From contig BRLC01000008.1 of assembly GCA_024343425.1 (NCBI GenBank), positions 54,392 to 118,391 on the forward strand: a stretch of DNA of 64,000 bases, read 5' to 3'. Of this stretch, positions 1-64,000 are shown piece after piece. The DNA comes from Rhizobiaceae bacterium MnEN-MB40S. Lineage in GTDB: Bacteria; Pseudomonadota; Alphaproteobacteria; Rhizobiales; Rhizobiaceae. The translations under genes and the position numbers were made by a program. The notes below the pieces were generated by a model that saw only the letters and a list, made by a program, of their open reading frames with translations, was not told the DNA's origin and made no database searches. How positions within the stretch are numbered: the stretch's first letter is position 1; every line of letters begins with the position of its first letter.

Positions 1-249
1 AAGGCCGTTCGGGTCCAGATCAAGTAGAGACTTGCTGCCCATCATGACGCGACCGCCGACCCGCGCGCGTTTCCCGAGCAGACCGAGCGCCGCAAGCCAG
101 GTGATCGACTTGCCGCATCCGGATTCGCCGACGATCCCGACGGTTTCGCCGCGTCCGACGTCCAGTGAAATGCCGTGCAGCGCACGGACGAAACGGTGGC
201 CCTGGTCAAAGTCCACCGTCATGTTGCGTATGGAGACTATCGCGTCCAT
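1..249 (-). CDS. Oligopeptide/dipeptide ABC transporter ATP-binding protein (partial)
   Basis: This is the first 83 codons of an ABC ATPase that runs off the left edge of the window. The Walker A motif GESGCGKS lies at residues 41-48, after an N-terminal beta strand and a MTVDFDQG-like segment typical of DppD/OppD subunits, which energise uptake of peptides or nickel. The start is the ATG at 247-249. The gene lies 80 bases downstream of the solute-binding protein on the same strand, separated from it by a hairpin, so it is probably part of the same importer operon. Everything after Walker A is outside the window, so the substrate class is inferred from the neighbour. Confidence 0.85.
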   Translation of the reverse strand, partial: MDAIVSIRNMTVDFDQGHRFVRALHGISLDVGRGETVGIVGESGCGKSITWLAALGLLGKRARVGGRVMMGSKSLLDLDPNGL

Positions 250-280
250 TCAGTTCAACCCTGACTCTCCTCACCTCCCC

Positions 281-317
281 GAAAAGAACCGGGCCGGAAC
301 GCATGCGTCCCGGCCCG
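281..317 (-). terminator. Hairpin between solute-binding protein and ATPase genes, possible attenuator
   Basis: An 8-bp GC-rich stem (CGGGCCGG at 290-297 with CCGGCCCG at 310-317) encloses a second palindrome, ACGCATGCGT. On the minus strand it is followed by TTCTTTT. It sits just after the binding-protein stop codon, the usual place for partial termination that leaves binding protein more abundant than ATPase. The T tract is weak, so read-through is likely. Confidence 0.55.
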
Positions 318-329
318 TTTGCGGAAAGG

Positions 330-1988
330 TCAGTTCGCCAGATTGTTGACCTTGAAGTTGTCGCCGCGGAAGTCCATCGACTGCAGGCCGGACCAGGTCC
401 AGTCGATATTCTTCGGCTTGCCGTAGAAGATCGCGCTCTGATGCAGAACCGTGTAGGCGGGATCTTCACGCTCGGCGATCTCGAGCATCCGCTGGAAAGC
501 CGCGCGGCGCTCCTCCAGATCCGTCGAGGTCTCAAGCTTGATGCAGAGTTCGTTGAACTCCTCGTTCGTCCACTCGCCGACCTGCTGCTGCTGGCCGTTC
601 TGGCAATGCTGGTTGACGATCGAGGAAACCGGATCCGGGAACGGAGCCGAGTTCGACCAGTCGCGAACCATGCGCGGACCGGATTCGGTGTCGAAGATCT
701 GCTGCCAGTTTTCCTTCATTTCCATCTGGATGTTCAGGCCGATCTGGCGGAAGGCTTCGGCGTTGATCTGCGCCGTCGACACCTGGTTGGTGTAGTAGTT
801 GTTCAGAACGCGCATGATGATCGGTTCGCCGTTGTAACCGGACTCCTGAACCAGCTTCCTTGCGAGTTCCGGGTCGTATTCCGGAACGGTCCAGTCCGAC
901 AGGTACATGTCGCCGTAATATTCCCACTGCAGTCCGGCCGGAACCGCCGTGCGGTCGCCCCACAGGGCGCTGACGATGGTGTCGCGATCGATCGCGTGCG
1001 TCATGGCCTGACGGATTTTCGGATTCTGCATCGGGCCGTTGTTCTTGTCGAACACCATCAGGCGGTGATTGGTGATCGGGCCGCCGACGACTTCGAACTT
1101 GGCGTCGTCCTCGATGGTCTTGATCTGGTCCGGAGGCACGTCGGTGATGAACTGGTACTCGCCGGAAAGCAGACCGTTGACGCGGCTGGCGACTTCCGGA
1201 ACCACGACAAAGCGAAGCGTCTTGATCGGCGGCTCGCCGCCCCAGTAATCGTCATGGGCTTCGAGAACCAGAACGTTGTCCGGCTTGAAGTCGACCACCT
1301 TGTAGGGGCCGGTGCCAACAGGCTTGCGGGCGAAGTCCAGCCAGCTTTCGGCTTCCTGATAGGCGCGCTTGGAAAGGATTTCCGCGCCGTAGCGGGAGAT
1401 GCGGCCTTCAAGCGTCGGATCCGGAACCGTGGAAACGAAACGCACGGTCATGTCGTCGACCTTCTCGACGCGGTCGAGATTGGGCCATGCGCGCTTGGCG
1501 ACGGCCGCGACTTCCGCCGGCGGAACCTTGCCGACCGAATTGGAGCTGGCGGTGTTCGTGAACAGCGTGTTGCCTTCCTTGCGGGCGGCTTCCTGCTCGT
1601 CGAGCTGGCCGAAACGCTCCTTGGAGAAAGTGAAGACAACGTCGTCTGCGGTCATGACGTCGCCATTGTGGAACTTGACGCCCGGGCGCAGCTTCAGCTC
1701 GACGGTCTTGTCGTCGATGCGCTTCCATTCCGTGGCGAGACCCGGCTTCTGCGGCAGGTCGGGCTGCTGGCGGTCGTAGTCGATCAGGGTTTCGAAGATC
1801 GAATAGAAGACGCGGGCGCCCACATTCGACTGCTCGCGCAGCACGTCGAGCGCGCCGGCGTTGACGATCTGCTGGACGGCGACGGTGACGTCCGGACGTT
1901 CGTCCGAAAGCGCCGGCGAAGTAAAACAGGTCGTAGCGAGAAAAGTTGCGCCAAGAATCAGCGCAGCGTGCTTGCGCAGGTAGCTCAT
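330..1988 (-). CDS. ABC transporter substrate-binding protein, family 5 (peptide/nickel type)
   Basis: A 552-residue periplasmic binding protein with a Sec signal peptide (about residues 1-28, hydrophobic core LILGATFLATTCF, cleavage near ALSDE). The mature part has SBP_bac_5 features: TEWKRIDDKTVELKLRPGVKFHNGD near residue 90, FTFSKERFG, and GTGPYKVVDF near 225. The length is normal for the family. The start is ATG with GAGGG upstream. It delivers a ligand (oligopeptide, opine, nickel or similar) to a membrane complex whose permeases are not in this window. The ATPase that follows supports a Dpp/Opp-type importer. The specific ligand cannot be read from the sequence. Confidence 0.93.
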   Translation of the reverse strand: MSYLRKHAALILGATFLATTCFTSPALSDERPDVTVAVQQIVNAGALDVLREQSNVGARVFYSIFETLIDYDRQQPDLPQKPGLATEWKRIDDKTVELKLRPGVKFHNGDVMTADDVVFTFSKERFGQLDEQEAARKEGNTLFTNTASSNSVGKVPPAEVAAVAKRAWPNLDRVEKVDDMTVRFVSTVPDPTLEGRISRYGAEILSKRAYQEAESWLDFARKPVGTGPYKVVDFKPDNVLVLEAHDDYWGGEPPIKTLRFVVVPEVASRVNGLLSGEYQFITDVPPDQIKTIEDDAKFEVVGGPITNHRLMVFDKNNGPMQNPKIRQAMTHAIDRDTIVSALWGDRTAVPAGLQWEYYGDMYLSDWTVPEYDPELARKLVQESGYNGEPIIMRVLNNYYTNQVSTAQINAEAFRQIGLNIQMEMKENWQQIFDTESGPRMVRDWSNSAPFPDPVSSIVNQHCQNGQQQQVGEWTNEEFNELCIKLETSTDLEERRAAFQRMLEIAEREDPAYTVLHQSAIFYGKPKNIDWTWSGLQSMDFRGDNFKVNNLAN

Positions 1989-2149
1989 TGAGTTGCCCTC
2001 GTAAGTGATGTGATGAATTAAACTCCGACGCGTGGGAGGAAAGTTGCGTCAAGCCAACAATAATCAACGAATGTGACCCGATCTTTTCGGTGCGGTGACA
2101 GTTTTGTTAAACTGTTCACTAACGATAACTATCGGAACGCCATCGACTT

Positions 2150-3625
2150 TCAGACTTCTCTTCCACCGCCAAGCACGATGTTTGAACTTTCAACTTCCAT
2201 ACTGTCGAGCGACTGCCGAAACCCGTTGAACTCCGCCTCGACGCGTTTTCGGATGCTTTCAGGACGCGCCTGACCGGTTACGGCGGCGATCGGCTTGCCG
2301 GTCATCGTGTCAGGCGCCGAAACGCCCATCATGGCGAGAACCGTCGGCGCAATCGCGGTCAGGTCGGCGGCGTCGTCAATCTGTCCGACGCTTTCTACGC
2401 CGGCGCCGCCGAAGGCGAGCATCGTGTTGAGTTCGTGCGGGTTGAGCCCGCCATGCATGCCGCCGCAGACAGGAACGCCTACGCCGCCGGTGAACAGGCC
2501 GGTTCCGGGCGCGCCGGAAGCGTCCGGTGCCGCTGAGGACCGTGCGAGCCAGAAAAGATCGGGCGCGCGGGGATGATCGATCCCGATGAGCGAGTAGGCC
2601 AGCGTCCCGGCGATGGCGGCGTTTCCGTTTTCGCCGTCGCGCGAAAACACCATCCCGGTTTGCGGCATGTGCATCAGCGTGGCCGCCAGATCCTGCAGCC
2701 GTTTTGCGTCGGAGTTGACGAGGCTCAATCCGGACACTGATCCGTGGGTCGCAAGCACTTCCGCGCCCTCTTCCATGCGGTCGCTCGCCCTGAACCCGCG
2801 TTCCTTCAGCGCGCCGATCAGGTCGAACTCGCCCGTCATGCTGATCTGCCCGTGATCGCTCATGGCGACGACCAGCGTGTCGGCGGCGTCCGGACCACTG
2901 TAGATGGCGTCGAGGATCGAGCCGAAACAGGCGTCGACCTTGCGCGTCACGTCGAGTGAATCCCGGGAGCCGATCTGCCGGTAATGATAGGACGTGTCCG
3001 GCTCCGAGAACCAGATCAGCGCGACGTCGGGCTGCAGGCGCGCAAGCACATGGTCCGTCAGCACGCGGGTCGCGTAGTCGGCCTCCAGGAATTTCGGCGC
3101 GCCGTTGCTGCGCGGCAGGGGTCCGAACCTTTCGACGACCTCGTCCACGGCCGCCGGCGTGCGGGTGAATTCACGGCCATGTATGGAAAAGGTCCACTGA
3201 CCATTGTGGGACGCCCGGTGATTGACCAGATAGGCCGATCCGGCGGAACCCGAATGGACGACGCAATAGCTCTTTCCGGCCTTGGCGAGCGCGCATCCGA
3301 GACCGGCGGCCTCCACGAACCGCCCCTCATGAAACTTCTCCGCAAGCGCCAGATGATCCGCCCTCGACGTATCCAGCGCCGTATCGGCGATAACGGAGCG
3401 ATGAAAAAACGCGTTGTTGACGACGCCGTGCGTCTGCGGCTTCGATCCGGTGGCGAAGCTCGTCGTGGCGACGCGCGTCATTGACGGAAACACCGACCTC
3501 GCCTGTCTCAACCAGGCGCCGTCGGCTGCAAACCGCCAGAGGTTTGGCGTCAGCTCCTTGCTGACCATATCAGGCCGCAAACCGTCGAAAACACAAATTA
3601 CCGCCTTGCGCGCCTGTATGCTCAT
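2150..3625 (-). CDS. Alkaline phosphatase-superfamily phosphodiesterase / nucleotide pyrophosphatase
   Basis: About 491 residues of the type I phosphodiesterase/nucleotide pyrophosphatase fold. Two-metal-site elements are visible: the N-terminal FDGLRPD, the FPSMTRVATTSFATG segment that would carry the Thr nucleophile, EPDTSYHYR supplying Asp and His, MSDHG, and GMHGG near the C-terminus. The chosen start is the ATG at 3623-3625 (MSIQARK); an upstream in-frame ATG at 3664 would add 14 residues that look unstructured. No signal peptide is visible, so it should be cytoplasmic. It likely hydrolyses a phosphodiester or phosphonate bond; phosphonoacetate hydrolase is a related alternative. It stands alone between two divergent or unrelated units. 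Confidence 0.85.
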   Translation of the reverse strand: MSIQARKAVICVFDGLRPDMVSKELTPNLWRFAADGAWLRQARSVFPSMTRVATTSFATGSKPQTHGVVNNAFFHRSVIADTALDTSRADHLALAEKFHEGRFVEAAGLGCALAKAGKSYCVVHSGSAGSAYLVNHRASHNGQWTFSIHGREFTRTPAAVDEVVERFGPLPRSNGAPKFLEADYATRVLTDHVLARLQPDVALIWFSEPDTSYHYRQIGSRDSLDVTRKVDACFGSILDAIYSGPDAADTLVVAMSDHGQISMTGEFDLIGALKERGFRASDRMEEGAEVLATHGSVSGLSLVNSDAKRLQDLAATLMHMPQTGMVFSRDGENGNAAIAGTLAYSLIGIDHPRAPDLFWLARSSAAPDASGAPGTGLFTGGVGVPVCGGMHGGLNPHELNTMLAFGGAGVESVGQIDDAADLTAIAPTVLAMMGVSAPDTMTGKPIAAVTGQARPESIRKRVEAEFNGFRQSLDSMEVESSNIVLGGGREV

Positions 3626-3874
3626 GATCGCCGTGTGTGATATTGCTATGCAGAATGACAGCAAGAGCCTAGGCGCAGTTTGTGACAGTATTTATACCGG
3701 CTGATTTCCACCGTTCCGGCTCCACAGGCCGCCGTTCATCGCATCATAATTCTGAAATCAAACTGCAATCCGTCTGTCATCGGTTTGTGATCATGTGAAG
3801 GATGTGCCTCCGCAGGCGCATTGTCTGTTCCGCGGTCGTTTGACCGACCGCCCTTCCCGTTACGAGGATCTCTG

Positions 3875-4693
3875 ATGAGTGAATTACCGATTGTCGGCGC
3901 GGCCATGACGCTCGACTACTACGAAATACATCGCGACCTGATGCTGGAGCTTCCCCGCGACCTCGAAATCCAGGATTTCTTCTCCGCCGACCTCCTCGAA
4001 GGCGACTGGCAGTCCGCCGCGGCGCGTGCGAAGCAGCTTCTGGACGGTCATGAAGGCCGGATTGGCGTCCACGGCCCGTTCTGGGGCTTCACCATCGCCT
4101 CGCAGGATCCGGACATCCGCGCCGTCGTCCAGAAACGGTTCATGCAGGGCCTCGACGTCTGCGAAACCATTGGCGCAAACCAGATGGTCATCCACTCGCC
4201 CTACACGACGTGGGACTACAACAATCTCGACAACTACGCCGAAGGGCGCGCGCAGCTCGTCGAGCGGTGTCATGAAACCCTCGCGGACGTCGTCAAGCGC
4301 GCCGAAGACATCGGCTGCGTGCTTGTCATCGAAAACATCGAGGACAAGGATCCCCACGCCCGTGTCGAATTGTGCCGCAGCTTCGATTCCGACAGCGTCA
4401 GGGTCTCGATCGACACCGGACACGCCTTCTACGCGCACGGCTCAACCGGCGCGCCGCCCGTCGACTACTACGTGCATGCCGCCGGAAACCTGCTCAACCA
4501 CATCCACCTGCAGGACGCCGACGGCTACGCCGATCGCCACTGGAGCCTCGGCGAAGGAACAATCTGCTGGAAATCCGTCTTCGCAGCCCTCGGGCTCCTG
4601 GACTCCAATCCGCGCCTGATCATCGAGATCCGCGACAAGTCGAAAATACCGGATTCCGTCGCCTACCTGCAGGCCCAGGGCCTCGCCCGATAA
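3875..4693 (+). CDS. Sugar phosphate isomerase/epimerase (xylose isomerase-like TIM barrel)
   Basis: A 272-residue protein of the AP endonuclease 2/xylose isomerase-like TIM-barrel superfamily. Metal-binding segments sit in the expected order: LVIENIED, VSIDTGHAF, NHIHLQDADG and LIIEIRD near the C-terminus. The start MSELPIVG is preceded by ACGAGGATC; an upstream in-frame start at 3821 would add 18 proline-rich residues unlike the family. Members isomerise or epimerise sugars, inositols or hydroxypyruvate. The gene seems monocistronic, with a hairpin 25 bases after the stop, and has no sugar-pathway neighbour that would fix the substrate. Confidence 0.85.
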   Translation: MSELPIVGAAMTLDYYEIHRDLMLELPRDLEIQDFFSADLLEGDWQSAAARAKQLLDGHEGRIGVHGPFWGFTIASQDPDIRAVVQKRFMQGLDVCETIGANQMVIHSPYTTWDYNNLDNYAEGRAQLVERCHETLADVVKRAEDIGCVLVIENIEDKDPHARVELCRSFDSDSVRVSIDTGHAFYAHGSTGAPPVDYYVHAAGNLLNHIHLQDADGYADRHWSLGEGTICWKSVFAALGLLDSNPRLIIEIRDKSKIPDSVAYLQAQGLAR

Positions 4694-4718
4694 CACCGAC
4701 AATTTCCCACCGATCTAT

Positions 4719-4738
4719 CCCCGCGCCCAGGCGCGGGG
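4719..4738 (+). terminator. Putative terminator of the isomerase gene
   Basis: A perfect 9-bp stem (CCCCGCGCC / GGCGCGGGG) with a 2-base CA loop starts 25 bases after the stop codon at 4693. Only two T residues follow, so termination strength is uncertain. Confidence 0.5.
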
Positions 4739-4975
4739 TTCCCATGCGCCTCTCGGCCGGCCCGAGATTCGCGGGCAGAACTGCGGATCGAACACCCATA
4801 AAGGGCGTTCGGTCGGATATGTTTCCATCTAAAACCCTGATTGAGCAGCACCTCAGAATGGATCGCGGATCTGCGTCCGCGATGAGGAGAAAATCAAAGT
4901 CCATGTGAAAAACTAGCGCAGCGAATGCTGCGGACACCGGACTTTCCGTTCCTGCCCGCCTCCCCAACTTTCCTC

Positions 4976-4996
4976 ATCCCGCACTTGATGCGGGAT
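4976..4996. repeat. Short interspersed palindromic element
   Basis: The palindrome ATCCCGCA-CTTGA-TGCGGGAT lies in the intergenic gap. On the minus strand it translates to the string WIPHQVRDE, a hallmark I recognise from a widespread alphaproteobacterial interspersed repeat. Only this one copy was noticed in the window. Confidence 0.6.
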
Positions 4997-5048
4997 CCAG
5001 AACGGCCTCTCGGCATATACAAAACTAGCGGAATGTCCCTGAGCAACC

Positions 5049-6335
5049 TCACGCCGTTTCATCAAGCTCCGGTTCGTAGCGGCCCTTGAAGCGCTCGAAT
5101 ATGCCGATGGTGCGCCTCGCAATGCCCGTCCAGCCGAACTGGCGGCGGGCGAAGCGCGCGCCTTCGACGACAAGCGTGTCGCGAAGCCAGGGATATTGCA
5201 TAGCCATGTTGATCATGGTCGCGAATTCGGCGGGACGCGTCGGGTCGGCGACAAGCGCGTGCCGGCCGAATTCGATCTGGTCGAAAAGGCCCCCGCGCGT
5301 CGTCAGCACCGTCGGCGTGCCGCAGGCCATCGCCTCCACCGCCGTCATGCCGAAGGGTTCGTAGCGCGACGGAAGGGCGAAGACGCCAGCGGCGCGATAA
5401 TAGTCCGCCAGGTCGTCGTCCGCCACGTAACCGCGCCAATCCACGCTGTCGGCCACGCCGATCTCCGCAGCCTTCTTTTTCCAGCGCGTCAAAAGCTTCT
5501 TGTCCGCGGCGGAATTGGCGCCCGCGGCGAGCACAAGACGCGCTTTCGGCTGCAGCGCCTTCAAGGTCGGCAGCGCGTCGATGATCAGATCATATCCCTT
5601 GTTGGTCGCAGCCCGCCCCACGACATAGACGTCGGTCGGTTTCAGATCGTGCTTCAGGCGAATTTCCTTCAGCTTCTGCGGCGGAACCGGCGTGAACCGC
5701 TGTTCGTCGATGCCCGGAGGAATCATCGTGATGTTCTCCCGCGGCATGTCGTACTGTTTCTCGATGAGCTGGACCTGATGTTCGCTCGTCGCAATGATGT
5801 GATCGCAATTGCGATAAAGCACGAATTCCTTCTGGATCCGTTCGTCGAAGCGGTAATCGGCGAAGTCGGCCTCGTTGGCGCCCTTCATCGTCTTCGCCTT
5901 CCACCAGCCGAGGGAATGCGGCGTGTGGATATGCGGGATCTGAAGCTCTTCTGCGATTTTCTGGCCCGACACGCCGGCGTCCCAGTAGTGGCTGTTGACG
6001 ATATCGTAGTGCAGCTTGCGCGCCCGCACCGCGGCCAGCAGGTTGCTGACGAAATCGCCGTACCAGTCGTGCATGTCCTCCTTGCGGATAAAATCCGGTC
6101 CGCCGAACGGAATGCGCCAGATGCGCAGATTGTCGTTGATGCGATCCTCGGCCGGCTGGTCCTCGAACTGACGGGTGACGACGTCGACCCGGTAGCCGAG
6201 CCGCGCAAAGCGCTTGGCCAGTTCGAGCACGAAAACGACCTGGCCTCCCGTGTCCGGCTTGCCGAGCTCGGGAGAGCCCGCCACATAGCCGTGCAGGGAA
6301 ATCATCATCAATGAGCCAAGAGTGTTTTCGGGCAT
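5049..6335 (-). CDS. mfpsA: GT4 glycosyltransferase, probable mannosylfructose-phosphate synthase
   Basis: A 428-residue GT-B retaining glycosyltransferase. The N-terminal half carries the sucrose-phosphate-synthase-like signature LHGYVAGSPELGKPDTGGQ and HTPHSLGWWKAK. The C-terminal half holds the GT4 donor-site motif SRYEPFGMTAVEA. In Agrobacterium, proteins of this type join GDP-mannose to fructose 6-phosphate to make mannosylfructose phosphate, a compatible solute. Sucrose-phosphate synthase is the alternative. The start ATG has GAAAGGA upstream, and the gene follows a HAD phosphatase 36 bases upstream, which matches the known synthase/phosphatase pairing. The exact donor sugar is inferred. 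Confidence 0.75.
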   Translation of the reverse strand: MPENTLGSLMMISLHGYVAGSPELGKPDTGGQVVFVLELAKRFARLGYRVDVVTRQFEDQPAEDRINDNLRIWRIPFGGPDFIRKEDMHDWYGDFVSNLLAAVRARKLHYDIVNSHYWDAGVSGQKIAEELQIPHIHTPHSLGWWKAKTMKGANEADFADYRFDERIQKEFVLYRNCDHIIATSEHQVQLIEKQYDMPRENITMIPPGIDEQRFTPVPPQKLKEIRLKHDLKPTDVYVVGRAATNKGYDLIIDALPTLKALQPKARLVLAAGANSAADKKLLTRWKKKAAEIGVADSVDWRGYVADDDLADYYRAAGVFALPSRYEPFGMTAVEAMACGTPTVLTTRGGLFDQIEFGRHALVADPTRPAEFATMINMAMQYPWLRDTLVVEGARFARRQFGWTGIARRTIGIFERFKGRYEPELDETA

Positions 6336-6371
6336 GAAGGGTCCTTTCGATCAAGCGAAAGCGCGGCCCCT

Positions 6372-7097
6372 TTAAGCTGAAATCACACCGAAATGCCTGA
6401 GGCCTTCGAGTACTCCCGCGGCGTGGTTTCGGGTCGCGCGGTAACTTGTGTTAACGGGCATCGCGTCGAGGAGTTCCATGCGGGCGTTGCCCACTGCGAT
6501 GGCCCCGGATGCGACCTGGAACATGGCCAGATCGTTCTGAGAGTCACCTGCAACTATAAGGCGCTCGGTGGAGATTCCAAGGAAACCGGCGAGAAAAATC
6601 GCCGCATTGTCCTTGCCGGCGAGCGACGGGATGATATCGAAATCGTCAGCGCCGGAGGCGATGAACCGGCAATCCGCGCCCGTTTCAGCAAGAATTTCAC
6701 GGACATGATCCTGCGGCTCTCCGCGCGGCACGGCGAAGCTCACCTTGTAGCGCGTCTGGAATTCCGGCGCATGCGGCCGATGCCCTTCAGCCTCCACGAT
6801 GCGGAAAATCTCGTCGCGGGGCCAGCCGCTGAACCGCGAGTCCCAATCGCCAAGCAACGCCCCGTCGACGCGGATTTCGGTCCCCATCGCGGTGATGCAG
6901 GCGTCCGCTTCAAAGCCCGGCGGAAATTCGGTTTCGATGGTTCTGTCGACGCTCGCCGAGGGACGGCTGGAATTGAGCGCGAAACGCACGGTGTCGCGAT
7001 GCGCGGCGAGGACGCGCGTCAGATCACGAAGCGCCTGCGCGTCTCCGGTCAGCGTGTCGTCGATGTCGCTGACGACGAGATAAGGCGCGCGCGTCAT
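6372..7097 (-). CDS. mfppA: HAD-IIB phosphatase, probable mannosylfructose-phosphate phosphatase
   Basis: A 241-residue HAD-superfamily phosphatase related to sucrose-phosphate phosphatase. Motif I is SDIDDTLTGD, with the Asp nucleophile at residue 11. Motif II is around LNSSRP, and motif IV is VAGDSQNDLAMF near residue 190, followed by VGNA. It should remove phosphate from the product of the neighbouring synthase. Its ATG overlaps the stop of the upstream hydrolase gene by 4 bases (ATGA), so translation is likely coupled, and the synthase gene follows after 36 bases. Substrate assignment rests on this context. Confidence 0.75.
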   Translation of the reverse strand: MTRAPYLVVSDIDDTLTGDAQALRDLTRVLAAHRDTVRFALNSSRPSASVDRTIETEFPPGFEADACITAMGTEIRVDGALLGDWDSRFSGWPRDEIFRIVEAEGHRPHAPEFQTRYKVSFAVPRGEPQDHVREILAETGADCRFIASGADDFDIIPSLAGKDNAAIFLAGFLGISTERLIVAGDSQNDLAMFQVASGAIAVGNARMELLDAMPVNTSYRATRNHAAGVLEGLRHFGVISA

Positions 7098-8644
7098 AGC
7101 TCGCTGGCCGGACCCGGTCCAATGATCTCCGCGTCGACGGGACGCGTGGCCGTGTACACGCTGTCCTGCTCGGTGGTCGGTCGACTGAGCGACTGCATGA
7201 CGACGTCGTCAAGTTTGAGATTGGCCGATTCCGTGTAGAAGCCGACATGCCCCTCGTGAAAACCGTCATCGACGAGGCTCAGCGTCACCTGACCGTTGAT
7301 CGACAATTCGAGATACATGCCATGGCAGACAATTTCGATTTCCCAGCCGCCCTGCATGATGTTCGACAGAAAATAGCCGGTCTGCAGCGTCTGGTAGGTG
7401 AAGGCGTGCTCGAACTCCGGCGTCGGATTGGCGCCCCAGTGCCGGATCTGCGCAATACCCTTGACGAGGTCGAGCGACAGGTAATAGCCGTCCCCCTCTT
7501 CCGAAACGCGTATCACCATGCCGCATTTGCCGAGCCCCGCCAGTTCCATGCGCGCGCGCAGGCGAAAGTCCTGCCGCAGGCCCGGCAGCAAAAACGCCTC
7601 GTAGCCGCTCGGGCACAGAATGTGCATGCCGTCGTCCAGGTCCTCGACGCGGGCGTGCGGATTGTCGAACAGCATGGAGATCTGGCCGGGGTCGCTGATC
7701 GTTTCGCAAACGCAGACCAGAGCGTCAAATCCGCTGAAGGATTTCAGATGCAGCCTGCCGTCCTTGCCTGAAACGATCTCCTTCGGCGGCGGCAGCAGCC
7801 TCGTGATGATGTCGCGGCCGTAGAGCGTTTCCTTCCGGGAGAAGAAGTTGAAGAGCAGGTATTTGCCCTCGTAGCAGCAGATCCTGGCGGCGTAGTTGCC
7901 TTCCGGCAGCAGCACATTGTCGTAGAAGTTTTCGTAAGGCCCCTCGATCCCGTCCGACCACCAGTAGTGAACCTTCGTGTCTTCGCGTATGGATCCGAGC
8001 AGGAAGTAGCGGTCCTTGATGCGGATGAGGTTGGGCACCTCGATGTCGTCGTAGAGGCCTGGCCGATGCAACGGCTTGTCGAACACGAAGACGTCCGGCT
8101 CAACCTCCCGCGCAAGCCCCACGCAACCGCGACGGATGATCGGCCCCTCGTTGATCCGCGCCGACGACAACAGCAGCCGCTCGCCGCTTTCCTCGTCGCG
8201 ATAGAAGAACGGGTCACGGAAGCTCACCCATTTGCGGCCTTCATCGGCGCTGGATTCATAAAACCGGCCGTCGATTTCCAGCGGGTAATTGCCGTTGTCG
8301 CAGCGCTTCCAGTGGTAGAGATCGTCCGACCGCGCAAGCCCGACGCGCTGCACCCGGCCGAATTCCGCTCGGGAAAGCCCGGTGTAGAACATCCGCCACG
8401 AACCCGGTTTTTCGGGGTCGGGAGACACGTGCATCGTCCACAGCATGTCGTCGTCCCATTCGCCGGGTTCGCCGACGAACAGGGCGTTGCGAACCCGGTT
8501 CCACGCCATCCCGTCCTTGCTCACCGCATGGGCGATGAAGTCGTGATTGGGCAGGACGAGATGAAAGAGGTGATAGACGCCCTCATGGCAGACGATATCG
8601 ACATCGCCGATGTCGGAGCGAAGAAATCCGTGCGAAGCGTACAT
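7094..8644 (-). CDS. Five-bladed beta-propeller glycoside hydrolase (GH32/GH43/GH68-like)
   Basis: A 516-residue protein with an N-terminal five-bladed propeller (about 1-330) and a C-terminal lectin-like beta sandwich (about 360-490: MVIRVSEEGDGYYLSLDL, HVGFYTESANLKLDDV). Candidate catalytic positions are the Asp in SDIGDVDIV near residue 12, the FRDPFFYR segment (transition-state Asp) and EVPNL as acid/base. No signal peptide is visible, so it should act in the cytoplasm. It is the first gene of the operon with the mannosylfructose synthase and phosphatase, which suggests hydrolysis or transfer of a fructosyl or mannosyl unit. The exact GH family could not be settled by eye. Confidence 0.7.
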   Translation of the reverse strand: MYASHGFLRSDIGDVDIVCHEGVYHLFHLVLPNHDFIAHAVSKDGMAWNRVRNALFVGEPGEWDDDMLWTMHVSPDPEKPGSWRMFYTGLSRAEFGRVQRVGLARSDDLYHWKRCDNGNYPLEIDGRFYESSADEGRKWVSFRDPFFYRDEESGERLLLSSARINEGPIIRRGCVGLAREVEPDVFVFDKPLHRPGLYDDIEVPNLIRIKDRYFLLGSIREDTKVHYWWSDGIEGPYENFYDNVLLPEGNYAARICCYEGKYLLFNFFSRKETLYGRDIITRLLPPPKEIVSGKDGRLHLKSFSGFDALVCVCETISDPGQISMLFDNPHARVEDLDDGMHILCPSGYEAFLLPGLRQDFRLRARMELAGLGKCGMVIRVSEEGDGYYLSLDLVKGIAQIRHWGANPTPEFEHAFTYQTLQTGYFLSNIMQGGWEIEIVCHGMYLELSINGQVTLSLVDDGFHEGHVGFYTESANLKLDDVVMQSLSRPTTEQDSVYTATRPVDAEIIGPGPASEL

Positions 8645-8718
8645 GTCGGCGATACTGACCCGATTTGCTGAGCCGTGTAAACAACATGGCGGTTGTCGAA
8701 CCGGAATTCAGCGCCTTT

Positions 8719-9576
8719 CTACTCCGGAAAGACCACCGTCTTGGCGCCGTTCATGAAGACCCGGTCCTGCAGGTAGTATCGCACCGCGCGGGCAAGCACC
8801 CGCCTCTCGATGTCCCGCCCCTTGCGAACCAGACCCTCGGGCGTGTCGCGATGACTGATCCGTTCGACGTCCTGTTCGATGATCGGTCCCTCGTCGAGAT
8901 CTCCGGTGACGAAATGCGCCGTTGCGCCGATCAGTTTCACGCCGCGCTCATGCGCCTGGTGATAGGGCCGCGCGCCCTTGAAACCCGGCAAAAACGAGTG
9001 GTGGATATTGATGCATTTGCCCGACAGGCTGCGCGACATCTGGTCCGACAATATCTGCATGTAGCGGGCCAGCACGACCAGTTCTGCGCCGGTTTCCTCG
9101 ATCAGATCGGTGATCTGCTGTTCCTGCTGCGGCTTGGTTTCCTTGGTGATCGGCAGATGATGGAACGGAATGTCTCCCATCGTGATCTGCTTGTAGGTGT
9201 CCCGCGGATAGTTTGAAATGATGCCGACCACGTCCATTTCGAGGTCGCCGCTACGCCAGCGATAAAGAAGATCGCCCAGGCAATGGTCGAAACGCGACGC
9301 GAGCAGCAGCACCTTGCGGCGGTGTTCGCGGTCCCGAAGCGTCCACTCCATGTCGAGTTCGCTCATCACCGGTTCCAGAACCGCCCTCACCTCGTCCAGC
9401 GTGACCGTGTCGTGGTTGAACACCATGCGCACGAAAAACCGGCCGCTCTCCGTATCGTCGAATTGCTGGGAATCGAGAATGTTGCAACCGAGCCCGTAAA
9501 CCGCGGTGGAAACGGCAGAAACGATGCCCGGACGATTGACGCAATGGGCGGCGAGAATGAAGCGGTTGGAATCCAT
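8719..9576 (-). CDS. purU: Formyltetrahydrofolate deformylase
   Basis: A 285-residue enzyme that hydrolyses 10-formyl-THF to THF and formate, supplying formate and balancing one-carbon units. Residues 1-80 form an ACT domain ([18 protein letters not shown]), followed by a formyltransferase-fold domain with [19 protein letters not shown] and [13 protein letters not shown], which carry the catalytic Asn/His/Asp set. The start is the ATG of MDSNRF; the upstream 30-codon extension is Arg/Ala-rich and not family-like. The length matches the family. It appears monocistronic. Confidence 0.95.
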
Positions 9577-9723
9577 GAAAACCTCTGTCAGGCAAGTGCG
9601 CGCCTTGGCGCGCGCAGCGGGGATTAGCGCGCCCGCGCCGCGCGTCCGGCTCGGGAACGCGTGCATGTATACATTTCAGGGTAGCAATGACAAGGCGTCG
9701 GATGGAGGGAGCAAAGACGATCG

Positions 9724-9745
9724 GGGGGAGACGACAATCTCCCCC
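9724..9745 (-). terminator. Hairpin downstream of the small membrane protein gene
   Basis: A perfect 8-bp stem, GGGGGAGA / TCTCCCCC with a 6-base loop, lies 19 bases past the stop of the 94-residue membrane protein and before purU. There is no clear T tract on the minus strand, so it may terminate weakly or protect the transcript end. Confidence 0.45.
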
Positions 9746-9763
9746 TTGATTGTAGGCATGTGA

Positions 9764-10048
9764 TCAGGCGACTCGCCGTATGAGTCTGATGATCAGCAGC
9801 AGGATGACCGCTCCGATGACCGCGGCGATGATCGCCCCGATGATCCCGCCGCCAAGCGACAGTCCGAGCGCGGGGAAAAGCCAACCGGCGATGACGGCCC
9901 CGATAATTCCGATGACTACATCGCCGACAAGCCCGAATCCGGATCCCTTGACGATCAGACCGGCGAGCCAGCCTGCGATGCCGCCAATGATGATCCATAC
10001 GATCAGGGCCATCAATCCGCCCATTCCGGCGCCTATTTCAGATTCCAT
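9764..10048 (-). CDS. GlsB/YeaQ/YmgE-family stress-response membrane protein
   Basis: A 94-residue, almost entirely hydrophobic protein with three transmembrane helices, rich in Gly and Ile. It has the family pattern IIGGIAGWLAGLIVKG, GDVVIGIIGAVIAGWLFP and a glycine-rich GGGIIGAIIAAVIGAV. These transglycosylase-associated proteins are small inner-membrane proteins often induced by osmotic or acid stress; their molecular role is not established. An AG-rich segment precedes the ATG, and a hairpin follows the gene. Confidence 0.88.
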   Translation of the reverse strand: MESEIGAGMGGLMALIVWIIIGGIAGWLAGLIVKGSGFGLVGDVVIGIIGAVIAGWLFPALGLSLGGGIIGAIIAAVIGAVILLLIIRLIRRVA

Positions 10049-10431
10049 GGTTAAACCCTTTCTCCCAAGTGCAGGTTTTCATTCGGAAATCCAACGCTTC
10101 AACGCGTACTCTGCTACAAACGACGCCTGTTGGCTGAACGACCTTGTCGAAAAACTTCAGTTACGCCGCATAAGGTTTTCCGGAGCTTGCCCCGGAATAT
10201 TGCAGACTGCCCCGCTCAGGTGACAGTGTAATTTCAATCGAACAGTTTTCAGGTATAAGACGCGCTTGAACAAAGACTAAATTTAATGGCTTAGGCAATT
10301 CGCTGTCAATCGAGCGCCGATTTAAGTCACTGAATTCTATGGTGCAGGACAGCATAACTGCCGATTGATCGGCATCAATGCGCGCTACCGACAGTCGCTT
10401 TAACCGTATGGCGAGATCAGGGCCCTCACCT
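10049..10431. other. Divergent intergenic region, no gene seen
   Basis: This stretch of 383 bases between the divergent small membrane protein and the efflux operon is relatively AT-rich in its middle (near 10250-10300), as expected for promoters. No open frame with a plausible start and ribosome site was found. No clear operator palindrome was recognised. Confidence 0.5.
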
Positions 10432-11139
10432 ATGAACGAAGCCGTATTCACAACCAGAAACCTCACCAAGATATACCTTACGGGAGATGTCGAGGTCCGG
10501 GCGCTGAACGGCGTTGATTCCGAGCTCTACGGCGGGGAACTCGCTGTCCTGCTTGGACCGTCCGGGAGCGGAAAATCGACCTTCCTCAACATTGTCGGCG
10601 GTCTTGACCGGCCAACGTCCGGTCAGGTGACCTTCAGGGATCAGGATCTGGCGACACTCTCCGATGGAAAGCTGACGCTCTACCGCCGCAACCATGTCGG
10701 CTTCGTGTTCCAGTTCTACAATCTCATCCCGAGCCTGACCGCCTGGGAGAACGTCGCCCTGGTCACGGAAGTCGCAGACAATCCCATGCCGCCGGAAGAA
10801 GCGCTCGCCATGGTCGACATGGAAAAGCGCATGACCCATTTCCCAGCCCAGCTTTCGGGCGGCGAGCAGCAGCGCGTCGCGATTGCACGCGCGATCGCCA
10901 AGCGCCCTGAAGTGCTCCTGTGCGATGAGCCGACCGGCGCGCTGGATTCCAAGACCGGCGTCATCGTTCTGGAAGCATTGACCCGCATCAACCGGGAGAT
11001 CGGCACGACCACGGCGATCATCACCCACAACGCGGCGATCCGGGACATCGCGCATCGGGTCATCTCCTTCATCGACGGCAAGATCGCCGAGGTTCAGGTC
11101 AATGACGAGCGCATCGAGCCCTCCGAGGTCGTGTGGTGA
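10432..11139 (+). CDS. ABC transporter ATP-binding protein, MacB/LolD-like
   Basis: A 235-residue ATPase of the LolD/MacB class. Walker [10 protein letters not shown] lies at residues 42-50, the Q-loop at [18 protein letters not shown], the signature at [14 protein letters not shown] and Walker B at [12 protein letters not shown]. The start MNEAVF was preferred over a start 18 codons upstream, which is polar and not conserved-looking. It powers the FtsX-type permease encoded immediately downstream (the stop codon and the next ATG are 2 bases apart), with a HlyD adaptor third, so the unit resembles an efflux or lipid/peptide export system. Confidence 0.92.
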
Positions 11140-11141
11140 TC

Positions 11142-13505
11142 ATGAATATGCTCGACCGCAAACTCGTGAGAGATTTCGGCCGCCTGTGGGCCCAGTCGCT
11201 TGCCATCGCCATGGTGCTCGCCTGCGGCGTCGCCACGCTCATCCTGTCGGTCGGCGCCTATCGCTCACTGGAAGAAACGCGCGCCACCTTCTATGACCGT
11301 TACCGGTTCGCCACCGTCTTCGCCTCGGCCGTGCGGGCGCCGCGTCACCTCAAGTCGCGCATCGCCGACATGCCCGACGTCCTGTCGAGCGAGTTGCGAA
11401 TCGCCGAACCGGTGCTCATCGATGTCGAGGGCATGCGCGAACCCGCCTCGGGCATGGCGATTTCCCTGCCCGAATTCAGGAATCCCGCGGTCAACCGGGT
11501 CTATCTGCGCCGGGGCCGGCTGCCGGAACCGGAACGCAGCAACGAGGTCGCCGTGGTGGAGACCTTCGCCGATGCGCATGGCTTCGAGCCCGGCGACAGT
11601 TTCGAAGCCATCTTCAACGGGCGCAAGCAGCGGCTGCATATTGTCGGCGTCGTCCTGTCGCCCGAATATATCTATGCGATCGGTCCCGGCGACATGGTGC
11701 CGGACCCGCGCCGCTTCGGGATCTTCTTCATGCCGGAAAAGGTGATGTCCGGCCTGTTCGACATGGAAGGCGCCTTCAACGACGTCGTTCTCACCACCGC
11801 GCGCGACGCCGATACGCGCGTGATCATCGACCGTCTCGACGAAATCCTCAAACCCTATGGCGGCGGCGGCGCCTATGACCGCGAAGACCAGATTTCGCAC
11901 GCCTTCCTCGACGCGGAACTGGACCAGCTCAACGCCATGGCGACCGTCATTCCGCCGATTTTCCTGGCGGTCGCGGCGTTTCTCGTCAACATGATCCTGT
12001 CCCGTCTCATCGCGCTCGACCGCGAGCAGATCGGCCTCTTGAAGGCGCTCGGCTACCGCAATCTGACGGTCGGAATGCACTACGCCAAGCTTGTGATCCT
12101 GATTTCGCTGGCAGGCGTTCTCATAGGCTCGGTGACCGGGTGGTGGCTCGGGCGCGGGCTCACCCGGCTCTACGCCCAGTTCTATTCGTTCCCGTTCCTG
12201 ATTTTCCGCCAGAGCGTCGATCTCTACATTCTCGCCGGCGGCGTATCGATCGCCGCGGCCGTCGCCGGAGCAGCGAAATCCATCTGGGGCAGCGTCGCCC
12301 TGCCTCCGGCGGTGGCTATGCGTCCTCCCGCGCCGACAACATATCGCAACACGTTTGTCGGCGCGCTGCAGCGGCTTGGCGTTTTTTCCCAGCTGTCGAT
12401 CATGGCGTTCAGGCACCTGCTGCGCTGGCCCGTGCGGTCGTTCCTGACCATGCTCGGCACGTCGATGTCCGTCGCCCTGCTGATCACGTCTCTCTTCTCC
12501 TACGATTCCATCGACTACATGATCGACGCGATTTTCTTTCGCGCCGACAGGCAGGACGCGACGATAACCTTTTCGGTCGACCGCGGCCCGCAGGCTCTGA
12601 TCGCCGCAGCCGCCATGCCGGGCGTCATGCGCGCCGAACCCTACCGCATGACGCCGGTCAATCTCAGGCATGGTCATCGCGAATTGCGCATGTCGCTGAC
12701 CGGAGTGACGCCGGACAGCGACCTGTCGAGGGTTCTGGATCTTGATCTGTTTCCGGTCTCCACGCCGGAAAACGGCGTCATTCTGTCAGAACGGGTGGCC
12801 TCCAAACTGAAGCTTGAGCCAGGCATGACGGTGGAGGTCGAGTTGCTCGAGCGCGACAAGCGGCTTGAGGACGTCACCGTCGTCGGCGTGGCGCAAAGCT
12901 ATATCGGCCTCAACGCCTATATGCATCTCGATGCGCTGGACCGTCTTTTGCGGGACGGGCGTCAGATTTCCGGCGCGCGCATATCGGTGGACGAAGCAAT
13001 GCTCGACCAGCTCTACGACGTCATCAAGTCCACGCCTGTGATCGCCTCGATTGCGCTGCAAGGCGTCTCGCGGGATCGTTTTCGCGCGACCATCGAGGAA
13101 AACATCACCACCATGTCCACCATCTATGTGGCGCTGGCGGTGATCATCACCTTCGGCGTCATCTACAATTCGGCGCGTATCCAGCTGTCCGAGCGCGCGC
13201 GCGAACTGGCCAGTCTCAGGGTCTTCGGTTTTACGAAGGCCGAAGTCTCGAGCGTCCTGATCATCGAACTCGCGCTGATCGTTCTCGCAGCCCAGCCGGT
13301 CGGCTGGCTGATCGGGTACGGGCTGTCTTGGTCCGTAATGCAGGGGCTTCAGAGCGACCTGTTTCGCGTGCCGCTGATTATCTATACGTCGACCTATGCA
13401 ACCGCCAGCCTGGTCGTCATTGCGGCGGCTGTGGCCTCTGTCCTTATTGTCCGGCGGAGGGTGGATCATCTCGACCTCATCCGCGTATTGAAAACCAGAG
13501 AGTGA
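11142..13505 (+). CDS. FtsX-type ABC transporter permease (large, two-domain)
   Basis: About 787 residues with two FtsX-like permease units. There is an N-terminal transmembrane helix and periplasmic domain, then three helices around 270-400 (IFLAVAAFLVNMILSRLIALDREQIGLLKALGYR). A fifth helix near 420 and a second periplasmic domain follow, then a terminal helix bundle (ALAVIITFGVIYNSARIQLSERARELASLRVFGF). This ten-helix arrangement resembles LolE/YbbP-type mechanotransmission permeases. ATG 11142 was chosen; in-frame GTG codons at 11133 and 11136 overlap the ATPase stop and cannot be excluded. The cargo is unknown. Confidence 0.9.
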   Translation: MNMLDRKLVRDFGRLWAQSLAIAMVLACGVATLILSVGAYRSLEETRATFYDRYRFATVFASAVRAPRHLKSRIADMPDVLSSELRIAEPVLIDVEGMREPASGMAISLPEFRNPAVNRVYLRRGRLPEPERSNEVAVVETFADAHGFEPGDSFEAIFNGRKQRLHIVGVVLSPEYIYAIGPGDMVPDPRRFGIFFMPEKVMSGLFDMEGAFNDVVLTTARDADTRVIIDRLDEILKPYGGGGAYDREDQISHAFLDAELDQLNAMATVIPPIFLAVAAFLVNMILSRLIALDREQIGLLKALGYRNLTVGMHYAKLVILISLAGVLIGSVTGWWLGRGLTRLYAQFYSFPFLIFRQSVDLYILAGGVSIAAAVAGAAKSIWGSVALPPAVAMRPPAPTTYRNTFVGALQRLGVFSQLSIMAFRHLLRWPVRSFLTMLGTSMSVALLITSLFSYDSIDYMIDAIFFRADRQDATITFSVDRGPQALIAAAAMPGVMRAEPYRMTPVNLRHGHRELRMSLTGVTPDSDLSRVLDLDLFPVSTPENGVILSERVASKLKLEPGMTVEVELLERDKRLEDVTVVGVAQSYIGLNAYMHLDALDRLLRDGRQISGARISVDEAMLDQLYDVIKSTPVIASIALQGVSRDRFRATIEENITTMSTIYVALAVIITFGVIYNSARIQLSERARELASLRVFGFTKAEVSSVLIIELALIVLAAQPVGWLIGYGLSWSVMQGLQSDLFRVPLIIYTSTYATASLVVIAAAVASVLIVRRRVDHLDLIRVLKTRE

Positions 13506-13509
13506 CGCC

Positions 13510-14718
13510 ATGCGTGTTTGGTTCAAACGGCTTGGAATATTACTGATCGCAATCGCCGTCATCGGCGGCTTTTACCTGGCCTTCCGGGAACGACCGGTTC
13601 CCGTGGACGCCGCCATGGTCGAGCGCGGCTACATGGAGGTCACGATCGTCGAAGAGGGCGTGACCCGCGTCAAGGACGTTTATGCGGTCTCCTCGCCGAT
13701 CGCCGGCTATCTCGATCGCACCACGCTGGATGAAGGCGAACCGGTCGAGGCGGATTCGACCGTAATTGCGTCAATCCATCCCCAGGAGCCGCCGTTTCTG
13801 GACGACCGCACGCGCGCTGAATTCAGAGCCGCCGCCGAGGCCGCGCGCACCGCCATCGCCCTTGCCGAAGTCGAGAAGAAGCGGGCCGAGACAGCCTATA
13901 ATCTGGCGCAGTCCAACTATCGGCGGGCCGAACAACTGGCGAAGAGCAAAACCATTTCGACCAGCCAGCTGGAACATTCCTTCAGCGAAATGGAGTTGCA
14001 AAGGGCGCAGGTCGAAAGCTCCGATGCGGCGATCAGGTTGCGCAAGGCGGAACTGGAATCGGCGCTTGCGCGGCTGAAACAGCCGAGCAACATCGACCGC
14101 GTCGAGGATCTGGAGAGCTGCTGCGTTCACATAACCGCGCCGATCGACGGCGTCGTGCTGCAGGTCCTCACCCGCAGCGAGCAGGCGGTTAATCCAGGCA
14201 CCCAGATCGCCGAAATCGGCGACCCGGCCAATCTCGAAATCGTCGTGGACCTGCTGTCAAGCGACGCCGCGCGCATCAAACCCGGAGCCAGCGTCCGCAT
14301 CACCGACTGGGGCGGCGAGGACGCGATCGAGGGAACGGTCAGAACCGTGGAGCCGGCCGCCTTCACCAAGATTTCGTCCCTGGGCATCGAAGAGCAGCGC
14401 GTCAACATCATCATCGACATCGACACGGTTCCGGAAAATATCGGTCACGGCTTCCGGATTCTCGCCCATTTGCGCGTCTGGGAAAACGAGGACGTCCTCA
14501 CAGTGCCGATCGCCGCGATATTCCGTTCGGGAGGATCGTGGTCGGTCTTCGTGATAACCGACGACCAGGCGAAACTCGAGACGGTCGAACTCGGTCGCAT
14601 GAACGACAACGTCGCTCAAGTGCTCGGCGGTCTCGAGGCGGGCGAAATGGTCGTGCTCTACCCGAGCGACGTCCTGGAAGACGGGAAGCTTGTCGAAATC
14701 AGACCGGACGGCCGCTAG
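13510..14718 (+). CDS. HlyD-family periplasmic adaptor subunit
   Basis: A 402-residue membrane fusion protein: one N-terminal transmembrane anchor (about residues 7-25), a lipoyl-like half (VTRVKDVYAVSSPIAGYLDR), and a helical hairpin around 95-200 rich in Ala, Glu and Arg. The second lipoyl half is ITAPIDGVVLQVLTRSEQAV, followed by beta-barrel and membrane-proximal domains. It begins 4 bases after the permease stop, so the three genes are one operon. Adaptors of this type connect an inner-membrane ABC exporter to an outer-membrane channel; no TolC-like gene is present here. Confidence 0.92.
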   Translation: MRVWFKRLGILLIAIAVIGGFYLAFRERPVPVDAAMVERGYMEVTIVEEGVTRVKDVYAVSSPIAGYLDRTTLDEGEPVEADSTVIASIHPQEPPFLDDRTRAEFRAAAEAARTAIALAEVEKKRAETAYNLAQSNYRRAEQLAKSKTISTSQLEHSFSEMELQRAQVESSDAAIRLRKAELESALARLKQPSNIDRVEDLESCCVHITAPIDGVVLQVLTRSEQAVNPGTQIAEIGDPANLEIVVDLLSSDAARIKPGASVRITDWGGEDAIEGTVRTVEPAAFTKISSLGIEEQRVNIIIDIDTVPENIGHGFRILAHLRVWENEDVLTVPIAAIFRSGGSWSVFVITDDQAKLETVELGRMNDNVAQVLGGLEAGEMVVLYPSDVLEDGKLVEIRPDGR

Positions 14719-14876
14719 ACGGGCGCCTCGCCCTAACGGCTGGCGGGGTATGCCAGACCATAGGCGAGGCCGACCAGAGCGCCGCCGAAAAATCGCGTGG
14801 GGCCGAATTGATCTGCCGCAATGCAAAATCGATAGCATCGACGTAGGGTCGGATAAACCTGTAAATGGAGGCATTC

Positions 14877-15176
14877 ATGAAAGTACACGCTAAGCTGGTC
14901 TTGCCCTCTGCGGCGCTGCTCGCCTGTGTTCTGGCTACATCGCCGGCGTGGTCGCAGTCGTCCGATCCGGCCTGGGTCGATGATTTGCGCATGCAGCTGC
15001 AGGTAGAAAAACAGTGTGAAGTCAATTACTTCATCAATATGCGCGAAGGTCAGTTGGGAGTCCACGCAACGTTCGAAGCGCGCGTTCAGTGCGTCGACGG
15101 AAGAATGTTCGACGCCGCCAGGACGGAGCCGGAAAAGACGTTCACCATCACGGCCTGCGGCGCCGAGCTCTGCTGA
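14877..15176 (+). CDS. Small secreted protein of unknown function
   Basis: A 99-residue protein with a clear signal peptide (KLVLPSAALLACVLATSPAWSQ, cleavage after about residue 25) and four cysteines in the mature part, including CEVNY, RVQC and ACGAELC, which could form two disulfides. The start ATG at 14877 has GGAGG 6 bases upstream. It is not a family I can name. It lies downstream of the efflux operon after a 158-base gap, and converges on the cNMP/HlyD gene. Confidence 0.75.
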   Translation: MKVHAKLVLPSAALLACVLATSPAWSQSSDPAWVDDLRMQLQVEKQCEVNYFINMREGQLGVHATFEARVQCVDGRMFDAARTEPEKTFTITACGAELC

Positions 15177-15206
15177 CGCCTGCGGTTCGTTTGGGGAAGG
15201 TTCTGT

Positions 15207-17087
15207 TCAGTTCATGCGAAACAGAGCCTTCACGAGCGTGAACAAACTCACTTGCGGGAACGTCACCGACGCCGCGCGGCCGACCGGACAGGCCTTTCGC
15301 TCCTTTTCATGCAAAAACTTGACGATGACCTGGGCGGTGTTCGCGTCATGCCCCGACGCCGACGCGGCCAGTTCCCGGTCCGTCAATTTTGCGCCCGGCC
15401 CACGGGTGAAAAGCACGGCGCCGTCGTGGACGTTGCTTTCCCCCTCGATCAGAATTTGCGCCGCCATGCCCTCGCCAAGCAGTCCGGCCAAGACATTGGA
15501 AGCCGGCACATCGACCAGCAACGTTCCACAATCGACCCACTCGACAATGGGTGACCCGACATTGACCACTTCGCCCTGATTGGCGAGCCTGACCCACACG
15601 GTCGAACCGGGCGGCGCCTTCACGAGGGCGGTTGTTGTGGCGCTGAGGCCCGTCTCCTCCGCCTCCAGATCCTTGCTGGCCTTTTCGATATCGGCTTGCG
15701 CGTCGATGATCTGGGCGGACACGTCTTCCATTTGAAGACGAATGCTGTCTCTGCTGCTGTAAGCCCAGTCAGGACTGCGGCCGTCGCTCTCGATGAAGAC
15801 CCCCTGGTCGGCCAGCCGTCGGCGCAATTGCGCGCCGGCAAGCTGCTTTTCCCGCGCCACAAGCAATTCCTGCAGATCCAGCAAATCCCGCAAGGCGATT
15901 TCCCGGGTGGATTGCGACACCGCGCCGGTCGTGGTCAGGGCGATCTGGCGGTCCATCGCGGCCTGGGCGAGGTCCACCCGCTGACGCAAGAGATCGATTT
16001 CCTGGCCAAGCCCCCTGATGACGATATCCAGATTGTCCTGAAAACCGGTCGCGTAATCCTCGGTCCGCTGCTTCCATTCCAGATCCAGCGCGTGCATCCG
16101 GCCCTGGTAGGCCTGAAGCCGCGCCAGCTCCGCTTGGGCGTTCTCCAGAATCGCCTGCGCCCGCAACCTGTCGGACGTGTCGGCGTAGACATTGGTGACC
16201 TCCGCGACCAGTCCGGTTTCATCGATGATGGAGCCTGCCTGCGGCGGAGAAGAGACGATCGTTCCCTGGATAGGCGACGCGGCCACGTCCAGCCAGGTCG
16301 TGACGGCGGACTCCCTCTCGAGATAGAAATAGAATGACGGTCCGAAAACAACGCCGAGGGAGGTCACAGTCACGCCGACAATCAGCACGGTCGCCCAGAG
16401 CCGCAGATTGGACCTGGTCTCGGAAGCAGCCCGCGCCGCGGGCGTTGTCGCCGGGTCGGTCACCTTGTCGACGTCCCTGACGATATCCGGCGATTCACCC
16501 TCGCCGACATTTTCCAGAAAGCGCGCTGTGATCAGACGAAGCAGCAGGATGCCGAGCTTGGGATGCTGAAGGAGCGTGCCGATAATGTCGCTTTGATCCA
16601 GCGAAAGAATGGTTCCGTCCGTCTTGGCTATGGCCGTCGCCGTGCGGCGACCGGACGGTGAAAACAGGCCGAACTCCCCGAACAGCGTGCCCGGTTGCAG
16701 ATCCGCGCCAACCTCCGGCAGACTGATGGCGCCGGTCGCCAGAAAGTACAATTTGTCGGCCGGATCGTCGGCGCGAAAAATCACGTCTCCGGCCCGCATC
16801 CTGTGCGGTTTCATCAGCGGCAGGAGTGGTTTTATGGAAAAGTCGCCGGCGGCCGCCGCTCCGATTTCGCGCAATTGCGCCCTCAGTTGATTGAGACGCA
16901 CCAGGTTGAGCGGCAGGAGCGCGCTGTGCAGAACCAGGATCGGCAGAAGACCTTCTATCGAGGCATAGGTAATGAAAGCGATATTGCTGAGGATGCCCGC
17001 AATGCGAAGCGGCATCATGGTCTTCATGTAGAAGGTCGCAAACACCAGAACAGATGCTACGTAGCCTGCGATCTCGCCGACAGTCAC
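15207..17087 (-). CDS. Membrane protein fusing a cyclic-nucleotide-binding domain to a HlyD-like adaptor
   Basis: About 626 residues. Residues 1-65 hold three predicted transmembrane helices. Residues ~83-200 form a CRP-like cNMP-binding domain with the phosphate-cassette-like LFGEFGLFSPSGRRTATA. A further helix at ~230-255 (VLIVGVTVTSLGVVFGPSFYFYL) leads to a HlyD-type periplasmic region: a lipoyl half (ASPIQGTIVSSPPQAGSII), a long helical hairpin, and a second half (VKAPPGSTVWVRLANQGEVV). The start is the GTG at 17087, which has GGGAGAGGG upstream; a TTG at 17123 is also in frame. It could couple a cytoplasmic signal to export of a polymer, as PilZ-Alg44 does, but no synthase is adjacent. 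Confidence 0.8.
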   Translation of the reverse strand: MTVGEIAGYVASVLVFATFYMKTMMPLRIAGILSNIAFITYASIEGLLPILVLHSALLPLNLVRLNQLRAQLREIGAAAAGDFSIKPLLPLMKPHRMRAGDVIFRADDPADKLYFLATGAISLPEVGADLQPGTLFGEFGLFSPSGRRTATAIAKTDGTILSLDQSDIIGTLLQHPKLGILLLRLITARFLENVGEGESPDIVRDVDKVTDPATTPAARAASETRSNLRLWATVLIVGVTVTSLGVVFGPSFYFYLERESAVTTWLDVAASPIQGTIVSSPPQAGSIIDETGLVAEVTNVYADTSDRLRAQAILENAQAELARLQAYQGRMHALDLEWKQRTEDYATGFQDNLDIVIRGLGQEIDLLRQRVDLAQAAMDRQIALTTTGAVSQSTREIALRDLLDLQELLVAREKQLAGAQLRRRLADQGVFIESDGRSPDWAYSSRDSIRLQMEDVSAQIIDAQADIEKASKDLEAEETGLSATTTALVKAPPGSTVWVRLANQGEVVNVGSPIVEWVDCGTLLVDVPASNVLAGLLGEGMAAQILIEGESNVHDGAVLFTRGPGAKLTDRELAASASGHDANTAQVIVKFLHEKERKACPVGRAASVTFPQVSLFTLVKALFRMN

Positions 17088-17272
17088 CGGGCCCTCTCCC
17101 GCTGTTCGCCCGCCTGCGGACAAGACAGCAGTCTTGCCGCATGAAACGGTTCCGGCCGGTTATCTCTTTACTGAAAAACTACCGGCGGACGAAAACTTCA
17201 TCCTGAAGACCACCCTAGATCAACCTGGCCTGAATAGAAATAGACTGCTCGTGAGCAACTGCTTCATTCGGA

Positions 17273-18103
17273 TCAGTGCGCCATGAGAAGCGGAATTTTG
17301 GCCTTCTCCAGAATGGATCGGGTCGTGCCGCCGAGCAGCCATTCGCGCAGGCGCGAGCGGCCATAGGCGCCCATCACGATCAGATCGGCTTCCTTGTCCA
17401 TCGCGTGCTGAAGGAGGACGTCGGACACGTCTCTTCCCGCGCTGGCGATCACATCCACGGTCACCTTGAGGCTGCGCCTTGCAAGAAAAAGCGCCATCGC
17501 GTCGCCGGGATTGGCCGTTGTCCCGCCGCCGTCAGGATCCACCAGAACCAGATGGACCTCCTCCATCGTCTCCAGCATCGGCAAGGCAAGATGGATGGCG
17601 CTGGCCGCTTCCGGCTCTCCGTTCCACGCCATGAGCACGCGACGGGCTTGTGTGAACGGCGTCGACGAGCGGCCCAGCATAACCACCGGCTGATCGGACT
17701 CGAAGATGACCCCGTTGAACGCCTCGGTCGCCAGCGCGTCTTCCGGAACGCCGCCATTGGCAAGCACGGTGACGTCGGCTGTCATCGCGTAACGCGACAC
17801 CGCATACCCCACCATGCCGCGGCTGCAGCACTCGATCGTCACCGAGGCGGAGACGCCGCTTTGCGCGATCATGGCGTCGAGCGCCTTTGCCCTTTCGTTG
17901 GCGTTCTTTATGATGCGGCTGTATTCATCCGCCATCGAATAGTCCGGCAGGCCGGGATAGCTCGCCGTCGGGATCGACTTGACGACGCCGAGCACGATAA
18001 TATCGAGATGAGCGCCGATATCGCCCGCCAGCGCAACAAACGGCTGGATGGCGTCCGCCGCTTCGTCGATCGAGTGAATGGTAAGCAGAGTTGTCACGCC
18101 CAT
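17273..18103 (-). CDS. Tandem universal stress protein (UspA family)
   Basis: A 276-residue cytoplasmic protein made of two Usp domains. The N-terminal half (1-145) is degenerate, while the C-terminal half retains the nucleotide-binding signature MGAYGRSRLREWLLGGTTRSI near residues 245-265. It also has RRVLMAWNGEPEAASAI at the start of that domain. Tandem Usp proteins bind ATP or AMP and are induced under starvation or oxidative stress. It is divergent from the site-2 protease gene. Confidence 0.92.
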   Translation of the reverse strand: MGVTTLLTIHSIDEAADAIQPFVALAGDIGAHLDIIVLGVVKSIPTASYPGLPDYSMADEYSRIIKNANERAKALDAMIAQSGVSASVTIECCSRGMVGYAVSRYAMTADVTVLANGGVPEDALATEAFNGVIFESDQPVVMLGRSSTPFTQARRVLMAWNGEPEAASAIHLALPMLETMEEVHLVLVDPDGGGTTANPGDAMALFLARRSLKVTVDVIASAGRDVSDVLLQHAMDKEADLIVMGAYGRSRLREWLLGGTTRSILEKAKIPLLMAH

Positions 18104-18289
18104 CGTTCAGCCTTTCGCTAACAGAATGAACCCGTATGCAATTTATACCACGATCCGCGCCCTGACGTTGCGTTAGATCAATCGATGAAAGAACCGACCA
18201 ATGCAAAGCGCGCTCCGGTTGATGAATATCGAGGCGAAAAGGCTCTCGCATGCCATGATGTTCGAAAAGCAACGCCTGTGAGGTGACCG

Positions 18290-19447
18290 ATGTTCAGGAA
18301 TGCAGTCAATCTGTTCGAGGTGCTCGGTTTCAAAGTCAGAGTGGATCCCAGTTGGCTCTTGATTGCGGCGCTGATCGTCTGGAGCCTGTCGGCGGCCTAT
18401 TTTCCCGGCGCCCTGCCCGGATACTCCCGCTCGGCTTATGTTGTCCTGTCGGTGATCGCGATGCTCGGTCTCTTCGCCTCGCTGATCCTCCATGAATTGT
18501 CGCATTCGGTCGTCGCACGGCGCTTCGGCCTCAGCGTGGGCGGCATAACGCTTTTCGTCTTCGGCGGCGTTGCAGAACTGGAACAGGAGCCGGCGAGCCC
18601 GCAATCCGAATTCTGGATCGCAATCGCCGGCCCGATCATGAGCTTTGCGCTCGCCGGCCTGTTCTTTGTGCTGTCACTCTTGGTGTCGGTCGGCGAAACA
18701 ACATCCTGGCTTCACGCGCTCTTCGCCTATCTCGCCCTGATCAACCTTGTTCTGGCGGTGTTCAATCTTGCCCCGGCCTTTCCGCTGGACGGCGGCCGCG
18801 TGCTGCGCGCGGTGCTATGGCATTACCGCAAGGATCTGTTTTCGGCGACGCGCATCGCCAGCGCATTCGGCACGGGGTTCGGCGTCTTCCTGATCGCAAC
18901 CGGCGTTCTGGCCGTGTTTTCAGCCAGTTCGGCGGCCGGCCTGTGGCAGATTCTGATCGGCTTCTTCATCCTGAGCGCCTCGCGCGGAAGTTATCGCCAA
19001 CTTGTCGTCAAGGCGGCCCTGAAGGACAAGACGGTGCGGTCCCTGATGAGCAGCCCTCCGATCGCAGCGCAACTTGACGACACGATCCAGCACGCGGTCG
19101 AAGAGACGATGATGCGCAAGAAGGTGAGCTTCGTGCCCGTTCTCGAGGGCGACAGGCTTGCCGGCTACATCGACACGGCCCTCGTCCACGGCGTCGATCG
19201 CGAGAAATGGGCGACAACCAAGCTCATCTCGATCGTTGCGCCCGTTTCCGACGAGAACGCCGTGTCTCCGGACGCTGCGATGGAAGATCTGTTCCAGCGC
19301 ATGACGCAAACCGGCCGGCGCAAGATGCTCGTTGTCGAAGGTGATCGCCTGGTCGGCGTCATCTCGCTCTCGGATCTGATGTCATATCTGGCGATCAGGC
19401 AGGAGCTCGGCGGCCTGGACAGCGGCGTCAGCCCGCGCCGCAACTGA
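18290..19447 (+). CDS. Site-2 protease family (M50) membrane protease with CBS domain pair
   Basis: A 385-residue intramembrane metalloprotease. The zinc motif HELSH lies at residues 68-72 within the second hydrophobic helix, and the third zinc ligand is in NLAPAFPLDGGRVLRA near residue 165. Residues ~245-370 form two CBS motifs (VRSLMSSPPIAAQLDD; RRKMLVVEGDRLVGVISLSDL) that probably sense adenosyl ligands. This matches the S2P/SpoIVFB-like CBS subfamily, whose substrates are usually anti-sigma factors or signal remnants. It converges on the host-attachment gene with a 9-base gap. Confidence 0.93.
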   Translation: MFRNAVNLFEVLGFKVRVDPSWLLIAALIVWSLSAAYFPGALPGYSRSAYVVLSVIAMLGLFASLILHELSHSVVARRFGLSVGGITLFVFGGVAELEQEPASPQSEFWIAIAGPIMSFALAGLFFVLSLLVSVGETTSWLHALFAYLALINLVLAVFNLAPAFPLDGGRVLRAVLWHYRKDLFSATRIASAFGTGFGVFLIATGVLAVFSASSAAGLWQILIGFFILSASRGSYRQLVVKAALKDKTVRSLMSSPPIAAQLDDTIQHAVEETMMRKKVSFVPVLEGDRLAGYIDTALVHGVDREKWATTKLISIVAPVSDENAVSPDAAMEDLFQRMTQTGRRKMLVVEGDRLVGVISLSDLMSYLAIRQELGGLDSGVSPRRN

Positions 19448-19456
19448 CCGGGGCCG

Positions 19457-19891
19457 TCAGACCGCCAGCACATCCTCGAAATGCGAGGGAAGGTCCTTGA
19501 CCGGAATCGGCACGAGATCCTTGTCCAGTTCGGAAGAAACGAAGGCGGCCAGTTCGCCCGGAATTTCCTTTCGCAGCACCCCGAGCATGGAGGGCGGCGC
19601 GCAGAGAATGAGCCGGTCGAACTTTTTCTTTCGGCAATCCTCCAAAAGGTCCTCGACCAGTTTCCTGGAGAAATCCGCCTCGTCGCCACCGCCATGGTGG
19701 GGCTCCATCTCGTGGCGCCCGGCGCCATGGCTGTCGAAGGAGCGCCCAAGCTCGTGAGAGGAGACCGGGCTTGGCTCCCACGACCAGGTCCTGCTTTTCA
19801 CCCGGTGCAAGCCGTGACCGGGCCCGGCGTTTTCCAGGATGTATCCTTCTCGACTGTTGGCGATCAGTATCCAGGTTATCTTCGGCTTCAT
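19457..19891 (-). CDS. Host attachment family protein
   Basis: A 144-residue cytoplasmic protein of the host-attachment family (named from an Agrobacterium attachment locus). It opens with ITWILIANSREGYILE, has a charged middle with HGAGRHEMEPHHGGGDEADF, and ends with FDRLILCAPPSMLGVLRKEI and a short tail. The fold resembles eRF1 domain 1-like proteins; the biochemical function is not established. The start ATG at 19891 has AAAGGA upstream, preferred over an in-frame start 13 codons earlier. Confidence 0.85.
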   Translation of the reverse strand: MKPKITWILIANSREGYILENAGPGHGLHRVKSRTWSWEPSPVSSHELGRSFDSHGAGRHEMEPHHGGGDEADFSRKLVEDLLEDCRKKKFDRLILCAPPSMLGVLRKEIPGELAAFVSSELDKDLVPIPVKDLPSHFEDVLAV

Positions 19892-20046
19892 GATGTCCTT
19901 TCTCTGGTCCATACACGCGACAAAGACCAAGCTTCCTTAAACAGGGTATCCTACGCGGCAGAGCGATTTGTTGATCAAAATCAAGCTTTCAGCGTCGAAC
20001 AGGACTATACTGAAAGAGCGGCGCCGCCGCCGCGACGGAGGAAGAC

Positions 20047-20364
20047 ATGATCGATACCGAACACTATAGCAAACGCCTGACCGCCCGGCGCGCCGAGTTG
20101 GTGGCCCGCATGAACCGGCTTGAGGATTGGCTTGACGACACGCCAAACCCGGACACGGAGGAGCGCGCGACCGAACGCGAGCAGGACGAGGTTTTCGAAG
20201 CCCAGGGCAACGAAGACCAGAAAGAGGTTCGGGCGATCGACGCCGCTCTCCAGCGGATCGAGAATGGCGTGTTCGGTATTTGCATGGAGTGCGGCGAGGA
20301 AATTTCGAAGGAGCGCCTCGACGCCGTTCCCTACACCACCCGGTGCCGCAACTGCATGACGTGA
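20047..20364 (+). CDS. TraR/DksA-family C4 zinc-finger protein
   Basis: A 105-residue protein: an N-terminal coiled coil (about residues 5-75, highly charged) and a C-terminal C4 zinc finger, CMEC-x18-CRNC. This is the short DksA/TraR type that binds the RNA polymerase secondary channel. The acidic DxxDxA tip motif of full-length DksA is not obvious, so activity towards polymerase is uncertain. A strong GGAGGAAG ribosome site precedes the ATG. Confidence 0.9.
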   Translation: MIDTEHYSKRLTARRAELVARMNRLEDWLDDTPNPDTEERATEREQDEVFEAQGNEDQKEVRAIDAALQRIENGVFGICMECGEEISKERLDAVPYTTRCRNCMT

Positions 20365-20386
20365 CGGCCCGTCCGGGCAGACCTGT

Positions 20387-21739
20387 TCAGTCGCCTGAAA
20401 ATACCGGGAGCGAAACGGTGACCCGCGCGCATCCGTTCGCGCCGGAATCAAGCGCGACGGCGCCGCCCTGCGCTTCGCAAAGGGTGCGAACGACGGACAG
20501 GCCCAGCCCGGCGCCGCCGGTGTCGCGGCTGCGGGACTGCTCAAGCCGGCTGAAAGGCTCCAGCATGACGTCGCGCTGCTCCTCCGGAATACCCTCGCCC
20601 TCGTCCTCGAAAACAAGATGGACAGTGTCCGCGTCCACCGTCATGCCGACCCGGGACGCAGTTCCGTATTTCACGCCATTGTCGACCAGATTGGAGAGAA
20701 TGCGCCGCAGCGCCAGCCTGTCCGCCAGCACCAGCACCTCGTTATCCGTTTGCGGTCGCCAGACAACCGGAATGTCCTTTTCGCGCAAATCCGCGATTTC
20801 GTCGCCAACCAGCTCGTGAATGTCGATCAGCTCCTGCGACAATTCTCCGGCGCCCGCGCGCACGGACAGCAAGGCGTCGTCGAGCATCGTGATCATGTCC
20901 TCGATATCCGCGACGGCGCGGCTTCGCTCGCTCTCTTCCGGAATAAGCTCGACGCGCAGTCTCAGGCGCGTGGCGAAGGTGCGCACGTCATGAGAGATGC
21001 CGCCGACATAGGCCATGCGCGTGCGCAGCATGCTCCACAGCCGTTTCTGGAGGCGATTGAACGCATCGGCGACTGCGCGAATTTCCGGAGAGTTGCGACG
21101 CACATCCGGCAGTTCCACATAGTCGGAATCAAAATCGATTTGGTCGACCGCCTCGGCGAGCTCCGCCAGCGGTTTCGTCTCCCGGATCATGAGAAAGATC
21201 GCAATGACGGCGGCCAGCGTGCCGAGCAGCCCTGCTCCAAGCCCGACCGGCAAGCCGGTTCGCGTCAAGGCCAGCACGTTGCGGGTCCGGATCCGCAAGA
21301 TGTCGCCATTGCTCAGACCAATCCAGAACTCCAGCATGCTGCGCGTAGTCGGATGGTCGCCGAAAAGCAGCGCGCGAAGCGGATAGTAGGACAGAACCCT
21401 GATCTCCAGCGGGCGCGGGCCAAGCGCCTCCTGATAGGGCGCGAGCGTCTCGGTGTCCGCAAGGCGTTCGATTTGCGCGTCCGGCGCATCCCCGCTCTCC
21501 ACAATGCTCGGCCGGAAAATCAGATCGGAAGCGGCTTCCAGCAGCAATTCGCGCTGATCGGGCGGCGCCGCGTCAACAAGCCTGACAAGCGCTGCGACGC
21601 GTTCCGGCGGCGGAAGATCCGTCTTCAGCCGTTCGCTCTGGTGAATATAAACCGCCGCCACCATGATCACGACCAGCGCCATGAGGCTGATGACGGCGAA
21701 GATGGTCAGCCTCGCCATGCGTCGCGGCCAGCGCATCAC
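20387..21739 (-). CDS. Sensor histidine kinase
   Basis: A 450-residue membrane kinase with transmembrane helices near 10-32 and 160-185 flanking a periplasmic sensor of ~125 residues, then HAMP. The dimerisation/phosphoacceptor box is GGISHDVRTFATRLRLR, with His near residue 250. The ATPase domain has an N box (ILSNLVDNGVKYG), G1 (FEDEGEGIPEEQ) and G2 (GGAGLGLSVV). Its start overlaps the response regulator stop by 4 bases, so the pair is co-translated. The ligand is unknown. Confidence 0.93.
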   Translation of the reverse strand: MMRWPRRMARLTIFAVISLMALVVIMVAAVYIHQSERLKTDLPPPERVAALVRLVDAAPPDQRELLLEAASDLIFRPSIVESGDAPDAQIERLADTETLAPYQEALGPRPLEIRVLSYYPLRALLFGDHPTTRSMLEFWIGLSNGDILRIRTRNVLALTRTGLPVGLGAGLLGTLAAVIAIFLMIRETKPLAELAEAVDQIDFDSDYVELPDVRRNSPEIRAVADAFNRLQKRLWSMLRTRMAYVGGISHDVRTFATRLRLRVELIPEESERSRAVADIEDMITMLDDALLSVRAGAGELSQELIDIHELVGDEIADLREKDIPVVWRPQTDNEVLVLADRLALRRILSNLVDNGVKYGTASRVGMTVDADTVHLVFEDEGEGIPEEQRDVMLEPFSRLEQSRSRDTGGAGLGLSVVRTLCEAQGGAVALDSGANGCARVTVSLPVFSGD

Positions 21740-22455
21740 GGAACCCGCGCGACGGGCGACGTCAGCAGATACCCGCCGTTGCGGATTGTCCTGATCAGGT
21801 CGGTTCCCGGAGCAGCCGCCCGCAATTTCTTGCGCAGGCGGGACACCAGCATGTCGACGGACCGGTCGAAGGGTTCGATCTGACGGCCGTGCAGGCGATC
21901 GAGAATATGGTCGCGCGACAACACCCGTCGCGGCCGCAGAATGAAGCAGACGAGCATGTCGAACTCGGCGCTGGTCAGGTCGATCTCGCGCCTGTCGTCG
22001 GAAAGCAGAAGCAGGCGCGCGTCCAGGTCCACGACAAACCGGTCGAAGGCGTAGCGGCGGTTGTCGGCCATCGGCAACACGCCCTGCGCCCTGCGCAGCA
22101 GCGCCCTGACGCGCGCCAGCAATTCACGCGGGCCGAATGGCTTGCTGAGATAGTCGTCCGCGCCCATCTCCAGCCCGATCACCCGGTCCACCTCTTCGCT
22201 CTTCGCAGTCAGCATCAGGATCGGAACCGTGTTCGTCGTCCTCAGACGCCGGCAGATGGACAGGCCGTCCTCGCCCGGCAGCATGAGATCCAGAATGATG
22301 AGGTCCGGCTGCACGCCCTGCATGACGACGTCCATCGTGGATCCGTCGGAGGCGACCTCCACGCGATACCCTTCGTGCTGCATCATCGTGCCGACGAGCC
22401 GGCGAATTTCCGGATCGTCCTCGACCAGCAGGATCGTGGCGCTGTCGGCGTTCAT
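21736..22455 (-). CDS. OmpR-family response regulator
   Basis: A 239-residue two-domain regulator. The receiver domain (4-118) has the acidic pair EDD, the phospho-acceptor Asp in DLIILDLMLPGEDG and the switch Lys in DDYLSKPFGP. The C-terminal winged helix (140-235) has REIDLTSAEFDMLVCFI and RSVDMLVSRLRKKL. ATG 22455 gives the usual family length; an earlier in-frame ATG at 22503 would add 16 hydrophobic residues and is less likely. A 10-bp-spaced direct repeat upstream may be its own binding site. Confidence 0.93.
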   Translation of the reverse strand: MNADSATILLVEDDPEIRRLVGTMMQHEGYRVEVASDGSTMDVVMQGVQPDLIILDLMLPGEDGLSICRRLRTTNTVPILMLTAKSEEVDRVIGLEMGADDYLSKPFGPRELLARVRALLRRAQGVLPMADNRRYAFDRFVVDLDARLLLLSDDRREIDLTSAEFDMLVCFILRPRRVLSRDHILDRLHGRQIEPFDRSVDMLVSRLRKKLRAAAPGTDLIRTIRNGGYLLTSPVARVP

Positions 22456-22506
22456 GACGCCAGTTAGCAACAAAGCGGGAAACGCCGCAAGCGCAACCGC
22501 CATGCT

Positions 22507-22523
22507 GTTACAAACGGTTACAA
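22507..22523. promoter_or_regulatory. Direct repeat, candidate OmpR-family operator
   Basis: GTTACAA occurs twice, at 22507-22513 and 22517-22523, exactly one helical turn apart. This is the geometry used by OmpR/PhoB-type regulators. It lies 52 bases upstream of the regulator start and 119 bases upstream of the divergent secreted-protein gene, so it could serve either. Confidence 0.5.
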
Positions 22524-22641
22524 GCCACTGACATTAATAGAATAATCGTTTCCACCCAAAGAAACTCCCAACACAATGATGGTTGATATTGCAAGTCAGA
22601 TCATCGCAACCCGGCGCTGGTCGGAAATCAAGGAGACTATC

Positions 22642-22944
22642 ATGTCGAGAATAACGACCCTGGCGGCGATCGCCGCCCTTGCAACGGCAACAACCGTCAT
22701 GGACGCCGGAGCATGGACGAGAGACAGCACGACCTCTGGCTGGCGGGGAACAACCACGTCCTCGGCGTCCGGCAACTGCAACATCGGCTCCTGTTCGCGC
22801 AGCGTCGTTCGCACAGGGCCTTACGGCAACACGGCGAGCGCAAACAGTTCCGCTGCCTGCAGCAACGGTGAATGCAGCAGAGACGTTCACCGGACAGGGC
22901 CGCGCGGCGGGTCGGTCGACAGAAGCGCCACAATCAGCCGCTGA
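22642..22944 (+). CDS. Small secreted Ser/Gly/Cys-rich protein
   Basis: A 100-residue protein with a signal peptide (ITTLAAIAALATATTVMDAGA, cleavage near residue 24) and a mature part rich in Ser, Thr, Gly and Arg. It holds a CNIGSC pair and two CSRSVVRTGPYG / CSRDVHRTGPRG repeats separated by about 35 residues, so it is an internal tandem duplication with two cysteine pairs. AAGGAG lies upstream of the ATG. I know of no named function. It is divergent from the two-component system and may be controlled by it. Confidence 0.75.
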   Translation: MSRITTLAAIAALATATTVMDAGAWTRDSTTSGWRGTTTSSASGNCNIGSCSRSVVRTGPYGNTASANSSAACSNGECSRDVHRTGPRGGSVDRSATISR

Positions 22945-22955
22945 GGCTTGCCCCT

Positions 22956-22984
22956 GTTGCGGGAGCAAATCCGTTTCCCGCAAC
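22956..22984. other. Intergenic hairpin between two secreted-protein genes
   Basis: A 9-bp perfect stem, GTTGCGGGA / TCCCGCAAC with an 11-base loop, starts 11 bases after the stop of the first secreted-protein gene. There is no T tract, so it is more likely to be an mRNA processing or stability element than a terminator. Confidence 0.4.
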
Positions 22985-23017
22985 ACCGCCACTCAAGACG
23001 ATCTGCCGGAGAATTCA

Positions 23018-23290
23018 ATGCACCTTGTCAGAACATCGCTCCTCGCCCTCTCGTTTGCACTGCTTTTCGCAGGACAGACGACCGCGCAAAACCTGAACCC
23101 GGAACAGCGCAAAATGGCGCGCGCCATGATGAAGACCTGTCAACCGGACTACAAAAGATTGTGCAGCAACGTGGAGTCCGGCGGCGGCCGAATTCTCGCC
23201 TGCATGGAAACCAATCTCGATGCGCTGTCGCCGGACTGTCGGGAAAGCGTTCAGTTGATCCAGGCCAAAAGACAGGCCGGGTCCGACTGA
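23018..23290 (+). CDS. Secreted cysteine-rich-repeat protein
   Basis: A 90-residue protein: a signal peptide of about 23 residues (LLALSFALLFAGQTTAQ), then a single cysteine-rich module with the spacing CQPDYKRLCSNV, ACMETNLDALSPDC. This pattern matches the Golgi-apparatus-protein-1-type cysteine-rich repeat also found in many short proteobacterial periplasmic proteins of unknown function. GGAG precedes the ATG by 6 bases. It lies 73 bases after another small secreted protein, with a hairpin between. Confidence 0.8.
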   Translation: MHLVRTSLLALSFALLFAGQTTAQNLNPEQRKMARAMMKTCQPDYKRLCSNVESGGGRILACMETNLDALSPDCRESVQLIQAKRQAGSD

Positions 23291-23300
23291 GAGGGTGGAA

Positions 23301-24080
23301 TCAGGGCTTCCAGCGCCTGATCGTCAACGACCTGGGCGGACCGTCCATCGCCAGGGCCGCGTAGACCGGCCCTTGCGAGAAATCAGCGACCCACCAGCTG
23401 CGCGCGCCTTCGAAGTGGGGTTCGTACAATGGCTGGAAAGGATCGACGCGGCGCCCCGTTCCCACGTAAAAGCCGTTCAAATCCATCTGCAATCCGCTTC
23501 CAACGGCCTTGACCACGGCCTCCTTGCGCGTCCAGCAGCGGAAAAAGGCTTCCAGCTTGTCGCCGGGCGGTTCGGTCGCGGCGACGCTGGCGGCCTCCTT
23601 GGCGTGGAAACTGCCGCTGGCGATGGAATCGGCGTCCGGCATCGGCTTTTCCAGTTCGACGTCGACCCCGATCCGCCGATCGGTCGCAACCGCCAGGACA
23701 ACGACCTCCTCGCTGTTCGACATGTTGAAATCGATCGCCTGGTCGCCAGTCTCGTTTGCCTCAAGCGAGGGGCGCCCGTGTATGGCCGTCTCAAACCGGA
23801 TCTTTTCGGGATCCATCCCAAGATAATTGCCGAGAATGATCCTGCGCATGATCCGCCCGCGCCTGAAGCGCCGCGCGTGGACCGGAAAATAGAAACGCTC
23901 CGCGCGGGCCTTCTCCTCCATGTCGATGAATGCGAGGTCATCGGTCCACTCGGCGTCGTCGAGCGCCGCCACCCAGACATGGATCTCGCCCGGTTCGGGA
24001 AGGTCAACGCGCCGCTGACCCGAGATGATCTCGGCCTTGTCGATCGAACCGATGGTTATCAGATGCAGAGCCCTCCTCAA
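23301..24080 (-). CDS. 4'-phosphopantetheinyl transferase superfamily protein
   Basis: A 259-residue Sfp/EntD-type transferase that would load the phosphopantetheine arm from CoA onto carrier proteins. Signatures are HGRPSLEAN, FNMSNSEEVVVLAV, the Mg-binding IGVDVELEK and CWTRKEAVVKAVGSGL. Its ATG overlaps the stop of the upstream phosphatase by 4 bases. No polyketide or nonribosomal synthase is nearby, so the client carrier protein must be elsewhere in the genome. Confidence 0.9.
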   Translation of the reverse strand: MRRALHLITIGSIDKAEIISGQRRVDLPEPGEIHVWVAALDDAEWTDDLAFIDMEEKARAERFYFPVHARRFRRGRIMRRIILGNYLGMDPEKIRFETAIHGRPSLEANETGDQAIDFNMSNSEEVVVLAVATDRRIGVDVELEKPMPDADSIASGSFHAKEAASVAATEPPGDKLEAFFRCWTRKEAVVKAVGSGLQMDLNGFYVGTGRRVDPFQPLYEPHFEGARSWWVADFSQGPVYAALAMDGPPRSLTIRRWKP

Positions 24081-24802
24081 CCTTTCGCCGAGATGAAGAC
24101 CGGATGTTCGAGCAATTCGTCGGCCGGCCTGTCGATCACCAGCGCCGTCAGCTTCCTGTCGAAGCCAGCGCCCGTATCGATGTCGATCCGGTTGGGAAGC
24201 ACTTCAGGCTCGTCGACGGGCGTGTGTCCGTGCACCACCAGATGACCGAAGTCCTTCTTGGACTTGAGGAAGGGTTCCCGAATCCACAGCAGGTCCTGTT
24301 CGCGCTGCTTTTCCAGTTTGACGCCGGGCCGCACCCCGGCGTGCACGAATAGGTAATCGGCGTGCACGTAGGTCTGGCGCAGCGACGACAACCAGTCGAT
24401 CCTTTCTTCCCCGACGCACTGCCGCAGGAAATCGCGGTCGATCCCCTTCTGCCCGATCGGATAGTCGAATGATTTGAGCGTCTCCTCGCCGCCATTGGTG
24501 ACCCATTGCAGCCAGGCCTCCCGGGCGTCCACTTCAAGGCACCGCGTCATCATCACCTCGTGATTGCCCCTCAGGAACACGGAACTGAAGCCGGGCAACC
24601 CCTCGCGCACGCAATCGATCACGCCGCGGCTGGACGGTCCCCGGTCAATGTAATCGCCAATATAGACAAGCCTGCCGCGCCATCCACCGTAATATCGCCT
24701 GTGATATCTCAGGATTTTTCGATGAAGTTCACGCAGCATTTCGAGCTGACCGTGAATGTCGCCGATTGCGTAGAGGACCAGAGGCTCTTGTGAATCACTC
24801 AT
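24077..24802 (-). CDS. Metallophosphoesterase, PPP-type serine/threonine phosphatase
   Basis: A 241-residue protein with the complete PPP metal-binding set: GDIHGQ (residues 14-19), GDYIDRGP near 50, LRGNHEVM near 80, then VHAGVRPG and VHGHTP. This resembles lambda phosphatase and ApaH/PrpE-like enzymes, which act on phosphoproteins or dinucleoside tetraphosphates. The first gene of a two-gene operon with the phosphopantetheinyl transferase. The physiological substrate is not known. Confidence 0.92.
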   Translation of the reverse strand: MSDSQEPLVLYAIGDIHGQLEMLRELHRKILRYHRRYYGGWRGRLVYIGDYIDRGPSSRGVIDCVREGLPGFSSVFLRGNHEVMMTRCLEVDAREAWLQWVTNGGEETLKSFDYPIGQKGIDRDFLRQCVGEERIDWLSSLRQTYVHADYLFVHAGVRPGVKLEKQREQDLLWIREPFLKSKKDFGHLVVHGHTPVDEPEVLPNRIDIDTGAGFDRKLTALVIDRPADELLEHPVFISAKG

Positions 24803-25052
24803 ATCGCGCCTCGCAATTCACAACCCCGCCTCTGGAGTCACATGCGACAGGACACTGGTGAAAAGAAGAAGGCCTGCCCGTGAAAACGGATTGTTTTAAG
24901 TGCGGTCGCCGCAAGATCATTTACTGGACTTTCAATGCCGTCGCCTGCATCAATACTCAACATGCGCCATTGGTTCCAAAATGGCGCAAGTATTTGCTCT
25001 GGCGTTCTAGATATGAATCCGGGCTGCTGTGTCAACGGTGTGGAGGGGTGCA

Positions 25053-25802
25053 ATGCACAAAAATCAATCGAAGATTGCAATCGTTACCGGAGCGGGCTCG
25101 GGAATTGGGCGCGCCGCGGCGACCGCCCTGCTCGACAACGGCTATCGCGTCGCTCTGATCGGCAGACGTCTTGCAGCGCTCGAAGAGACCGCGGCGGGAA
25201 ACCCGGACGCGCTGCCGCTGTCATGCGACGTGACGGATCCGGCGGCGGTTGATGAAGCCTTTTCTCGCGTTAAACGGGAATGGGGTAGACTGGACGTCCT
25301 TTTCAACAACGCCGGCATGGGCAAGCCGCCTCAGCTGATCGACGATATGCCGCTCGAAGACTGGTATGAAGTGCTCGCCGTCAATCTCACCGGGTCGGTT
25401 CTGTGCGCCCGCGCGGCCTTCGCAATCATGCGCGGACAGTCGCCGCAGGGCGGACGGATCATCAATAACGGATCGATCTCGGCCTATGTGCCGCGCCCGG
25501 GCTCCGTTCCCTACAGCGTGACCAAGCACGGGATCACCGGACTGACGCGCACCCTGTCCCTGGACGGCCGCCCCTTCAATGTCGCCTGCGGCCAGATCGA
25601 CATCGGCAACGCCTCGACGGACATGGTCGACGCCATGCGCAAGGGCATCATCCAGGCCGATGGCTCGACCCGCGTCGAGCCGGTGATGGATGTGCAGCAG
25701 GTCGCCGACGCCGTCGTCCACATGGCCGGCCTCCCGCTGGAGGCCAACATTCAGTTCATGACCATCATGGCGACAAACATGCCCTTTATCGGACGGGGTT
25801 AA
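25053..25802 (+). CDS. SDR-family NAD(P)-dependent oxidoreductase
   Basis: A 249-residue classical short-chain dehydrogenase: [12 protein letters not shown] cofactor motif near residue 12, NNAGMG near 90, and the catalytic Ser ([13 protein letters not shown]) and YSVTK. ATG 25053 has GGAGGGG upstream; a start 8 codons earlier is in frame but has no ribosome site. It converges on the TRAP large-subunit gene with only 7 bases between stop codons. The substrate is unknown; the location suggests a role alongside the TRAP ligand. Confidence 0.92.
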
Positions 25803-25809
25803 CTACCAC

Positions 25810-28461
25810 TCAGAAATTCAGCGATATGTCGCGGTGATCGGCCTGGCAGGCTGCGACGAACAGGGCCTGCGCGCGCGTCATGTCTTCCTGCTGACGAATG
25901 CCGATCGTTGACTTGAGTGAATCGACATAGGTCTGCAGACCCGGCCGCAGAGCCGTATTCGCCTCCGTGCGCCACGCCAGCTGCTGATCGTACTCGGCGA
26001 TTGCAGCGTCGATTTCCTCCGCCGCCTTCGCCTTGTCGATCGAGTTCCCGCGCAAGGCCCGGCGCGCGTCCGAAACCGCGGAGCGGATGTCGTCCGCGCC
26101 GCCGATCTCGCCGAACTTGCTCGCCAGTTCGCCAAGCGGATCTTCCATCGCTTCCGGCGCGCTGTCGGCGATACGCTGCGGCATGGCCTTCAACTCGTCT
26201 TCGAGCGCAACAAAGGCGTCATAGGCGTCCAGGCTCGCAAGCGCCATCTGCACCGGTTCGAAGGCCTGGCGCGAGGCCTGCTGATATTGACGCCGCAGCC
26301 TGGTCTCACCGTTCACCAGGGCCCGGAACTCGTCAAAGGCCGGTTCCCAGGTCTCCGGAATCTTGCCTTCGAGCGCGTCGCGATCAGCCGTCAGCACCTC
26401 GACCCGCCGCTCCAGTCTTGCCTTCCGCTCCGCCTGGCTCGGATCGCGCAACCGCCTGATCTGTGTTTCCAGTTCCTCGATGCGGCCTTCAATGCCGCGA
26501 ATATCGCGCTCGACGCCCCGCACCGATATATGCAGCGGCTTGTAGTCGCCGCTTTCCCGCTCGACGGTCGCGGCGGCCTCGTTCGCCTCGTCCAGCGAGG
26601 CGATCGCCACTTCCACCTGGTCGAAACTGCCCTCGATGGATTTCGCCATGCGCTGCGGCAGAATGCTCCAGTCGAGCTGGCGCGCCGTCTCGACGCTGGC
26701 GAGTATTTCGCCGCGCCGACCCGCCAGTTCTTCCGTGACGTAGTTGTCCACGCAATAGGTTAGACGGGGGTTGCGCGGCGGCGGCGCGGTTTCCGAAAGC
26801 AGCGAAACGCGTCCGGGCAGATAGTTCACCAGCTGCGGCGTCATGCCGACGATGATGAGGGCGACCAGCTGGATGCAGATGAACGGAATGACCCCCTTGT
26901 AAATCTGCAGCGTCTTGACCGCGGCCGGCGCCACGCCGCGCAGGTAGAACAGCGCAAAGCCGAAGGGCGGCGTCAGGAAGGAGGTCTGGATATTGAGGCC
27001 GATCATCACGCCCAGCCACACCGCCGTGACGTTCGCGGACGGGTCGGCGAGCAGGATCGGCGCGACGATCGGCACGACGACGACGGCGATCTCGATGAAA
27101 TCGAGGAAGAAGCCGAGAACGAAGATCACCGCCATGACGATAACGAACTTGGTCCAGAAGCCGCCGGGCAGCCCTTCCAGGAAGTCACGGACGAGGTGCT
27201 CGCCCCCGAATGCGCGGAACGCCGCCGTCAGGATCGCGGCGCCCAGCAGAATGATGAAGACGAGAGACGTCGTCTTGGCGGTTTCGATCATCACGCTTTG
27301 CAGCGTGTTTTCGATCTTCAGCGCGCGCCACCCGCTCCATATCAGAGCAACGATCAGACCGATCACGGCCACGATTGCGAAGCGAACGCCCCAGACGCTC
27401 GCCGTGCTGCTTTTGATATTGGTGTCGAAATTCGCAAGCACGAAGCCGATGACGGCGAGACAGATCAGCGCGAGGATCGCCGGGTAGTAGGCGTCGCGGT
27501 GGCCGTCGCGCAACCGGTAGCCGGCCATGATCAGCGCGCCTCCGGCGCCGATCGCGCCGGCCTGGTTCACGGTGGCGATGCCGGCGATGATCGATCCGAG
27601 CACCAGGAAGATCAGCGCCAGCGGCGGCGTCAGGGTCATCAGAACCTTCACCGCGAAGCGGACATCATACTTGCCTTCGTAATGCACCGGCGGCGCAAGC
27701 TTCGGCCGGATGATGGCGACGATCAGGATGAACGCCATGTACAGGCCGACAAGCACCAGGCCCGGCAGCACGGCGCCGAGGAACATTTCTCCGGCGCTGG
27801 TCGATCCGACGTCGAAGATCGACGGCATGGTCAGTTCGCCGGTCGAATCCTTGTAGAGCGCCTTGCGCGCGGTTCCGGCCTGGTCGGCGGCGCTCGAGAG
27901 CTGGTCGGCGAGAATAATCAGCACGATTGAGGGCGGAATGATCTGGCCCAGCGTGCCGGATGCTGCGATCGTGCCGGTGGCGAGCGGCGTGGAATAATTG
28001 TTGCGCATCATGGCGGGCAGCGAAATCAGCCCCATCGCCACCACGGTCGCGCCGACGATGCCGGTCGTTGCGGCCAGCAGCGCGCCCACGAAAATCACCG
28101 AAATCCCGAGCCCGCCAGGGATCGGTCCGAACAGCTGCGCCATCGTGATCAGCAGGTCTTCCGCGATCTTCGAGCGCTGCAGCATGATGCCCATGAATAT
28201 GAACAGCGGTATCGCTATCAGCGTGTCGCGTTCAGGTTCCCAATAGACCCCGCGCAGGTTGGTCACGCCCGCGCTCAGCCATTCCGATGGCCCGCCCTGC
28301 CCGAAAAACGCGTCGATATTGCCGAAGAACAGCAGGCCGCAGCCGGCGGCGATCAGGATCGTAATGATCGAGGACCCGGGAAGCGCGAAGGCGACCGGAT
28401 AGCCGGAGCCGAGCGCAAGCGCCATCAGGACGACGAGGAGAAGGAGAAAATAGAGTTCCAT
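25810..28461 (-). CDS. TRAP transporter large permease (DctM) with a long C-terminal extension
   Basis: An 883-residue protein. Residues ~1-545 are the DctM membrane domain, with many hydrophobic helices, PGGLGISVIFVGALLAATTGIVGATVVAMG and IIPPSIVLIILAD. Residues ~545-883 form a soluble, charged extension with strong heptad character (VRGVERDIRGIEGRIEELETQ, then ARLERRVEVLTADRDALEG), ending in a helical tail. DctM proteins usually stop near 430-620 residues, so the extension is unusual. It forms an operon with the DctQ-like and TakP-like genes upstream, carrying out sodium-driven uptake, probably of a 2-oxo acid or similar organic acid. Confidence 0.88.
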   Translation of the reverse strand: MELYFLLLLVVLMALALGSGYPVAFALPGSSIITILIAAGCGLLFFGNIDAFFGQGGPSEWLSAGVTNLRGVYWEPERDTLIAIPLFIFMGIMLQRSKIAEDLLITMAQLFGPIPGGLGISVIFVGALLAATTGIVGATVVAMGLISLPAMMRNNYSTPLATGTIAASGTLGQIIPPSIVLIILADQLSSAADQAGTARKALYKDSTGELTMPSIFDVGSTSAGEMFLGAVLPGLVLVGLYMAFILIVAIIRPKLAPPVHYEGKYDVRFAVKVLMTLTPPLALIFLVLGSIIAGIATVNQAGAIGAGGALIMAGYRLRDGHRDAYYPAILALICLAVIGFVLANFDTNIKSSTASVWGVRFAIVAVIGLIVALIWSGWRALKIENTLQSVMIETAKTTSLVFIILLGAAILTAAFRAFGGEHLVRDFLEGLPGGFWTKFVIVMAVIFVLGFFLDFIEIAVVVVPIVAPILLADPSANVTAVWLGVMIGLNIQTSFLTPPFGFALFYLRGVAPAAVKTLQIYKGVIPFICIQLVALIIVGMTPQLVNYLPGRVSLLSETAPPPRNPRLTYCVDNYVTEELAGRRGEILASVETARQLDWSILPQRMAKSIEGSFDQVEVAIASLDEANEAAATVERESGDYKPLHISVRGVERDIRGIEGRIEELETQIRRLRDPSQAERKARLERRVEVLTADRDALEGKIPETWEPAFDEFRALVNGETRLRRQYQQASRQAFEPVQMALASLDAYDAFVALEDELKAMPQRIADSAPEAMEDPLGELASKFGEIGGADDIRSAVSDARRALRGNSIDKAKAAEEIDAAIAEYDQQLAWRTEANTALRPGLQTYVDSLKSTIGIRQQEDMTRAQALFVAACQADHRDISLNF

Positions 28462-28470
28462 GATCCGTCC

Positions 28471-29466
28471 CTACTGCCCCATGCTTTCACCGGGCTGATA
28501 TTTGCCGGGTTCGCCGCGATAGTCGGCGATTGCGTCCATCAGATAGGCGACGAACTGGATCATCATGGAAATGGCGAAGACTCCGAGGAAGCCGGCCATC
28601 ATGTATTTCACATACATGCCGAACCCGGACTGGGTCACTTCGAAGTTCAGCATCGGACTGTTGATGATGGAGCTCTTCTGCCCCATGCCGACGATCAGGA
28701 TCGTCCAGCAGAAGGTCAGTCCCATCAGCAGGGTGCACACGGCGTTGACCACGGCCTTCGTCTTGTCGGTGAAGGCGGCGTAGAACACGTCGACGCGCAC
28801 ATGCCCCTCCTCCAGCAGCGTATAGGCGCTGGCGAAGAGAAACAGCGCGCCGTACCAGAAGCGCACGAGGTCGGCCATGAAGGCCTGTTCGTAGGAGAAG
28901 ATGAAGCGCAGGAACACGATCGCCAGTTCCGCGGCCACGATCAAAAGGGCCAGCCACTGAAAGCCGAGAGTCCGCGTGAACATCGCCAGGATGACGCCGA
29001 CGCCGATCAACGGCAGATGCACATAGACGCCGCGAAATTTCGAACGGCCGAGATCCTGGGCGACATCCGCGCTCACGAAGGTTTCAAGCAGCCCCTCGAC
29101 CCTGAGGAACGACAGCGTCATGTCGGCGACGCCGACAATCAGCACGCACCAGAAGGCGGCGCGAATGAAAAAGGTGTTGATGGCCGTCACCCGGGCCGCG
29201 TCCTGCCGCAGGCTGGTGGCCGAACTCCGCGCGACGTAGAGGATCGCCAGGATCACGCCAAGCGGATAAAGCAGCGTCTGCAGCAGGCCCGTTGCGCCGG
29301 CGTCGCCATGGAATACGGCGTTCGCGCCCGGCCATCCGCCTGCGAAAGTCAGGAAATTGTTGACGAGGTACGCCAGCATGACGGCCAGGACCGACCATCC
29401 AAACCAGCGCACGACATTCGGAAACGACATCGCTGCCGTCAGTTGGCCCGATTGCCAATTGGACAT
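28471..29466 (-). CDS. TRAP transporter small permease (DctQ), double length
   Basis: A 331-residue membrane protein with about eight hydrophobic helices. The C-terminal half (about 175-331; FWYGALFLFASAYTLLEEGH, VRVDVFY) is the canonical four-helix DctQ domain. The N-terminal half adds four more helices not seen in typical 160-200-residue DctQ proteins. It lies 9 bases upstream of the DctM gene. Its unusual size parallels the extended DctM partner, so the transporter as a whole belongs to an atypical class. Confidence 0.85.
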   Translation of the reverse strand: MSNWQSGQLTAAMSFPNVVRWFGWSVLAVMLAYLVNNFLTFAGGWPGANAVFHGDAGATGLLQTLLYPLGVILAILYVARSSATSLRQDAARVTAINTFFIRAAFWCVLIVGVADMTLSFLRVEGLLETFVSADVAQDLGRSKFRGVYVHLPLIGVGVILAMFTRTLGFQWLALLIVAAELAIVFLRFIFSYEQAFMADLVRFWYGALFLFASAYTLLEEGHVRVDVFYAAFTDKTKAVVNAVCTLLMGLTFCWTILIVGMGQKSSIINSPMLNFEVTQSGFGMYVKYMMAGFLGVFAISMMIQFVAYLMDAIADYRGEPGKYQPGESMGQ

Positions 29467-29570
29467 GTCTTCCCCCGAAGAGCTTCCCGCTTATGGCTGT
29501 TTGGGGCTTATTCGCGCCGCCTGCTTTTTTCGCAGGCTTGTCGCCGCCCCTTTCCACAGCCGCTTTGTTG

Positions 29571-29596
29571 CGGCAAGGCGAATGAACGCCTTGCCG
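29571..29596 (-). terminator. Hairpin after the TRAP binding-protein gene
   Basis: A perfect 10-bp stem (CGGCAAGGCG / CGCCTTGCCG, loop AATGAA) lies 22 bases past the stop of the binding-protein gene. There is no T tract. It probably dampens read-through into the permease genes or stabilises the binding-protein mRNA. Confidence 0.5.
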
Positions 29597-29618
29597 CGAT
29601 TTCATTGTTTATTCCAGA

Positions 29619-30701
29619 TCAGCGACCGATAACCCGGTTGCGCTTCTGCACGTAGGCCATGTCGGACAGGGCCGTCCATGCGCCGATCTCGTCACGCTTT
29701 TCGAGTACCGAGTCGTAGATGCGCTTCGAAAGGTCGTCGTAGTCGCGCGCTTCCTCGATGACTTCCGCCGAGGCCGAACCGAACGCGTCGTAGACGTCGT
29801 CGTTGAACTCGCGCAGCTCAACGCCGTGATCGTTGATCAGGCGGTTCAGATAGGCGCCGTTATTAGCGTTGGTTTCGGAAAGCGTCAGGTTGTTTTCTTC
29901 CGTACACGCGGCCTTGATGATTTCCTGGTCGGTCTTCGGAAGGCTGTTGTACCAGCTCTTGTTCAGACCCATTGCCAGCATCGAGCCCGGCTCGTGCATG
30001 CCCGGCCAGTAGTAGTACTTGGCCGCTTCATAAAACTTCATGAAGTAGTCGTTGTACGGGCCAACCCACTCCGTTGCGTCGATCGCGCCGGACACCAGGT
30101 TTTCATAGATCTGGCCGCCGGGCAGAGACACCGGAGACGCGCCGAGCTTCGCCATGACGTCGCCGCCAAGGCCCGGAATGCGCATCTTCAGGCCTTTCAA
30201 ATCGTCGGCCGAATTGATTTCCTTGTTGAACCAGCCGCCCATCTGGACGCCGGTGTTGCCGGCTGCGAAGTTCTGCAGTCCGAACTGGTCCGCCAGTTCG
30301 TCCCACAGCTCCTGTCCGCCGCCGTATTTCGTCCAGGCGTCGATTTCGGTGCTGGTCATGCCGAACGGAATGGCCGTAAACGGCACCCAGCCGGGGTGCT
30401 TGCCCTTCCAGTAATAGTCGGCGCCGATATAGGCCTGCGCATTGCCGGACGCGACTTCGTCGAAAGCGTCGAAGGCGCCGACGCGCTCGCCGGCTGCATA
30501 ATATTGCACGTCGAGACGGCCGTCCGTCAGTTCGCCGATACGAGCCGCCAGGCGCTGGGCGGGAAGCCCGAGACCCGGAAAGTCGCGCGGCCAGGTCGAG
30601 ACGATAACCATCTCGGTGGTGGACTGTGCGACCGCCGGAGCGGCGAGCGTTGTCGCGGCGCCCGCAAGCGCAGCACTTTTAAGAAATGTACGTCGTTCCA
30701 T
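29619..30701 (-). CDS. TRAP transporter substrate-binding protein, TakP-like
   Basis: A 360-residue periplasmic binding protein with a twin-arginine-like leader (MERRTFLKSAALAGAATTLAAPAVA). The mature part has TakP-type features: GWFNKEINSADDLKGLKMRI, PGLGGDVMAKLGASPVSLPGG, ATEWVGPYND and YYYWPGMHEPG. TakP of Rhodobacter binds 2-oxo acids with a cation, so this is the best guess for the ligand class. ATG 30701 has GGAGGATATTA upstream, preferred over an in-frame start 11 codons earlier. It is the first gene of the TRAP operon. Confidence 0.9.
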   Translation of the reverse strand: MERRTFLKSAALAGAATTLAAPAVAQSTTEMVIVSTWPRDFPGLGLPAQRLAARIGELTDGRLDVQYYAAGERVGAFDAFDEVASGNAQAYIGADYYWKGKHPGWVPFTAIPFGMTSTEIDAWTKYGGGQELWDELADQFGLQNFAAGNTGVQMGGWFNKEINSADDLKGLKMRIPGLGGDVMAKLGASPVSLPGGQIYENLVSGAIDATEWVGPYNDYFMKFYEAAKYYYWPGMHEPGSMLAMGLNKSWYNSLPKTDQEIIKAACTEENNLTLSETNANNGAYLNRLINDHGVELREFNDDVYDAFGSASAEVIEEARDYDDLSKRIYDSVLEKRDEIGAWTALSDMAYVQKRNRVIGR

Positions 30702-30764
30702 TAATATCCTCCCATAGGGTGATGACACGACCAAAGTTCCCTTCTCGGTCGTTGAGGCTCCATA

Positions 30765-30787
30765 TGGACTTTATCCTCCAAAGTCCA
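30765..30787. promoter_or_regulatory. Inverted repeat upstream of the TRAP operon
   Basis: TGGACTTT, a 7-base spacer, then AAAGTCCA form a perfect 8-bp dyad 64-86 bases upstream of the binding-protein start. Position and symmetry fit an operator for a dimeric regulator other than the RutR-like protein, whose motif differs. The regulator is unknown. Confidence 0.45.
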
Positions 30788-31080
30788 GAGCGCCCGATTC
30801 CAATCAAACACCAACTTTAGTTTAAGGTCTAGCTGGAAGATCAGACACGCGCGGGCGTAGAATAAACACGAGCGCCACCGTTCCCGCCCAAGCCGCAAAA
30901 CCTCGCCCTGAAGTTCGCATGTGACGCCGCCAATCTGATGTCCATTTGCTGGCGGACCGAAATTCCAGTCCGGCGGCATCAGATCCAACACGCCCGCTTT
31001 TCTGTTTCAGCGACAAAGAACGTCGACCGGCTGGCAATCAAACCGAACATCGCCGGATCCGCAAACGGCACACAACATGT

Positions 31081-31096
31081 TGACCAGTTGGTCAGA
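31081..31096. promoter_or_regulatory. RutR-type operator 1
   Basis: TTGACCA-GT-TGGTCAG matches the E. coli RutR consensus TTGACCA-N2-TGGTCAA at 13 of 14 defined positions. It is 84 bases upstream of the flavoprotein start and in the divergent TRAP control region. The RutR-like gene lies two genes downstream. Confidence 0.75.
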
Positions 31097-31179
31097 ATTT
31101 GATTTCATTCGCATCGCGCAGTTGCGGCTGCGAAAAAAGCCGCGCAGCGTCCCGCATCGTAGTGAATCAACGGATTTTC

Positions 31180-32505
31180 ATGGCCATACCAGGCAAGACT
31201 GAAGTGCCGATCGCGATCATCGGCGGAGGGGCCGCAGGTGTGTGGCAGGCCGCTGCGCTCTCCATGCTTGGCGCGCTTGATCTCACGATCGTGGAACCCA
31301 GCGAAGCGCTCGGCCGTGGGCTTGCCTACTCGACCTCAAATCCCGGCCATTTGCTCAATGTCACGGCTGACAAGCTCGACGCGCATCCGCTGGAGGGATT
31401 CGAACCTTTCATTCCCTGGCTCGAGCGCCACGGAATGATGGCAGGGGAGACCTATTTTCCGCGCAAGGTTTATGGCGACTACATGGATGCAGTCGTCTCG
31501 GCCATCCGCCAACGCGCCTGCCTTTCGCACCATGTTGCGCGCGCCAGATCACTCACGCCTGTACCCGGCGGCTTCCGCGTTATGCTCGATAATGGCGACG
31601 AATTGCTCGCACACCAGGTCGTGCTGGCGCTGGGAAACCTGAAGCCACGCCGCCTTGCGCCCATTGAAATGCCCGGACTTGCAGAAGACCCCTGGAACAT
31701 TCCGCAAGCCGCCATGGCCGGAGCCGACGAAGTGGTGATCGCCGGCACGGGCCTGACAGCAATCGACGCGGTCCTTTCCGTCGCAAACGTCTCTCCGAAC
31801 GCAAGATTCACCCTGGCTGCAAACCGGCCTTTCATGCCGCCGAGCGACGCCAAGAACGTCAGTTGGCCAGGCGTCGCGGATCTGACACCCGACCGACCGT
31901 CGAGACTTTGGCGCTCCGTCATCGCCGGGATCCGGAGCAATCCGGAAGGCGACTGGATTACTGTTGTCGAGGCGTTGAAGACACGAACCGCCGAATTCTG
32001 GCAGAACTGGTCTCCCGGCGACCGCGCCACCTTTGCGCGCCATGGCTTGCGCCATTGGCTTCATCACCGCCATCGAACGCCGCCGCCATCCCATAAAATG
32101 ATTGCCCAATTGATCGCCAACCGCCGGTTGACGCTTTGTCGTGGACGCATTTCCAGTATTCGCAAAGCGCCGTCGGGACTGGCGTTGCGTGTCGGAGACC
32201 GGGAGATGACCGCCGATCTGGTGATCAACGCGACCGGCCCAAGCGTCGATCCGCGTGATGAACCGCTCCTGTCCTCGGCGCTGGATGACGGTCTGGTTAC
32301 GCCTGACCCTCTTGGCCTGGGATTGAAAGTCGATCTTTCGGGACAAAGCGTGACTGCAGACGGATCGCCTGCGAAGGGACTTTATATACTTGGCGCCTGG
32401 ACGCGCGGCGTGTTCTTCGAGGTTGTCCCGATTCCAATGTTGCGCAAACATGCGATGAATATTGCTTCGGAAGCTTCGCGCCATGCATCATGGCGATCCG
32501 GGTAA
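31180..32505 (+). CDS. FAD/NAD(P)-binding flavoprotein
   Basis: A 441-residue Rossmann-fold oxidoreductase of the NAD_binding_9 type. Its N-terminal dinucleotide motif is IAIIGGGAAGVW (residues ~9-20), then GRGLAYSTSNPGHLLNVTADKL, typical of this family, and a second ATG-like motif VVIAGTGLTAIDAV near 190. ATG 31180 was chosen because the 27 upstream in-frame codons are Ser/Arg-rich and lack family features. Its substrate is unknown; it is encoded just before the RutR-like regulator (47-base gap) behind a matching operator, so it probably oxidises or reduces a compound in the same pathway. Confidence 0.85.
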   Translation: MAIPGKTEVPIAIIGGGAAGVWQAAALSMLGALDLTIVEPSEALGRGLAYSTSNPGHLLNVTADKLDAHPLEGFEPFIPWLERHGMMAGETYFPRKVYGDYMDAVVSAIRQRACLSHHVARARSLTPVPGGFRVMLDNGDELLAHQVVLALGNLKPRRLAPIEMPGLAEDPWNIPQAAMAGADEVVIAGTGLTAIDAVLSVANVSPNARFTLAANRPFMPPSDAKNVSWPGVADLTPDRPSRLWRSVIAGIRSNPEGDWITVVEALKTRTAEFWQNWSPGDRATFARHGLRHWLHHRHRTPPPSHKMIAQLIANRRLTLCRGRISSIRKAPSGLALRVGDREMTADLVINATGPSVDPRDEPLLSSALDDGLVTPDPLGLGLKVDLSGQSVTADGSPAKGLYILGAWTRGVFFEVVPIPMLRKHAMNIASEASRHASWRSG

Positions 32506-32552
32506 AATATTTTTGAAAACTTTTTTGACCCGCAGCATTTCATGGGAGCCAT

Positions 32553-33227
32553 ATGGCTGAGAAGAGGCAGATCAGAAAGTCGGCGCACAGGACAGGCAAT
32601 CGCAGCGTCCGAATGCGAAATACGTTGAAGATCCTTTCCGCCGCCGAGAAGGTCTTTGCGGAAAAGGGGTTCGACGGCGCGACGACTCAACAAATCGCCG
32701 ATATTGCGAAGCTCCCGAAGTCGAACGTGCACTACTATTTCAAGACAAAGCGCGATATTTACCTGGCCCTCATGCAATCGATCATGGCGCCATGGCTGGA
32801 ATCGTTTCAGGCCATCAGCGTAGACGATGATCCCGGCGACGCTCTGGCCGGGTATGTCAAACGCAAGGTCATGCTGTCTCGTGAGCGCCCCCTGGCTTCG
32901 AGAATATTCGCGAACGAGATGATCAGGGGCGCGCCGGTCCTGTCGGATTTCCTGCGCAACGAATTGCGCAAGTGGGTCGAGGAAAAGACCCAGATCGTCA
33001 AGCAATGGTCCGAAAAAGGAAAAATGGACGATGTCTCGGCGGCGCATCTTTTCATAATCATTTGGGCCGCGACCCAGACTTATGCGGATTTCGAAGTTCA
33101 GATTAAATCCGTTCTCGGGCGCCAGAATCTCGAAACCGATGATTATGACGCCGCTGCGGAACTGATCACGCGCATGGTGCTACGCGGATGCGGTATTCAT
33201 GGCGACCATAAAGTAAATCAGACATAG
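32553..33227 (+). CDS. rutR: RutR-like TetR-family regulator
   Basis: A 224-residue TetR-type repressor closely resembling E. coli RutR along its length. The helix-turn-helix (about 28-75) reads ILSAAEKVFAEKGFDGATTQ with HYYFKTKRDIYLALM. The ligand domain keeps RutR-like segments, e.g. ASRIFANEMIRGAPVLSDFL and IIWAATQTYADFEVQ. E. coli RutR senses uracil and thymine. Two palindromes matching the RutR consensus flank this gene pair, supporting local control of the flavoprotein, TRAP and ABC genes. GGGAG precedes the ATG. The inducer here could be a pyrimidine or another compound. Confidence 0.88.
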   Translation: MAEKRQIRKSAHRTGNRSVRMRNTLKILSAAEKVFAEKGFDGATTQQIADIAKLPKSNVHYYFKTKRDIYLALMQSIMAPWLESFQAISVDDDPGDALAGYVKRKVMLSRERPLASRIFANEMIRGAPVLSDFLRNELRKWVEEKTQIVKQWSEKGKMDDVSAAHLFIIIWAATQTYADFEVQIKSVLGRQNLETDDYDAAAELITRMVLRGCGIHGDHKVNQT

Positions 33228-33246
33228 CCCAACAACATTCAACTGC

Positions 33247-33266
33247 ACTTGACCAAATGGTCAAGT
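33247..33266. promoter_or_regulatory. RutR-type operator 2
   Basis: ACTTGACCA-AA-TGGTCAAGT has perfect 9-bp arms and matches the RutR consensus TTGACCA-N2-TGGTCAA at every defined position. It lies 20 bases after the regulator stop and 210 bases before the ABC binding-protein gene, so it probably controls the ABC/amidohydrolase operon. Confidence 0.85.
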
Positions 33267-33475
33267 AAAGCTACGAATCACACTCGGTGCTGGATGTTGT
33301 TTTTATGCGTAAATTCATCCAGCTTTGAGGAACAAAAAGACCGGTAACATCCGGCATGTTGCCTACAGTTGCGAAAGCGGCGTTGGACAACAAGTAAAAC
33401 AGGCAAAAGCGCCGACTGACATCATGGGTAGGAAACGCCTGCGAACAAAAATCTCAAACGCAGGAGTGTTTCGTA

Positions 33476-34498
33476 ATGGTTCTCAAGTTAGACCGCCGTC
33501 GGTTCATCGGAACGGCGCTTGGCGGCACGGCCGCATTGGCGATGTCAAATCGCTTTGCATCAGCGCAAACCTATGATGTCTCCATCGCCTATGGCAGCGA
33601 CGGCTACACCTGGTCTGTCCCTTATGTCGCTGACGGAATTGGCGCTTGGGCGAACCATGGACTGAACGTGACCGCAGCAACCTTCGCCTCCGGTCGCGAG
33701 TCTCTGGAATCTGCACTCACCGAGGATTCCGATTTCGGCACCTCCACCGATTCGCCCTACCTGTTCGCCGCGCTTCGCGGACTGAAGCCGATCGTATTTG
33801 CAAACTACCAGCGATACTCCAAGGACATGAAGATCGTCATGCGCACCGAACGCGGCGCAGTACAGGACGACCCCTCCTCCCTTAAGGGCAAATCCATTGC
33901 GACCCGGATCGGCACCAGCGGCCATTACATGCTTCACCGCTATCTGGATATGGCCGGGCTCACCAAGGACGATGTAACTGTCGTCAACATGACGCCCGGC
34001 GATGCGATCAACGCAGTCGTGCGGGGCGACGTGGACGGAATTTCCTGGACCAGCCGGGCGGCTTTCGTGGTGCAGGATGCGATCAAGGACGACGCTTTCA
34101 TCATGACGCAGGATGGTCTGGAGGAGTTTTTCTCAAGCCATCAGCTCATGTGCACGAACACATCGATAGTGAGTGAAAGACCCGAAATCCTCAAACCTGG
34201 CGTAGCAGCGCTTCTTGAGGCGGAGAAATTCATAGCAGAAGACCTGAAATGGTCGGAAATCGTCGCCGAACGCACGAAGACGACGCCGGATGCGGTCATT
34301 TCGGAAACCGTCGATTTCGAGTTCGCCCTGCGCTTCGACGACAAGTTCCTCGAGGACCTGGTCAAGGCCGCTGAATGGGCAATCGCCGAAAATCTTGTCA
34401 AGGCGCCGGACAAACCTCTCAAGGATATCTTCCTCGAAACCTTCTACACCGAAGCTCTCGAAGAACTGGCGCCGGATCGCGTAACGCTGAGCGCGTAG
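33476..34498 (+). CDS. ABC transporter substrate-binding protein, NMT1/SsuA-like
   Basis: A 340-residue periplasmic protein with a twin-arginine leader (DRRRFIGTALGGTAALAMSNRFASA). The mature fold is of the NMT1/TauA/SsuA type: YVADGIGAWANHGLNVTAA, LKGKSIATRIGTSGHYMLHR and VVRGDVDGISWTSRAAFVV. Members bind sulfonates, nitrate, thiamine precursors, hydantoins or pyrimidines. GGAG lies 10 bases upstream of the ATG. It heads the operon with the ATPase, permease and amidohydrolase and sits behind a RutR-type operator, so a pyrimidine-like or amide ligand is plausible. Confidence 0.9.
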   Translation: MVLKLDRRRFIGTALGGTAALAMSNRFASAQTYDVSIAYGSDGYTWSVPYVADGIGAWANHGLNVTAATFASGRESLESALTEDSDFGTSTDSPYLFAALRGLKPIVFANYQRYSKDMKIVMRTERGAVQDDPSSLKGKSIATRIGTSGHYMLHRYLDMAGLTKDDVTVVNMTPGDAINAVVRGDVDGISWTSRAAFVVQDAIKDDAFIMTQDGLEEFFSSHQLMCTNTSIVSERPEILKPGVAALLEAEKFIAEDLKWSEIVAERTKTTPDAVISETVDFEFALRFDDKFLEDLVKAAEWAIAENLVKAPDKPLKDIFLETFYTEALEELAPDRVTLSA

Positions 34499-34581
34499 GA
34501 ATAACCAATACTGTCGCAGCCGTCTCGGGAAGCCTCCCGAGGCGGCGTCTTACATAGTGGAATGAGCAATAGCGGCTACGC

Positions 34582-35331
34582 ATGACTGCATTAATAGAAA
34601 TCAAGAACGTATCGAAAATCTACGCGACGTCCGACGACAGCGCGACATGGGCCTTGCAAGGTGTGTCGGTGAACATCGAACAAGGCGAATTCATCTGCGC
34701 GATCGGCCCCTCGGGTTGTGGCAAGACGACGCTTCTCAACATCATCGGCGGCTTCATTACTCCGACGGAGGGCGACGCCTTGCTCAACGGAAATGCAATC
34801 CAGGGACCCGGCCCCGACCGTGGCGTCGTTTTCCAGGAATACGCTCTCTTTTCATGGCTTACCTCCCGCGAAAACATCGAGTTTCCCATGCGTCTAAAGG
34901 GCGTTTCGAAAGCGGATCGACGCGCGATGTCAGACAAATACCTGGAGATGATCAACCTGACCCACGCCGCGGACCGCTATCCAGGTGAATTGTCTGGTGG
35001 GATGCGCCAGCGCGTCGCAGTCGCGAGAGCGCTGGTCAACGAGCCGCAACTCCTCCTGATGGACGAGCCCTTCGCCGCCGTCGACGCGATGACCCGCACA
35101 AGTCTTCAGGAAGAGGTGCTGCGGCTCTGGGAGAAGCTGAAATTCAGCGTCCTTTTCATCACGCACAATATCGAGGAAGCGGTTTTCCTTTCGAGCAAGA
35201 TCATCATCATGTCTCCCCATCCAGGGCGGATCAAGGAGATCGTTCCGGTCGACCTGCCCTACCCGCGTGATCGCACATCTCCGGATTTCGGCGCGCTCTA
35301 TGCGAAAGTAAACGAGGCATTCCACACATGA
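34582..35331 (+). CDS. ABC transporter ATP-binding protein, SsuB/TauB-like
   Basis: A 249-residue ATPase with Walker A GPSGCGKTT (residues 42-50), Q-loop VVFQEYALFSWLTSRENI, signature LSGGMRQRVAVARAL and Walker B LLLMDEPFAAVD. This is the nitrate/sulfonate/taurine ATPase subfamily. It follows the binding-protein gene after 83 bases, and its stop overlaps the permease start by 4 bases (ATGA). It energises import of the shared ligand. Confidence 0.93.
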   Translation: MTALIEIKNVSKIYATSDDSATWALQGVSVNIEQGEFICAIGPSGCGKTTLLNIIGGFITPTEGDALLNGNAIQGPGPDRGVVFQEYALFSWLTSRENIEFPMRLKGVSKADRRAMSDKYLEMINLTHAADRYPGELSGGMRQRVAVARALVNEPQLLLMDEPFAAVDAMTRTSLQEEVLRLWEKLKFSVLFITHNIEEAVFLSSKIIIMSPHPGRIKEIVPVDLPYPRDRTSPDFGALYAKVNEAFHT

Positions 35332-36206
35332 GCGCTCAGACGACGTCGACACAAGACAGCAACAACCCCGATGCGGCGATCGACCCATCCCATTGGCAGG
35401 AACAGGAGCAGTCATTCCTGCGCAAGCTCAATGAGGAGAAACGCAGGAAGACCATATCGCAGCTGACGCTCAATCTTCTTGGAGTCGTCCTGTTTCTTCT
35501 GCTCTGGGAAGCCACGCCGCACGTGATTCCCTGGATGAATATTCTGCTCTTCCCGCCCCCTTCGGATGTCGTCGGCACCCTGGTCGAACTCGTCGAATCG
35601 GGCGAGCTTCTGGAGAATATTGCGATAAGCATGCAGCGCGTGCTGCTCGGCTTCGCCATAGCCGCTGTGCTCGGCATTGTCGCCGGCCTGTTTACCGGCC
35701 GCATCGCTCTGGTGCAGCACCTGAGTGATCCGGTCCTGCATGGCATGCGGTCCATACCGGCCATCGCGCTCGTTCCGTTGTCGCTGCTCTGGTTCGGCAT
35801 CGGCGAGGCTTCAAAAGTGGCCCTCATCTCCTGGGGTGCGTTCTTTCCTATCTGGCTCAACACGTTCACCGGCGTGCGGGACGTGCCCCCCGTGCTTGTC
35901 AGGTCCGCCAAGAGCCTTGGCGCCACGCCTTACCAGACCATGTTCAACGTCATTCTCCCCGCCTCCCTGCCGTTCATCCTGGTCGGCTTGCGACAGGGGA
36001 TAGGCATCGCCCTGATCGTTCTCGTGGCCGCCGAATTGGCGGGAGCAAGTTCTGGCGTCGGCTACATGGTGGCGACGTCCCATCAGTTGTTCAGGGTCGA
36101 CATCATGTTCATCGGCATCGCGACGCTTGGTTTCCTGGGGTATATGGTGGACCGCCTGTTCACCTTTCTGCAGAGCCGGATTTTCCCCTGGTATTCCTCC
36201 AAATAG
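35328..36206 (+). CDS. ABC transporter permease, SsuC/TauC-like
   Basis: A 292-residue BPD_transp_1 permease with six helices after a ~45-residue cytoplasmic N-terminus. The EAA coupling loop is KSLGATPYQTMFNVILPASL. It completes the NMT1-type importer with the genes just upstream and overlaps the ATPase gene by 4 bases. The amidohydrolase that follows after 15 bases probably acts on the imported compound. Confidence 0.93.
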   Translation: MSAQTTSTQDSNNPDAAIDPSHWQEQEQSFLRKLNEEKRRKTISQLTLNLLGVVLFLLLWEATPHVIPWMNILLFPPPSDVVGTLVELVESGELLENIAISMQRVLLGFAIAAVLGIVAGLFTGRIALVQHLSDPVLHGMRSIPAIALVPLSLLWFGIGEASKVALISWGAFFPIWLNTFTGVRDVPPVLVRSAKSLGATPYQTMFNVILPASLPFILVGLRQGIGIALIVLVAAELAGASSGVGYMVATSHQLFRVDIMFIGIATLGFLGYMVDRLFTFLQSRIFPWYSSK

Positions 36207-36221
36207 CGAGACGCGACCTCA

Positions 36222-37904
36222 ATGCCTCCTTCTGATAGGCCCGCCGGGAACACTGTCTTTCTCGGCGGGCGCGTAAGAACGCTGGATGCGCGGGGAACCT
36301 GCACTGAAGCGATCGCGGTCGCCGGAAACCGTATCGCAACCGTCGGATCCAATGATGATATTCGCGCGCTCGTCGGGCCGTCCACGAAAGTCATCGAACT
36401 GGATGGCGCCACCGTCATTCCGGGATTCAACGATACGCACGCCCATATGGACCGCGAGGGTCTGAAGTCGATCAGACCCACCCTCAAAGGCGCGAAATCC
36501 ATCGCCGATGTCCTGGACAGGATCAGGACAGCGGCCGCAAACACGCCGTCGGGAGAATGGATTGTCACCATGCCGGTGGGCGAGCCTCCATACTACTTCG
36601 GCGGACCTGACACACTCGTAGAAAAACGCATGCCGGATCGGAACGAGCTGGATCTTGCGGCTCCCGACCACCCGGTGTGCATATCGGCCGTTTTCGCCAA
36701 TTGGGGACAGCCTCCAGGTTACACGGCCCTCAATTCGCGCGCACTTCGCCTCAACGGCATAGATCGAGATACCAAACCCTCGTGTGAGGGCGTGGAGATC
36801 ATGCGAGACCAGTTCGGCGAGCCGACCGGGGTTATCGTGGAGGATAATCCACGCCCGACGGTCGACAATGATCTGCTGCCGGCTGTCCCGCGCTTCACAT
36901 TCGAGCAACGCCGAGAGGCGCTCGTCCGCTCTATGAGTCTCTACAACGCGGCCGGCACGACAAGCGTCTATGAGGGCCACGGTCTTTCCGAGCGAACGAT
37001 TGACGCCTATCGCGAACTGTGGCGGGAGGGTTCTCTCACCACGCGGCTCGGCTTCGTGCTGAGCCCCGCCTGGGAGAGTTTCAGGGAAGCGCGCGCAGCA
37101 CTGCGCGACTGGGCGGCGGAAGCCAGAGGTGAGACGATTGACGATCCCTGGTTCAGAATTTGCGGGCTCCATGTCGCCTTCGGCGGAAATTCGGTGTCTG
37201 CGGCGTTGTCGAGAAAATCATTGCCGGACACTGGGTGGGCCGGTTTTGTCGAACAGGCAAATGACGAATCCGACTTCCTGGAGTACTGCATGCTGTGCGC
37301 GGCCAATGACATCCGCATGCATACGATCGCACTGGACAATCTTCACCGGATCGTTCCAATCCTCGAGAAAGTCTCCGAACGCTTCGATCTGAGGGGCAAG
37401 CGCTGGGTGGTCGAACACATTGCGCGAAGCCGTCAGGAAGACCTGGAAAAGCTCAGACAGATGGATGTTCTGGTGACGACCATTCCGGTTTATTTCGTCT
37501 GGAAGGGCGGCGCCCGCTATTTCGCCGACGCTGATCGCGGAGAGTCGGTCGTGCCGATACGTTCCATGCTCGACAACGGTATGTTTGTCGCCGCAGGAAC
37601 GGACAACATCCCCTACGATCCGGCGTTCACCTTGTGGAACATGGTCACGCGTCAGGAGCGGACCACCGGACAGGCTCTCGGGCCGGGCCAGGCGGTGACC
37701 TCGGAAGAGGCGCTGCGGCTCATGACTGTGGCGGGCGCCATGCTGACAGGCGATGAAAAAGAAAAAGGTCCCCTCGCGCCAGGCAATCTCGCCGACCTTG
37801 CCGTTCTGGCCCAGGATCCTGTCACGCTCGCGCCTGAAAAGCTGACCGAACTTGAATGCCTCCATACCATGGTCGACGGGCGCTTCGTTCACCAAACGAC
37901 CTGA
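36222..37904 (+). CDS. Amidohydrolase family 3 protein (YtcJ-like)
   Basis: A 560-residue metal-dependent amidohydrolase. The N-terminal beta sandwich (VFLGGRVRTLDARGTCTEAI) leads to the metal motif PGFNDTHAHMD. The barrel carries VVEHIARS with a His ligand and AAGTDNIPYDP with the final Asp, and the C-terminal strand is LAPGNLADLAVLAQDPV. Members hydrolyse cyclic amides, formamides or aryl-amidine-type bonds. It is the last gene of the ABC import operon. Its stop codon directly abuts that of the convergent second amidohydrolase, with no spacer. Confidence 0.9.
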   Translation: MPPSDRPAGNTVFLGGRVRTLDARGTCTEAIAVAGNRIATVGSNDDIRALVGPSTKVIELDGATVIPGFNDTHAHMDREGLKSIRPTLKGAKSIADVLDRIRTAAANTPSGEWIVTMPVGEPPYYFGGPDTLVEKRMPDRNELDLAAPDHPVCISAVFANWGQPPGYTALNSRALRLNGIDRDTKPSCEGVEIMRDQFGEPTGVIVEDNPRPTVDNDLLPAVPRFTFEQRREALVRSMSLYNAAGTTSVYEGHGLSERTIDAYRELWREGSLTTRLGFVLSPAWESFREARAALRDWAAEARGETIDDPWFRICGLHVAFGGNSVSAALSRKSLPDTGWAGFVEQANDESDFLEYCMLCAANDIRMHTIALDNLHRIVPILEKVSERFDLRGKRWVVEHIARSRQEDLEKLRQMDVLVTTIPVYFVWKGGARYFADADRGESVVPIRSMLDNGMFVAAGTDNIPYDPAFTLWNMVTRQERTTGQALGPGQAVTSEEALRLMTVAGAMLTGDEKEKGPLAPGNLADLAVLAQDPVTLAPEKLTELECLHTMVDGRFVHQTT

Positions 37905-39401
37905 TTAAGCGTTCATCACCGGGTAGCTGTAAGGGTTCATTTCGTCGGCCGTTCTGCCTAAGGGGTCCCAGTCCTGCAATCCGGCCCAGAGACCCTGCGC
38001 CATCTTGTCGGCCGAGGCGCGTAACCGGGCCAGATCGACGCCCTTCACGACGCGGTTTTCCATTCTGACGGCGCCGTTGATCATCACCGTCGAAATATCA
38101 TCCGAAATACCGCATTCGACCATGGCCCGTATCGGATCGCGCACCGGCCCGAGACGCAACCCCTGATTTCCCGTCATGTCCACTACGGCGATATCGGCCT
38201 TCGCGCCGACGGCCAGCCGGCCGATGTCGTCGCGCCCAAGCGAACGCGCAGGCCCGATTGTCGCCGCGTCGAAAACGTCTGCGGCGTTCGCCGAATAGAG
38301 ATCCCGGGAAATTACTTTTCCAAAGTAGGACGCCATGCGCATTTGCATGAACATGTCGCGCGGATAGGTGTCGGTTCCAAGCGCCAGGTTGGCGCCGGCT
38401 TCGCTATAGCGTTTCCAGCTATCGAGGTAACGCGCCCTGCGCGCAAGATTGACGGGACAATGAGAGACGGTGCAGCTATGGCTGCCGATCAGATGCAGGT
38501 CATTGCTGCCCGAATAATGGAGCGGCGCAAGATCCCCGACAAAATTGCAATGTCCGAGGTTGAGCAACGGCCCCAGTTCGGTCAGCCCGATTTCCGTCAG
38601 GAACTCGATCGGCGTTTTGCCCTCGCGCACGGCGATGTCGTAGAATTCGTGAATGTTGTAAGCCGCATGGATGGCGACCGGCATCTTTCTTTCGCGTGCG
38701 ATCTCCAGGCCCCGCTGCAACGCGCCGGGCGTACAGGTGTCGCTGAAACGCGGCGTCAAGGCGCCGCGAATGCGATCATCGGCGCTGCCTTGCACGGACT
38801 CGATGAATTCCAGCCCCTTGGCCAGTTCCTCGTCGCCCGCAGCCTCGTCCCAGAGGAACTTCGGCATGCCCTTGTCGTTACAGCTCCAGGTTCCCGACTC
38901 GAAGCCTGCCGCAAGGTATGCCCGGTTGCCCATTCGGGCGACAGAACGCGCCAGCGCCTCCTGCATCGGCTGCTTCGCGCCGAACTCAAGGAAAGTCGTG
39001 ATGCCTGCGGTGATCAGTTCACACGTGGTGAAGTCCGCCTCCAGTTGCGTCCGTTCAGGAGCCGTCATGCCGCTTATCTCGTCGACCGTCTTGCCGCCCG
39101 ACCACACGGCCCCTGGCCTGCCGATGGCCACTTCCAGAAACGGTTGCCCGAACAGTTCCGGGCGCCCGCTATCGGAAAAGAGCCGATGCAGCGCCCGCGA
39201 CCCGGCGTGAACGTGGACATCGATGAAACCGGGGATCACCACCTGGCCGGAACCACCGATGATCCGCTCTGGCGCGCCGTCATATGAGGTTCCGACATGG
39301 ACGATGCTGTCGCCCTCCACGACCACAACGCCCTCGGGAATCAAGACATGACGATCGCCGTCATTGGCGACGATCCAGTCACCGGTAAAAAGTGTTGCCA
39401 T
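37905..39401 (-). CDS. Amidohydrolase, ATZ/TRZ- or cytosine-deaminase-like
   Basis: A 498-residue amidohydrolase-superfamily enzyme. Metal ligands appear in order: PGFIDVHVHAG (HxH), VAIHAAYNIHEFYD, HSCTVSHCPVNLARRA and LALGTDTYPRDMF. The pattern fits the aminohydrolase branch that deaminates purines, pyrimidines, triazines or S-adenosylhomocysteine. It is transcribed towards the ABC operon, with the cytochrome/propeller gene 83 bases upstream on the same strand. Placed beside a RutR-controlled importer, an N-heterocycle substrate is a reasonable inference. Confidence 0.88.
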   Translation of the reverse strand: MATLFTGDWIVANDGDRHVLIPEGVVVVEGDSIVHVGTSYDGAPERIIGGSGQVVIPGFIDVHVHAGSRALHRLFSDSGRPELFGQPFLEVAIGRPGAVWSGGKTVDEISGMTAPERTQLEADFTTCELITAGITTFLEFGAKQPMQEALARSVARMGNRAYLAAGFESGTWSCNDKGMPKFLWDEAAGDEELAKGLEFIESVQGSADDRIRGALTPRFSDTCTPGALQRGLEIARERKMPVAIHAAYNIHEFYDIAVREGKTPIEFLTEIGLTELGPLLNLGHCNFVGDLAPLHYSGSNDLHLIGSHSCTVSHCPVNLARRARYLDSWKRYSEAGANLALGTDTYPRDMFMQMRMASYFGKVISRDLYSANAADVFDAATIGPARSLGRDDIGRLAVGAKADIAVVDMTGNQGLRLGPVRDPIRAMVECGISDDISTVMINGAVRMENRVVKGVDLARLRASADKMAQGLWAGLQDWDPLGRTADEMNPYSYPVMNA

Positions 39402-39484
39402 TTCAGAGACTCATCGGTTGGAGGACGAATACAGAATGTCATCCTCCGACTGGGGTGGCAACCGTCGCAGCCGATAAACGACAG

Positions 39485-40735
39485 TCAATCGACCGCCGGG
39501 CCAATATCCACCTTGATGATGCGATTGGTGCTGCTTTGATGGATCAGGAGTCCCCCGTCCCGGGCCGGCCGCATGTGTCGCACGATTCCGGCGTAGACCT
39601 CACCGGATGGTATGGCCCAGCTCTGGAACTGCTCCGTTGCCGGATCGAACCGGACGAGCGCATCCGGCCTTCGCCGCGATTCATTGTACCAGACAATCCC
39701 ATCGACCACCGCCAGCGCGTAAGGATGCGAATCCGGCCCGCTTGGCGAAGGCCATTCCGTGATCTCGCCGGTGTCCGGCTGAAACCGGCCGATCCGGCCC
39801 AGAGACGAATTGACGAACCAGATATTGCCGTCGGAATCGATGTCCAGGCGCCGGACCTTTGTCTTCGGGTGGGGCAGTTTTACTTCCGTCAGCGCCATCG
39901 TTTCCGGATCGACTCTGACCAGGCAATTGCTGCCATTGCAGGCAATCCAGGGAAAACCCTCGGCGTCGATCTTGATACCATAGGGCCGCGCCCCCGGCGT
40001 CTTCATCCTGGCGAGCCTGATGTCGCCCGATCCCGGATCGAGACGCCCGATCATGTTGCTCTGCTGAAGCGTAAACCAGAGAATGCCGTTAGCGTCGAAG
40101 ATTGCCGTGTGCGGATCGCGCGCCTTGGGATCAGGCATGTCGAAAACCGTGATCTCTTCCGTGGCCGGATCGAATTTGCCGATGGTCCCGTTCTTGTTGC
40201 CTGTGTACCAGACATTGCCCGATGCATCGAGCGTCACCGAATGCGGCATCGAGTCCGGCGGCAGAAGATATTCGGTCATCTCGCCGGTTTCGGGATTGAT
40301 GCGCCCGATCAGGTTTCCCCACTGCCCGGCCCACCAGATGGAGCCGTCCTCAGCTTCGATCGGGTCGCGGGAGCGCTGTCCAAGTGTGGGCGTGACCCAC
40401 TCCGTGAACCTGATCAGGGCGTCGCCCGGCCTTAGATCCGGCGCCCGATCCCGGTTGGGCGGGAAATGCAGGGCAAGGTACTCCATGGCCTGCGCTCTTT
40501 CTTCGGGAACGCCGGACAGATCGATCATCGTACTCGTGAGATCCAGCCACCCTTGCGCGTCGTAGCCGGAACTGCCGGTTATTGTGCTTACGCCATGACA
40601 ACCCGTACACACGCCTTCGACGAACCCAAGCGCCTCCCCGTCGGGAAGCTCCGTCGCCGAAGCCGGCGCGCCGGTCATCGCAGACAGGATAGCGGCCGAT
40701 ATGAAATGCAGTCTGATACGCCAACCTCGGACCAT
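39485..40735 (-). CDS. Secreted cytochrome c motif plus streptogramin-lyase-like beta-propeller
   Basis: A 416-residue exported protein: a signal peptide of about 28 residues, a single haem c attachment site CTGCH (residues 43-47) followed by a short helical segment (YDAQGWLDLTSTMIDL), then a propeller from about residue 120. Propeller blades repeat NLIGRINPETGEMTEYLLPP-like units (GTIGKFDPATEEITVF, SNMIGRLDPGSGDIRLARM). Propellers of this type include virginiamycin B lyase and SMP-30 relatives. The conserved lyase residues were not checked. It may be a periplasmic sensor or dehydrogenase partner rather than a lyase. Confidence 0.8.
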   Translation of the reverse strand: MVRGWRIRLHFISAAILSAMTGAPASATELPDGEALGFVEGVCTGCHGVSTITGSSGYDAQGWLDLTSTMIDLSGVPEERAQAMEYLALHFPPNRDRAPDLRPGDALIRFTEWVTPTLGQRSRDPIEAEDGSIWWAGQWGNLIGRINPETGEMTEYLLPPDSMPHSVTLDASGNVWYTGNKNGTIGKFDPATEEITVFDMPDPKARDPHTAIFDANGILWFTLQQSNMIGRLDPGSGDIRLARMKTPGARPYGIKIDAEGFPWIACNGSNCLVRVDPETMALTEVKLPHPKTKVRRLDIDSDGNIWFVNSSLGRIGRFQPDTGEITEWPSPSGPDSHPYALAVVDGIVWYNESRRRPDALVRFDPATEQFQSWAIPSGEVYAGIVRHMRPARDGGLLIHQSSTNRIIKVDIGPAVD

Positions 40736-41023
40736 AGGCCAACCTCCATTCGCAGGCGTCTCCGCCTTCAGGATGTATTGGGCCGAGCGCCGTCAAGCCA
40801 TGCTGCAGGCCACAGGCCTCGAGCCGGTATGGCGACGACCGCGCGAGGCGACCGGGGTGAATTATAGCTCTTCGCGGAGATTTGCGGAAGTGGCTTTCGC
40901 TGCCTGGCTCGCGCTTTCCGGGACATATGGAAAACGGCTTCCCGAAACAAGGCGGCGGATCGTTTCCAGGATCGTAAAAGAGGAAAAGGACGCCGGTGCA
41001 GGCGCCCTTCCCCGTCCTCGCTC
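40736..41023. other. Intergenic region with a terminator
   Basis: 288 bases between two minus-strand genes. The right end holds a terminator-like hairpin for the amide hydrolase gene. Open frames on the plus strand here lack ribosome sites. The rest presumably contains the promoter of the propeller gene. Confidence 0.5.
40984..41007 (-). terminator. Terminator of the secreted amide hydrolase gene
   Basis: GGGCGCC / GGCGTCC (7 pairs with one mismatch, loop TGCACC) is followed on the minus strand by TTTTCCTCTTTT. It begins 17 bases past the stop codon. Stem plus T-rich tail fit Rho-independent termination. Confidence 0.6.
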
Positions 41024-42124
41024 TTATTTCGGAAACGCCAGCGCCGGCGGTTCCATCATCGGGGTCAGCGGCGCCTTGACGACGTCTTTCGCATCCAGGT
41101 CGAAGCTCATCAGGTCGACGCTGCGCAGAACCTGGTCCTTGTAGCTCTTCACGTAGTAGATGCGGTTCTTGAGGTCCGCGATCGCCGACCACTGCGTGTA
41201 GTCCGGGGACTCCTTGGCGTCTTCCGGCTTCACGAAGCCGATCGGGATATCGAAATTGTTGATGATGTGCTCGGCCAGCCGCACGCTCTCTATGCCGGAA
41301 GGCACGCGCTCGGCCGACGCCGTATAGCCCAGCGCGCGGATGAACCGCGACGGCGGGGTCGGGTCGCCCGGAATGCCCAGAAGGCCTGATCCCTGGCCGA
41401 AGCTGTCGACCTTGTCGCCGAAGATTTCCATCGATTCGACGTTGACCGGCGATATCTTCACATAGTTGCTGAGGTTGGTCAGATGCCAGTCGAAGCCCGG
41501 CGAGTTGGTCATCACGCCAACGGGGTTGTCGTAGATCTTCAGCTTTCCGTCCACCGGTTCGACAACCAGCGACGCGCCGCTTTCGTCATGGAAAACATAG
41601 TGGAACGGCGGAACCATGCCGAGCGAGGATTCGACGACGCCCACCACGGAAATGTCGGCGATCGCCGCTTTCACCTCGGCGACGGTCGCATACTGGGTCA
41701 AAGCCCAGGTCAGCACTTCCCAGGGCGCAAGGCCGCTCTTTGCGTCAATATCCTTGGCGTCGGCGTAACCGGCGTATCCCGGAAAATAGAGAATGCCTCC
41801 GGCGAGACCCTTTTCGTTGACCCCGTCAACCACCTCCGGAAGGTCGAAGGCGTTCAGCCCGACCACGCCATATTTGCCGGTCCAGTCGATGCCTTTGCCG
41901 TCCGTCACGACACTGGTGAAGGAATATCCGCGCGGCACGACCATCATCTCCGAATCCAGCTGGAAGCCGAATTCCATCGTCCGTCCGTAGACGCTTTCTC
42001 CATCCGAGGTCGGAAGCAGGAAGCTCGTACAGGCGGCGGCGGGCTGAATAGCAACCATGGCGGCTGTTGCGACGGCCATGAGCATGGTTGCGCCCCTGTG
42101 TTTCAGATCCGTTGTTTTTTGCAT
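41024..42124 (-). CDS. Secreted linear amide C-N hydrolase (choloylglycine hydrolase family)
   Basis: A 366-residue Ntn hydrolase of the penicillin V acylase/bile salt hydrolase family. A signal peptide (MLMAVATAAMVAIQPAAA) ends exactly before Cys32 (CTSFLLP), which would become the N-terminal nucleophile. Other family marks are YGRTMEFGF, VGLNAFDLPEVVDGVNEKGL and VMTNSPGFDWHLTNLSNY, which carries the conserved Asn. Members cleave N-acyl amides such as penicillins, bile conjugates and acyl-homoserine lactones. It is probably periplasmic. It lies at the edge of the catabolic island and may release amines for the amidohydrolase pathway. Confidence 0.9.
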   Translation of the reverse strand: MQKTTDLKHRGATMLMAVATAAMVAIQPAAACTSFLLPTSDGESVYGRTMEFGFQLDSEMMVVPRGYSFTSVVTDGKGIDWTGKYGVVGLNAFDLPEVVDGVNEKGLAGGILYFPGYAGYADAKDIDAKSGLAPWEVLTWALTQYATVAEVKAAIADISVVGVVESSLGMVPPFHYVFHDESGASLVVEPVDGKLKIYDNPVGVMTNSPGFDWHLTNLSNYVKISPVNVESMEIFGDKVDSFGQGSGLLGIPGDPTPPSRFIRALGYTASAERVPSGIESVRLAEHIINNFDIPIGFVKPEDAKESPDYTQWSAIADLKNRIYYVKSYKDQVLRSVDLMSFDLDAKDVVKAPLTPMMEPPALAFPK

Positions 42125-42879
42125 GGATATTTTCCTTCATAATGCATGTTGTCGCCGATGATCCCGGATTGCCGACAGCGCCTGTGGACAGCACAGCACG
42201 GACTTTCACAAGAAGACGAGGCGTTCGACTCTTGATCATTTGTCGTCATATGTAGAACTGATTGTCGCCACTCTCAGTAGTTGCAATTAGCACCGCATTG
42301 CGTCCAAGATCTCCAGAAGCATCGGACATGTCTAATAATCATGACGACCTTATAAATTCGTTACAAAATTTGATCTGTTTTCTTCTATTGTGATGTTACA
42401 GCAGAATTTCCTGTGATATCCGGCGGCGAACACCGAAAATGCCCTCTTGCAAAACGCCGCTCCTCACTCTCTGACGGGCCCTGAGCGGAAATGCAGACAG
42501 TGGGGCGGATTTGACGCTCCACACAGGCTTGGCGACTGAACAAACCGAATTTCATCTACAGGACACGAGCAGCCACTCTGCGGCGCATCGCGTACGGGCA
42601 AGCGGCGTCGGGCGATCCCCACTCCTTGCACGGAGCACAGGGCGAGACGTTTTTAATGATCAAGCAACTATCTTAGAGAAACAGCGATAAATCCTTATGC
42701 TACTTCAGATTAATGGCAATAAAATTCTCCATGAATAAAAAGCTGACAGAAAATACTGATGTCTTTTTCAGTAACATTGGAACAAAAATTTAGTTGAAGC
42801 GTTAAGCGCTGATCCAGATGGGGTAATTACAATTATAAACGTCAAGCCAATAGAAATCGCCGAGGTTTACCTGCCGATC
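42125..42879. other. Long AT-rich intergenic region, no complete gene seen
   Basis: A 755-base gap upstream of the GGDEF/EAL gene, clearly richer in A and T than its surroundings, especially at 42250-42420 and 42650-42840. It presumably holds divergent promoters. From 42731 a 20-codon open frame leads towards the GGDEF/EAL gene in another frame (see findings). No RNA gene was recognised. Confidence 0.5.
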
Positions 42880-44709
42880 GTGCGCAGTTACATGGCTGCG
42901 ACGGCGATCTATTATGCGATGATGACAGTCGCCCATCTTTCGTACCGCGACGGCGTGACGCTTGCCTTTCTCGGACTTGCGTCCGCCACAGCTTCGGTCC
43001 TCGCCGGGTACGGCTACTGGCATTGCCGCAGGCTGAGAGATTTCAGCACCCTGGAGACCTGGGGCTTCGTCACGAATCTCTCGATCATGGTCAATGTCTG
43101 GATCGCCGTGGAACTGGCCTTCGATCCGTACAAGCTCGTTTACTTCGTCGTCATGACCATGATTTTTGCGGCGGTCGGCATCAGCCTGCGCCAGATCCTG
43201 CTGAGCATCGCCATCGCGCTCGGCGCCATGGCGTTTCAGATCGTTCAAAAGCATCCGGATCAGATGTTTGTCCTGGCCTCCATGGCTTCCGGCGTGGCAT
43301 TTGCTTCCATCGGCCTGTGGTTGATTTTCAGAAAAGCGATGCTCCAGGTGATTGATTCCCGCAGAACCGCACAGGAACATCAGCAAAAGGCGGAAGAACT
43401 GGAGCGGGTCGCGCGACGACAGGCTGACACCGATAGCCTGACGGGACTTCCCAACCGACTGCGTTTGCTGCACGAACTCGACGAAAGTCTCGGCAATCTG
43501 AAAGCACGACGACGACCATTCGCTCTGGTGATCCTCAATCTGGACGGCTTCAAGCACGTCAACGACAATTTTGGCCACATGACCGGCGCGAGCCTGATTA
43601 AACAGGTCGCTTCGAAATTAACGACGGCTACCGGAACAGACACGTTCTGCTCCAGAATGGGTGGCGACGAGTTCGCCATCATCAGTTCAGATGCGGCGAT
43701 TGTCGGGAAACCAGAAGGGTTTGCGGCGCTGCTGAAAAGGTCGCTTGCGGGGCGATACGATCTCGGGTCGCACTCTGTGAGTCTCTCCCTTTCCGGTGGA
43801 TTTTTCGTATGCGCGAACCCCTCCATGACGGCCGCGGGAGTCATAGAGCGGGCTGAATTCGCCCTGGCCTATGCGAAAAAGAATCTGAGAGGCGAAGTGG
43901 TCGTCTTCAACGAGCAGATAGCCCTCGAAATGGAGAATTTTTTCAACATCGATCAGGCGTTGCGGACGTGCAATCTCGACGAGGAGTTCTCGATTGTATT
44001 CCAGCCGCAATTCAATCTGACTACTGGCGAAACACACGGTTTTGAGGCGCTCGCACGCTGGAACAGTTCGTCTCTGGGCGAGATGACTCCCAACGTATTC
44101 TTCCGGGTCGCGGAAAGTTCGGGCATGATGGGAAAGCTGACGCCGGTGCTGCTCGGCAAGGCTTTGGCGGCGGCAGGCTGCTGGCCTGAAGACCTGACTG
44201 TTTCCTTCAATCTTTCAGCGCAGGATATCCTTTCGACCGCCACGATCGACCGGATCTGTAACGTTGTCGCCCGTTCAAAAATCTCACCCTGCAGAGTGGA
44301 ATTCGAGGTTACGGAGACCGCTTTGCTGCACGAGTTCTCACTCGCCCGGGACAATCTGAACCGGCTTGCCGCGCTCGGCCATCGCATCGCGCTCGACGAT
44401 TTCGGGGTGGGCTATTCGAACTTCAACTATCTGAAGCGGTTGCCGGTCACAAAACTGAAACTCGACCGGTCGTTCCTGGAGGATGTTGGCGAACGCCCCG
44501 AAGCCATCGAGGTCATTCACGCCATGATAAAGCTTGCTGAAATTCTGGGTCTGGAAGCGGTGGTCGAGGGCGTCGAGACGAAAGAGCAAGCCGCCGCGAT
44601 CGCCAGCGTTGGCGGACATGTCATCCAGGGCTACTACATTAGCAGCCCGATGGAGCCCGATCAGGTCCTGCGCTTCCTGACGAAGCCTCTGCAGAGCGTG
44701 TCAGGTTGA
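42880..44709 (+). CDS. Membrane GGDEF/EAL diguanylate cyclase/phosphodiesterase
   Basis: A 609-residue c-di-GMP enzyme. Residues 1-150 form about five transmembrane helices of unknown ligand. The GGDEF domain keeps an intact GGDEF at 261-265 and the flanking TDSLTGLPNRLRLL. The EAL domain has EALARW at 389-394, LDDFGVGYSNFNYL and VEGVETKEQ, so both synthesis and hydrolysis sites look complete. The GTG at 42880 or ATG at 42892 was taken as the start, but the frame stays open upstream without a start codon back to a stop at 42772-42774, suggesting lost or frameshifted N-terminal codons. Confidence 0.88.
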   Translation: MRSYMAATAIYYAMMTVAHLSYRDGVTLAFLGLASATASVLAGYGYWHCRRLRDFSTLETWGFVTNLSIMVNVWIAVELAFDPYKLVYFVVMTMIFAAVGISLRQILLSIAIALGAMAFQIVQKHPDQMFVLASMASGVAFASIGLWLIFRKAMLQVIDSRRTAQEHQQKAEELERVARRQADTDSLTGLPNRLRLLHELDESLGNLKARRRPFALVILNLDGFKHVNDNFGHMTGASLIKQVASKLTTATGTDTFCSRMGGDEFAIISSDAAIVGKPEGFAALLKRSLAGRYDLGSHSVSLSLSGGFFVCANPSMTAAGVIERAEFALAYAKKNLRGEVVVFNEQIALEMENFFNIDQALRTCNLDEEFSIVFQPQFNLTTGETHGFEALARWNSSSLGEMTPNVFFRVAESSGMMGKLTPVLLGKALAAAGCWPEDLTVSFNLSAQDILSTATIDRICNVVARSKISPCRVEFEVTETALLHEFSLARDNLNRLAALGHRIALDDFGVGYSNFNYLKRLPVTKLKLDRSFLEDVGERPEAIEVIHAMIKLAEILGLEAVVEGVETKEQAAAIASVGGHVIQGYYISSPMEPDQVLRFLTKPLQSVSG

Positions 44710-44990
44710 AGTGGTTCTCAAGGAAGTAAAAAGGCAACCGGCGCTGTGGTGCTGGAACGTCGGCAACGATCTCTCAAGCTTGACGATCTATTGTTTCCCT
44801 ACTCTGATCCCCTGACGCAATTCCGACCCGTCTGCCTATCTCATGCACCAGAACATAACAGGAACAATACCTTGCAATTTCCAGCTGATTATGCTATGAA
44901 GCGCGCCCGAAAATCACCTTAAGGCGGCGCAGTGGTTTCCAGCTTTCAAAGCCTGTCTCGACAAGCCGTCGACCTCAATCAGGACACGCC

Positions 44991-45830
44991 GTGACGGCGG
45001 ATCACATCGTTCAGCGCAACCGGGCGAACGCCGAAAAGAGCACTGGCCCCAGAACACCGGCCGGCAAGGCCGCCGCTTCGGCCAATGCGCGCCGGCACGG
45101 CGCGACCGCCCGGCCCGAGCGGTCGCGCGTCGGCCTGTGGCTCCGTATCATCCTCGGCCGCCCCAATCTGACGCTTGCCGATTTCATCCCCTGCGACGAG
45201 CGCAGCTTCCGCGCGCTGGCGCTCGCCGAAGCCGAGGCCCGGCTCGAGACCTGCGAACGCGCGCTGCGCGATTTCGAGGCCGGCGCAAACATGGCCGCGC
45301 CCTATCCGGACCACTGCAACGATGCGGAATTGATGACGCGCGCGCTTGCCGGCGAAACCCTCACGCCGTCTGAAGACCGCAGGGTGATGCGCCTGTTCAC
45401 CGCGCTCCTCGACCCCCGCGCCGCGCGCCGGATGGAAGATCCCGACCGCCTGCTTCGACGCTACCGCAACGAGGCCCGCGCCCGGCGGAAGAAAGCCTTC
45501 GCCGCCTGGATCAAATGCCCTGCTGAAGCCGAAACCCCGCCGCCGGACACGCCCGACGAACCGGAGAATCCCGGTTTCCCGAAACAAGGCCAGATTGCCA
45601 AAACGCCGAAAAAAGCAGATTCCCGAAACGAAGCCAGATCTGCCGAATTTCGTACATTATATAATGGTTACAATAGCTTGAACCAAAGTCTCGATTCAAT
45701 TCCACACGGGAACGCGCACCCAGTCAGCGCGTTACCACAGGAGAAACGCTTTTCCGGGGCTTCGCCCGGCCAGCATTGCTCGGTCTGTTGTCATGATTTT
45801 CGTTTGCACATAGAAACAACACCCAAATGA
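44991..45830 (+). CDS. NAxKSTGPRT-motif protein of unknown function (paralogue A)
   Basis: A 279-residue protein starting at GTG with AGGA upstream. Residues 13-26 carry the motif NAEKSTGPRTPAGK, followed by SANARRHGA, which recurs in a large uncharacterised bacterial family. Residues ~50-170 are helical and Arg/Glu-rich (RLLRRYRNEARARRKKAFAAW). The C-terminal ~75 residues look like translated DNA repeats (FPKQGQIAK), then non-conserved sequence running up to an ATGA overlap with the SLC13 permease. It is paralogous to the gene at 61655-62128. Function unknown; DNA or RNA association is only a guess from its basic character. Confidence 0.65.
   Translation: MTADHIVQRNRANAEKSTGPRTPAGKAAASANARRHGATARPERSRVGLWLRIILGRPNLTLADFIPCDERSFRALALAEAEARLETCERALRDFEAGANMAAPYPDHCNDAELMTRALAGETLTPSEDRRVMRLFTALLDPRAARRMEDPDRLLRRYRNEARARRKKAFAAWIKCPAEAETPPPDTPDEPENPGFPKQGQIAKTPKKADSRNEARSAEFRTLYNGYNSLNQSLDSIPHGNAHPVSALPQEKRFSGASPGQHCSVCCHDFRLHIETTPK
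45578..45644. repeat. Two degenerate copies of a short repeat in gene A
   Basis: CCCGAAACAAGGCCAGATTGCC (45578-45599) and a near copy at 45622-45644 lie 44 bases apart inside the coding tail. The core CGAAACAAAGCCA-like unit is also found, tandemly, in the tail of the paralogue near 61565-61612. Depending on frame, it encodes ETKPN, KQSQI or RNKAK. Confidence 0.6.
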
Positions 45831-47602
45831 CAGCCGATCAGATCTTCCTGTTCTCACTTTTTGTCGCCGTCTTCGGCCTGATGCTCTGGGGCCGGTTTCG
45901 CTACGACGTCGTTGCAATCTCGGCCCTTTTGATCGCCGTCGTCTTTGGCGCCGTGCCGAAGGACGACGCCTTTTCCGGCTTCGGGCATCCGGCGACGATC
46001 ATCGTCGCGCTGGTCCTCGTCGTCTCGCGCGGGCTGATCAATTCAGGCGCAATCGACCTCGTCATGCGGCTTCTCGCCCATAGCGGCCAGTCCGTCGGCC
46101 GCCACATCCTCAAGCTCGCCGGCATCGGCGCCGTCATGTCGGCCTTCATGAACAATGTCGCGGCGCTGGCCCTGCTGATGCCCGTCGATATCCAGGCGGC
46201 GGCGCGCGCCAATCGCAGCCCGGCGATCACCCTGATGCCGCTGTCCTTCGCGACCATTCTCGGCGGCCTCATCACCTTGATCGGCACCCCGCCCAACATC
46301 ATCATCGCCTCCTTCCGGCAACGCGAATTCGGTGAAGGCTTTCACATGTTCGACTTCGCTCCGGTCGGCGTCGTCTGCGCCGTCGTCGGGGTCGCCTTCG
46401 TCGCCACAATCGGCTGGCGGCTGCTGCCGGCCTCGGTGAAAAACCGGAACGCCGCCTCAGAGCTGAAAGACATGCACGGCTACGTGGCGGAACTGGTGGT
46501 CAAGGAGGACTCGCCAGCGATCGGAAAGAAGGTCGCCGATCTCGACGAGGACGCCGCCGGGCTGGAGGTCGCCGTCCTCGGCCTCGTCCGAAACGGCCGG
46601 CGGCTGCCCGGCGCTGCAAGGCGCGAGGAAATCAGGCAGGGCGACCTGATCGTCGTCGACGCCACGCCGGACGCGATCGATTCCTTCGTCGGTCAGCTGA
46701 AGCTGGGGTTCATCGGCGAGGAGAAGCACCGCGAGGAGGCCGGCGCCGACCTGAAGGTCATCGAGGTCGTCGTGCCGCGCGATTCCCGCATCCAGGGCCG
46801 TTCCGCCGACGACGTCCGTCTGCTTCGGCGCTACAACGTGACGCTGCTCGGCATATCCCGGCGCGGCAAGAGGTTCCGCGAGCGGGTGCGCCGCCAGCCG
46901 ATCGCCGCCGGCGACATTCTGCTGTTGATCGGGCCGGCGGGCCGGGTTGAGGATGCCGCGAACCGCATCGGCGCCCTGCCGCTCGCCGAACGCGGCCTGC
47001 AGGTCACGCAGCACGGGCGGGCAGGCCTGGCCGCCGGCGTCTTCGCCGCGGTCGTGGCGCTCGCGAGCTTCGGCATCGTCTATCTGCCGGTGGCGCTCGC
47101 CGCCGTTGTGGTGATTTACATTCTCACCGACATCATTCCGCTCCGCGAGGTCTATGACGACATCGAGTGGCCGGTCGTCGTGCTTCTGGGGTCCATGATA
47201 CCGCTCGGCGTGGCGCTGGAAAACTCCGGCGGAACGGAGCTGATCGCCGACGCTCTGGTCGCGGTCGCCGCCGGAACGCCGGCCTGGGTGGTGCTCACGC
47301 TGCTGATGGTGGTGACCATGACCCTGTCCGACGTGCTCAACAACACCGCGACGGCCGTCATCGCCGCGCCCGTCGCCGTCGACATCGCCGAAAGTCTCGG
47401 CGCAAGCCCCGACCCGTTCCTGATGGCGGTGGCGGTGGCCGCCTCCTGCGCCTTCCTCACCCCGATCGGCCACAAGAACAATACGCTGATCCTCGGGCCC
47501 GGCGGCTACGCCTTCGGCGACTACTGGCGCATGGGCCTGCCGCTGGAGATCATCGTCATCGCCGTCGCTGTTCCGATGATCATGATCGTCTGGCCGTTCT
47601 GA
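45827..47602 (+). CDS. SLC13-family permease with TrkA-C domains
   Basis: A 591-residue membrane transporter with about ten to twelve helices split by two cytoplasmic TrkA-C (RCK_C) domains (about 210-295 and 300-385). Membrane signatures are MSAFMNNVAALALLMPV, LITLIGTPPNIIIASF and the matching second-half FLTPIGHKNNTLILGPGGY. This is the DASS/CitT-like ion transporter architecture seen for sulfate, dicarboxylates or related anions. Its ATG overlaps the preceding gene stop by 4 bases and has no Shine-Dalgarno of its own, so coupled translation is likely. Confidence 0.9.
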   Translation: MTADQIFLFSLFVAVFGLMLWGRFRYDVVAISALLIAVVFGAVPKDDAFSGFGHPATIIVALVLVVSRGLINSGAIDLVMRLLAHSGQSVGRHILKLAGIGAVMSAFMNNVAALALLMPVDIQAAARANRSPAITLMPLSFATILGGLITLIGTPPNIIIASFRQREFGEGFHMFDFAPVGVVCAVVGVAFVATIGWRLLPASVKNRNAASELKDMHGYVAELVVKEDSPAIGKKVADLDEDAAGLEVAVLGLVRNGRRLPGAARREEIRQGDLIVVDATPDAIDSFVGQLKLGFIGEEKHREEAGADLKVIEVVVPRDSRIQGRSADDVRLLRRYNVTLLGISRRGKRFRERVRRQPIAAGDILLLIGPAGRVEDAANRIGALPLAERGLQVTQHGRAGLAAGVFAAVVALASFGIVYLPVALAAVVVIYILTDIIPLREVYDDIEWPVVVLLGSMIPLGVALENSGGTELIADALVAVAAGTPAWVVLTLLMVVTMTLSDVLNNTATAVIAAPVAVDIAESLGASPDPFLMAVAVAASCAFLTPIGHKNNTLILGPGGYAFGDYWRMGLPLEIIVIAVAVPMIMIVWPF

Positions 47603-47619
47603 TGGTGGGGAGAAACGGA

Positions 47620-48081
47620 TTAATCACTGTTGTGATCGTCGCCTATCCTGCTGGAGAGCCACTGGTAGACGCCAAGTCCGACGAGCGACGCAGACGCTGC
47701 AAGAAACAAGGTCGCGGGATAGATCGCGTATTGAATGCCTTCACGGGTCGCCTGGAACACCATGACGAGCGCCTCCAGGCTGGCCGCGATCACTATGATG
47801 GTGATGAATTTCGTGATCGAGCGACGCGACTCCCGGGTCGATCGCAGTTCCCTGCTCCGGATCACTTCTTCTTCTGCAATGAATTTGGCGGTTTCGATCA
47901 CCGCGAACCCAATGATCAGAAGGCTGATGCTGGAAAGCGCCGTACTGGCGGCGTCCGCGCCAGCATTTATCTGCCAGATTTCCCACAAAGCCGTTCCGAG
48001 AAGGAAAAACGCCAACGCCATGAGAACCGTTGTGGCGGTAATGAAATAGACGCGCGATATCTTGGAATAGAATTCCTGCAC
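47620..48081 (-). CDS. Four-helix membrane protein of unknown function
   Basis: About 153 residues with four hydrophobic helices: TATTVLMALAFFLLGTALW, ALSSISLLIIGFAVIETAKF, ITKFITIIVIAASLEALVMVF and AIYPATLFLAASASLVGLGVY. A charged loop (EEEVIRSRELRSTRESRRS) lies between helices 2 and 3. The GTG at 48081 is preceded at a good distance by GGAGG; a second in-frame GTG at 48087 overlaps that site. No named family is recognised with confidence. It converges on the SLC13 gene with 17 bases between stops. Confidence 0.75.
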   Translation of the reverse strand: MQEFYSKISRVYFITATTVLMALAFFLLGTALWEIWQINAGADAASTALSSISLLIIGFAVIETAKFIAEEEVIRSRELRSTRESRRSITKFITIIVIAASLEALVMVFQATREGIQYAIYPATLFLAASASLVGLGVYQWLSSRIGDDHNSD

Positions 48082-48340
48082 AAACACCCTCCACTATTGC
48101 GGACAATGCGTGAAACGCTCTCCCGCCCGTCTGGTTCCAAATCTAATCCGATTGTTCCAAAAGATTCGCGACCGACAGGGAGTACCAGGAAGCAGGATCA
48201 CCTTGCGTTTGACTGCGCTGAAAGGCCGCCCATCCTTGACAAAGCGCGGCATATAAGGTTCCGGTCTCCGCGTTTTCCGTAGAAATACTCATGCGTGCAC
48301 TATTTCTACTTTCGTCAAAAAACAACTACGAGGACTCTTG

Positions 48341-50017
48341 ATGCAGGTCGGCGTCATTCTTCACTGCTCCGACGAGAAGCAAAGCATGATTGATTCTTCT
48401 CTTGAAGAACTCCATGGCCGGACCGCAATCGGACATGTGCTGGACAGGATCAGCGCTTCTGTAGGCCAAATTCCCGTCGTGGTCGTCTGCCACGAAACGC
48501 AGGATTTATCTCCGCTGAAATCCTGGTGCCGACGTGCGATGACGCCCCTTCACATAAGTCCGGTTGGCGCCTCCTCCGGTCGCGCCGTCGAGGCCGCCGT
48601 CGCCCGAGGCTGGGACGCCGCCGTGATTATCGGAGCCGACCAGGTTTTCGTCGACACACAGGCGCTCATTCAGGCAGTCTCGCTCATTCAAACCGGTCAG
48701 TTCGATCATGTGACGACGCAGGCAAATAACGCCCACCCGCAAGGGGCAGGGCTGGATGCAATCAGGGTCGCCGCCTTCTCAGACGTCCCGCTCTCCACGA
48801 TTGAAGGTTTCGCCCTTTCGCCGGAGACAAGAACCCATATTCTCGACCCAATCGGGTTTGCGCCCTGCCCATCTCTTGATCTGCGTATGTCCAGCCCCGA
48901 AGGCAGAACCAGCGTCATGCGCGTCATGACGGCGAGCCGGGAGTGGCCCGCGAGACTTTCGATGGCGCAGATCATCGAATTGGCCGGCGATCACGGCCCA
49001 GTCCAAACGCCATGGGCGGGTGCGGCCGGCCCCCTGATGATTGCTGAGATCGGCGGCAATCATGAAGGCGATTTCGACGTTGCCAGGGCGATGGCGGAAT
49101 CGGCGATCCGTTCCGGCGCCGATTGCGTGAAGTTTCAGCTCTATACCGGCGCAAGTCTGGTGAGCCCGGTCGAAAGTCCGACGCGCTTCCACCATTTCAA
49201 GAAATTCGAGTTGAAAAAGGAAGAGCACATCCATCTCGCGGAGATGTGCCGCGAGGCGGGCCTCGCCTATCTGGCGTCCGTTTGGGACGAGGACATGCTG
49301 GAATGGATCGACCCCTATCTCGATTTCTACAAGGTCGGCTCCGGCGATCTCACAGCCTGGCCCCTGCTCCGGAAACTGGCCGAGCGCGGAAAACCGATCC
49401 TGCTGTCTACCGGACTGGCGACGCTTGACGAGACGTTGCAGACCATCGCGCAGATTCAGGATGTCGACCAGCGCTATCACAGGCCCGAGTGGCTCTGCGT
49501 CCTGCAATGCACGTCCATGTATCCGATCCCGGACCATGACGCGAATCTGAAGGTCATGGACACGCTTCGCGCGGCGACCGGTCTGTCGATCGGCTATTCC
49601 GATCATACGACCGGCCAGGAAGCGCTTCGGGTCGCCGCGGCAATGGGAGCCGAAGTCCTGGAATTCCACTTCACGGACTCTCGCGAGAACAAGGCGTTTC
49701 GCGATCACAAGGTCTCGCTGGTGGAACAGGAGGTCCGTGATCTGAAGACCGATCTGGAGCAGATCCGCGCGCTCCGCGGTTCGCCGGTGAAGGTCCCGCA
49801 GGAAAGCGAACTGAAGGAAAAGCATGAAATATCGTTCCGGCGCGCGGTCTATCTCAACCGCGACGTCAAGGCCGGTGAAACCGTATCCGAAGCCGACCTC
49901 GCGTTCCTGCGCCCCGCGCACGGCACGGACGCCAGGGACGCATCGCAATTGCTGGAAACACCCCTCCTCAAAGACGTGGCGGCGTACGAGGCTTTGGTCA
50001 GAGGCGATCACTACTAG
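48341..50017 (+). CDS. NeuB-like N-acetylneuraminate synthase with N-terminal nucleotidyltransferase-like domain
   Basis: A 558-residue two-part protein. Residues 1-215 resemble a truncated SpsF/CMP-sugar nucleotidyltransferase domain (AIGHVLDRISASVGQIPVVV, VIIGADQVFVD). Residues ~225-490 are NeuB: LMIAEIGGNHEGDFDVA, DCVKFQLYTG, GLAYLASVWDEDML, VGSGDLTAWPLLR and IGYSDHTTG. A SAF (antifreeze-like) domain follows (RRAVYLNRDVKAGETV). NeuB condenses phosphoenolpyruvate with a hexosamine to make a nonulosonate. GAGG precedes the ATG at 48341. First gene of a six-gene glycan operon. Confidence 0.88.
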   Translation: MQVGVILHCSDEKQSMIDSSLEELHGRTAIGHVLDRISASVGQIPVVVVCHETQDLSPLKSWCRRAMTPLHISPVGASSGRAVEAAVARGWDAAVIIGADQVFVDTQALIQAVSLIQTGQFDHVTTQANNAHPQGAGLDAIRVAAFSDVPLSTIEGFALSPETRTHILDPIGFAPCPSLDLRMSSPEGRTSVMRVMTASREWPARLSMAQIIELAGDHGPVQTPWAGAAGPLMIAEIGGNHEGDFDVARAMAESAIRSGADCVKFQLYTGASLVSPVESPTRFHHFKKFELKKEEHIHLAEMCREAGLAYLASVWDEDMLEWIDPYLDFYKVGSGDLTAWPLLRKLAERGKPILLSTGLATLDETLQTIAQIQDVDQRYHRPEWLCVLQCTSMYPIPDHDANLKVMDTLRAATGLSIGYSDHTTGQEALRVAAAMGAEVLEFHFTDSRENKAFRDHKVSLVEQEVRDLKTDLEQIRALRGSPVKVPQESELKEKHEISFRRAVYLNRDVKAGETVSEADLAFLRPAHGTDARDASQLLETPLLKDVAAYEALVRGDHY

Positions 50018-50050
50018 GCCTTGCGAATTTCCGACCTGAAAGGAGTGAAA

Positions 50051-51439
50051 ATGGCGCGTTCCGACAGTCCCCTTGTTACTGTCTACATACCCTGTCGCAA
50101 TTACGGGCGCTTCCTCGAACGGGCAGTCGAGAGCGTCTTCAATCAGCTCTATTCGCACTGGGAGCTTTTCATCATCGACGAGGGGTCCGACGATGCGACT
50201 GCGGACATCTGCGCGCGCTACGCCACCCGCGACCCGGACAGGATCCGCATAATCAGGAATGAGCAGCCGGAAGGCCTGCAGAAGGTCGCGAACACGATTC
50301 TTGGTCAAAGTCGGGGCGCTTTCATCATCCGGCTGGACGCCGATGACTGGTTCGATGAATCCGCCCTGCTGCTTATGGCGACCAAGCTTTCCCAAAACCC
50401 GGATCTGGGCATTGTCTACGGCAACTACTTCTATACCGACGACAACGGCAATATTCTGGGGATGGAACGCCGCCACGAACTTGGCGTCGAGGACAAGGCG
50501 GGGCATCTGCCGCCGCACGGAGCCTGCACGATGGTGCGGACCCGCGATTTGAAATCGGTGGGCGGGTATTCCGAAGACATCAATGCGCAGGACGGCTGGG
50601 AGCTTTGGTACAAGCTGACCCAGCACACCCGGGCGGCCAGCCTCAACATACCGGTCTTTTATTACAGACAGCACGCCTCGTCGCTCAGCCGCAACACCGA
50701 CCGCCTGCTGAAGGCGCGGTCCAGAATCTTCGAAGCCATGGCGAAAAAGCTCGATGGCGGGTACGCGCCGACACACCTTGCGGTTCTGGGCGTCCGTGAA
50801 TCCTACCCCGGTCTCGAAGGCGTTCCCTACAAGGAGCTCGATGGCGTATCGCTGCTTGAGCGCGCTTTGACGTCGATCGGCTCCGCCAAGTCCGTCACGG
50901 CGATGATGGTTTCTTCCAAAAGTCAGGACGTATTGCGGTTCGCCGAAGAGCTGGAGGATCAAAAGTCCGTTCCGCCGCATACCCGCAGGCTGCGCGAGAG
51001 CTTCGAAAACGGCGAGTATCTGCCGGTTCAGGCTATTCTCTCAGACGCTGGAGAAGACTACAGAGCGCTCCGCGGAAGTTACCCGGACGTCATTTCCTTT
51101 CACAGTCTTCACACGATCAACTGCACCGCCGCCCATGTCGACAGCGCGTTCAATATCCTGCGTGTAACGAAAAGCGACTCGGTCGTCTCGGTTCAGGAGG
51201 AAAAGTCGGCTCTATTCTCATATCACGAAAACGGCTTGAAACTCATGAACCCGGGGCGTCTGGTTGGACTGTCCTATGATCGCGAAAAGGTCTATCGCTT
51301 CAACGGCGCAATCATCACCACATGGTGGGAGATGCTGGAGGCCGAAGACCTGTTGGGCGACAATATCGGCTATCTGGAAATGTCCCCCCATGAAAGCCTT
51401 CAGGTAAACTCGGAAATGTTGTCAGGATCAGTCAAATGA
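50051..51439 (+). CDS. Family 2 glycosyltransferase fused to a NeuA-like domain
   Basis: A 462-residue protein. Residues 1-230 are GT-A family 2: VTVYIPCRNYGRFLERAVES, IIDEGSDDAT, RLDADDW (DxD) and EDINAQDGWELWYKL. Residues ~245-462 resemble a CMP-sugar cytidylyltransferase (YKELDGVSLLERALTSIGSA, ending GYLEMSPHESLQVNSEM, a typical NeuA tail). The catalytic N-terminal loop of NeuA is not evident, so that half may bind rather than activate sugars. AGGAG lies just before the ATG. Its stop overlaps the next start by 4 bases. Confidence 0.82.
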   Translation: MARSDSPLVTVYIPCRNYGRFLERAVESVFNQLYSHWELFIIDEGSDDATADICARYATRDPDRIRIIRNEQPEGLQKVANTILGQSRGAFIIRLDADDWFDESALLLMATKLSQNPDLGIVYGNYFYTDDNGNILGMERRHELGVEDKAGHLPPHGACTMVRTRDLKSVGGYSEDINAQDGWELWYKLTQHTRAASLNIPVFYYRQHASSLSRNTDRLLKARSRIFEAMAKKLDGGYAPTHLAVLGVRESYPGLEGVPYKELDGVSLLERALTSIGSAKSVTAMMVSSKSQDVLRFAEELEDQKSVPPHTRRLRESFENGEYLPVQAILSDAGEDYRALRGSYPDVISFHSLHTINCTAAHVDSAFNILRVTKSDSVVSVQEEKSALFSYHENGLKLMNPGRLVGLSYDREKVYRFNGAIITTWWEMLEAEDLLGDNIGYLEMSPHESLQVNSEMLSGSVK

Positions 51440-52173
51440 CAGGCGTCATACTCGTTTGCCGGATGAGCTCCTCCAGATTGCCTGGAAAAACGCTCATGGA
51501 TTTCGGCGGTCAGCCGCTGCTGGCGCATATTGTCGCCCGCATCGAAAAAGCAGGCGTCGAGCGGTCGCGCATCGTTGTCTGCACCTCGACGTCCGACGAT
51601 GACGCCGCTATCGTCGACGCCGCCGCGTCGCTCGGTTGCAAACATTACGCCGGTTCCCTCGACAATGTTTCGAAACGTATCCTCGGCGCCGCCGACGCCT
51701 ATGGTTACGAAGACTTTCTGCTGATCCTCGGCGACAATGTGTGGATCGATCCGCGCCAGATCGGTTCAGTCCTCGAGAAGACCGAAAGCAGCGCATTCGA
51801 TTATATCGTGACGGCAACGCCGGAACTTGCCTTCCGCCCCGACAGCGAACCCTTCTATCCGATCGGAACGCGCATCCAGTATATCCGCACGGCCTTCATG
51901 AAAGGCCGCCTGACGGAACTCGACAATGAAGAAGTACAGGAACACGCCTCAAAGCTGTTTTCCTGTCTGCCCGCCGGAACCCGCTACACGACGATCTACA
52001 CGCAGGACGGATTGAGCAAACCCGTCGTCGGCGACCTGAACATATCGATCAATACAAGGGACGATTACGATCTTGCGCTGGCTGCGCTCGACCATGTCGG
52101 CGATCCCCTTGCGCCAACCACCGCAGTGACCGAATTCTATCTCAATGATCGCTCCTTGAACCAGGAGTATTAG
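51436..52173 (+). CDS. SpsF-like cytidylyltransferase/NTP transferase
   Basis: A 245-residue nucleotidyltransferase with the N-terminal signature CRMSSSRLPGKTLMDFGGQP and LLILGDNVWIDP for the metal-binding segment. It resembles spore-coat polysaccharide protein SpsF and CMP-KDO synthetase-like proteins that activate surface sugars. It is the only free-standing nucleotidyltransferase in the operon with an intact signature loop, so it is the best candidate for activating the nonulosonate. Confidence 0.85.
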   Translation: MTGVILVCRMSSSRLPGKTLMDFGGQPLLAHIVARIEKAGVERSRIVVCTSTSDDDAAIVDAAASLGCKHYAGSLDNVSKRILGAADAYGYEDFLLILGDNVWIDPRQIGSVLEKTESSAFDYIVTATPELAFRPDSEPFYPIGTRIQYIRTAFMKGRLTELDNEEVQEHASKLFSCLPAGTRYTTIYTQDGLSKPVVGDLNISINTRDDYDLALAALDHVGDPLAPTTAVTEFYLNDRSLNQEY

Positions 52174-52180
52174 GCATCCG

Positions 52181-53158
52181 ATGACAAAGCACCCTCATCT
52201 GCTCATCAATTGCGACCTCGACTGGGTTCCCGATATGGAGGAATTCAAGACGGAGTTGTCACAGCGGTTTGAAACGATCACGGTCGTGGAGCAGAGCGCA
52301 TCGCTGGAAAACGAACCGCTTTCCACGGTAACGCACTGGATCACCAATCCTGCGCCACGCTTCAAGATAACTCGGGAGCTGATAGATCGGTCGATGCCGA
52401 ACCTGCAGACGATAGGATCGCCCTCCACCGGCGTCACCCATATCGAGCCCTCGCTAAAGCACTCCGGAGTGTCGGTTTTCTGTCTGCAGGACATCCCGAA
52501 GTCCGAACTCAACCGGATAACCGCGTCGTCGGAATTCACGTTTCTGTTGTTCCTCGAAATCGTGCGCAAGGCGAAGGTGTTTCATCACGCGGACCTGTTG
52601 AAGTGGCGCGACGACCTGAAGATCTTCCGCGGCCGGCAGGTTTCGGGAATGACCGTGCTGATATTCGGCTGCGGCCGGATCGGCTCGAATCTCGGCCGAT
52701 ATCTGACCGCCTTCGACGCAACGGTCCTGTTTTATGAACCGGATACGGCAAAGCACTCAGAAGATCACGAATTCATTCCATTCGATCGCATCGACGAGAC
52801 CTTGCGATCGGTCGACGCCGCCTTTCTCTGTTTTCACTGGAATGAAAGCAACGAGAACTTCTTCGACAGGAGCAGGCTGGACGCGATGCGCCGGGATGCA
52901 TTTCTGGTCAACACGTCGCGGGGAGAGAATATCGACGAAGCCTATCTGTGCGACCTTGTCGAGGATGGCAAATTCGCCGGCGTCGGCCTTGACGTTCTGC
53001 GCAACGAACAAAGCGACGCTCTGAAAAACGCCCGCATGCTCGAACTGGAAAAGACAACCGAGCGTCTGATCGTCACGCCGCATATCGCCGGTTCATCGGT
53101 CGACAGCGAGCGTATCGCGTTCTTCAGCATCTACGGGCTGATTTCAGGAGAGGCGTGA
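52181..53158 (+). CDS. D-2-hydroxyacid dehydrogenase family protein
   Basis: A 325-residue NAD-dependent dehydrogenase. The Rossmann motif is IFGCGRIGSNLGRYL near residue 165. The catalytic Arg lies in VNTSRGENIDEAYL, and the distal His in VTPHIAGSSVDSER. The N-terminal domain is divergent from PGDH/SerA-type enzymes. In a glycan cluster it may oxidise or reduce a sugar acid or a 2-oxo acid precursor. It lies 7 bases after the SpsF-like gene. Confidence 0.85.
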   Translation: MTKHPHLLINCDLDWVPDMEEFKTELSQRFETITVVEQSASLENEPLSTVTHWITNPAPRFKITRELIDRSMPNLQTIGSPSTGVTHIEPSLKHSGVSVFCLQDIPKSELNRITASSEFTFLLFLEIVRKAKVFHHADLLKWRDDLKIFRGRQVSGMTVLIFGCGRIGSNLGRYLTAFDATVLFYEPDTAKHSEDHEFIPFDRIDETLRSVDAAFLCFHWNESNENFFDRSRLDAMRRDAFLVNTSRGENIDEAYLCDLVEDGKFAGVGLDVLRNEQSDALKNARMLELEKTTERLIVTPHIAGSSVDSERIAFFSIYGLISGEA

Positions 53159-53192
53159 TGGCGTCGCTCAGTGTGTTCAGGACAACAGCGAC

Positions 53193-54173
53193 ATGATCAA
53201 GACAGTCTTCCTGACCGGGCATCGAAAATCCGGAACGACCATGCTCTTCAGGCTGTTCGACGACCATCCGGAGCTGAACACCTACCCGCCGGATCTGTCG
53301 GTCTTCTACGGATATTTTCCCCATTTCGCCGCAACGCTGTCCGACGCGGATGCGCGAGCGCGCGTGGAACTGGTGGTCCGCAAGAGTATCGAAAGAGTGA
53401 TCCGACGCCTTCCTGAAGGCGTCTCTGCGCCTGCTTGTCTGAAGCAGTTTCCGGCCCATCTCGCTCGCTCTCTCACTCAGGAGGCTTTGCGCGATCGCGG
53501 TATTTTCCTGAAGCAGTTGCTCGAGCAATGGATCGCCTTGGCAGGTCTCGACCCGGCCCTTCCGGTCGTCGTCAAGGAAACCAGCCAGGCGGCCTTTTTC
53601 GAAGACTATTCGCAGGCCGACGGTATTGACCTCAGGATGGTCTCCCTGCTGCGTGATCCCCGCGACAATTATGCTGCGCTCAAGGCCGGCGTGGAAACCT
53701 ATTACTCGAAAATGTCCGAGAGTGAGCGCGAAACCCTCGCCAGCGCAATCAACCGGATCAAGTTCGATTTCACCGCCGCCGCAATCACGGCAAAGACGGC
53801 TCCGTCGCGGTTTGAAACGATGCGCTTCGAGGATCTGGTGCAGGATCCACACGCCAAGATGCAAACGATCGCCAGTTGGCTGAGGATTTCCTATCAGGAC
53901 AGCCTGACACGGCCGACGGTTTTTGGTGAAACCTACGCCGGCAACAACCACGACGGCGTGGCGTTCTCCGGCATTGCGTCCGACCATCTGGGGCAATGGC
54001 GACAGCGAATTTCCCCTGATGAAGCAAAGATCATTGAATTCTGGCTCTCGGTGGATATGCGCTCATTCGGCTACGAGCCCTTCTATTGCGAAGCGGATCA
54101 GCTTGCCGCCTTCGCCAAATTCTACGACTGGTACAACCACGCCTATTTCTTCCGCGACAGCTTCACGGTTTGA
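53193..54173 (+). CDS. PAPS-dependent sulfotransferase
   Basis: A 326-residue sulfotransferase with the 5'-phosphosulfate loop GHRKSGTTMLFRLFDDHPEL at the N-terminus and the 3'-phosphate motif VSLLRDPRDNYAAL near residue 150. A Trp-rich C-terminus ends with YDWYNHAYFFRDSF. It would transfer sulfate from PAPS to a hydroxyl of the surface glycan built by this operon. It starts 34 bases after the dehydrogenase gene. Confidence 0.9.
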   Translation: MIKTVFLTGHRKSGTTMLFRLFDDHPELNTYPPDLSVFYGYFPHFAATLSDADARARVELVVRKSIERVIRRLPEGVSAPACLKQFPAHLARSLTQEALRDRGIFLKQLLEQWIALAGLDPALPVVVKETSQAAFFEDYSQADGIDLRMVSLLRDPRDNYAALKAGVETYYSKMSESERETLASAINRIKFDFTAAAITAKTAPSRFETMRFEDLVQDPHAKMQTIASWLRISYQDSLTRPTVFGETYAGNNHDGVAFSGIASDHLGQWRQRISPDEAKIIEFWLSVDMRSFGYEPFYCEADQLAAFAKFYDWYNHAYFFRDSFTV

Positions 54174-54176
54174 GCC

Positions 54177-55469
54177 ATGGATCAGGAACTTAGAGACATC
54201 GGACTTAGGCTCCACGGATGGGCCGCGGATCTCTTCCCCGTCAACCGCAGCCTCACGGGCGAAGGCGTTCGGCAAACCCTGCGCTATCTGCAAGGTCTGA
54301 ACCCCGAGCTCACCATTCATTCCGTTCCCAGCGGAACCACCGCATTCGACTGGTCGGTTCCGCCGGAGTGGAATGTCGAGGAAGCCTATCTCGAAGACGA
54401 GCAGGGAAACCGCGTCATCGATTTTGCAGACCACAATCTGCATCTCGTCGGATACTCGGAACCGATTGACTCCTGGCTCGATCTCGAAGACCTGCAGATA
54501 CGCCTTCATTCAATCGAATCGGAACCGGACGCCATCCCCTATGTGACGAGCTATTACCGGAGATCGTGGGGATTCTGTCTGACCGATCGGCAGCGAAAAT
54601 CGCTGGAACCAGGCAAATATCACGCGGTTATCGACAGCCGTCTTGAAAAAGGCGTGCTGAATTATGGCGACATCGTCATTCCCGGCGACACCACGGAGGA
54701 AGTTTTTCTATCCACCTATGTCTGTCACCCGTCGATGGCCAATAACGAACTGTCCGGGCCGGTTGTTCTTTCCGCCATCGCGCAGTGGCTCAAAAATCTG
54801 CCGGCCCGTCGATACACCTATCGCCTCGTCTTCATACCCGAGACGATTGGTTCGATCGTCTATCTGAGCACGCATCTCGATCACCTGAAGAGCAATGTGA
54901 TAGCCGGCTTCAACGTGACCTGTATGGGTGATGACCGGTGTTACTCATACCTTCCCTCGCGGGCAGGCGACACGCTTTCGGATCGCGCCGCGCAACATGT
55001 GCTGTCCCACATCGACCCCGACTATAGAAGCTACACCTGGCTCGATCGCGGCAGCGACGAACGGCAATATTGTTCTCCGGGCGTCGACTTGCCGATCGCG
55101 TCGGTGATGCGGAGCAAGTTCCACACCTTTCCCGAATACCATACGTCGCTCGACGATCTGTCTTTCGTCACGCCAACCGGTCTGGCGGGCGGATATGAAG
55201 CCCTGCGCCAATGTCTCTATGTTGTCGAAAACAATACGATTCCTCGTGCGACGGTTCTGTGCGAACCGCAACTCGGTAAACGCGATATGTACCCTGCGAC
55301 CAGCGTCCGCGGAAGCGCCAATTCGAGCCGGCTGTTTCGGGATATCTTGACCTATGCGGATGGCGAACATGATCTGCTGAGCATTGCGCAATTGCTGTCT
55401 CAGCCTTTTCCGACAGTTTGCGTCGCCGCCGAAACATTACGCAACGTTGATCTGATTACCTGCGAGTAA
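54177..55469 (+). CDS. DUF4910-type aminopeptidase-like protein
   Basis: A 430-residue protein of the DUF4910/M28-like family found in many surface-polysaccharide loci. It begins LFPVNRSLTGEGVRQTLRYL and has SYYRRSWGFCLTDRQ. Metal-site candidates are STYVCHPSMANNELSGP, LDRGSDERQY and HTFPEYHTSLDDL. A winged-helix-like tail ends the protein. Whether it cuts peptides or modifies an amide on the glycan is unknown. Last gene of the operon, 3 bases after the sulfotransferase stop. Confidence 0.85.
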   Translation: MDQELRDIGLRLHGWAADLFPVNRSLTGEGVRQTLRYLQGLNPELTIHSVPSGTTAFDWSVPPEWNVEEAYLEDEQGNRVIDFADHNLHLVGYSEPIDSWLDLEDLQIRLHSIESEPDAIPYVTSYYRRSWGFCLTDRQRKSLEPGKYHAVIDSRLEKGVLNYGDIVIPGDTTEEVFLSTYVCHPSMANNELSGPVVLSAIAQWLKNLPARRYTYRLVFIPETIGSIVYLSTHLDHLKSNVIAGFNVTCMGDDRCYSYLPSRAGDTLSDRAAQHVLSHIDPDYRSYTWLDRGSDERQYCSPGVDLPIASVMRSKFHTFPEYHTSLDDLSFVTPTGLAGGYEALRQCLYVVENNTIPRATVLCEPQLGKRDMYPATSVRGSANSSRLFRDILTYADGEHDLLSIAQLLSQPFPTVCVAAETLRNVDLITCE

Positions 55470-55496
55470 CCTACAAGCAGGACTTTGGGATTTGCC

Positions 55497-55904
55497 TCAA
55501 TGCACCCTGCAGGCGTCGCACAGACCGCGGAGCTCGATGGTCGAATGGCTTACCGAAAAGCCGTTGTTTCTTGCGAGACTGGCGAGATGGCCGGCCATCG
55601 CTGCGTCATTGATCTCGATGACGCGGTTGCAGCTCTCGCAAATCGCAAAGGCGGCCATTTCGTGCGTCCCACAATCCGGATGGCGGCAGGCGACAAAGGA
55701 ATTGATGCTTTCCAGACGATGGATCAGTCCAAATTCGATAAGCTTTTCGAGCGCGCGATAGACCTGCAACGGCGCCCGGAATCCCTCGTCCCGCAATTGA
55801 TCGAGGATCGAGTAGGCGCTCAAGGGTTCTTCTGCGGATTTCAGCGTCCTGTAAACCAGGGTCTGGTTCTTGGTGAGCTTCAGTGCTTCGGCGGGTGCGG
55901 TCAT
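55497..55904 (-). CDS. zur: Fur-family zinc uptake regulator
   Basis: A 135-residue Fur-family repressor. The winged helix is at about 10-75 (LSAYSILDQLRDEGF, VYRALEKLIEFGLIHRLES). Zinc ligands are in CRHPDCGTHE, CESCNRVIE and the C-terminal CDAC, matching structural and sensory sites of Zur. Its start overlaps the znuB stop by 4 bases (ATGA). With zinc bound it should repress znuA and znuCB. The operon context makes Zur far more likely than Fur or PerR. Confidence 0.9.
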   Translation of the reverse strand: MTAPAEALKLTKNQTLVYRTLKSAEEPLSAYSILDQLRDEGFRAPLQVYRALEKLIEFGLIHRLESINSFVACRHPDCGTHEMAAFAICESCNRVIEINDAAMAGHLASLARNNGFSVSHSTIELRGLCDACRVH

Positions 55905-56716
55905 TTGACTATGTCCTTCCTGCGGGCGAAAACGGAAAACAGCGGCGTGAGGCTGACGATGAAAAGCAGCATGGCGGCGACTACGATAGACGGTCCGGAC
56001 GGCGTGTCCCATTGCAGCGAGCCGAAAAGTCCGAGGATAACAGCTGCGATTCCGGTCAGCGCCGCCAATACCGCCATGACTTCCGGACCATTGGCCAGGC
56101 GCCGGGCGGTTGCAGCCGGAATGATCAACAGCGCAGTGATGAGCAGAACTCCGACGATTTTCATCGCAATCGCGATGACGATCGCCATGAGAAGCATGAA
56201 GACAATATTGGTTTTCTCCGGCGCCATGCCTTCGGCCGCCGCCAGTTCCCGGTTGACGGTCGATGCAAACAGCGGCCGCCAAATCCACGCCAGGATCGCA
56301 AGAACGACTATCCCGCCGCCATAGATTAGAGCGATGTCTGCTTTCGACACAGCAAGTATATCGCCGAACAGCAGGCCCATGAGATCGACGCGAACCCAGG
56401 TCATGAAAGCCAGAACCACCAGACCGAGCGCCAGCGATGAATGGGCGAGCAGACCGAGTAATGAATCAGACGACAGGGACGCACGCTGTTGCAAGGCGAC
56501 CAGCGCAAGCGCCACCAGAGCACAGACAATGAAAACGGCGAACACAACGTCAATCTGGAAAAACAGGGCCAGGGCCACGCCGAGAAGGGCGGCGTGGGAC
56601 AAGGTGTCCCCGAAATAGGCGAGCCGGCGCCAGACAACGAAACAACCCAGCGGAGCTGCCACGATGGCGACGCCGATGCCAGCGACAATGGCGCGAACGA
56701 AGAAATCATCCAGCAT
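55901..56716 (-). CDS. znuB: Zinc ABC transporter permease ZnuB
   Basis: A 271-residue ABC-3-type permease with about eight helices: FFVRAIVAGIGVAIVAAPLG, FVVWRRLAYFGDTLSHAALL (family signature) and LMGLLFGDILAVSKADI. The ATG at 56716 overlaps the end of znuC by 11 bases. It imports zinc in the ZnuABC complex. The upstream in-frame extension of 92 codons is a shadow of znuC. Confidence 0.94.
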   Translation of the reverse strand: MLDDFFVRAIVAGIGVAIVAAPLGCFVVWRRLAYFGDTLSHAALLGVALALFFQIDVVFAVFIVCALVALALVALQQRASLSSDSLLGLLAHSSLALGLVVLAFMTWVRVDLMGLLFGDILAVSKADIALIYGGGIVVLAILAWIWRPLFASTVNRELAAAEGMAPEKTNIVFMLLMAIVIAIAMKIVGVLLITALLIIPAATARRLANGPEVMAVLAALTGIAAVILGLFGSLQWDTPSGPSIVVAAMLLFIVSLTPLFSVFARRKDIVK

Positions 56717-57539
56717 TGTGCGCCTCGGCCTGTTCTGTTTCCCCGGCGTGGTGATGCCCGTCGTCGGGGTGGCAATGGTCGGTAACACTCCCGTCCGAAT
56801 GGCGCACGGTTCCATCCGGCAGGTGCTCATGGTCGTGATCGTGTTGATAGAGAGCCAGAGCAGACGCCCTTTCGCCGAACAGCTTGCGGTACTCGTCGCT
56901 TCTGGCGACGATTTGCGGCGTTCCCTTGCAGCAAACATGTCCATTGAGGCAGACGACCTGATCGGTCGCGGCCATGACCACATGAAGATCATGGGAAATC
57001 AGCAGAATGCCGCATTGAAGTGTATCGCGTATCTTGCCGATGAGTTCGTAAAGCTCGATTTCACCGGAATAGTCGACGCCCTGGACAGGCTCGTCGAGAA
57101 CGAGAAAATCCGGTTTACGGGCAATCGCGCGCGCCATCATGACGCGTTGAAACTCGCCGCCGGACAGATCGCCGACTTCCGCTTTCTCAAGATGCTGCAC
57201 CCCGGTGGATTGCAGGGCGGCGCGCATGGCGGAATCATCCAGGGTCTCGGTCAACCGCATGAAGCGCCCGACAGTCAGAGGCAGGGTCCAGTCGACGGCG
57301 ATCTTTTGCGGCACATAGGCGATCTTCAAGGATTTGGCCTGGGTCGATGTCCCCTCGTCCGGTTTGAGAAGTCCCAGCGCCATTCTGGCCGTCGTCGATT
57401 TGCCGGATCCGTTCGGTCCGATAAGCGTGACGATTTCGCTGCGGGAAACACTGAGGTCGACGCCGCGAACAAGCCATCGCCCGGATCGATAAATCCCGGC
57501 GTTCTTGAGATCAACCAATGGTTTGGATGGACTCAACAC
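56706..57539 (-). CDS. znuC: Zinc ABC transporter ATP-binding protein ZnuC
   Basis: A 277-residue ATPase: Walker A GPNGSGKST near residue 43, signature LSGGEFQRVMMARAIA, Walker B FLVLDEPVQGVD, H-loop LLISHDLHVVM. A His-rich tail (HDHDHEHLPDG, CHPDDGHHHAG) may bind zinc and is common in ZnuC. The GTG start at 57539 overlooks the divergent promoter shared with znuA. First gene of znuC-znuB-zur. Confidence 0.94.
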   Translation of the reverse strand: MLSPSKPLVDLKNAGIYRSGRWLVRGVDLSVSRSEIVTLIGPNGSGKSTTARMALGLLKPDEGTSTQAKSLKIAYVPQKIAVDWTLPLTVGRFMRLTETLDDSAMRAALQSTGVQHLEKAEVGDLSGGEFQRVMMARAIARKPDFLVLDEPVQGVDYSGEIELYELIGKIRDTLQCGILLISHDLHVVMAATDQVVCLNGHVCCKGTPQIVARSDEYRKLFGERASALALYQHDHDHEHLPDGTVRHSDGSVTDHCHPDDGHHHAGETEQAEAHNAG

Positions 57540-57644
57540 ACGTTAATCCAGTGTTCCAGTTGCTTCATTTCATCGTCGCTGCCGAAGCGGTCTTCAAGAA
57601 ACGACGCCGCCAGCCTGCGACCTCTTGCACTGATCTATGCCAGA

Positions 57645-57677
57645 CGTTATAGCGTAACGCAACGGATGTAATAACAT
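57645..57677. promoter_or_regulatory. Candidate Zur operators in the znuC/znuA promoter region
   Basis: Two dyads lie between the divergent znu genes: CGTTA-TAGCG-TAACG at 57645-57659 and ATGT-AATA-ACAT at 57666-57677. The second sits 19 bases before the znuA start. Both resemble the AT-centred palindromes with GTTAT/ATAAC arms expected for alphaproteobacterial Zur sites. The exact consensus was recalled, not computed. Confidence 0.55.
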
Positions 57678-57695
57678 AACGTTTTGGAGTTTGCC

Positions 57696-58793
57696 ATGAG
57701 CATTAGATTAGTCCTTCCTGTTCTCGCCGCAGCCGGATTTTTGTCCACCACGGCTTTGGCCGACGTCAAAGTCGTCGCGTCGATCAAGCCGGTCCATTCG
57801 CTGGTAGCCTCCATCATGGAAGGCGCGGGAACGCCCGAAATTCTGGTCGACGGCGCCGCCTCCCCGCACACATACAGCCTGAAACCCTCCCAGGCGCGCA
57901 GCCTGGCCGACGCCGACGTCGTCTTCTGGGTAGGCCCGTCGCTCGAACCGTTCCTTGAAAAGCCGCTCGAAACCATCGCTGAAGGATCGACGTCGATTGC
58001 GCTCGACGACGCGCCCGGCCTTACGCTCCTGGACGTGCGCGAGGGAGGCGCTTTCGAAAAGCATGACCACGATCATGAAGGCCACCATGATCACGATGAT
58101 CATGCGCACGATGACCATGACGACCACGATGACCATGCTCATGAGGACCATGACGACCATGATCACGAGGAGCATGAAGACGCGGCGCATGAGGATGAAG
58201 ACCACGACGGGCATGACCACGAGGAGCACGCCCACGCGGATCATGATGAACACGACGATCATGACGGCCATCATGACCACGGATTCAATCCGCATATCTG
58301 GCTTGATCCCGCAAATGCCGCAGCCATGGCGGAGGCAATCGCCGCGACCCTGCAGAAGGCCGATCCGGACAACGCTGTGCTCTATGCGGAGAATCTGGCC
58401 AATGTGAAAACCCGACTGGCGGCCTTGACCGAGGGCGTCGCGCCGATTGTGGAGCCGGTGAAAGAAAAACCCTTCATCGTCTTTCATGACGCCTATCAGT
58501 ATTTCGAGAACCGCTTCGGACTTGCCGCCGCAGGCAGCATCACCATCAGCCCTGAAGTCTCTCCGGGCGCCGCCCGCATTTCCGAAATCCGCGAGAAGGT
58601 CGAAGATCTCAAGGCGGTTTGCGTGTTTTCCGAGCCTCAGTTCGAATCGTCCCTCGTAGGCGCGATCATTGAGGGAACGGATGCAAAGGCGGCGGTTCTG
58701 GATCCGCTTGGCGCGGAACTCGCCAACGGTCCGGACCTCTATTTCTCACTGATTGGAAACCTGGCCGACTCCATGGCTGATTGCCTCGGCTGA
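57696..58793 (+). CDS. znuA: Zinc ABC transporter substrate-binding protein ZnuA
   Basis: A 365-residue periplasmic zinc-binding protein with a signal peptide (about 1-22). Zinc ligands: His in IKPVHSLVASIM, HIWLDPANA, and FHDAYQYFENRFGL. A very long His/Asp-rich loop (about residues 122-195, dominated by HDHD and DDHDDH) lies between the first two, far richer than in E. coli ZnuA. GGAG precedes the ATG. It is divergent from znuCB-zur and likely Zur-repressed. Confidence 0.95.
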   Translation: MSIRLVLPVLAAAGFLSTTALADVKVVASIKPVHSLVASIMEGAGTPEILVDGAASPHTYSLKPSQARSLADADVVFWVGPSLEPFLEKPLETIAEGSTSIALDDAPGLTLLDVREGGAFEKHDHDHEGHHDHDDHAHDDHDDHDDHAHEDHDDHDHEEHEDAAHEDEDHDGHDHEEHAHADHDEHDDHDGHHDHGFNPHIWLDPANAAAMAEAIAATLQKADPDNAVLYAENLANVKTRLAALTEGVAPIVEPVKEKPFIVFHDAYQYFENRFGLAAAGSITISPEVSPGAARISEIREKVEDLKAVCVFSEPQFESSLVGAIIEGTDAKAAVLDPLGAELANGPDLYFSLIGNLADSMADCLG

Positions 58794-58901
58794 CCGGATT
58801 CCGGCAGATTCAGGCTCCCGGCCCAATTCGGCCGCATCGACGTCCTTGCTTGCAGTTTCGCATGCGTTAGATATTGGTGTGGCCAGGACCGGGAGTTTTT
58901 C

Positions 58902-61385
58902 ATGTTTCAGCGCTGCCTTGTCGGCAACCGATCTCGATGGCTGAACGCGCAATGGCTGCGCGCCGCCTTCCTCGTTCTGGCGATCTGCCTTGCGTCAACA
59001 CATGTCCTTGCTCAGACGACGTCTGATCCGGATACGCAGGACGCCGCTCCGGCCACACAGCAGCCGGCTGAACTTGATCCGGTTTATGCGACCTGGGACG
59101 CCACGGCCCAAAAGGCGGAAGAGGTTCTGCAGGAAGGCGACGCAGACATCCAGACGCTGGAGCAGCTGCGCGAAACGCTCGCCAAACAGCGCGACGCCGC
59201 CTTCGAGAGAACACAGGTCGGAAGCGTCAACGTGCGCGCCCTCCAGGCGCAACTGGACGCGCTCGGACCCGCCCCCGCTGAAGGCGAAGAGGAGACGGCC
59301 GAAGTCGCCGCAGAACGCTCGAGACTGCGTGAGGCGATCGCGGCGGCGAACCGGCCGATCCTCGCCGCCCAGCAATCCTTCACCCGGGCGGAATTGCTCA
59401 TTCGCGAGATCGATTCGCAAATCCGCGCCCAGCAGACCCGTCAGCTTCTGACGCTCTACCCCTCGCCGCTTCTCGTTCAGAACTGGGCGCCCGCCTTCGA
59501 GGAGCTTGGCGAGCATTTTTCCCGAATCGGCGCGCAGTTCGGCGATGTCATGGATGATCCGGACTATGCGCGAGGCATGCGGGACAGTCTGCCGCTGATC
59601 CTGTTTCTCGGGCTGCTGGCGCTGTTGCTCCTGACATTGTCCGAACGGCTGGTCGCGCGACGTCTGGAACGGATCGCCGGCAGGGTCAGCGGCCGGCGGC
59701 GCAGGGCTCTCATCGTCCTCGCCAATCTCTCCCGGCTTGTTTTGCCGCTCGGCGCAACGCTCCTGTTCGTGGCGGTTTTGGGGGTTCTCGGGATCGAACT
59801 GGATTCGGCGAGCAACCTTCCCGCCCTCGTGTTCATCATCGGCGTCTTCCTGATCATCGCGCACTGGATCGGCCACACGCTGTTTGCGCCAACCAGCCCT
59901 GATCTTCGCATTCTCAGTCTCGACGATGGTCAGGCATGGCAGGGACTGCGCATGGCCCAGGGGCTTGGCGTAGTCCTGTGCATCGATTTCGTCCTTAAGC
60001 ATTTGGAAAACGAGTTCGGCTTTACGCCGCCCACGAAGTCCGTCCTGTCGACGCCGATCGTGATCGTCGGAAGCCTGCTTCTGTGGCGTTTTGCGAGCCT
60101 GTTGCGTATCGGCGGCGAAGAAAAGGCGCAAGCCGAGACCGACGACGAGTCCGAGACGCGACTGAGTTCCGGCTTCCTCGGCTTCGTGGCGCGGCTGGTT
60201 CAAGTGTCCGCGGTGCTTTCGGTCATTTGCGTGTTGATCGGCTATGTCGACCTTGCCCGCTTCGCCATGGAGCCCGTAATCGAAACGCTCGGCCTGCTGG
60301 GCTTCGGCCTCATTGTCTATACGCTGCTATTCAACCTGATCGAGGATCTGATCGGCCGGCAGGAGGAAGAGGAAGACCAGCTTTCGCTTATACCGATCGG
60401 CCTGATCATCCTGATTTCGGCGGGTCTTCTGCCACTGCTGGCGCTCGTCTGGGGCGCGCGGCCGACCGACATCGCAGAGGCCTGGCGCTATCTGACAGTC
60501 GGTGCCCAGATCGGCGACACGCGCATCTCGATCAACGTAATACTGACCCTGCTCGTCGTCTTCAGCATCGGCGTGCTCATCACGCGCTGGCTCCAGCGCG
60601 TTCTTCGCGTCTCGGTGCTGCCGCGCGCCAATATGGACCAGGGCGCGCGCACCGCGCTTGTCACCGTCGTCGGTTACGCCGGCTTGACGATCGCGGCGCT
60701 GATTGCCGTCTCGATGGCGGGCATCAATCTGACGAGCCTCGCCTTCATCGCCGGCGCGCTTTCGCTTGGCATCGGCTTCGGCCTGCAGACCATCGTCGGC
60801 AACTTCGTCTCCGGCATCATCCTGTTGGCCGAACGGCCGATCAAGGAGGGCGACTGGATCGAGGTCGGCGGCAATATGGGGCTTGTGAAGAAGATCTCCG
60901 TCCGCTCGACCCGCATCGAGACCTTCGACCGGCACGACGTCATCATCCCCAACCAGGACCTGATCGCCGGCACGGTCAAGAACATGACCCATTCAAGCCG
61001 CATCGGCCGTCTGGTGGTGCCGGTGGGCGTCGCCTATGGCAGCGATGTGGAGAAGGTTCGCGACGTGCTGATGGCTCAGGCGAACGCCAACGAATATGCG
61101 CTGAGCGTCCCCGAACCGCAGGTGCTCTTCATGGGGCTTGGCGACAGTTCGCTCGACTTCGAGATACGCTGCTTCCTGCGCGAGATCTTCACGATCCCCC
61201 ACGCCCAGTCCCAGCTTCTGATCGATGTCTACAAGGCGCTGGGCCAAGCCGGCATCGAGATCCCCTTCCCGCAACGCGATATCCATCTAAGGGATATCGA
61301 CCGTCTTGTGGAAGCGATGGAAAAGCGGCCTGAGAGAGCGCCGGGGTTATCGGCTTCCGAAGCGCCGAAGCCGGATAACGACTGA
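58902..61385 (+). CDS. DUF3772 domain mechanosensitive channel (MscS family)
   Basis: An 827-residue inner-membrane channel: signal peptide (AFLVLAICLASTHVLA), periplasmic DUF3772 coiled-coil domain (about 50-190), about ten helices, then the MscS core. The pore helix and beta domain read LTSLAFIAGALSLGIGFGLQ, NFVSGIILLAERPIKEGDWIE and RIETFDRHDVIIPNQDLI. Such channels release solutes on hypo-osmotic shock. The start ATG was kept at 58902. It appears monocistronic. The final codons contain a strong hairpin (about 61346-61380). Confidence 0.93.
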   Translation: MFQRCLVGNRSRWLNAQWLRAAFLVLAICLASTHVLAQTTSDPDTQDAAPATQQPAELDPVYATWDATAQKAEEVLQEGDADIQTLEQLRETLAKQRDAAFERTQVGSVNVRALQAQLDALGPAPAEGEEETAEVAAERSRLREAIAAANRPILAAQQSFTRAELLIREIDSQIRAQQTRQLLTLYPSPLLVQNWAPAFEELGEHFSRIGAQFGDVMDDPDYARGMRDSLPLILFLGLLALLLLTLSERLVARRLERIAGRVSGRRRRALIVLANLSRLVLPLGATLLFVAVLGVLGIELDSASNLPALVFIIGVFLIIAHWIGHTLFAPTSPDLRILSLDDGQAWQGLRMAQGLGVVLCIDFVLKHLENEFGFTPPTKSVLSTPIVIVGSLLLWRFASLLRIGGEEKAQAETDDESETRLSSGFLGFVARLVQVSAVLSVICVLIGYVDLARFAMEPVIETLGLLGFGLIVYTLLFNLIEDLIGRQEEEEDQLSLIPIGLIILISAGLLPLLALVWGARPTDIAEAWRYLTVGAQIGDTRISINVILTLLVVFSIGVLITRWLQRVLRVSVLPRANMDQGARTALVTVVGYAGLTIAALIAVSMAGINLTSLAFIAGALSLGIGFGLQTIVGNFVSGIILLAERPIKEGDWIEVGGNMGLVKKISVRSTRIETFDRHDVIIPNQDLIAGTVKNMTHSSRIGRLVVPVGVAYGSDVEKVRDVLMAQANANEYALSVPEPQVLFMGLGDSSLDFEIRCFLREIFTIPHAQSQLLIDVYKALGQAGIEIPFPQRDIHLRDIDRLVEAMEKRPERAPGLSASEAPKPDND

Positions 61386-61560
61386 ACAGTTTTCCTGAAT
61401 TTCTATCCGACGGCGCTTTCGACACCAGTCCAAGCGGGCTTTTCTTAGTCGGGTTTAAGCGGAACCGGATTTTTGATCTCGGGAAGCAACCTGGATTCCG
61501 GTAGTTTCTGCAACAAATATCTCTAATAAGCCTATGTTTTCATTATCCAATAGCAGAGAA
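61386..61560. other. Intergenic region between the channel gene and the accessory module
   Basis: 175 bases whose base composition drops in GC from left to right, marking entry into the accessory segment. No gene or clear terminator was recognised. Confidence 0.4.
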
Positions 61561-61773
61561 TTAGGAAATTTGGCTTTGTTTCGACATTCCAGCGAAATTT
61601 GGCTTTGTTTCGCCAAAGTCGGAATTTTGGAGTTCACACCAGCGTCGAAACAGTTTACGCGCCCGCGATTCCGCCTGGCGTCTGTAACGGGCGGCCGGTC
61701 CGACTTCCTTCTTCCTTATCATCTCCAATGCTCTCTCGGCATCTTCCTGCAACTCCGGCTCTGTCAGGGGGGG
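61561..61773 (-). pseudogene. Displaced C-terminal reading frame of paralogue B
   Basis: In a different frame from the N-terminal part, this segment encodes a protein-like stretch (TEPELQEDAERALEMIRKKE, then RYRRQAESRARKLFRRWCE). It aligns with RYRNEARARRKKAFAAW of paralogue A. It then runs into repeat-encoded FGETKPNF and SKQSQIS and stops at 61561-61563. It joins the upstream frame only if one base of the 7-G run at 61767-61773 is gained or lost. Confidence 0.6.
61565..61612. repeat. Exact 19-base tandem repeat in the tail of paralogue B
   Basis: GAAATTTGGCTTTGTTTCG occurs at 61565-61583 and 61594-61612 (29-base period). The reverse complement, CGAAACAAAGCCAAATTTC, matches the degenerate units in paralogue A. 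In the three minus-strand frames it reads ETKPN, RNKAKF and KQSQI. Confidence 0.8.
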
Positions 61774-62128
61774 CTGTATTCCCATAACCCAACGTTGATT
61801 TTCCATTTTCCACCCATTCCGAAATCTGCATGAGTTTTTTCGTGACAGCGGCCTCATTTTCACGCGTCCGCTCTACCTGGGCTCGGGCTACCGCATATAG
61901 CATTGCTGCACGTTGTCGGGCGCCAAAGTCCTTCGGATCCGGTTCCGCGTGCGGATCATCCATGATGATGCGAAACCACTTCAGAACCAGTTCATGTGAC
62001 GGCGGGGCATTCAGCATGTGCTTGGCTGCATTTCCCGAAACGCGTTTTTTGCCGGCCGCTGACTTGGGCCCGGTGCTCTTTCTGGCGTTGCGTCTGTTGG
62101 CTTCGATTTTCTTGCGCGATACCTTCAT
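61655..62128 (-). CDS. NAxKSTGPKS-motif protein of unknown function (paralogue B), frameshifted
   Basis: A 157-codon frame whose N-terminal ~125 residues are genuine. NARKSTGPKSAAGK lies at 14-27, then SGNAAKHML, WFRIIMDDPHAEPDPKDFGA and YAVARAQVERTRENEA, all alignable with the gene at 44991-45830. After residue ~120 the sequence turns into Gly/Thr/Arg-rich shadow, while the homologous C-terminus continues in another frame past a 7-base G run (61767-61773). The ATG shares one base with the stop of the upstream 582-residue gene (TGATG), so translation is coupled. Function unknown. Confidence 0.6.
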   Translation of the reverse strand: MKVSRKKIEANRRNARKSTGPKSAAGKKRVSGNAAKHMLNAPPSHELVLKWFRIIMDDPHAEPDPKDFGARQRAAMLYAVARAQVERTRENEAAVTKKLMQISEWVENGKSTLGYGNTAPPDRAGVAGRCRESIGDDKEEGSRTGRPLQTPGGIAGA

Positions 62129-63876
62129 CAGCCATCCATCCCATCGGTATGTGGCGTCCCCCAACTTTCAAAATCCTTGCGAAGGCTTGTTATCCGCGAG
62201 TGCCGGTCGGTCACTGCTTCCTCCATTTCCTCGATCAGTGGAGCTGCATTGGCTGTTGCGTGGGCGATAATATCAGCTTTATTTAATCCACCTTTCTCCA
62301 GATCAAGGCGCACCATATCCATCGCGAATTGTGACTTTTTCTTTCCCTGCAATGCAAGAGCCATGAGCCGATCCAATGGTATCGCTTTTCGAGCGTTGCT
62401 ACCGTGAGCACCCTGCGAAGTGAAAACACTGACTGCGGACTTCCTGAACTCGACATCCTGAACCTGCCGAATGCGGGTCTGCAGCCGCCGTTTATCCCAT
62501 TCAAGCCACATCATGTCATCGACGAAAATGACACCTGTCGGCGTTACAGGATTCCATTCCTCCATCATTGCCTTCCGCAAGCTTTCATAGACCGACGGAT
62601 CTTCCTCCGGAAACATGACCGGCGTTGGAAGCAACTCCAGCATTTTGTTCCAGTAAAACCATGGAGGCGAAAGGCGCTTCGATTCGCCAGGACAAAGTTC
62701 GAGGTCCTTCAGGCATAGCCTTCGTCTTAATTCAATTCCGGCAATCTGGGATTCGTAAATCAGGACATTCGATGCAGCGCGGTTCATCGCTTCGACCATC
62801 AAATCGTCCGTTGTCAGTTCGAATTTCTCGAACTCCTCAACGAGTTTATCGTGGCCTTCGAAATCACTGCTGCTTAGCTTGCCGGCTTTGATACGGCTTT
62901 CAAAACTGGGCGTGATGTCGCTATATAGATTTCCTCCGGTCTGGAAAGCGCGCGCCTTTGCGATTTTGAGTTCGTGCAGAACAAGTGAATCGCGTTCACG
63001 CCGATAGCGCCTTTTCGACAATTCCATGCTCAAAATATCATGGACCAACACCTGCCTGCTCGAGGAGTCCGAACCATGTTCTTCGTTTAGAAGCGCCCGC
63101 AGCCTTTCGTAGGTTTCAAGATTTTCCTCGGGCAGAATGTCCGGCGGCGGAAGCAGGCTCTCGGCCCCGGGCTTCCGATCCCCTGGTTGTTCGCTTTTCC
63201 CTTGCCAGGAGCCCTGTGAAGGACCAGCTTCGCTGGAGGTCTCAAGATCTGGCTTTTCGCTGCTGGACCATCCCCCTTCTGAGTCAGAGCTTTCGCCAGA
63301 CACATCGACATCCCTGTCTCCGGCGCCTTCGGTCGGGTTAACCGGCACAGGTGTCTCCGTTTGGTCTGGCGAGCCCGTCGTCCGGCCAGATGTGTTTGGC
63401 TGCTTCACCGGACCTGTCTTCCAGCCGCCATCTGCTTCAACCGTTTCCGACATGGCTTTTCGATTGACCTCTTCGGCAGCATTGCCGGACGACGAAACCG
63501 ACTCAGTATTTGGAATAGAATCGAATGCTGACGAAGGATGAAACAGATCAGAGTCATTGGACGCCTCTGGACCTGGTTGCCCACTGATAGTCCATTCCCC
63601 TTCCCCACCGGAACTGGCTTTGCTTGCGTCGACTTCCTTGCCTGTGGCGTTTTGTAAAAGGCCAACCGTCGGAGAGGGCTCTATCTGCTGTTCAGAGTTG
63701 GTATTCCACCCGTTCCCACTAATCGTGCTTTCAGAATTAACGGTGACGCTATCCTCTGCCTTTACAGAGTTTTGACTGCCTGAGCCGTCATTAATACCTA
63801 TATTGAAATTATCATCGGAAGTATCGGTTGCCTGTGACGAGCGCATTGTTTCCAGTGCACTAGGTGACCGACTCAT
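62128..63876 (-). CDS. Uncharacterised protein with W-centred low-complexity repeats and a duplicated module
   Basis: Up to 582 residues. Residues 1-245 are disordered, rich in Ser, Gly, Glu and Pro, with five glycine-flanked tryptophans (W57, W95, W152, W203, W224) in imperfect repeats such as GGWKTG and GGWSSS. Residues ~248-310 and ~422-485 are two copies of one helical module: PEE-N/D-x3-YE-x-LR, then VHD/VDD, x6-E, x2-KRR. Between them, ASNVLIYESQIAGIELRRRL resembles the conserved helix that follows this module in related proteins. The ATG at 63876 overlaps the transposase end; ATG 63846 is an alternative. GC content appears lower than in neighbouring regions. No known function. Confidence 0.65.
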   Translation of the reverse strand: MSRSPSALETMRSSQATDTSDDNFNIGINDGSGSQNSVKAEDSVTVNSESTISGNGWNTNSEQQIEPSPTVGLLQNATGKEVDASKASSGGEGEWTISGQPGPEASNDSDLFHPSSAFDSIPNTESVSSSGNAAEEVNRKAMSETVEADGGWKTGPVKQPNTSGRTTGSPDQTETPVPVNPTEGAGDRDVDVSGESSDSEGGWSSSEKPDLETSSEAGPSQGSWQGKSEQPGDRKPGAESLLPPPDILPEENLETYERLRALLNEEHGSDSSSRQVLVHDILSMELSKRRYRRERDSLVLHELKIAKARAFQTGGNLYSDITPSFESRIKAGKLSSSDFEGHDKLVEEFEKFELTTDDLMVEAMNRAASNVLIYESQIAGIELRRRLCLKDLELCPGESKRLSPPWFYWNKMLELLPTPVMFPEEDPSVYESLRKAMMEEWNPVTPTGVIFVDDMMWLEWDKRRLQTRIRQVQDVEFRKSAVSVFTSQGAHGSNARKAIPLDRLMALALQGKKKSQFAMDMVRLDLEKGGLNKADIIAHATANAAPLIEEMEEAVTDRHSRITSLRKDFESWGTPHTDGMDG

Positions 63877-64000
63877 AAGTTCTCAACCAGATGCGAATTG
63901 AAGCGAGTTGGACTGACGCAAGAAAATTATCGTCCCGCTTGTCGTATCGTGTGGCAACGGCCCTGAAGTGTTTGAGTTTGTTGAAGAACCGCTCGACGGC
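63860..64000 (-). mobile_element. 3' end of an IS5-type transposase (partial)
   Basis: The last 46 codons of a DDE transposase, continuing beyond the right window edge. The frame reads AVERFFNKLKHFRAVATRYD, then KRDDNFLASVQLASIRIWLR, the classic C-terminal motif of IS5-family transposases (ERFFNKLK with the final E of the DDE triad, TRYDK). The stop is at 63860-63862. The right end of the insertion sequence must lie close to the start of the 582-residue gene, but its inverted repeat cannot be defined without the other end. Confidence 0.85.

Follow-up and report, generated by a model that had tools for sequence, protein, structure and literature searches.

CRISPR arrays consist of a leader followed by near-identical direct repeats and changing spacers. 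In the TIGR-Tas systems, arrays of short conserved repeats and short variable spacers occur with an associated Nop-domain protein, and dual-repeat or stem-loop arrays beside the gene are cut to 36-nt RNAs (PMC12045711). REPIN-RAYT systems combine a protein gene with a cognate short repeat beside it and many dispersed copies of that repeat (PMC3116915). A different kind of short element, the GAAC-N7-GAAC operator, characterises the alphaproteobacterial LexA regulon, the Caulobacter SOS box being given as GTTCN7GTTC in PMC9578287 and PMC4211646. The gene pair described here has points in common with all of these, and also with one-chain NAxKSTGP proteins of Acidobacteria and others, for which no name was found in the libraries searched.

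The pair lies in the window, a stretch of 64,000 nucleotides whose last base is the end of its contig (Table 1). A preliminary description had placed there a 582-residue ORF (gene1-like) and a downstream NARKSTGPKS ORF (gene2), in a segment of lower GC and beside a transposase. Both ORFs are real and have one base in common within TGATG, the GC content is 0.517-0.545 in 61001-64000 vs about 0.60 for most of the window, and the transposase neighbour matches the C terminus of Pfam DDE_Tnp_1_2 at E 0.0034, its 18.2 bits falling short of the curated cut-off of 29.2. An intact working module was not supported. The 582-aa ORF has its start codon and the codons next to it inside the transposase end, in a different frame, so that its native 5' end and promoter appear to be lost; the C-terminal part of gene2 is found in another frame, whose C-terminal stretch reads into the 22-nt repeats. 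This copy is thus truncated on its 5' side, with gene2 broken in frame, and gene2 relatives with a single open frame exist. The window pair is a worn copy of an uncharacterised bacterial protein pair. The frame break, the 22-nt direct repeats and a second NAxKSTGP gene in the window had been missed in the preliminary description.

Table 1. Features of the gene pair and of the gene2 paralogue in the window.
Feature	Coordinates	Strand	Remarks
582-aa ORF	62128..63876	(-)	low-complexity N-terminal part and gene1-like helical module(s)
gene2 first frame, NARKSTGPKS, 157 aa	61655..62128	(-)	ATG at 62128; prob 98.5, P 2e-15 vs gene2 profile
Other-frame ORF	61561..61863	(-)	last 44 residues match gene2 C-terminal part; prob 81, P 1e-5
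Repeat unit 1 at gene2 3' end, GAAACAAAGCCAAATTTC core	61594..61615	(-)	22-nt direct repeat
Repeat unit 2, 29 nt beyond unit 1	61565..61586	(-)	22-nt direct repeat
DDE transposase C-terminal end, running off contig end	63860..64000	(-)	Pfam match, 46 residues
gene2 paralogue, 279 aa, NAEKSTGPRTPAGK	44991..45830	(+)	one open frame reading into repeat units
LexA box GAACATAACAGGAAC upstream of gene2 paralogue	44851..44865	(+)	-
Repeat unit in 3' part of paralogue, one base off 9-mer core	45578..45594	(+)	core at 45581
Second repeat unit of paralogue, 44 nt further	45622..45638	(+)	-

The 582-aa protein had been called a W-repeat protein with a duplicated module. By eye, five Trp residues lie in Gly-rich spots (NGW, GEW, GGW, GGW, GSW) within its first 225 residues. 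The gene1 profile matches the ORF with an overall E of 1.5e-9, the match covering roughly 273-302, 335-395, 404-480 and 509-572 (counted from stop to stop, two above protein numbering). Duplication of the module is weakly supported, 404-480 alone being significant by itself (i-E 5e-6, vs 230, 0.061 and 37 for 273-302, 335-395 and 509-572), and a BLASTP self-comparison of the protein reported no off-diagonal match. The same genome has a second two-gene locus (C13, L034), in which a 220-aa gene1 overlaps gene2 in a similar way, and two more, stand-alone copies of gene2, one of them the paralogue of Table 1. Partial tandem gene2 copies adjoin a full-length one at L096 (G001 C8:275265-275676). Elsewhere in the window, His/Asp-rich tandem repeats occupy 58066-58246, in an ORF resembling a metal-binding periplasmic protein.

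The proposal that the pair is a split form of a larger family, with its two parts adjacent or fused in other genomes, was borne out beyond this strain. According to the gene1 profile, gene1 immediately precedes gene2, in the same orientation, in 25 of the 82 loci scanned (the window pair and C13 included), L135 being a further weak case, while gene1 and the motif are on one chain in 12 loci, with gene1 starting 84-114 nt after the motif start. Judged by title, ten of the fused loci belong to Acidobacteria or Planctomycetes and two to Alphaproteobacteria; their E values run from 7e-7 to 0.013, so several of the 12 are weak. Profile-profile comparisons with the fused family support both halves (gene1, prob 95.9, P 5e-9; gene2, prob 99.1, P 4e-19). 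The N-terminal motif NAxKSTGPxTxxGK...NAxxHG is common to gene2, the fused proteins and the NARKSTGPKS protein of the window, and the helical GEDP module is fused or adjacent to it, more weakly in the window copy (residues 387-462 of the 582-aa protein vs gene1, prob 87, P 4e-6). Since there is an operon in Alphaproteobacteria and both parts are on one chain in Acidobacteria and others, the term split form holds. Homologues of gene1 and gene2 are widespread, the named ones mostly in Rhodobacteraceae and other Alphaproteobacteria; the protein was detected in 3 of 61 genomes, the same three in which the repeat units described below abound. A plasmid search with a neighbouring gene as query rendered no match. 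At three Bradyrhizobium loci (L123, L127, L140) the strand opposite the motif gene carries a gene1-like ORF at a distance of about 3 kb.

No model of Pfam, NCBIfam, PHROGs or PADLOC matches the family proteins above cut-off, and for gene1 (P0003) and gene2 (P0004) of the family no Pfam family, the Y1 (HUH) transposase domain included, appeared at E<=1. The best weak matches, DUF6417 (L133, E 0.008) and HrpB7 (L124, E 0.017) in Pfam/NCBIfam, were below the curated cut-off and were discarded, as were those in PHROGs (best E 0.021) and PADLOC (best E 0.041). Predicted models of both proteins are all-helical, with the N-terminal motif of gene2 at low confidence (pLDDT 52-67). Foldseek, which the preliminary description had recommended, gave neither model a PDB match at E<=1e-3, nor gene1 a match in BFVD; VIA-align matches of gene2 were set aside as common helical arrangements, and no convincing known fold was found for either model. 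A literature text search did not find STGPRT, STGPRTPEGK or NAQKSTGPRT, and element core strings led, among the matches listed, to largely unrelated biomedical work by title and abstract. No library model or paper describing this system was found in the searches made.

A short nucleotide element accompanies the motif gene at its 3' end. Its extended consensus is T..C.AAACRAASCCA, and the 9-mer core AACRAASCC was searched around the best 80 of 143 loci from a scan of GTDB representatives. In these 80 loci the 9-mer reaches 3.2 per kb at +500 to +800 nt from the motif start, vs 0.01-0.02 per kb far from the gene, with 68 forward and 4 inverted occurrences in that bin. Among the 63 loci outside the genus with enough DNA, 53 have the element between 350 and 1100 nt downstream of the motif start, 42 of them in forward and 11 only in inverted orientation, and ten have it in neither, the background being 12 forward and 6 inverted among 638 windows. 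Counted per genome, it is present in 46 of 54 (alphaproteobacterial 21/26, other 25/28), and the titles of the loci include at least Pseudomonadota, Acidobacteriota and Chloroflexota. Flanking positions not used in the search are conserved as well (A at -1, 91%; A at +9, 96%; C at -3, 85%; T at -6, 74%), and the units at 61565-61615 of the window carry the same element. It is located within the ORF or after the stop codon and in all three reading frames, which indicates that selection acts on nucleotides and not on a peptide; a peptide-level reading of the repeats (ETKP, NEPK, KQSQ) was therefore ruled out. Elsewhere in genomes of other phyla, 12 of the 40 element matches examined (9 of the 14 in Acidobacterium 336R) have the motif <=2 kb upstream, vs 9/120 control windows. 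Of these 12, L269 is probably a chance case, and copies without a nearby motif may be chance too.

Dispersal of the repeat is a feature of the own genus. The window-type unit was found at 60 places of the genome (G000) at <=2 mismatches, vs none for the reversed control, and the extended unit has 133, 173 and 251 copies in the three protein-bearing genomes, vs 0-1 per genome in 198 genomes of other relatives (14 with one match, control columns alike). In a class-wide sample many units were present in G000 alone; a 15-mer had 1-3 matches in 6/21 other protein-positive genomes vs 39/363 negatives, and its co-occurrence with the protein across the class was rejected as weak outside the genus. The units form arrays of 2-8, and the 204 intervals between them cluster at 19-20, 33-36, 43-46, 55-57 and 65-67 nt, smaller groups being present at 37-40 and 122-126 nt. 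The intervals of 30-70 nt show phasing with a period of 10.4 nt (R 0.637, n=174, vs at most 0.323 in 300 nulls), the 19-20 nt (13/204) and 37-40 nt (19/204) classes falling outside the phasing; with one median per array the periodicity is weaker (best R 0.40 at 9.35, 54 values), about 2% of the nulls being as high. Arrays of sister species are located at matching places, where repeats are kept and spacers and unit numbers have often changed, some pairs having identical spacers. The ORF upstream of the array, assigned by length, is on the same strand in 31 cases, on the opposite strand in 19 and absent in six, without strong bias.

Other details were noted around the arrays. Between the ends of same-strand upstream ORFs (G000-G002) and unit 1 the median distance is 141 nt, which looks as though arrays began just behind stop codons. 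Palindromic stretches such as TGCCGGACTTGATCCGGCATCC were seen by eye inside arrays L014, L017, L020, L023 and L024, with intervals of about 122-126 nt. An AT-rich motif near AATAAAAACAATAnCTTA, presumably resembling an IHF site, is present 3' of many arrays in either orientation (e.g. L021, L022, L025, L031).

Most arrays have a common leader, composed of GAAC-N7-GAAC and then a TGTGCTATA-like -10. In 36 of the 56 arrays (18/26, 12/22 and 6/8 in the three genomes), vs 1/560 control windows, the exact LexA box is found 60-160 nt upstream of unit 1, and 20 arrays lack it; with one mismatch allowed, the figures are 43/56 and 17/560. In 980 kb of G000 the box heads 9 of 10 arrays, with 59 boxes in total. 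All ten gene2 operons of the genus that were checked have it upstream; the operator has a fixed promoter position, except at the 582-aa/NARKST copy of the window, where it is absent. The lexA gene of this genome has GAACACAAATGGAAC 5' of its ATG, the same type of operator as in the published regulon. In 20 chosen orthologous pairs the eight fixed LexA bases are 88.5% identical and the N7 65.9%, and identity is 84.1% in units, 59.9% in spacers and 74.2% in flanks. Sequence conservation thus indicates that the LexA boxes on the operon and arrays are under selection, box and units being kept while spacers drift. Outside the genus the exact box was found in 3/21 two-gene loci vs a background of 12/478, and allowing one mismatch brought no gain (3/21 vs 78/478), so SOS control may be a local addition and the LexA link is mainly a genus-level one.

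The reading that we tentatively prefer, at somewhat below even chances, is that the family binds the element as DNA, that the window holds a decayed copy of its operon, and that the arrays of the genus, mostly LexA-headed, are under SOS control. The element at the gene end, together with the SOS-headed arrays, suggests that the proteins may bind the motif within a damage-switched system. Binding to DNA is proposed because of the independence of reading frame, the inverted elements in 11 loci, the helical phasing and the lack of an RNA fold signal; a role during damage, because the LexA boxes on operon and arrays appear to be under selection. The NAxKSTGP protein, with a basic N-terminus and no known domain, would recognise the element on one face of the DNA helix, with gene1 as its putative helical partner. 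DNA damage would lift LexA, so that operon and arrays are switched on together, and clustered sites could then concentrate the protein at numerous points of the chromosome, with autoregulation or nucleation as a possible role of the site at the end of the gene itself. The strand bias of 68 to 4 is not predicted by DNA binding alone and counts against this reading. It counts in favour of an RNA system, in which SOS-induced array transcripts are bound or cut into small RNAs with variable, guide- or sponge-like spacers; such a system would also account for the LexA-box, promoter-like leader of the arrays, for their near-identical repeats and often changed spacers, and for the fact that 55 of the 56 arrays lack an opposite-strand unit <=300 nt away, one having it. 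We nevertheless regard an RNA system as improbable, since no RNA fold signal was found in 46 leaders (mean z -0.13) or in array bodies (-0.04), the element is inverted in 11/63 distant loci, the intervals are phased at about 10 nt, and no Nop, Cas or nuclease model of Pfam, NCBIfam, PHROGs or PADLOC matches the family's own proteins. Nor did 61 of the 91 G000 spacers (the remainder lie inside the searched DNA) have a clear origin in 980 kb of the own genome, their longest match averaging 12.3 vs 11.6 for one shuffle each, with one match of 17 nt.

Copy spreading has rather more in its favour, although we consider it unlikely. On this view the mobilisation of a REPIN/RAYT-like element would depend on gene2, either alone or together with gene1; its cassette would extend from LexA box to repeat, the gene-free arrays, with the same kind of leader, being non-autonomous derivatives that keep both ends. 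In 16 pairs of non-orthologous stand-alone gene2 copies of the genus (orthology assigned by our reading), similarity begins <=4 nt from the start of the LexA box in 14 and ends at the end of a repeat unit in 13, the outside being different. Copies in Acidobacterium 336R, where contigs are long enough, are likewise alike over roughly 0.9 kb that includes gene and element, starting about 670-770 nt before the latter and extending 116-232 nt beyond it, and then differ. However, edges of local alignments can also mark the limits of selected sequence, and the common cassette edges could reflect mobility or common selection. Pfam, NCBIfam, PHROGs and PADLOC gave no transposase domain, and inspection by eye revealed neither terminal inverted repeats nor target duplications. 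Among 31 array loci from two sister species, 21 match the G000 DNA examined and all 21 have at least one unit there, with no empty site; as this DNA is biased to array loci (4/21 in 980 kb of long runs, partly chosen round arrays), empty sites are poorly tested by it. Least probable, in our opinion, is that these are relics, the element being a transcript-end or mRNA-stability signal of drifting genes and the arrays fossil tandem duplications. Some copies are indeed broken, that of the window among them, and spacers can be conserved in arrays that lack an exact box (L220/L032, L238/L011), but LexA bases and units are kept amid drifting surroundings, and the element is kept across phyla, both inside and outside the ORF. 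As an observation of its own, in six compared copies of Acidobacterium 336R (within L251-L263) the second element is followed by differing short hairpin-like stretches and then by GATCTTTGA.

A broader claim is conceivable, though we hold it to be doubtful: that the NAxKSTGP proteins form an unnamed class of great age whose members recognise an element, that in this genus they run a damage-induced system of repeat-spacer arrays, and that this system is none of CRISPR, TIGR, REPIN or integron. Such a class would carry its own target at the gene end, and the arrays would have constant units, renewable spacers and a LexA-driven leader. In any case, four libraries gave no match above cut-off for a family that, across phyla, has retained one short nucleotide element at the end of its gene, so that this protein, whose function is unknown, has a candidate ligand that can be tested directly. 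Moreover, with the arrays, mostly under LexA boxes, the SOS response would gain a repeat-array component not described before.

As for the known systems, a cognate repeat beside the gene and dispersed in the genome is found here as in REPIN-RAYT, with dispersal in the own genus only. On the other hand, the family proteins lack a Y1 transposase match, and instead of palindromic REP sequences, inverted doublets and hairpins there are non-palindromic units in direct arrays without fold signal, a LexA-box leader on the operon and most arrays, an element at the gene 3' end in either orientation, and a gene that can be multicopy. With respect to TIGR-Tas, there is no match to Nop (checked in Pfam and NCBIfam), RuvC or HNH, and single-repeat units, not dual repeats, are dispersed in dozens of small arrays. 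The arrays share with CRISPR a leader, near-identical direct repeats and changing spacers, but spacers are short and of several length classes, the arrays are dozens and small, and the family's own proteins, the only ones searched with PADLOC, have no Cas match. In contrast to the alphaproteobacterial LexA regulon as published, the operator here heads gene-free repeat arrays and an uncharacterised operon. With the fused NAxKSTGP proteins the motif, the helical GED module and the 3'-end element are common; the window copy differs in its possibly duplicated module, and both parts are on one chain there and in two genes in Alphaproteobacteria.
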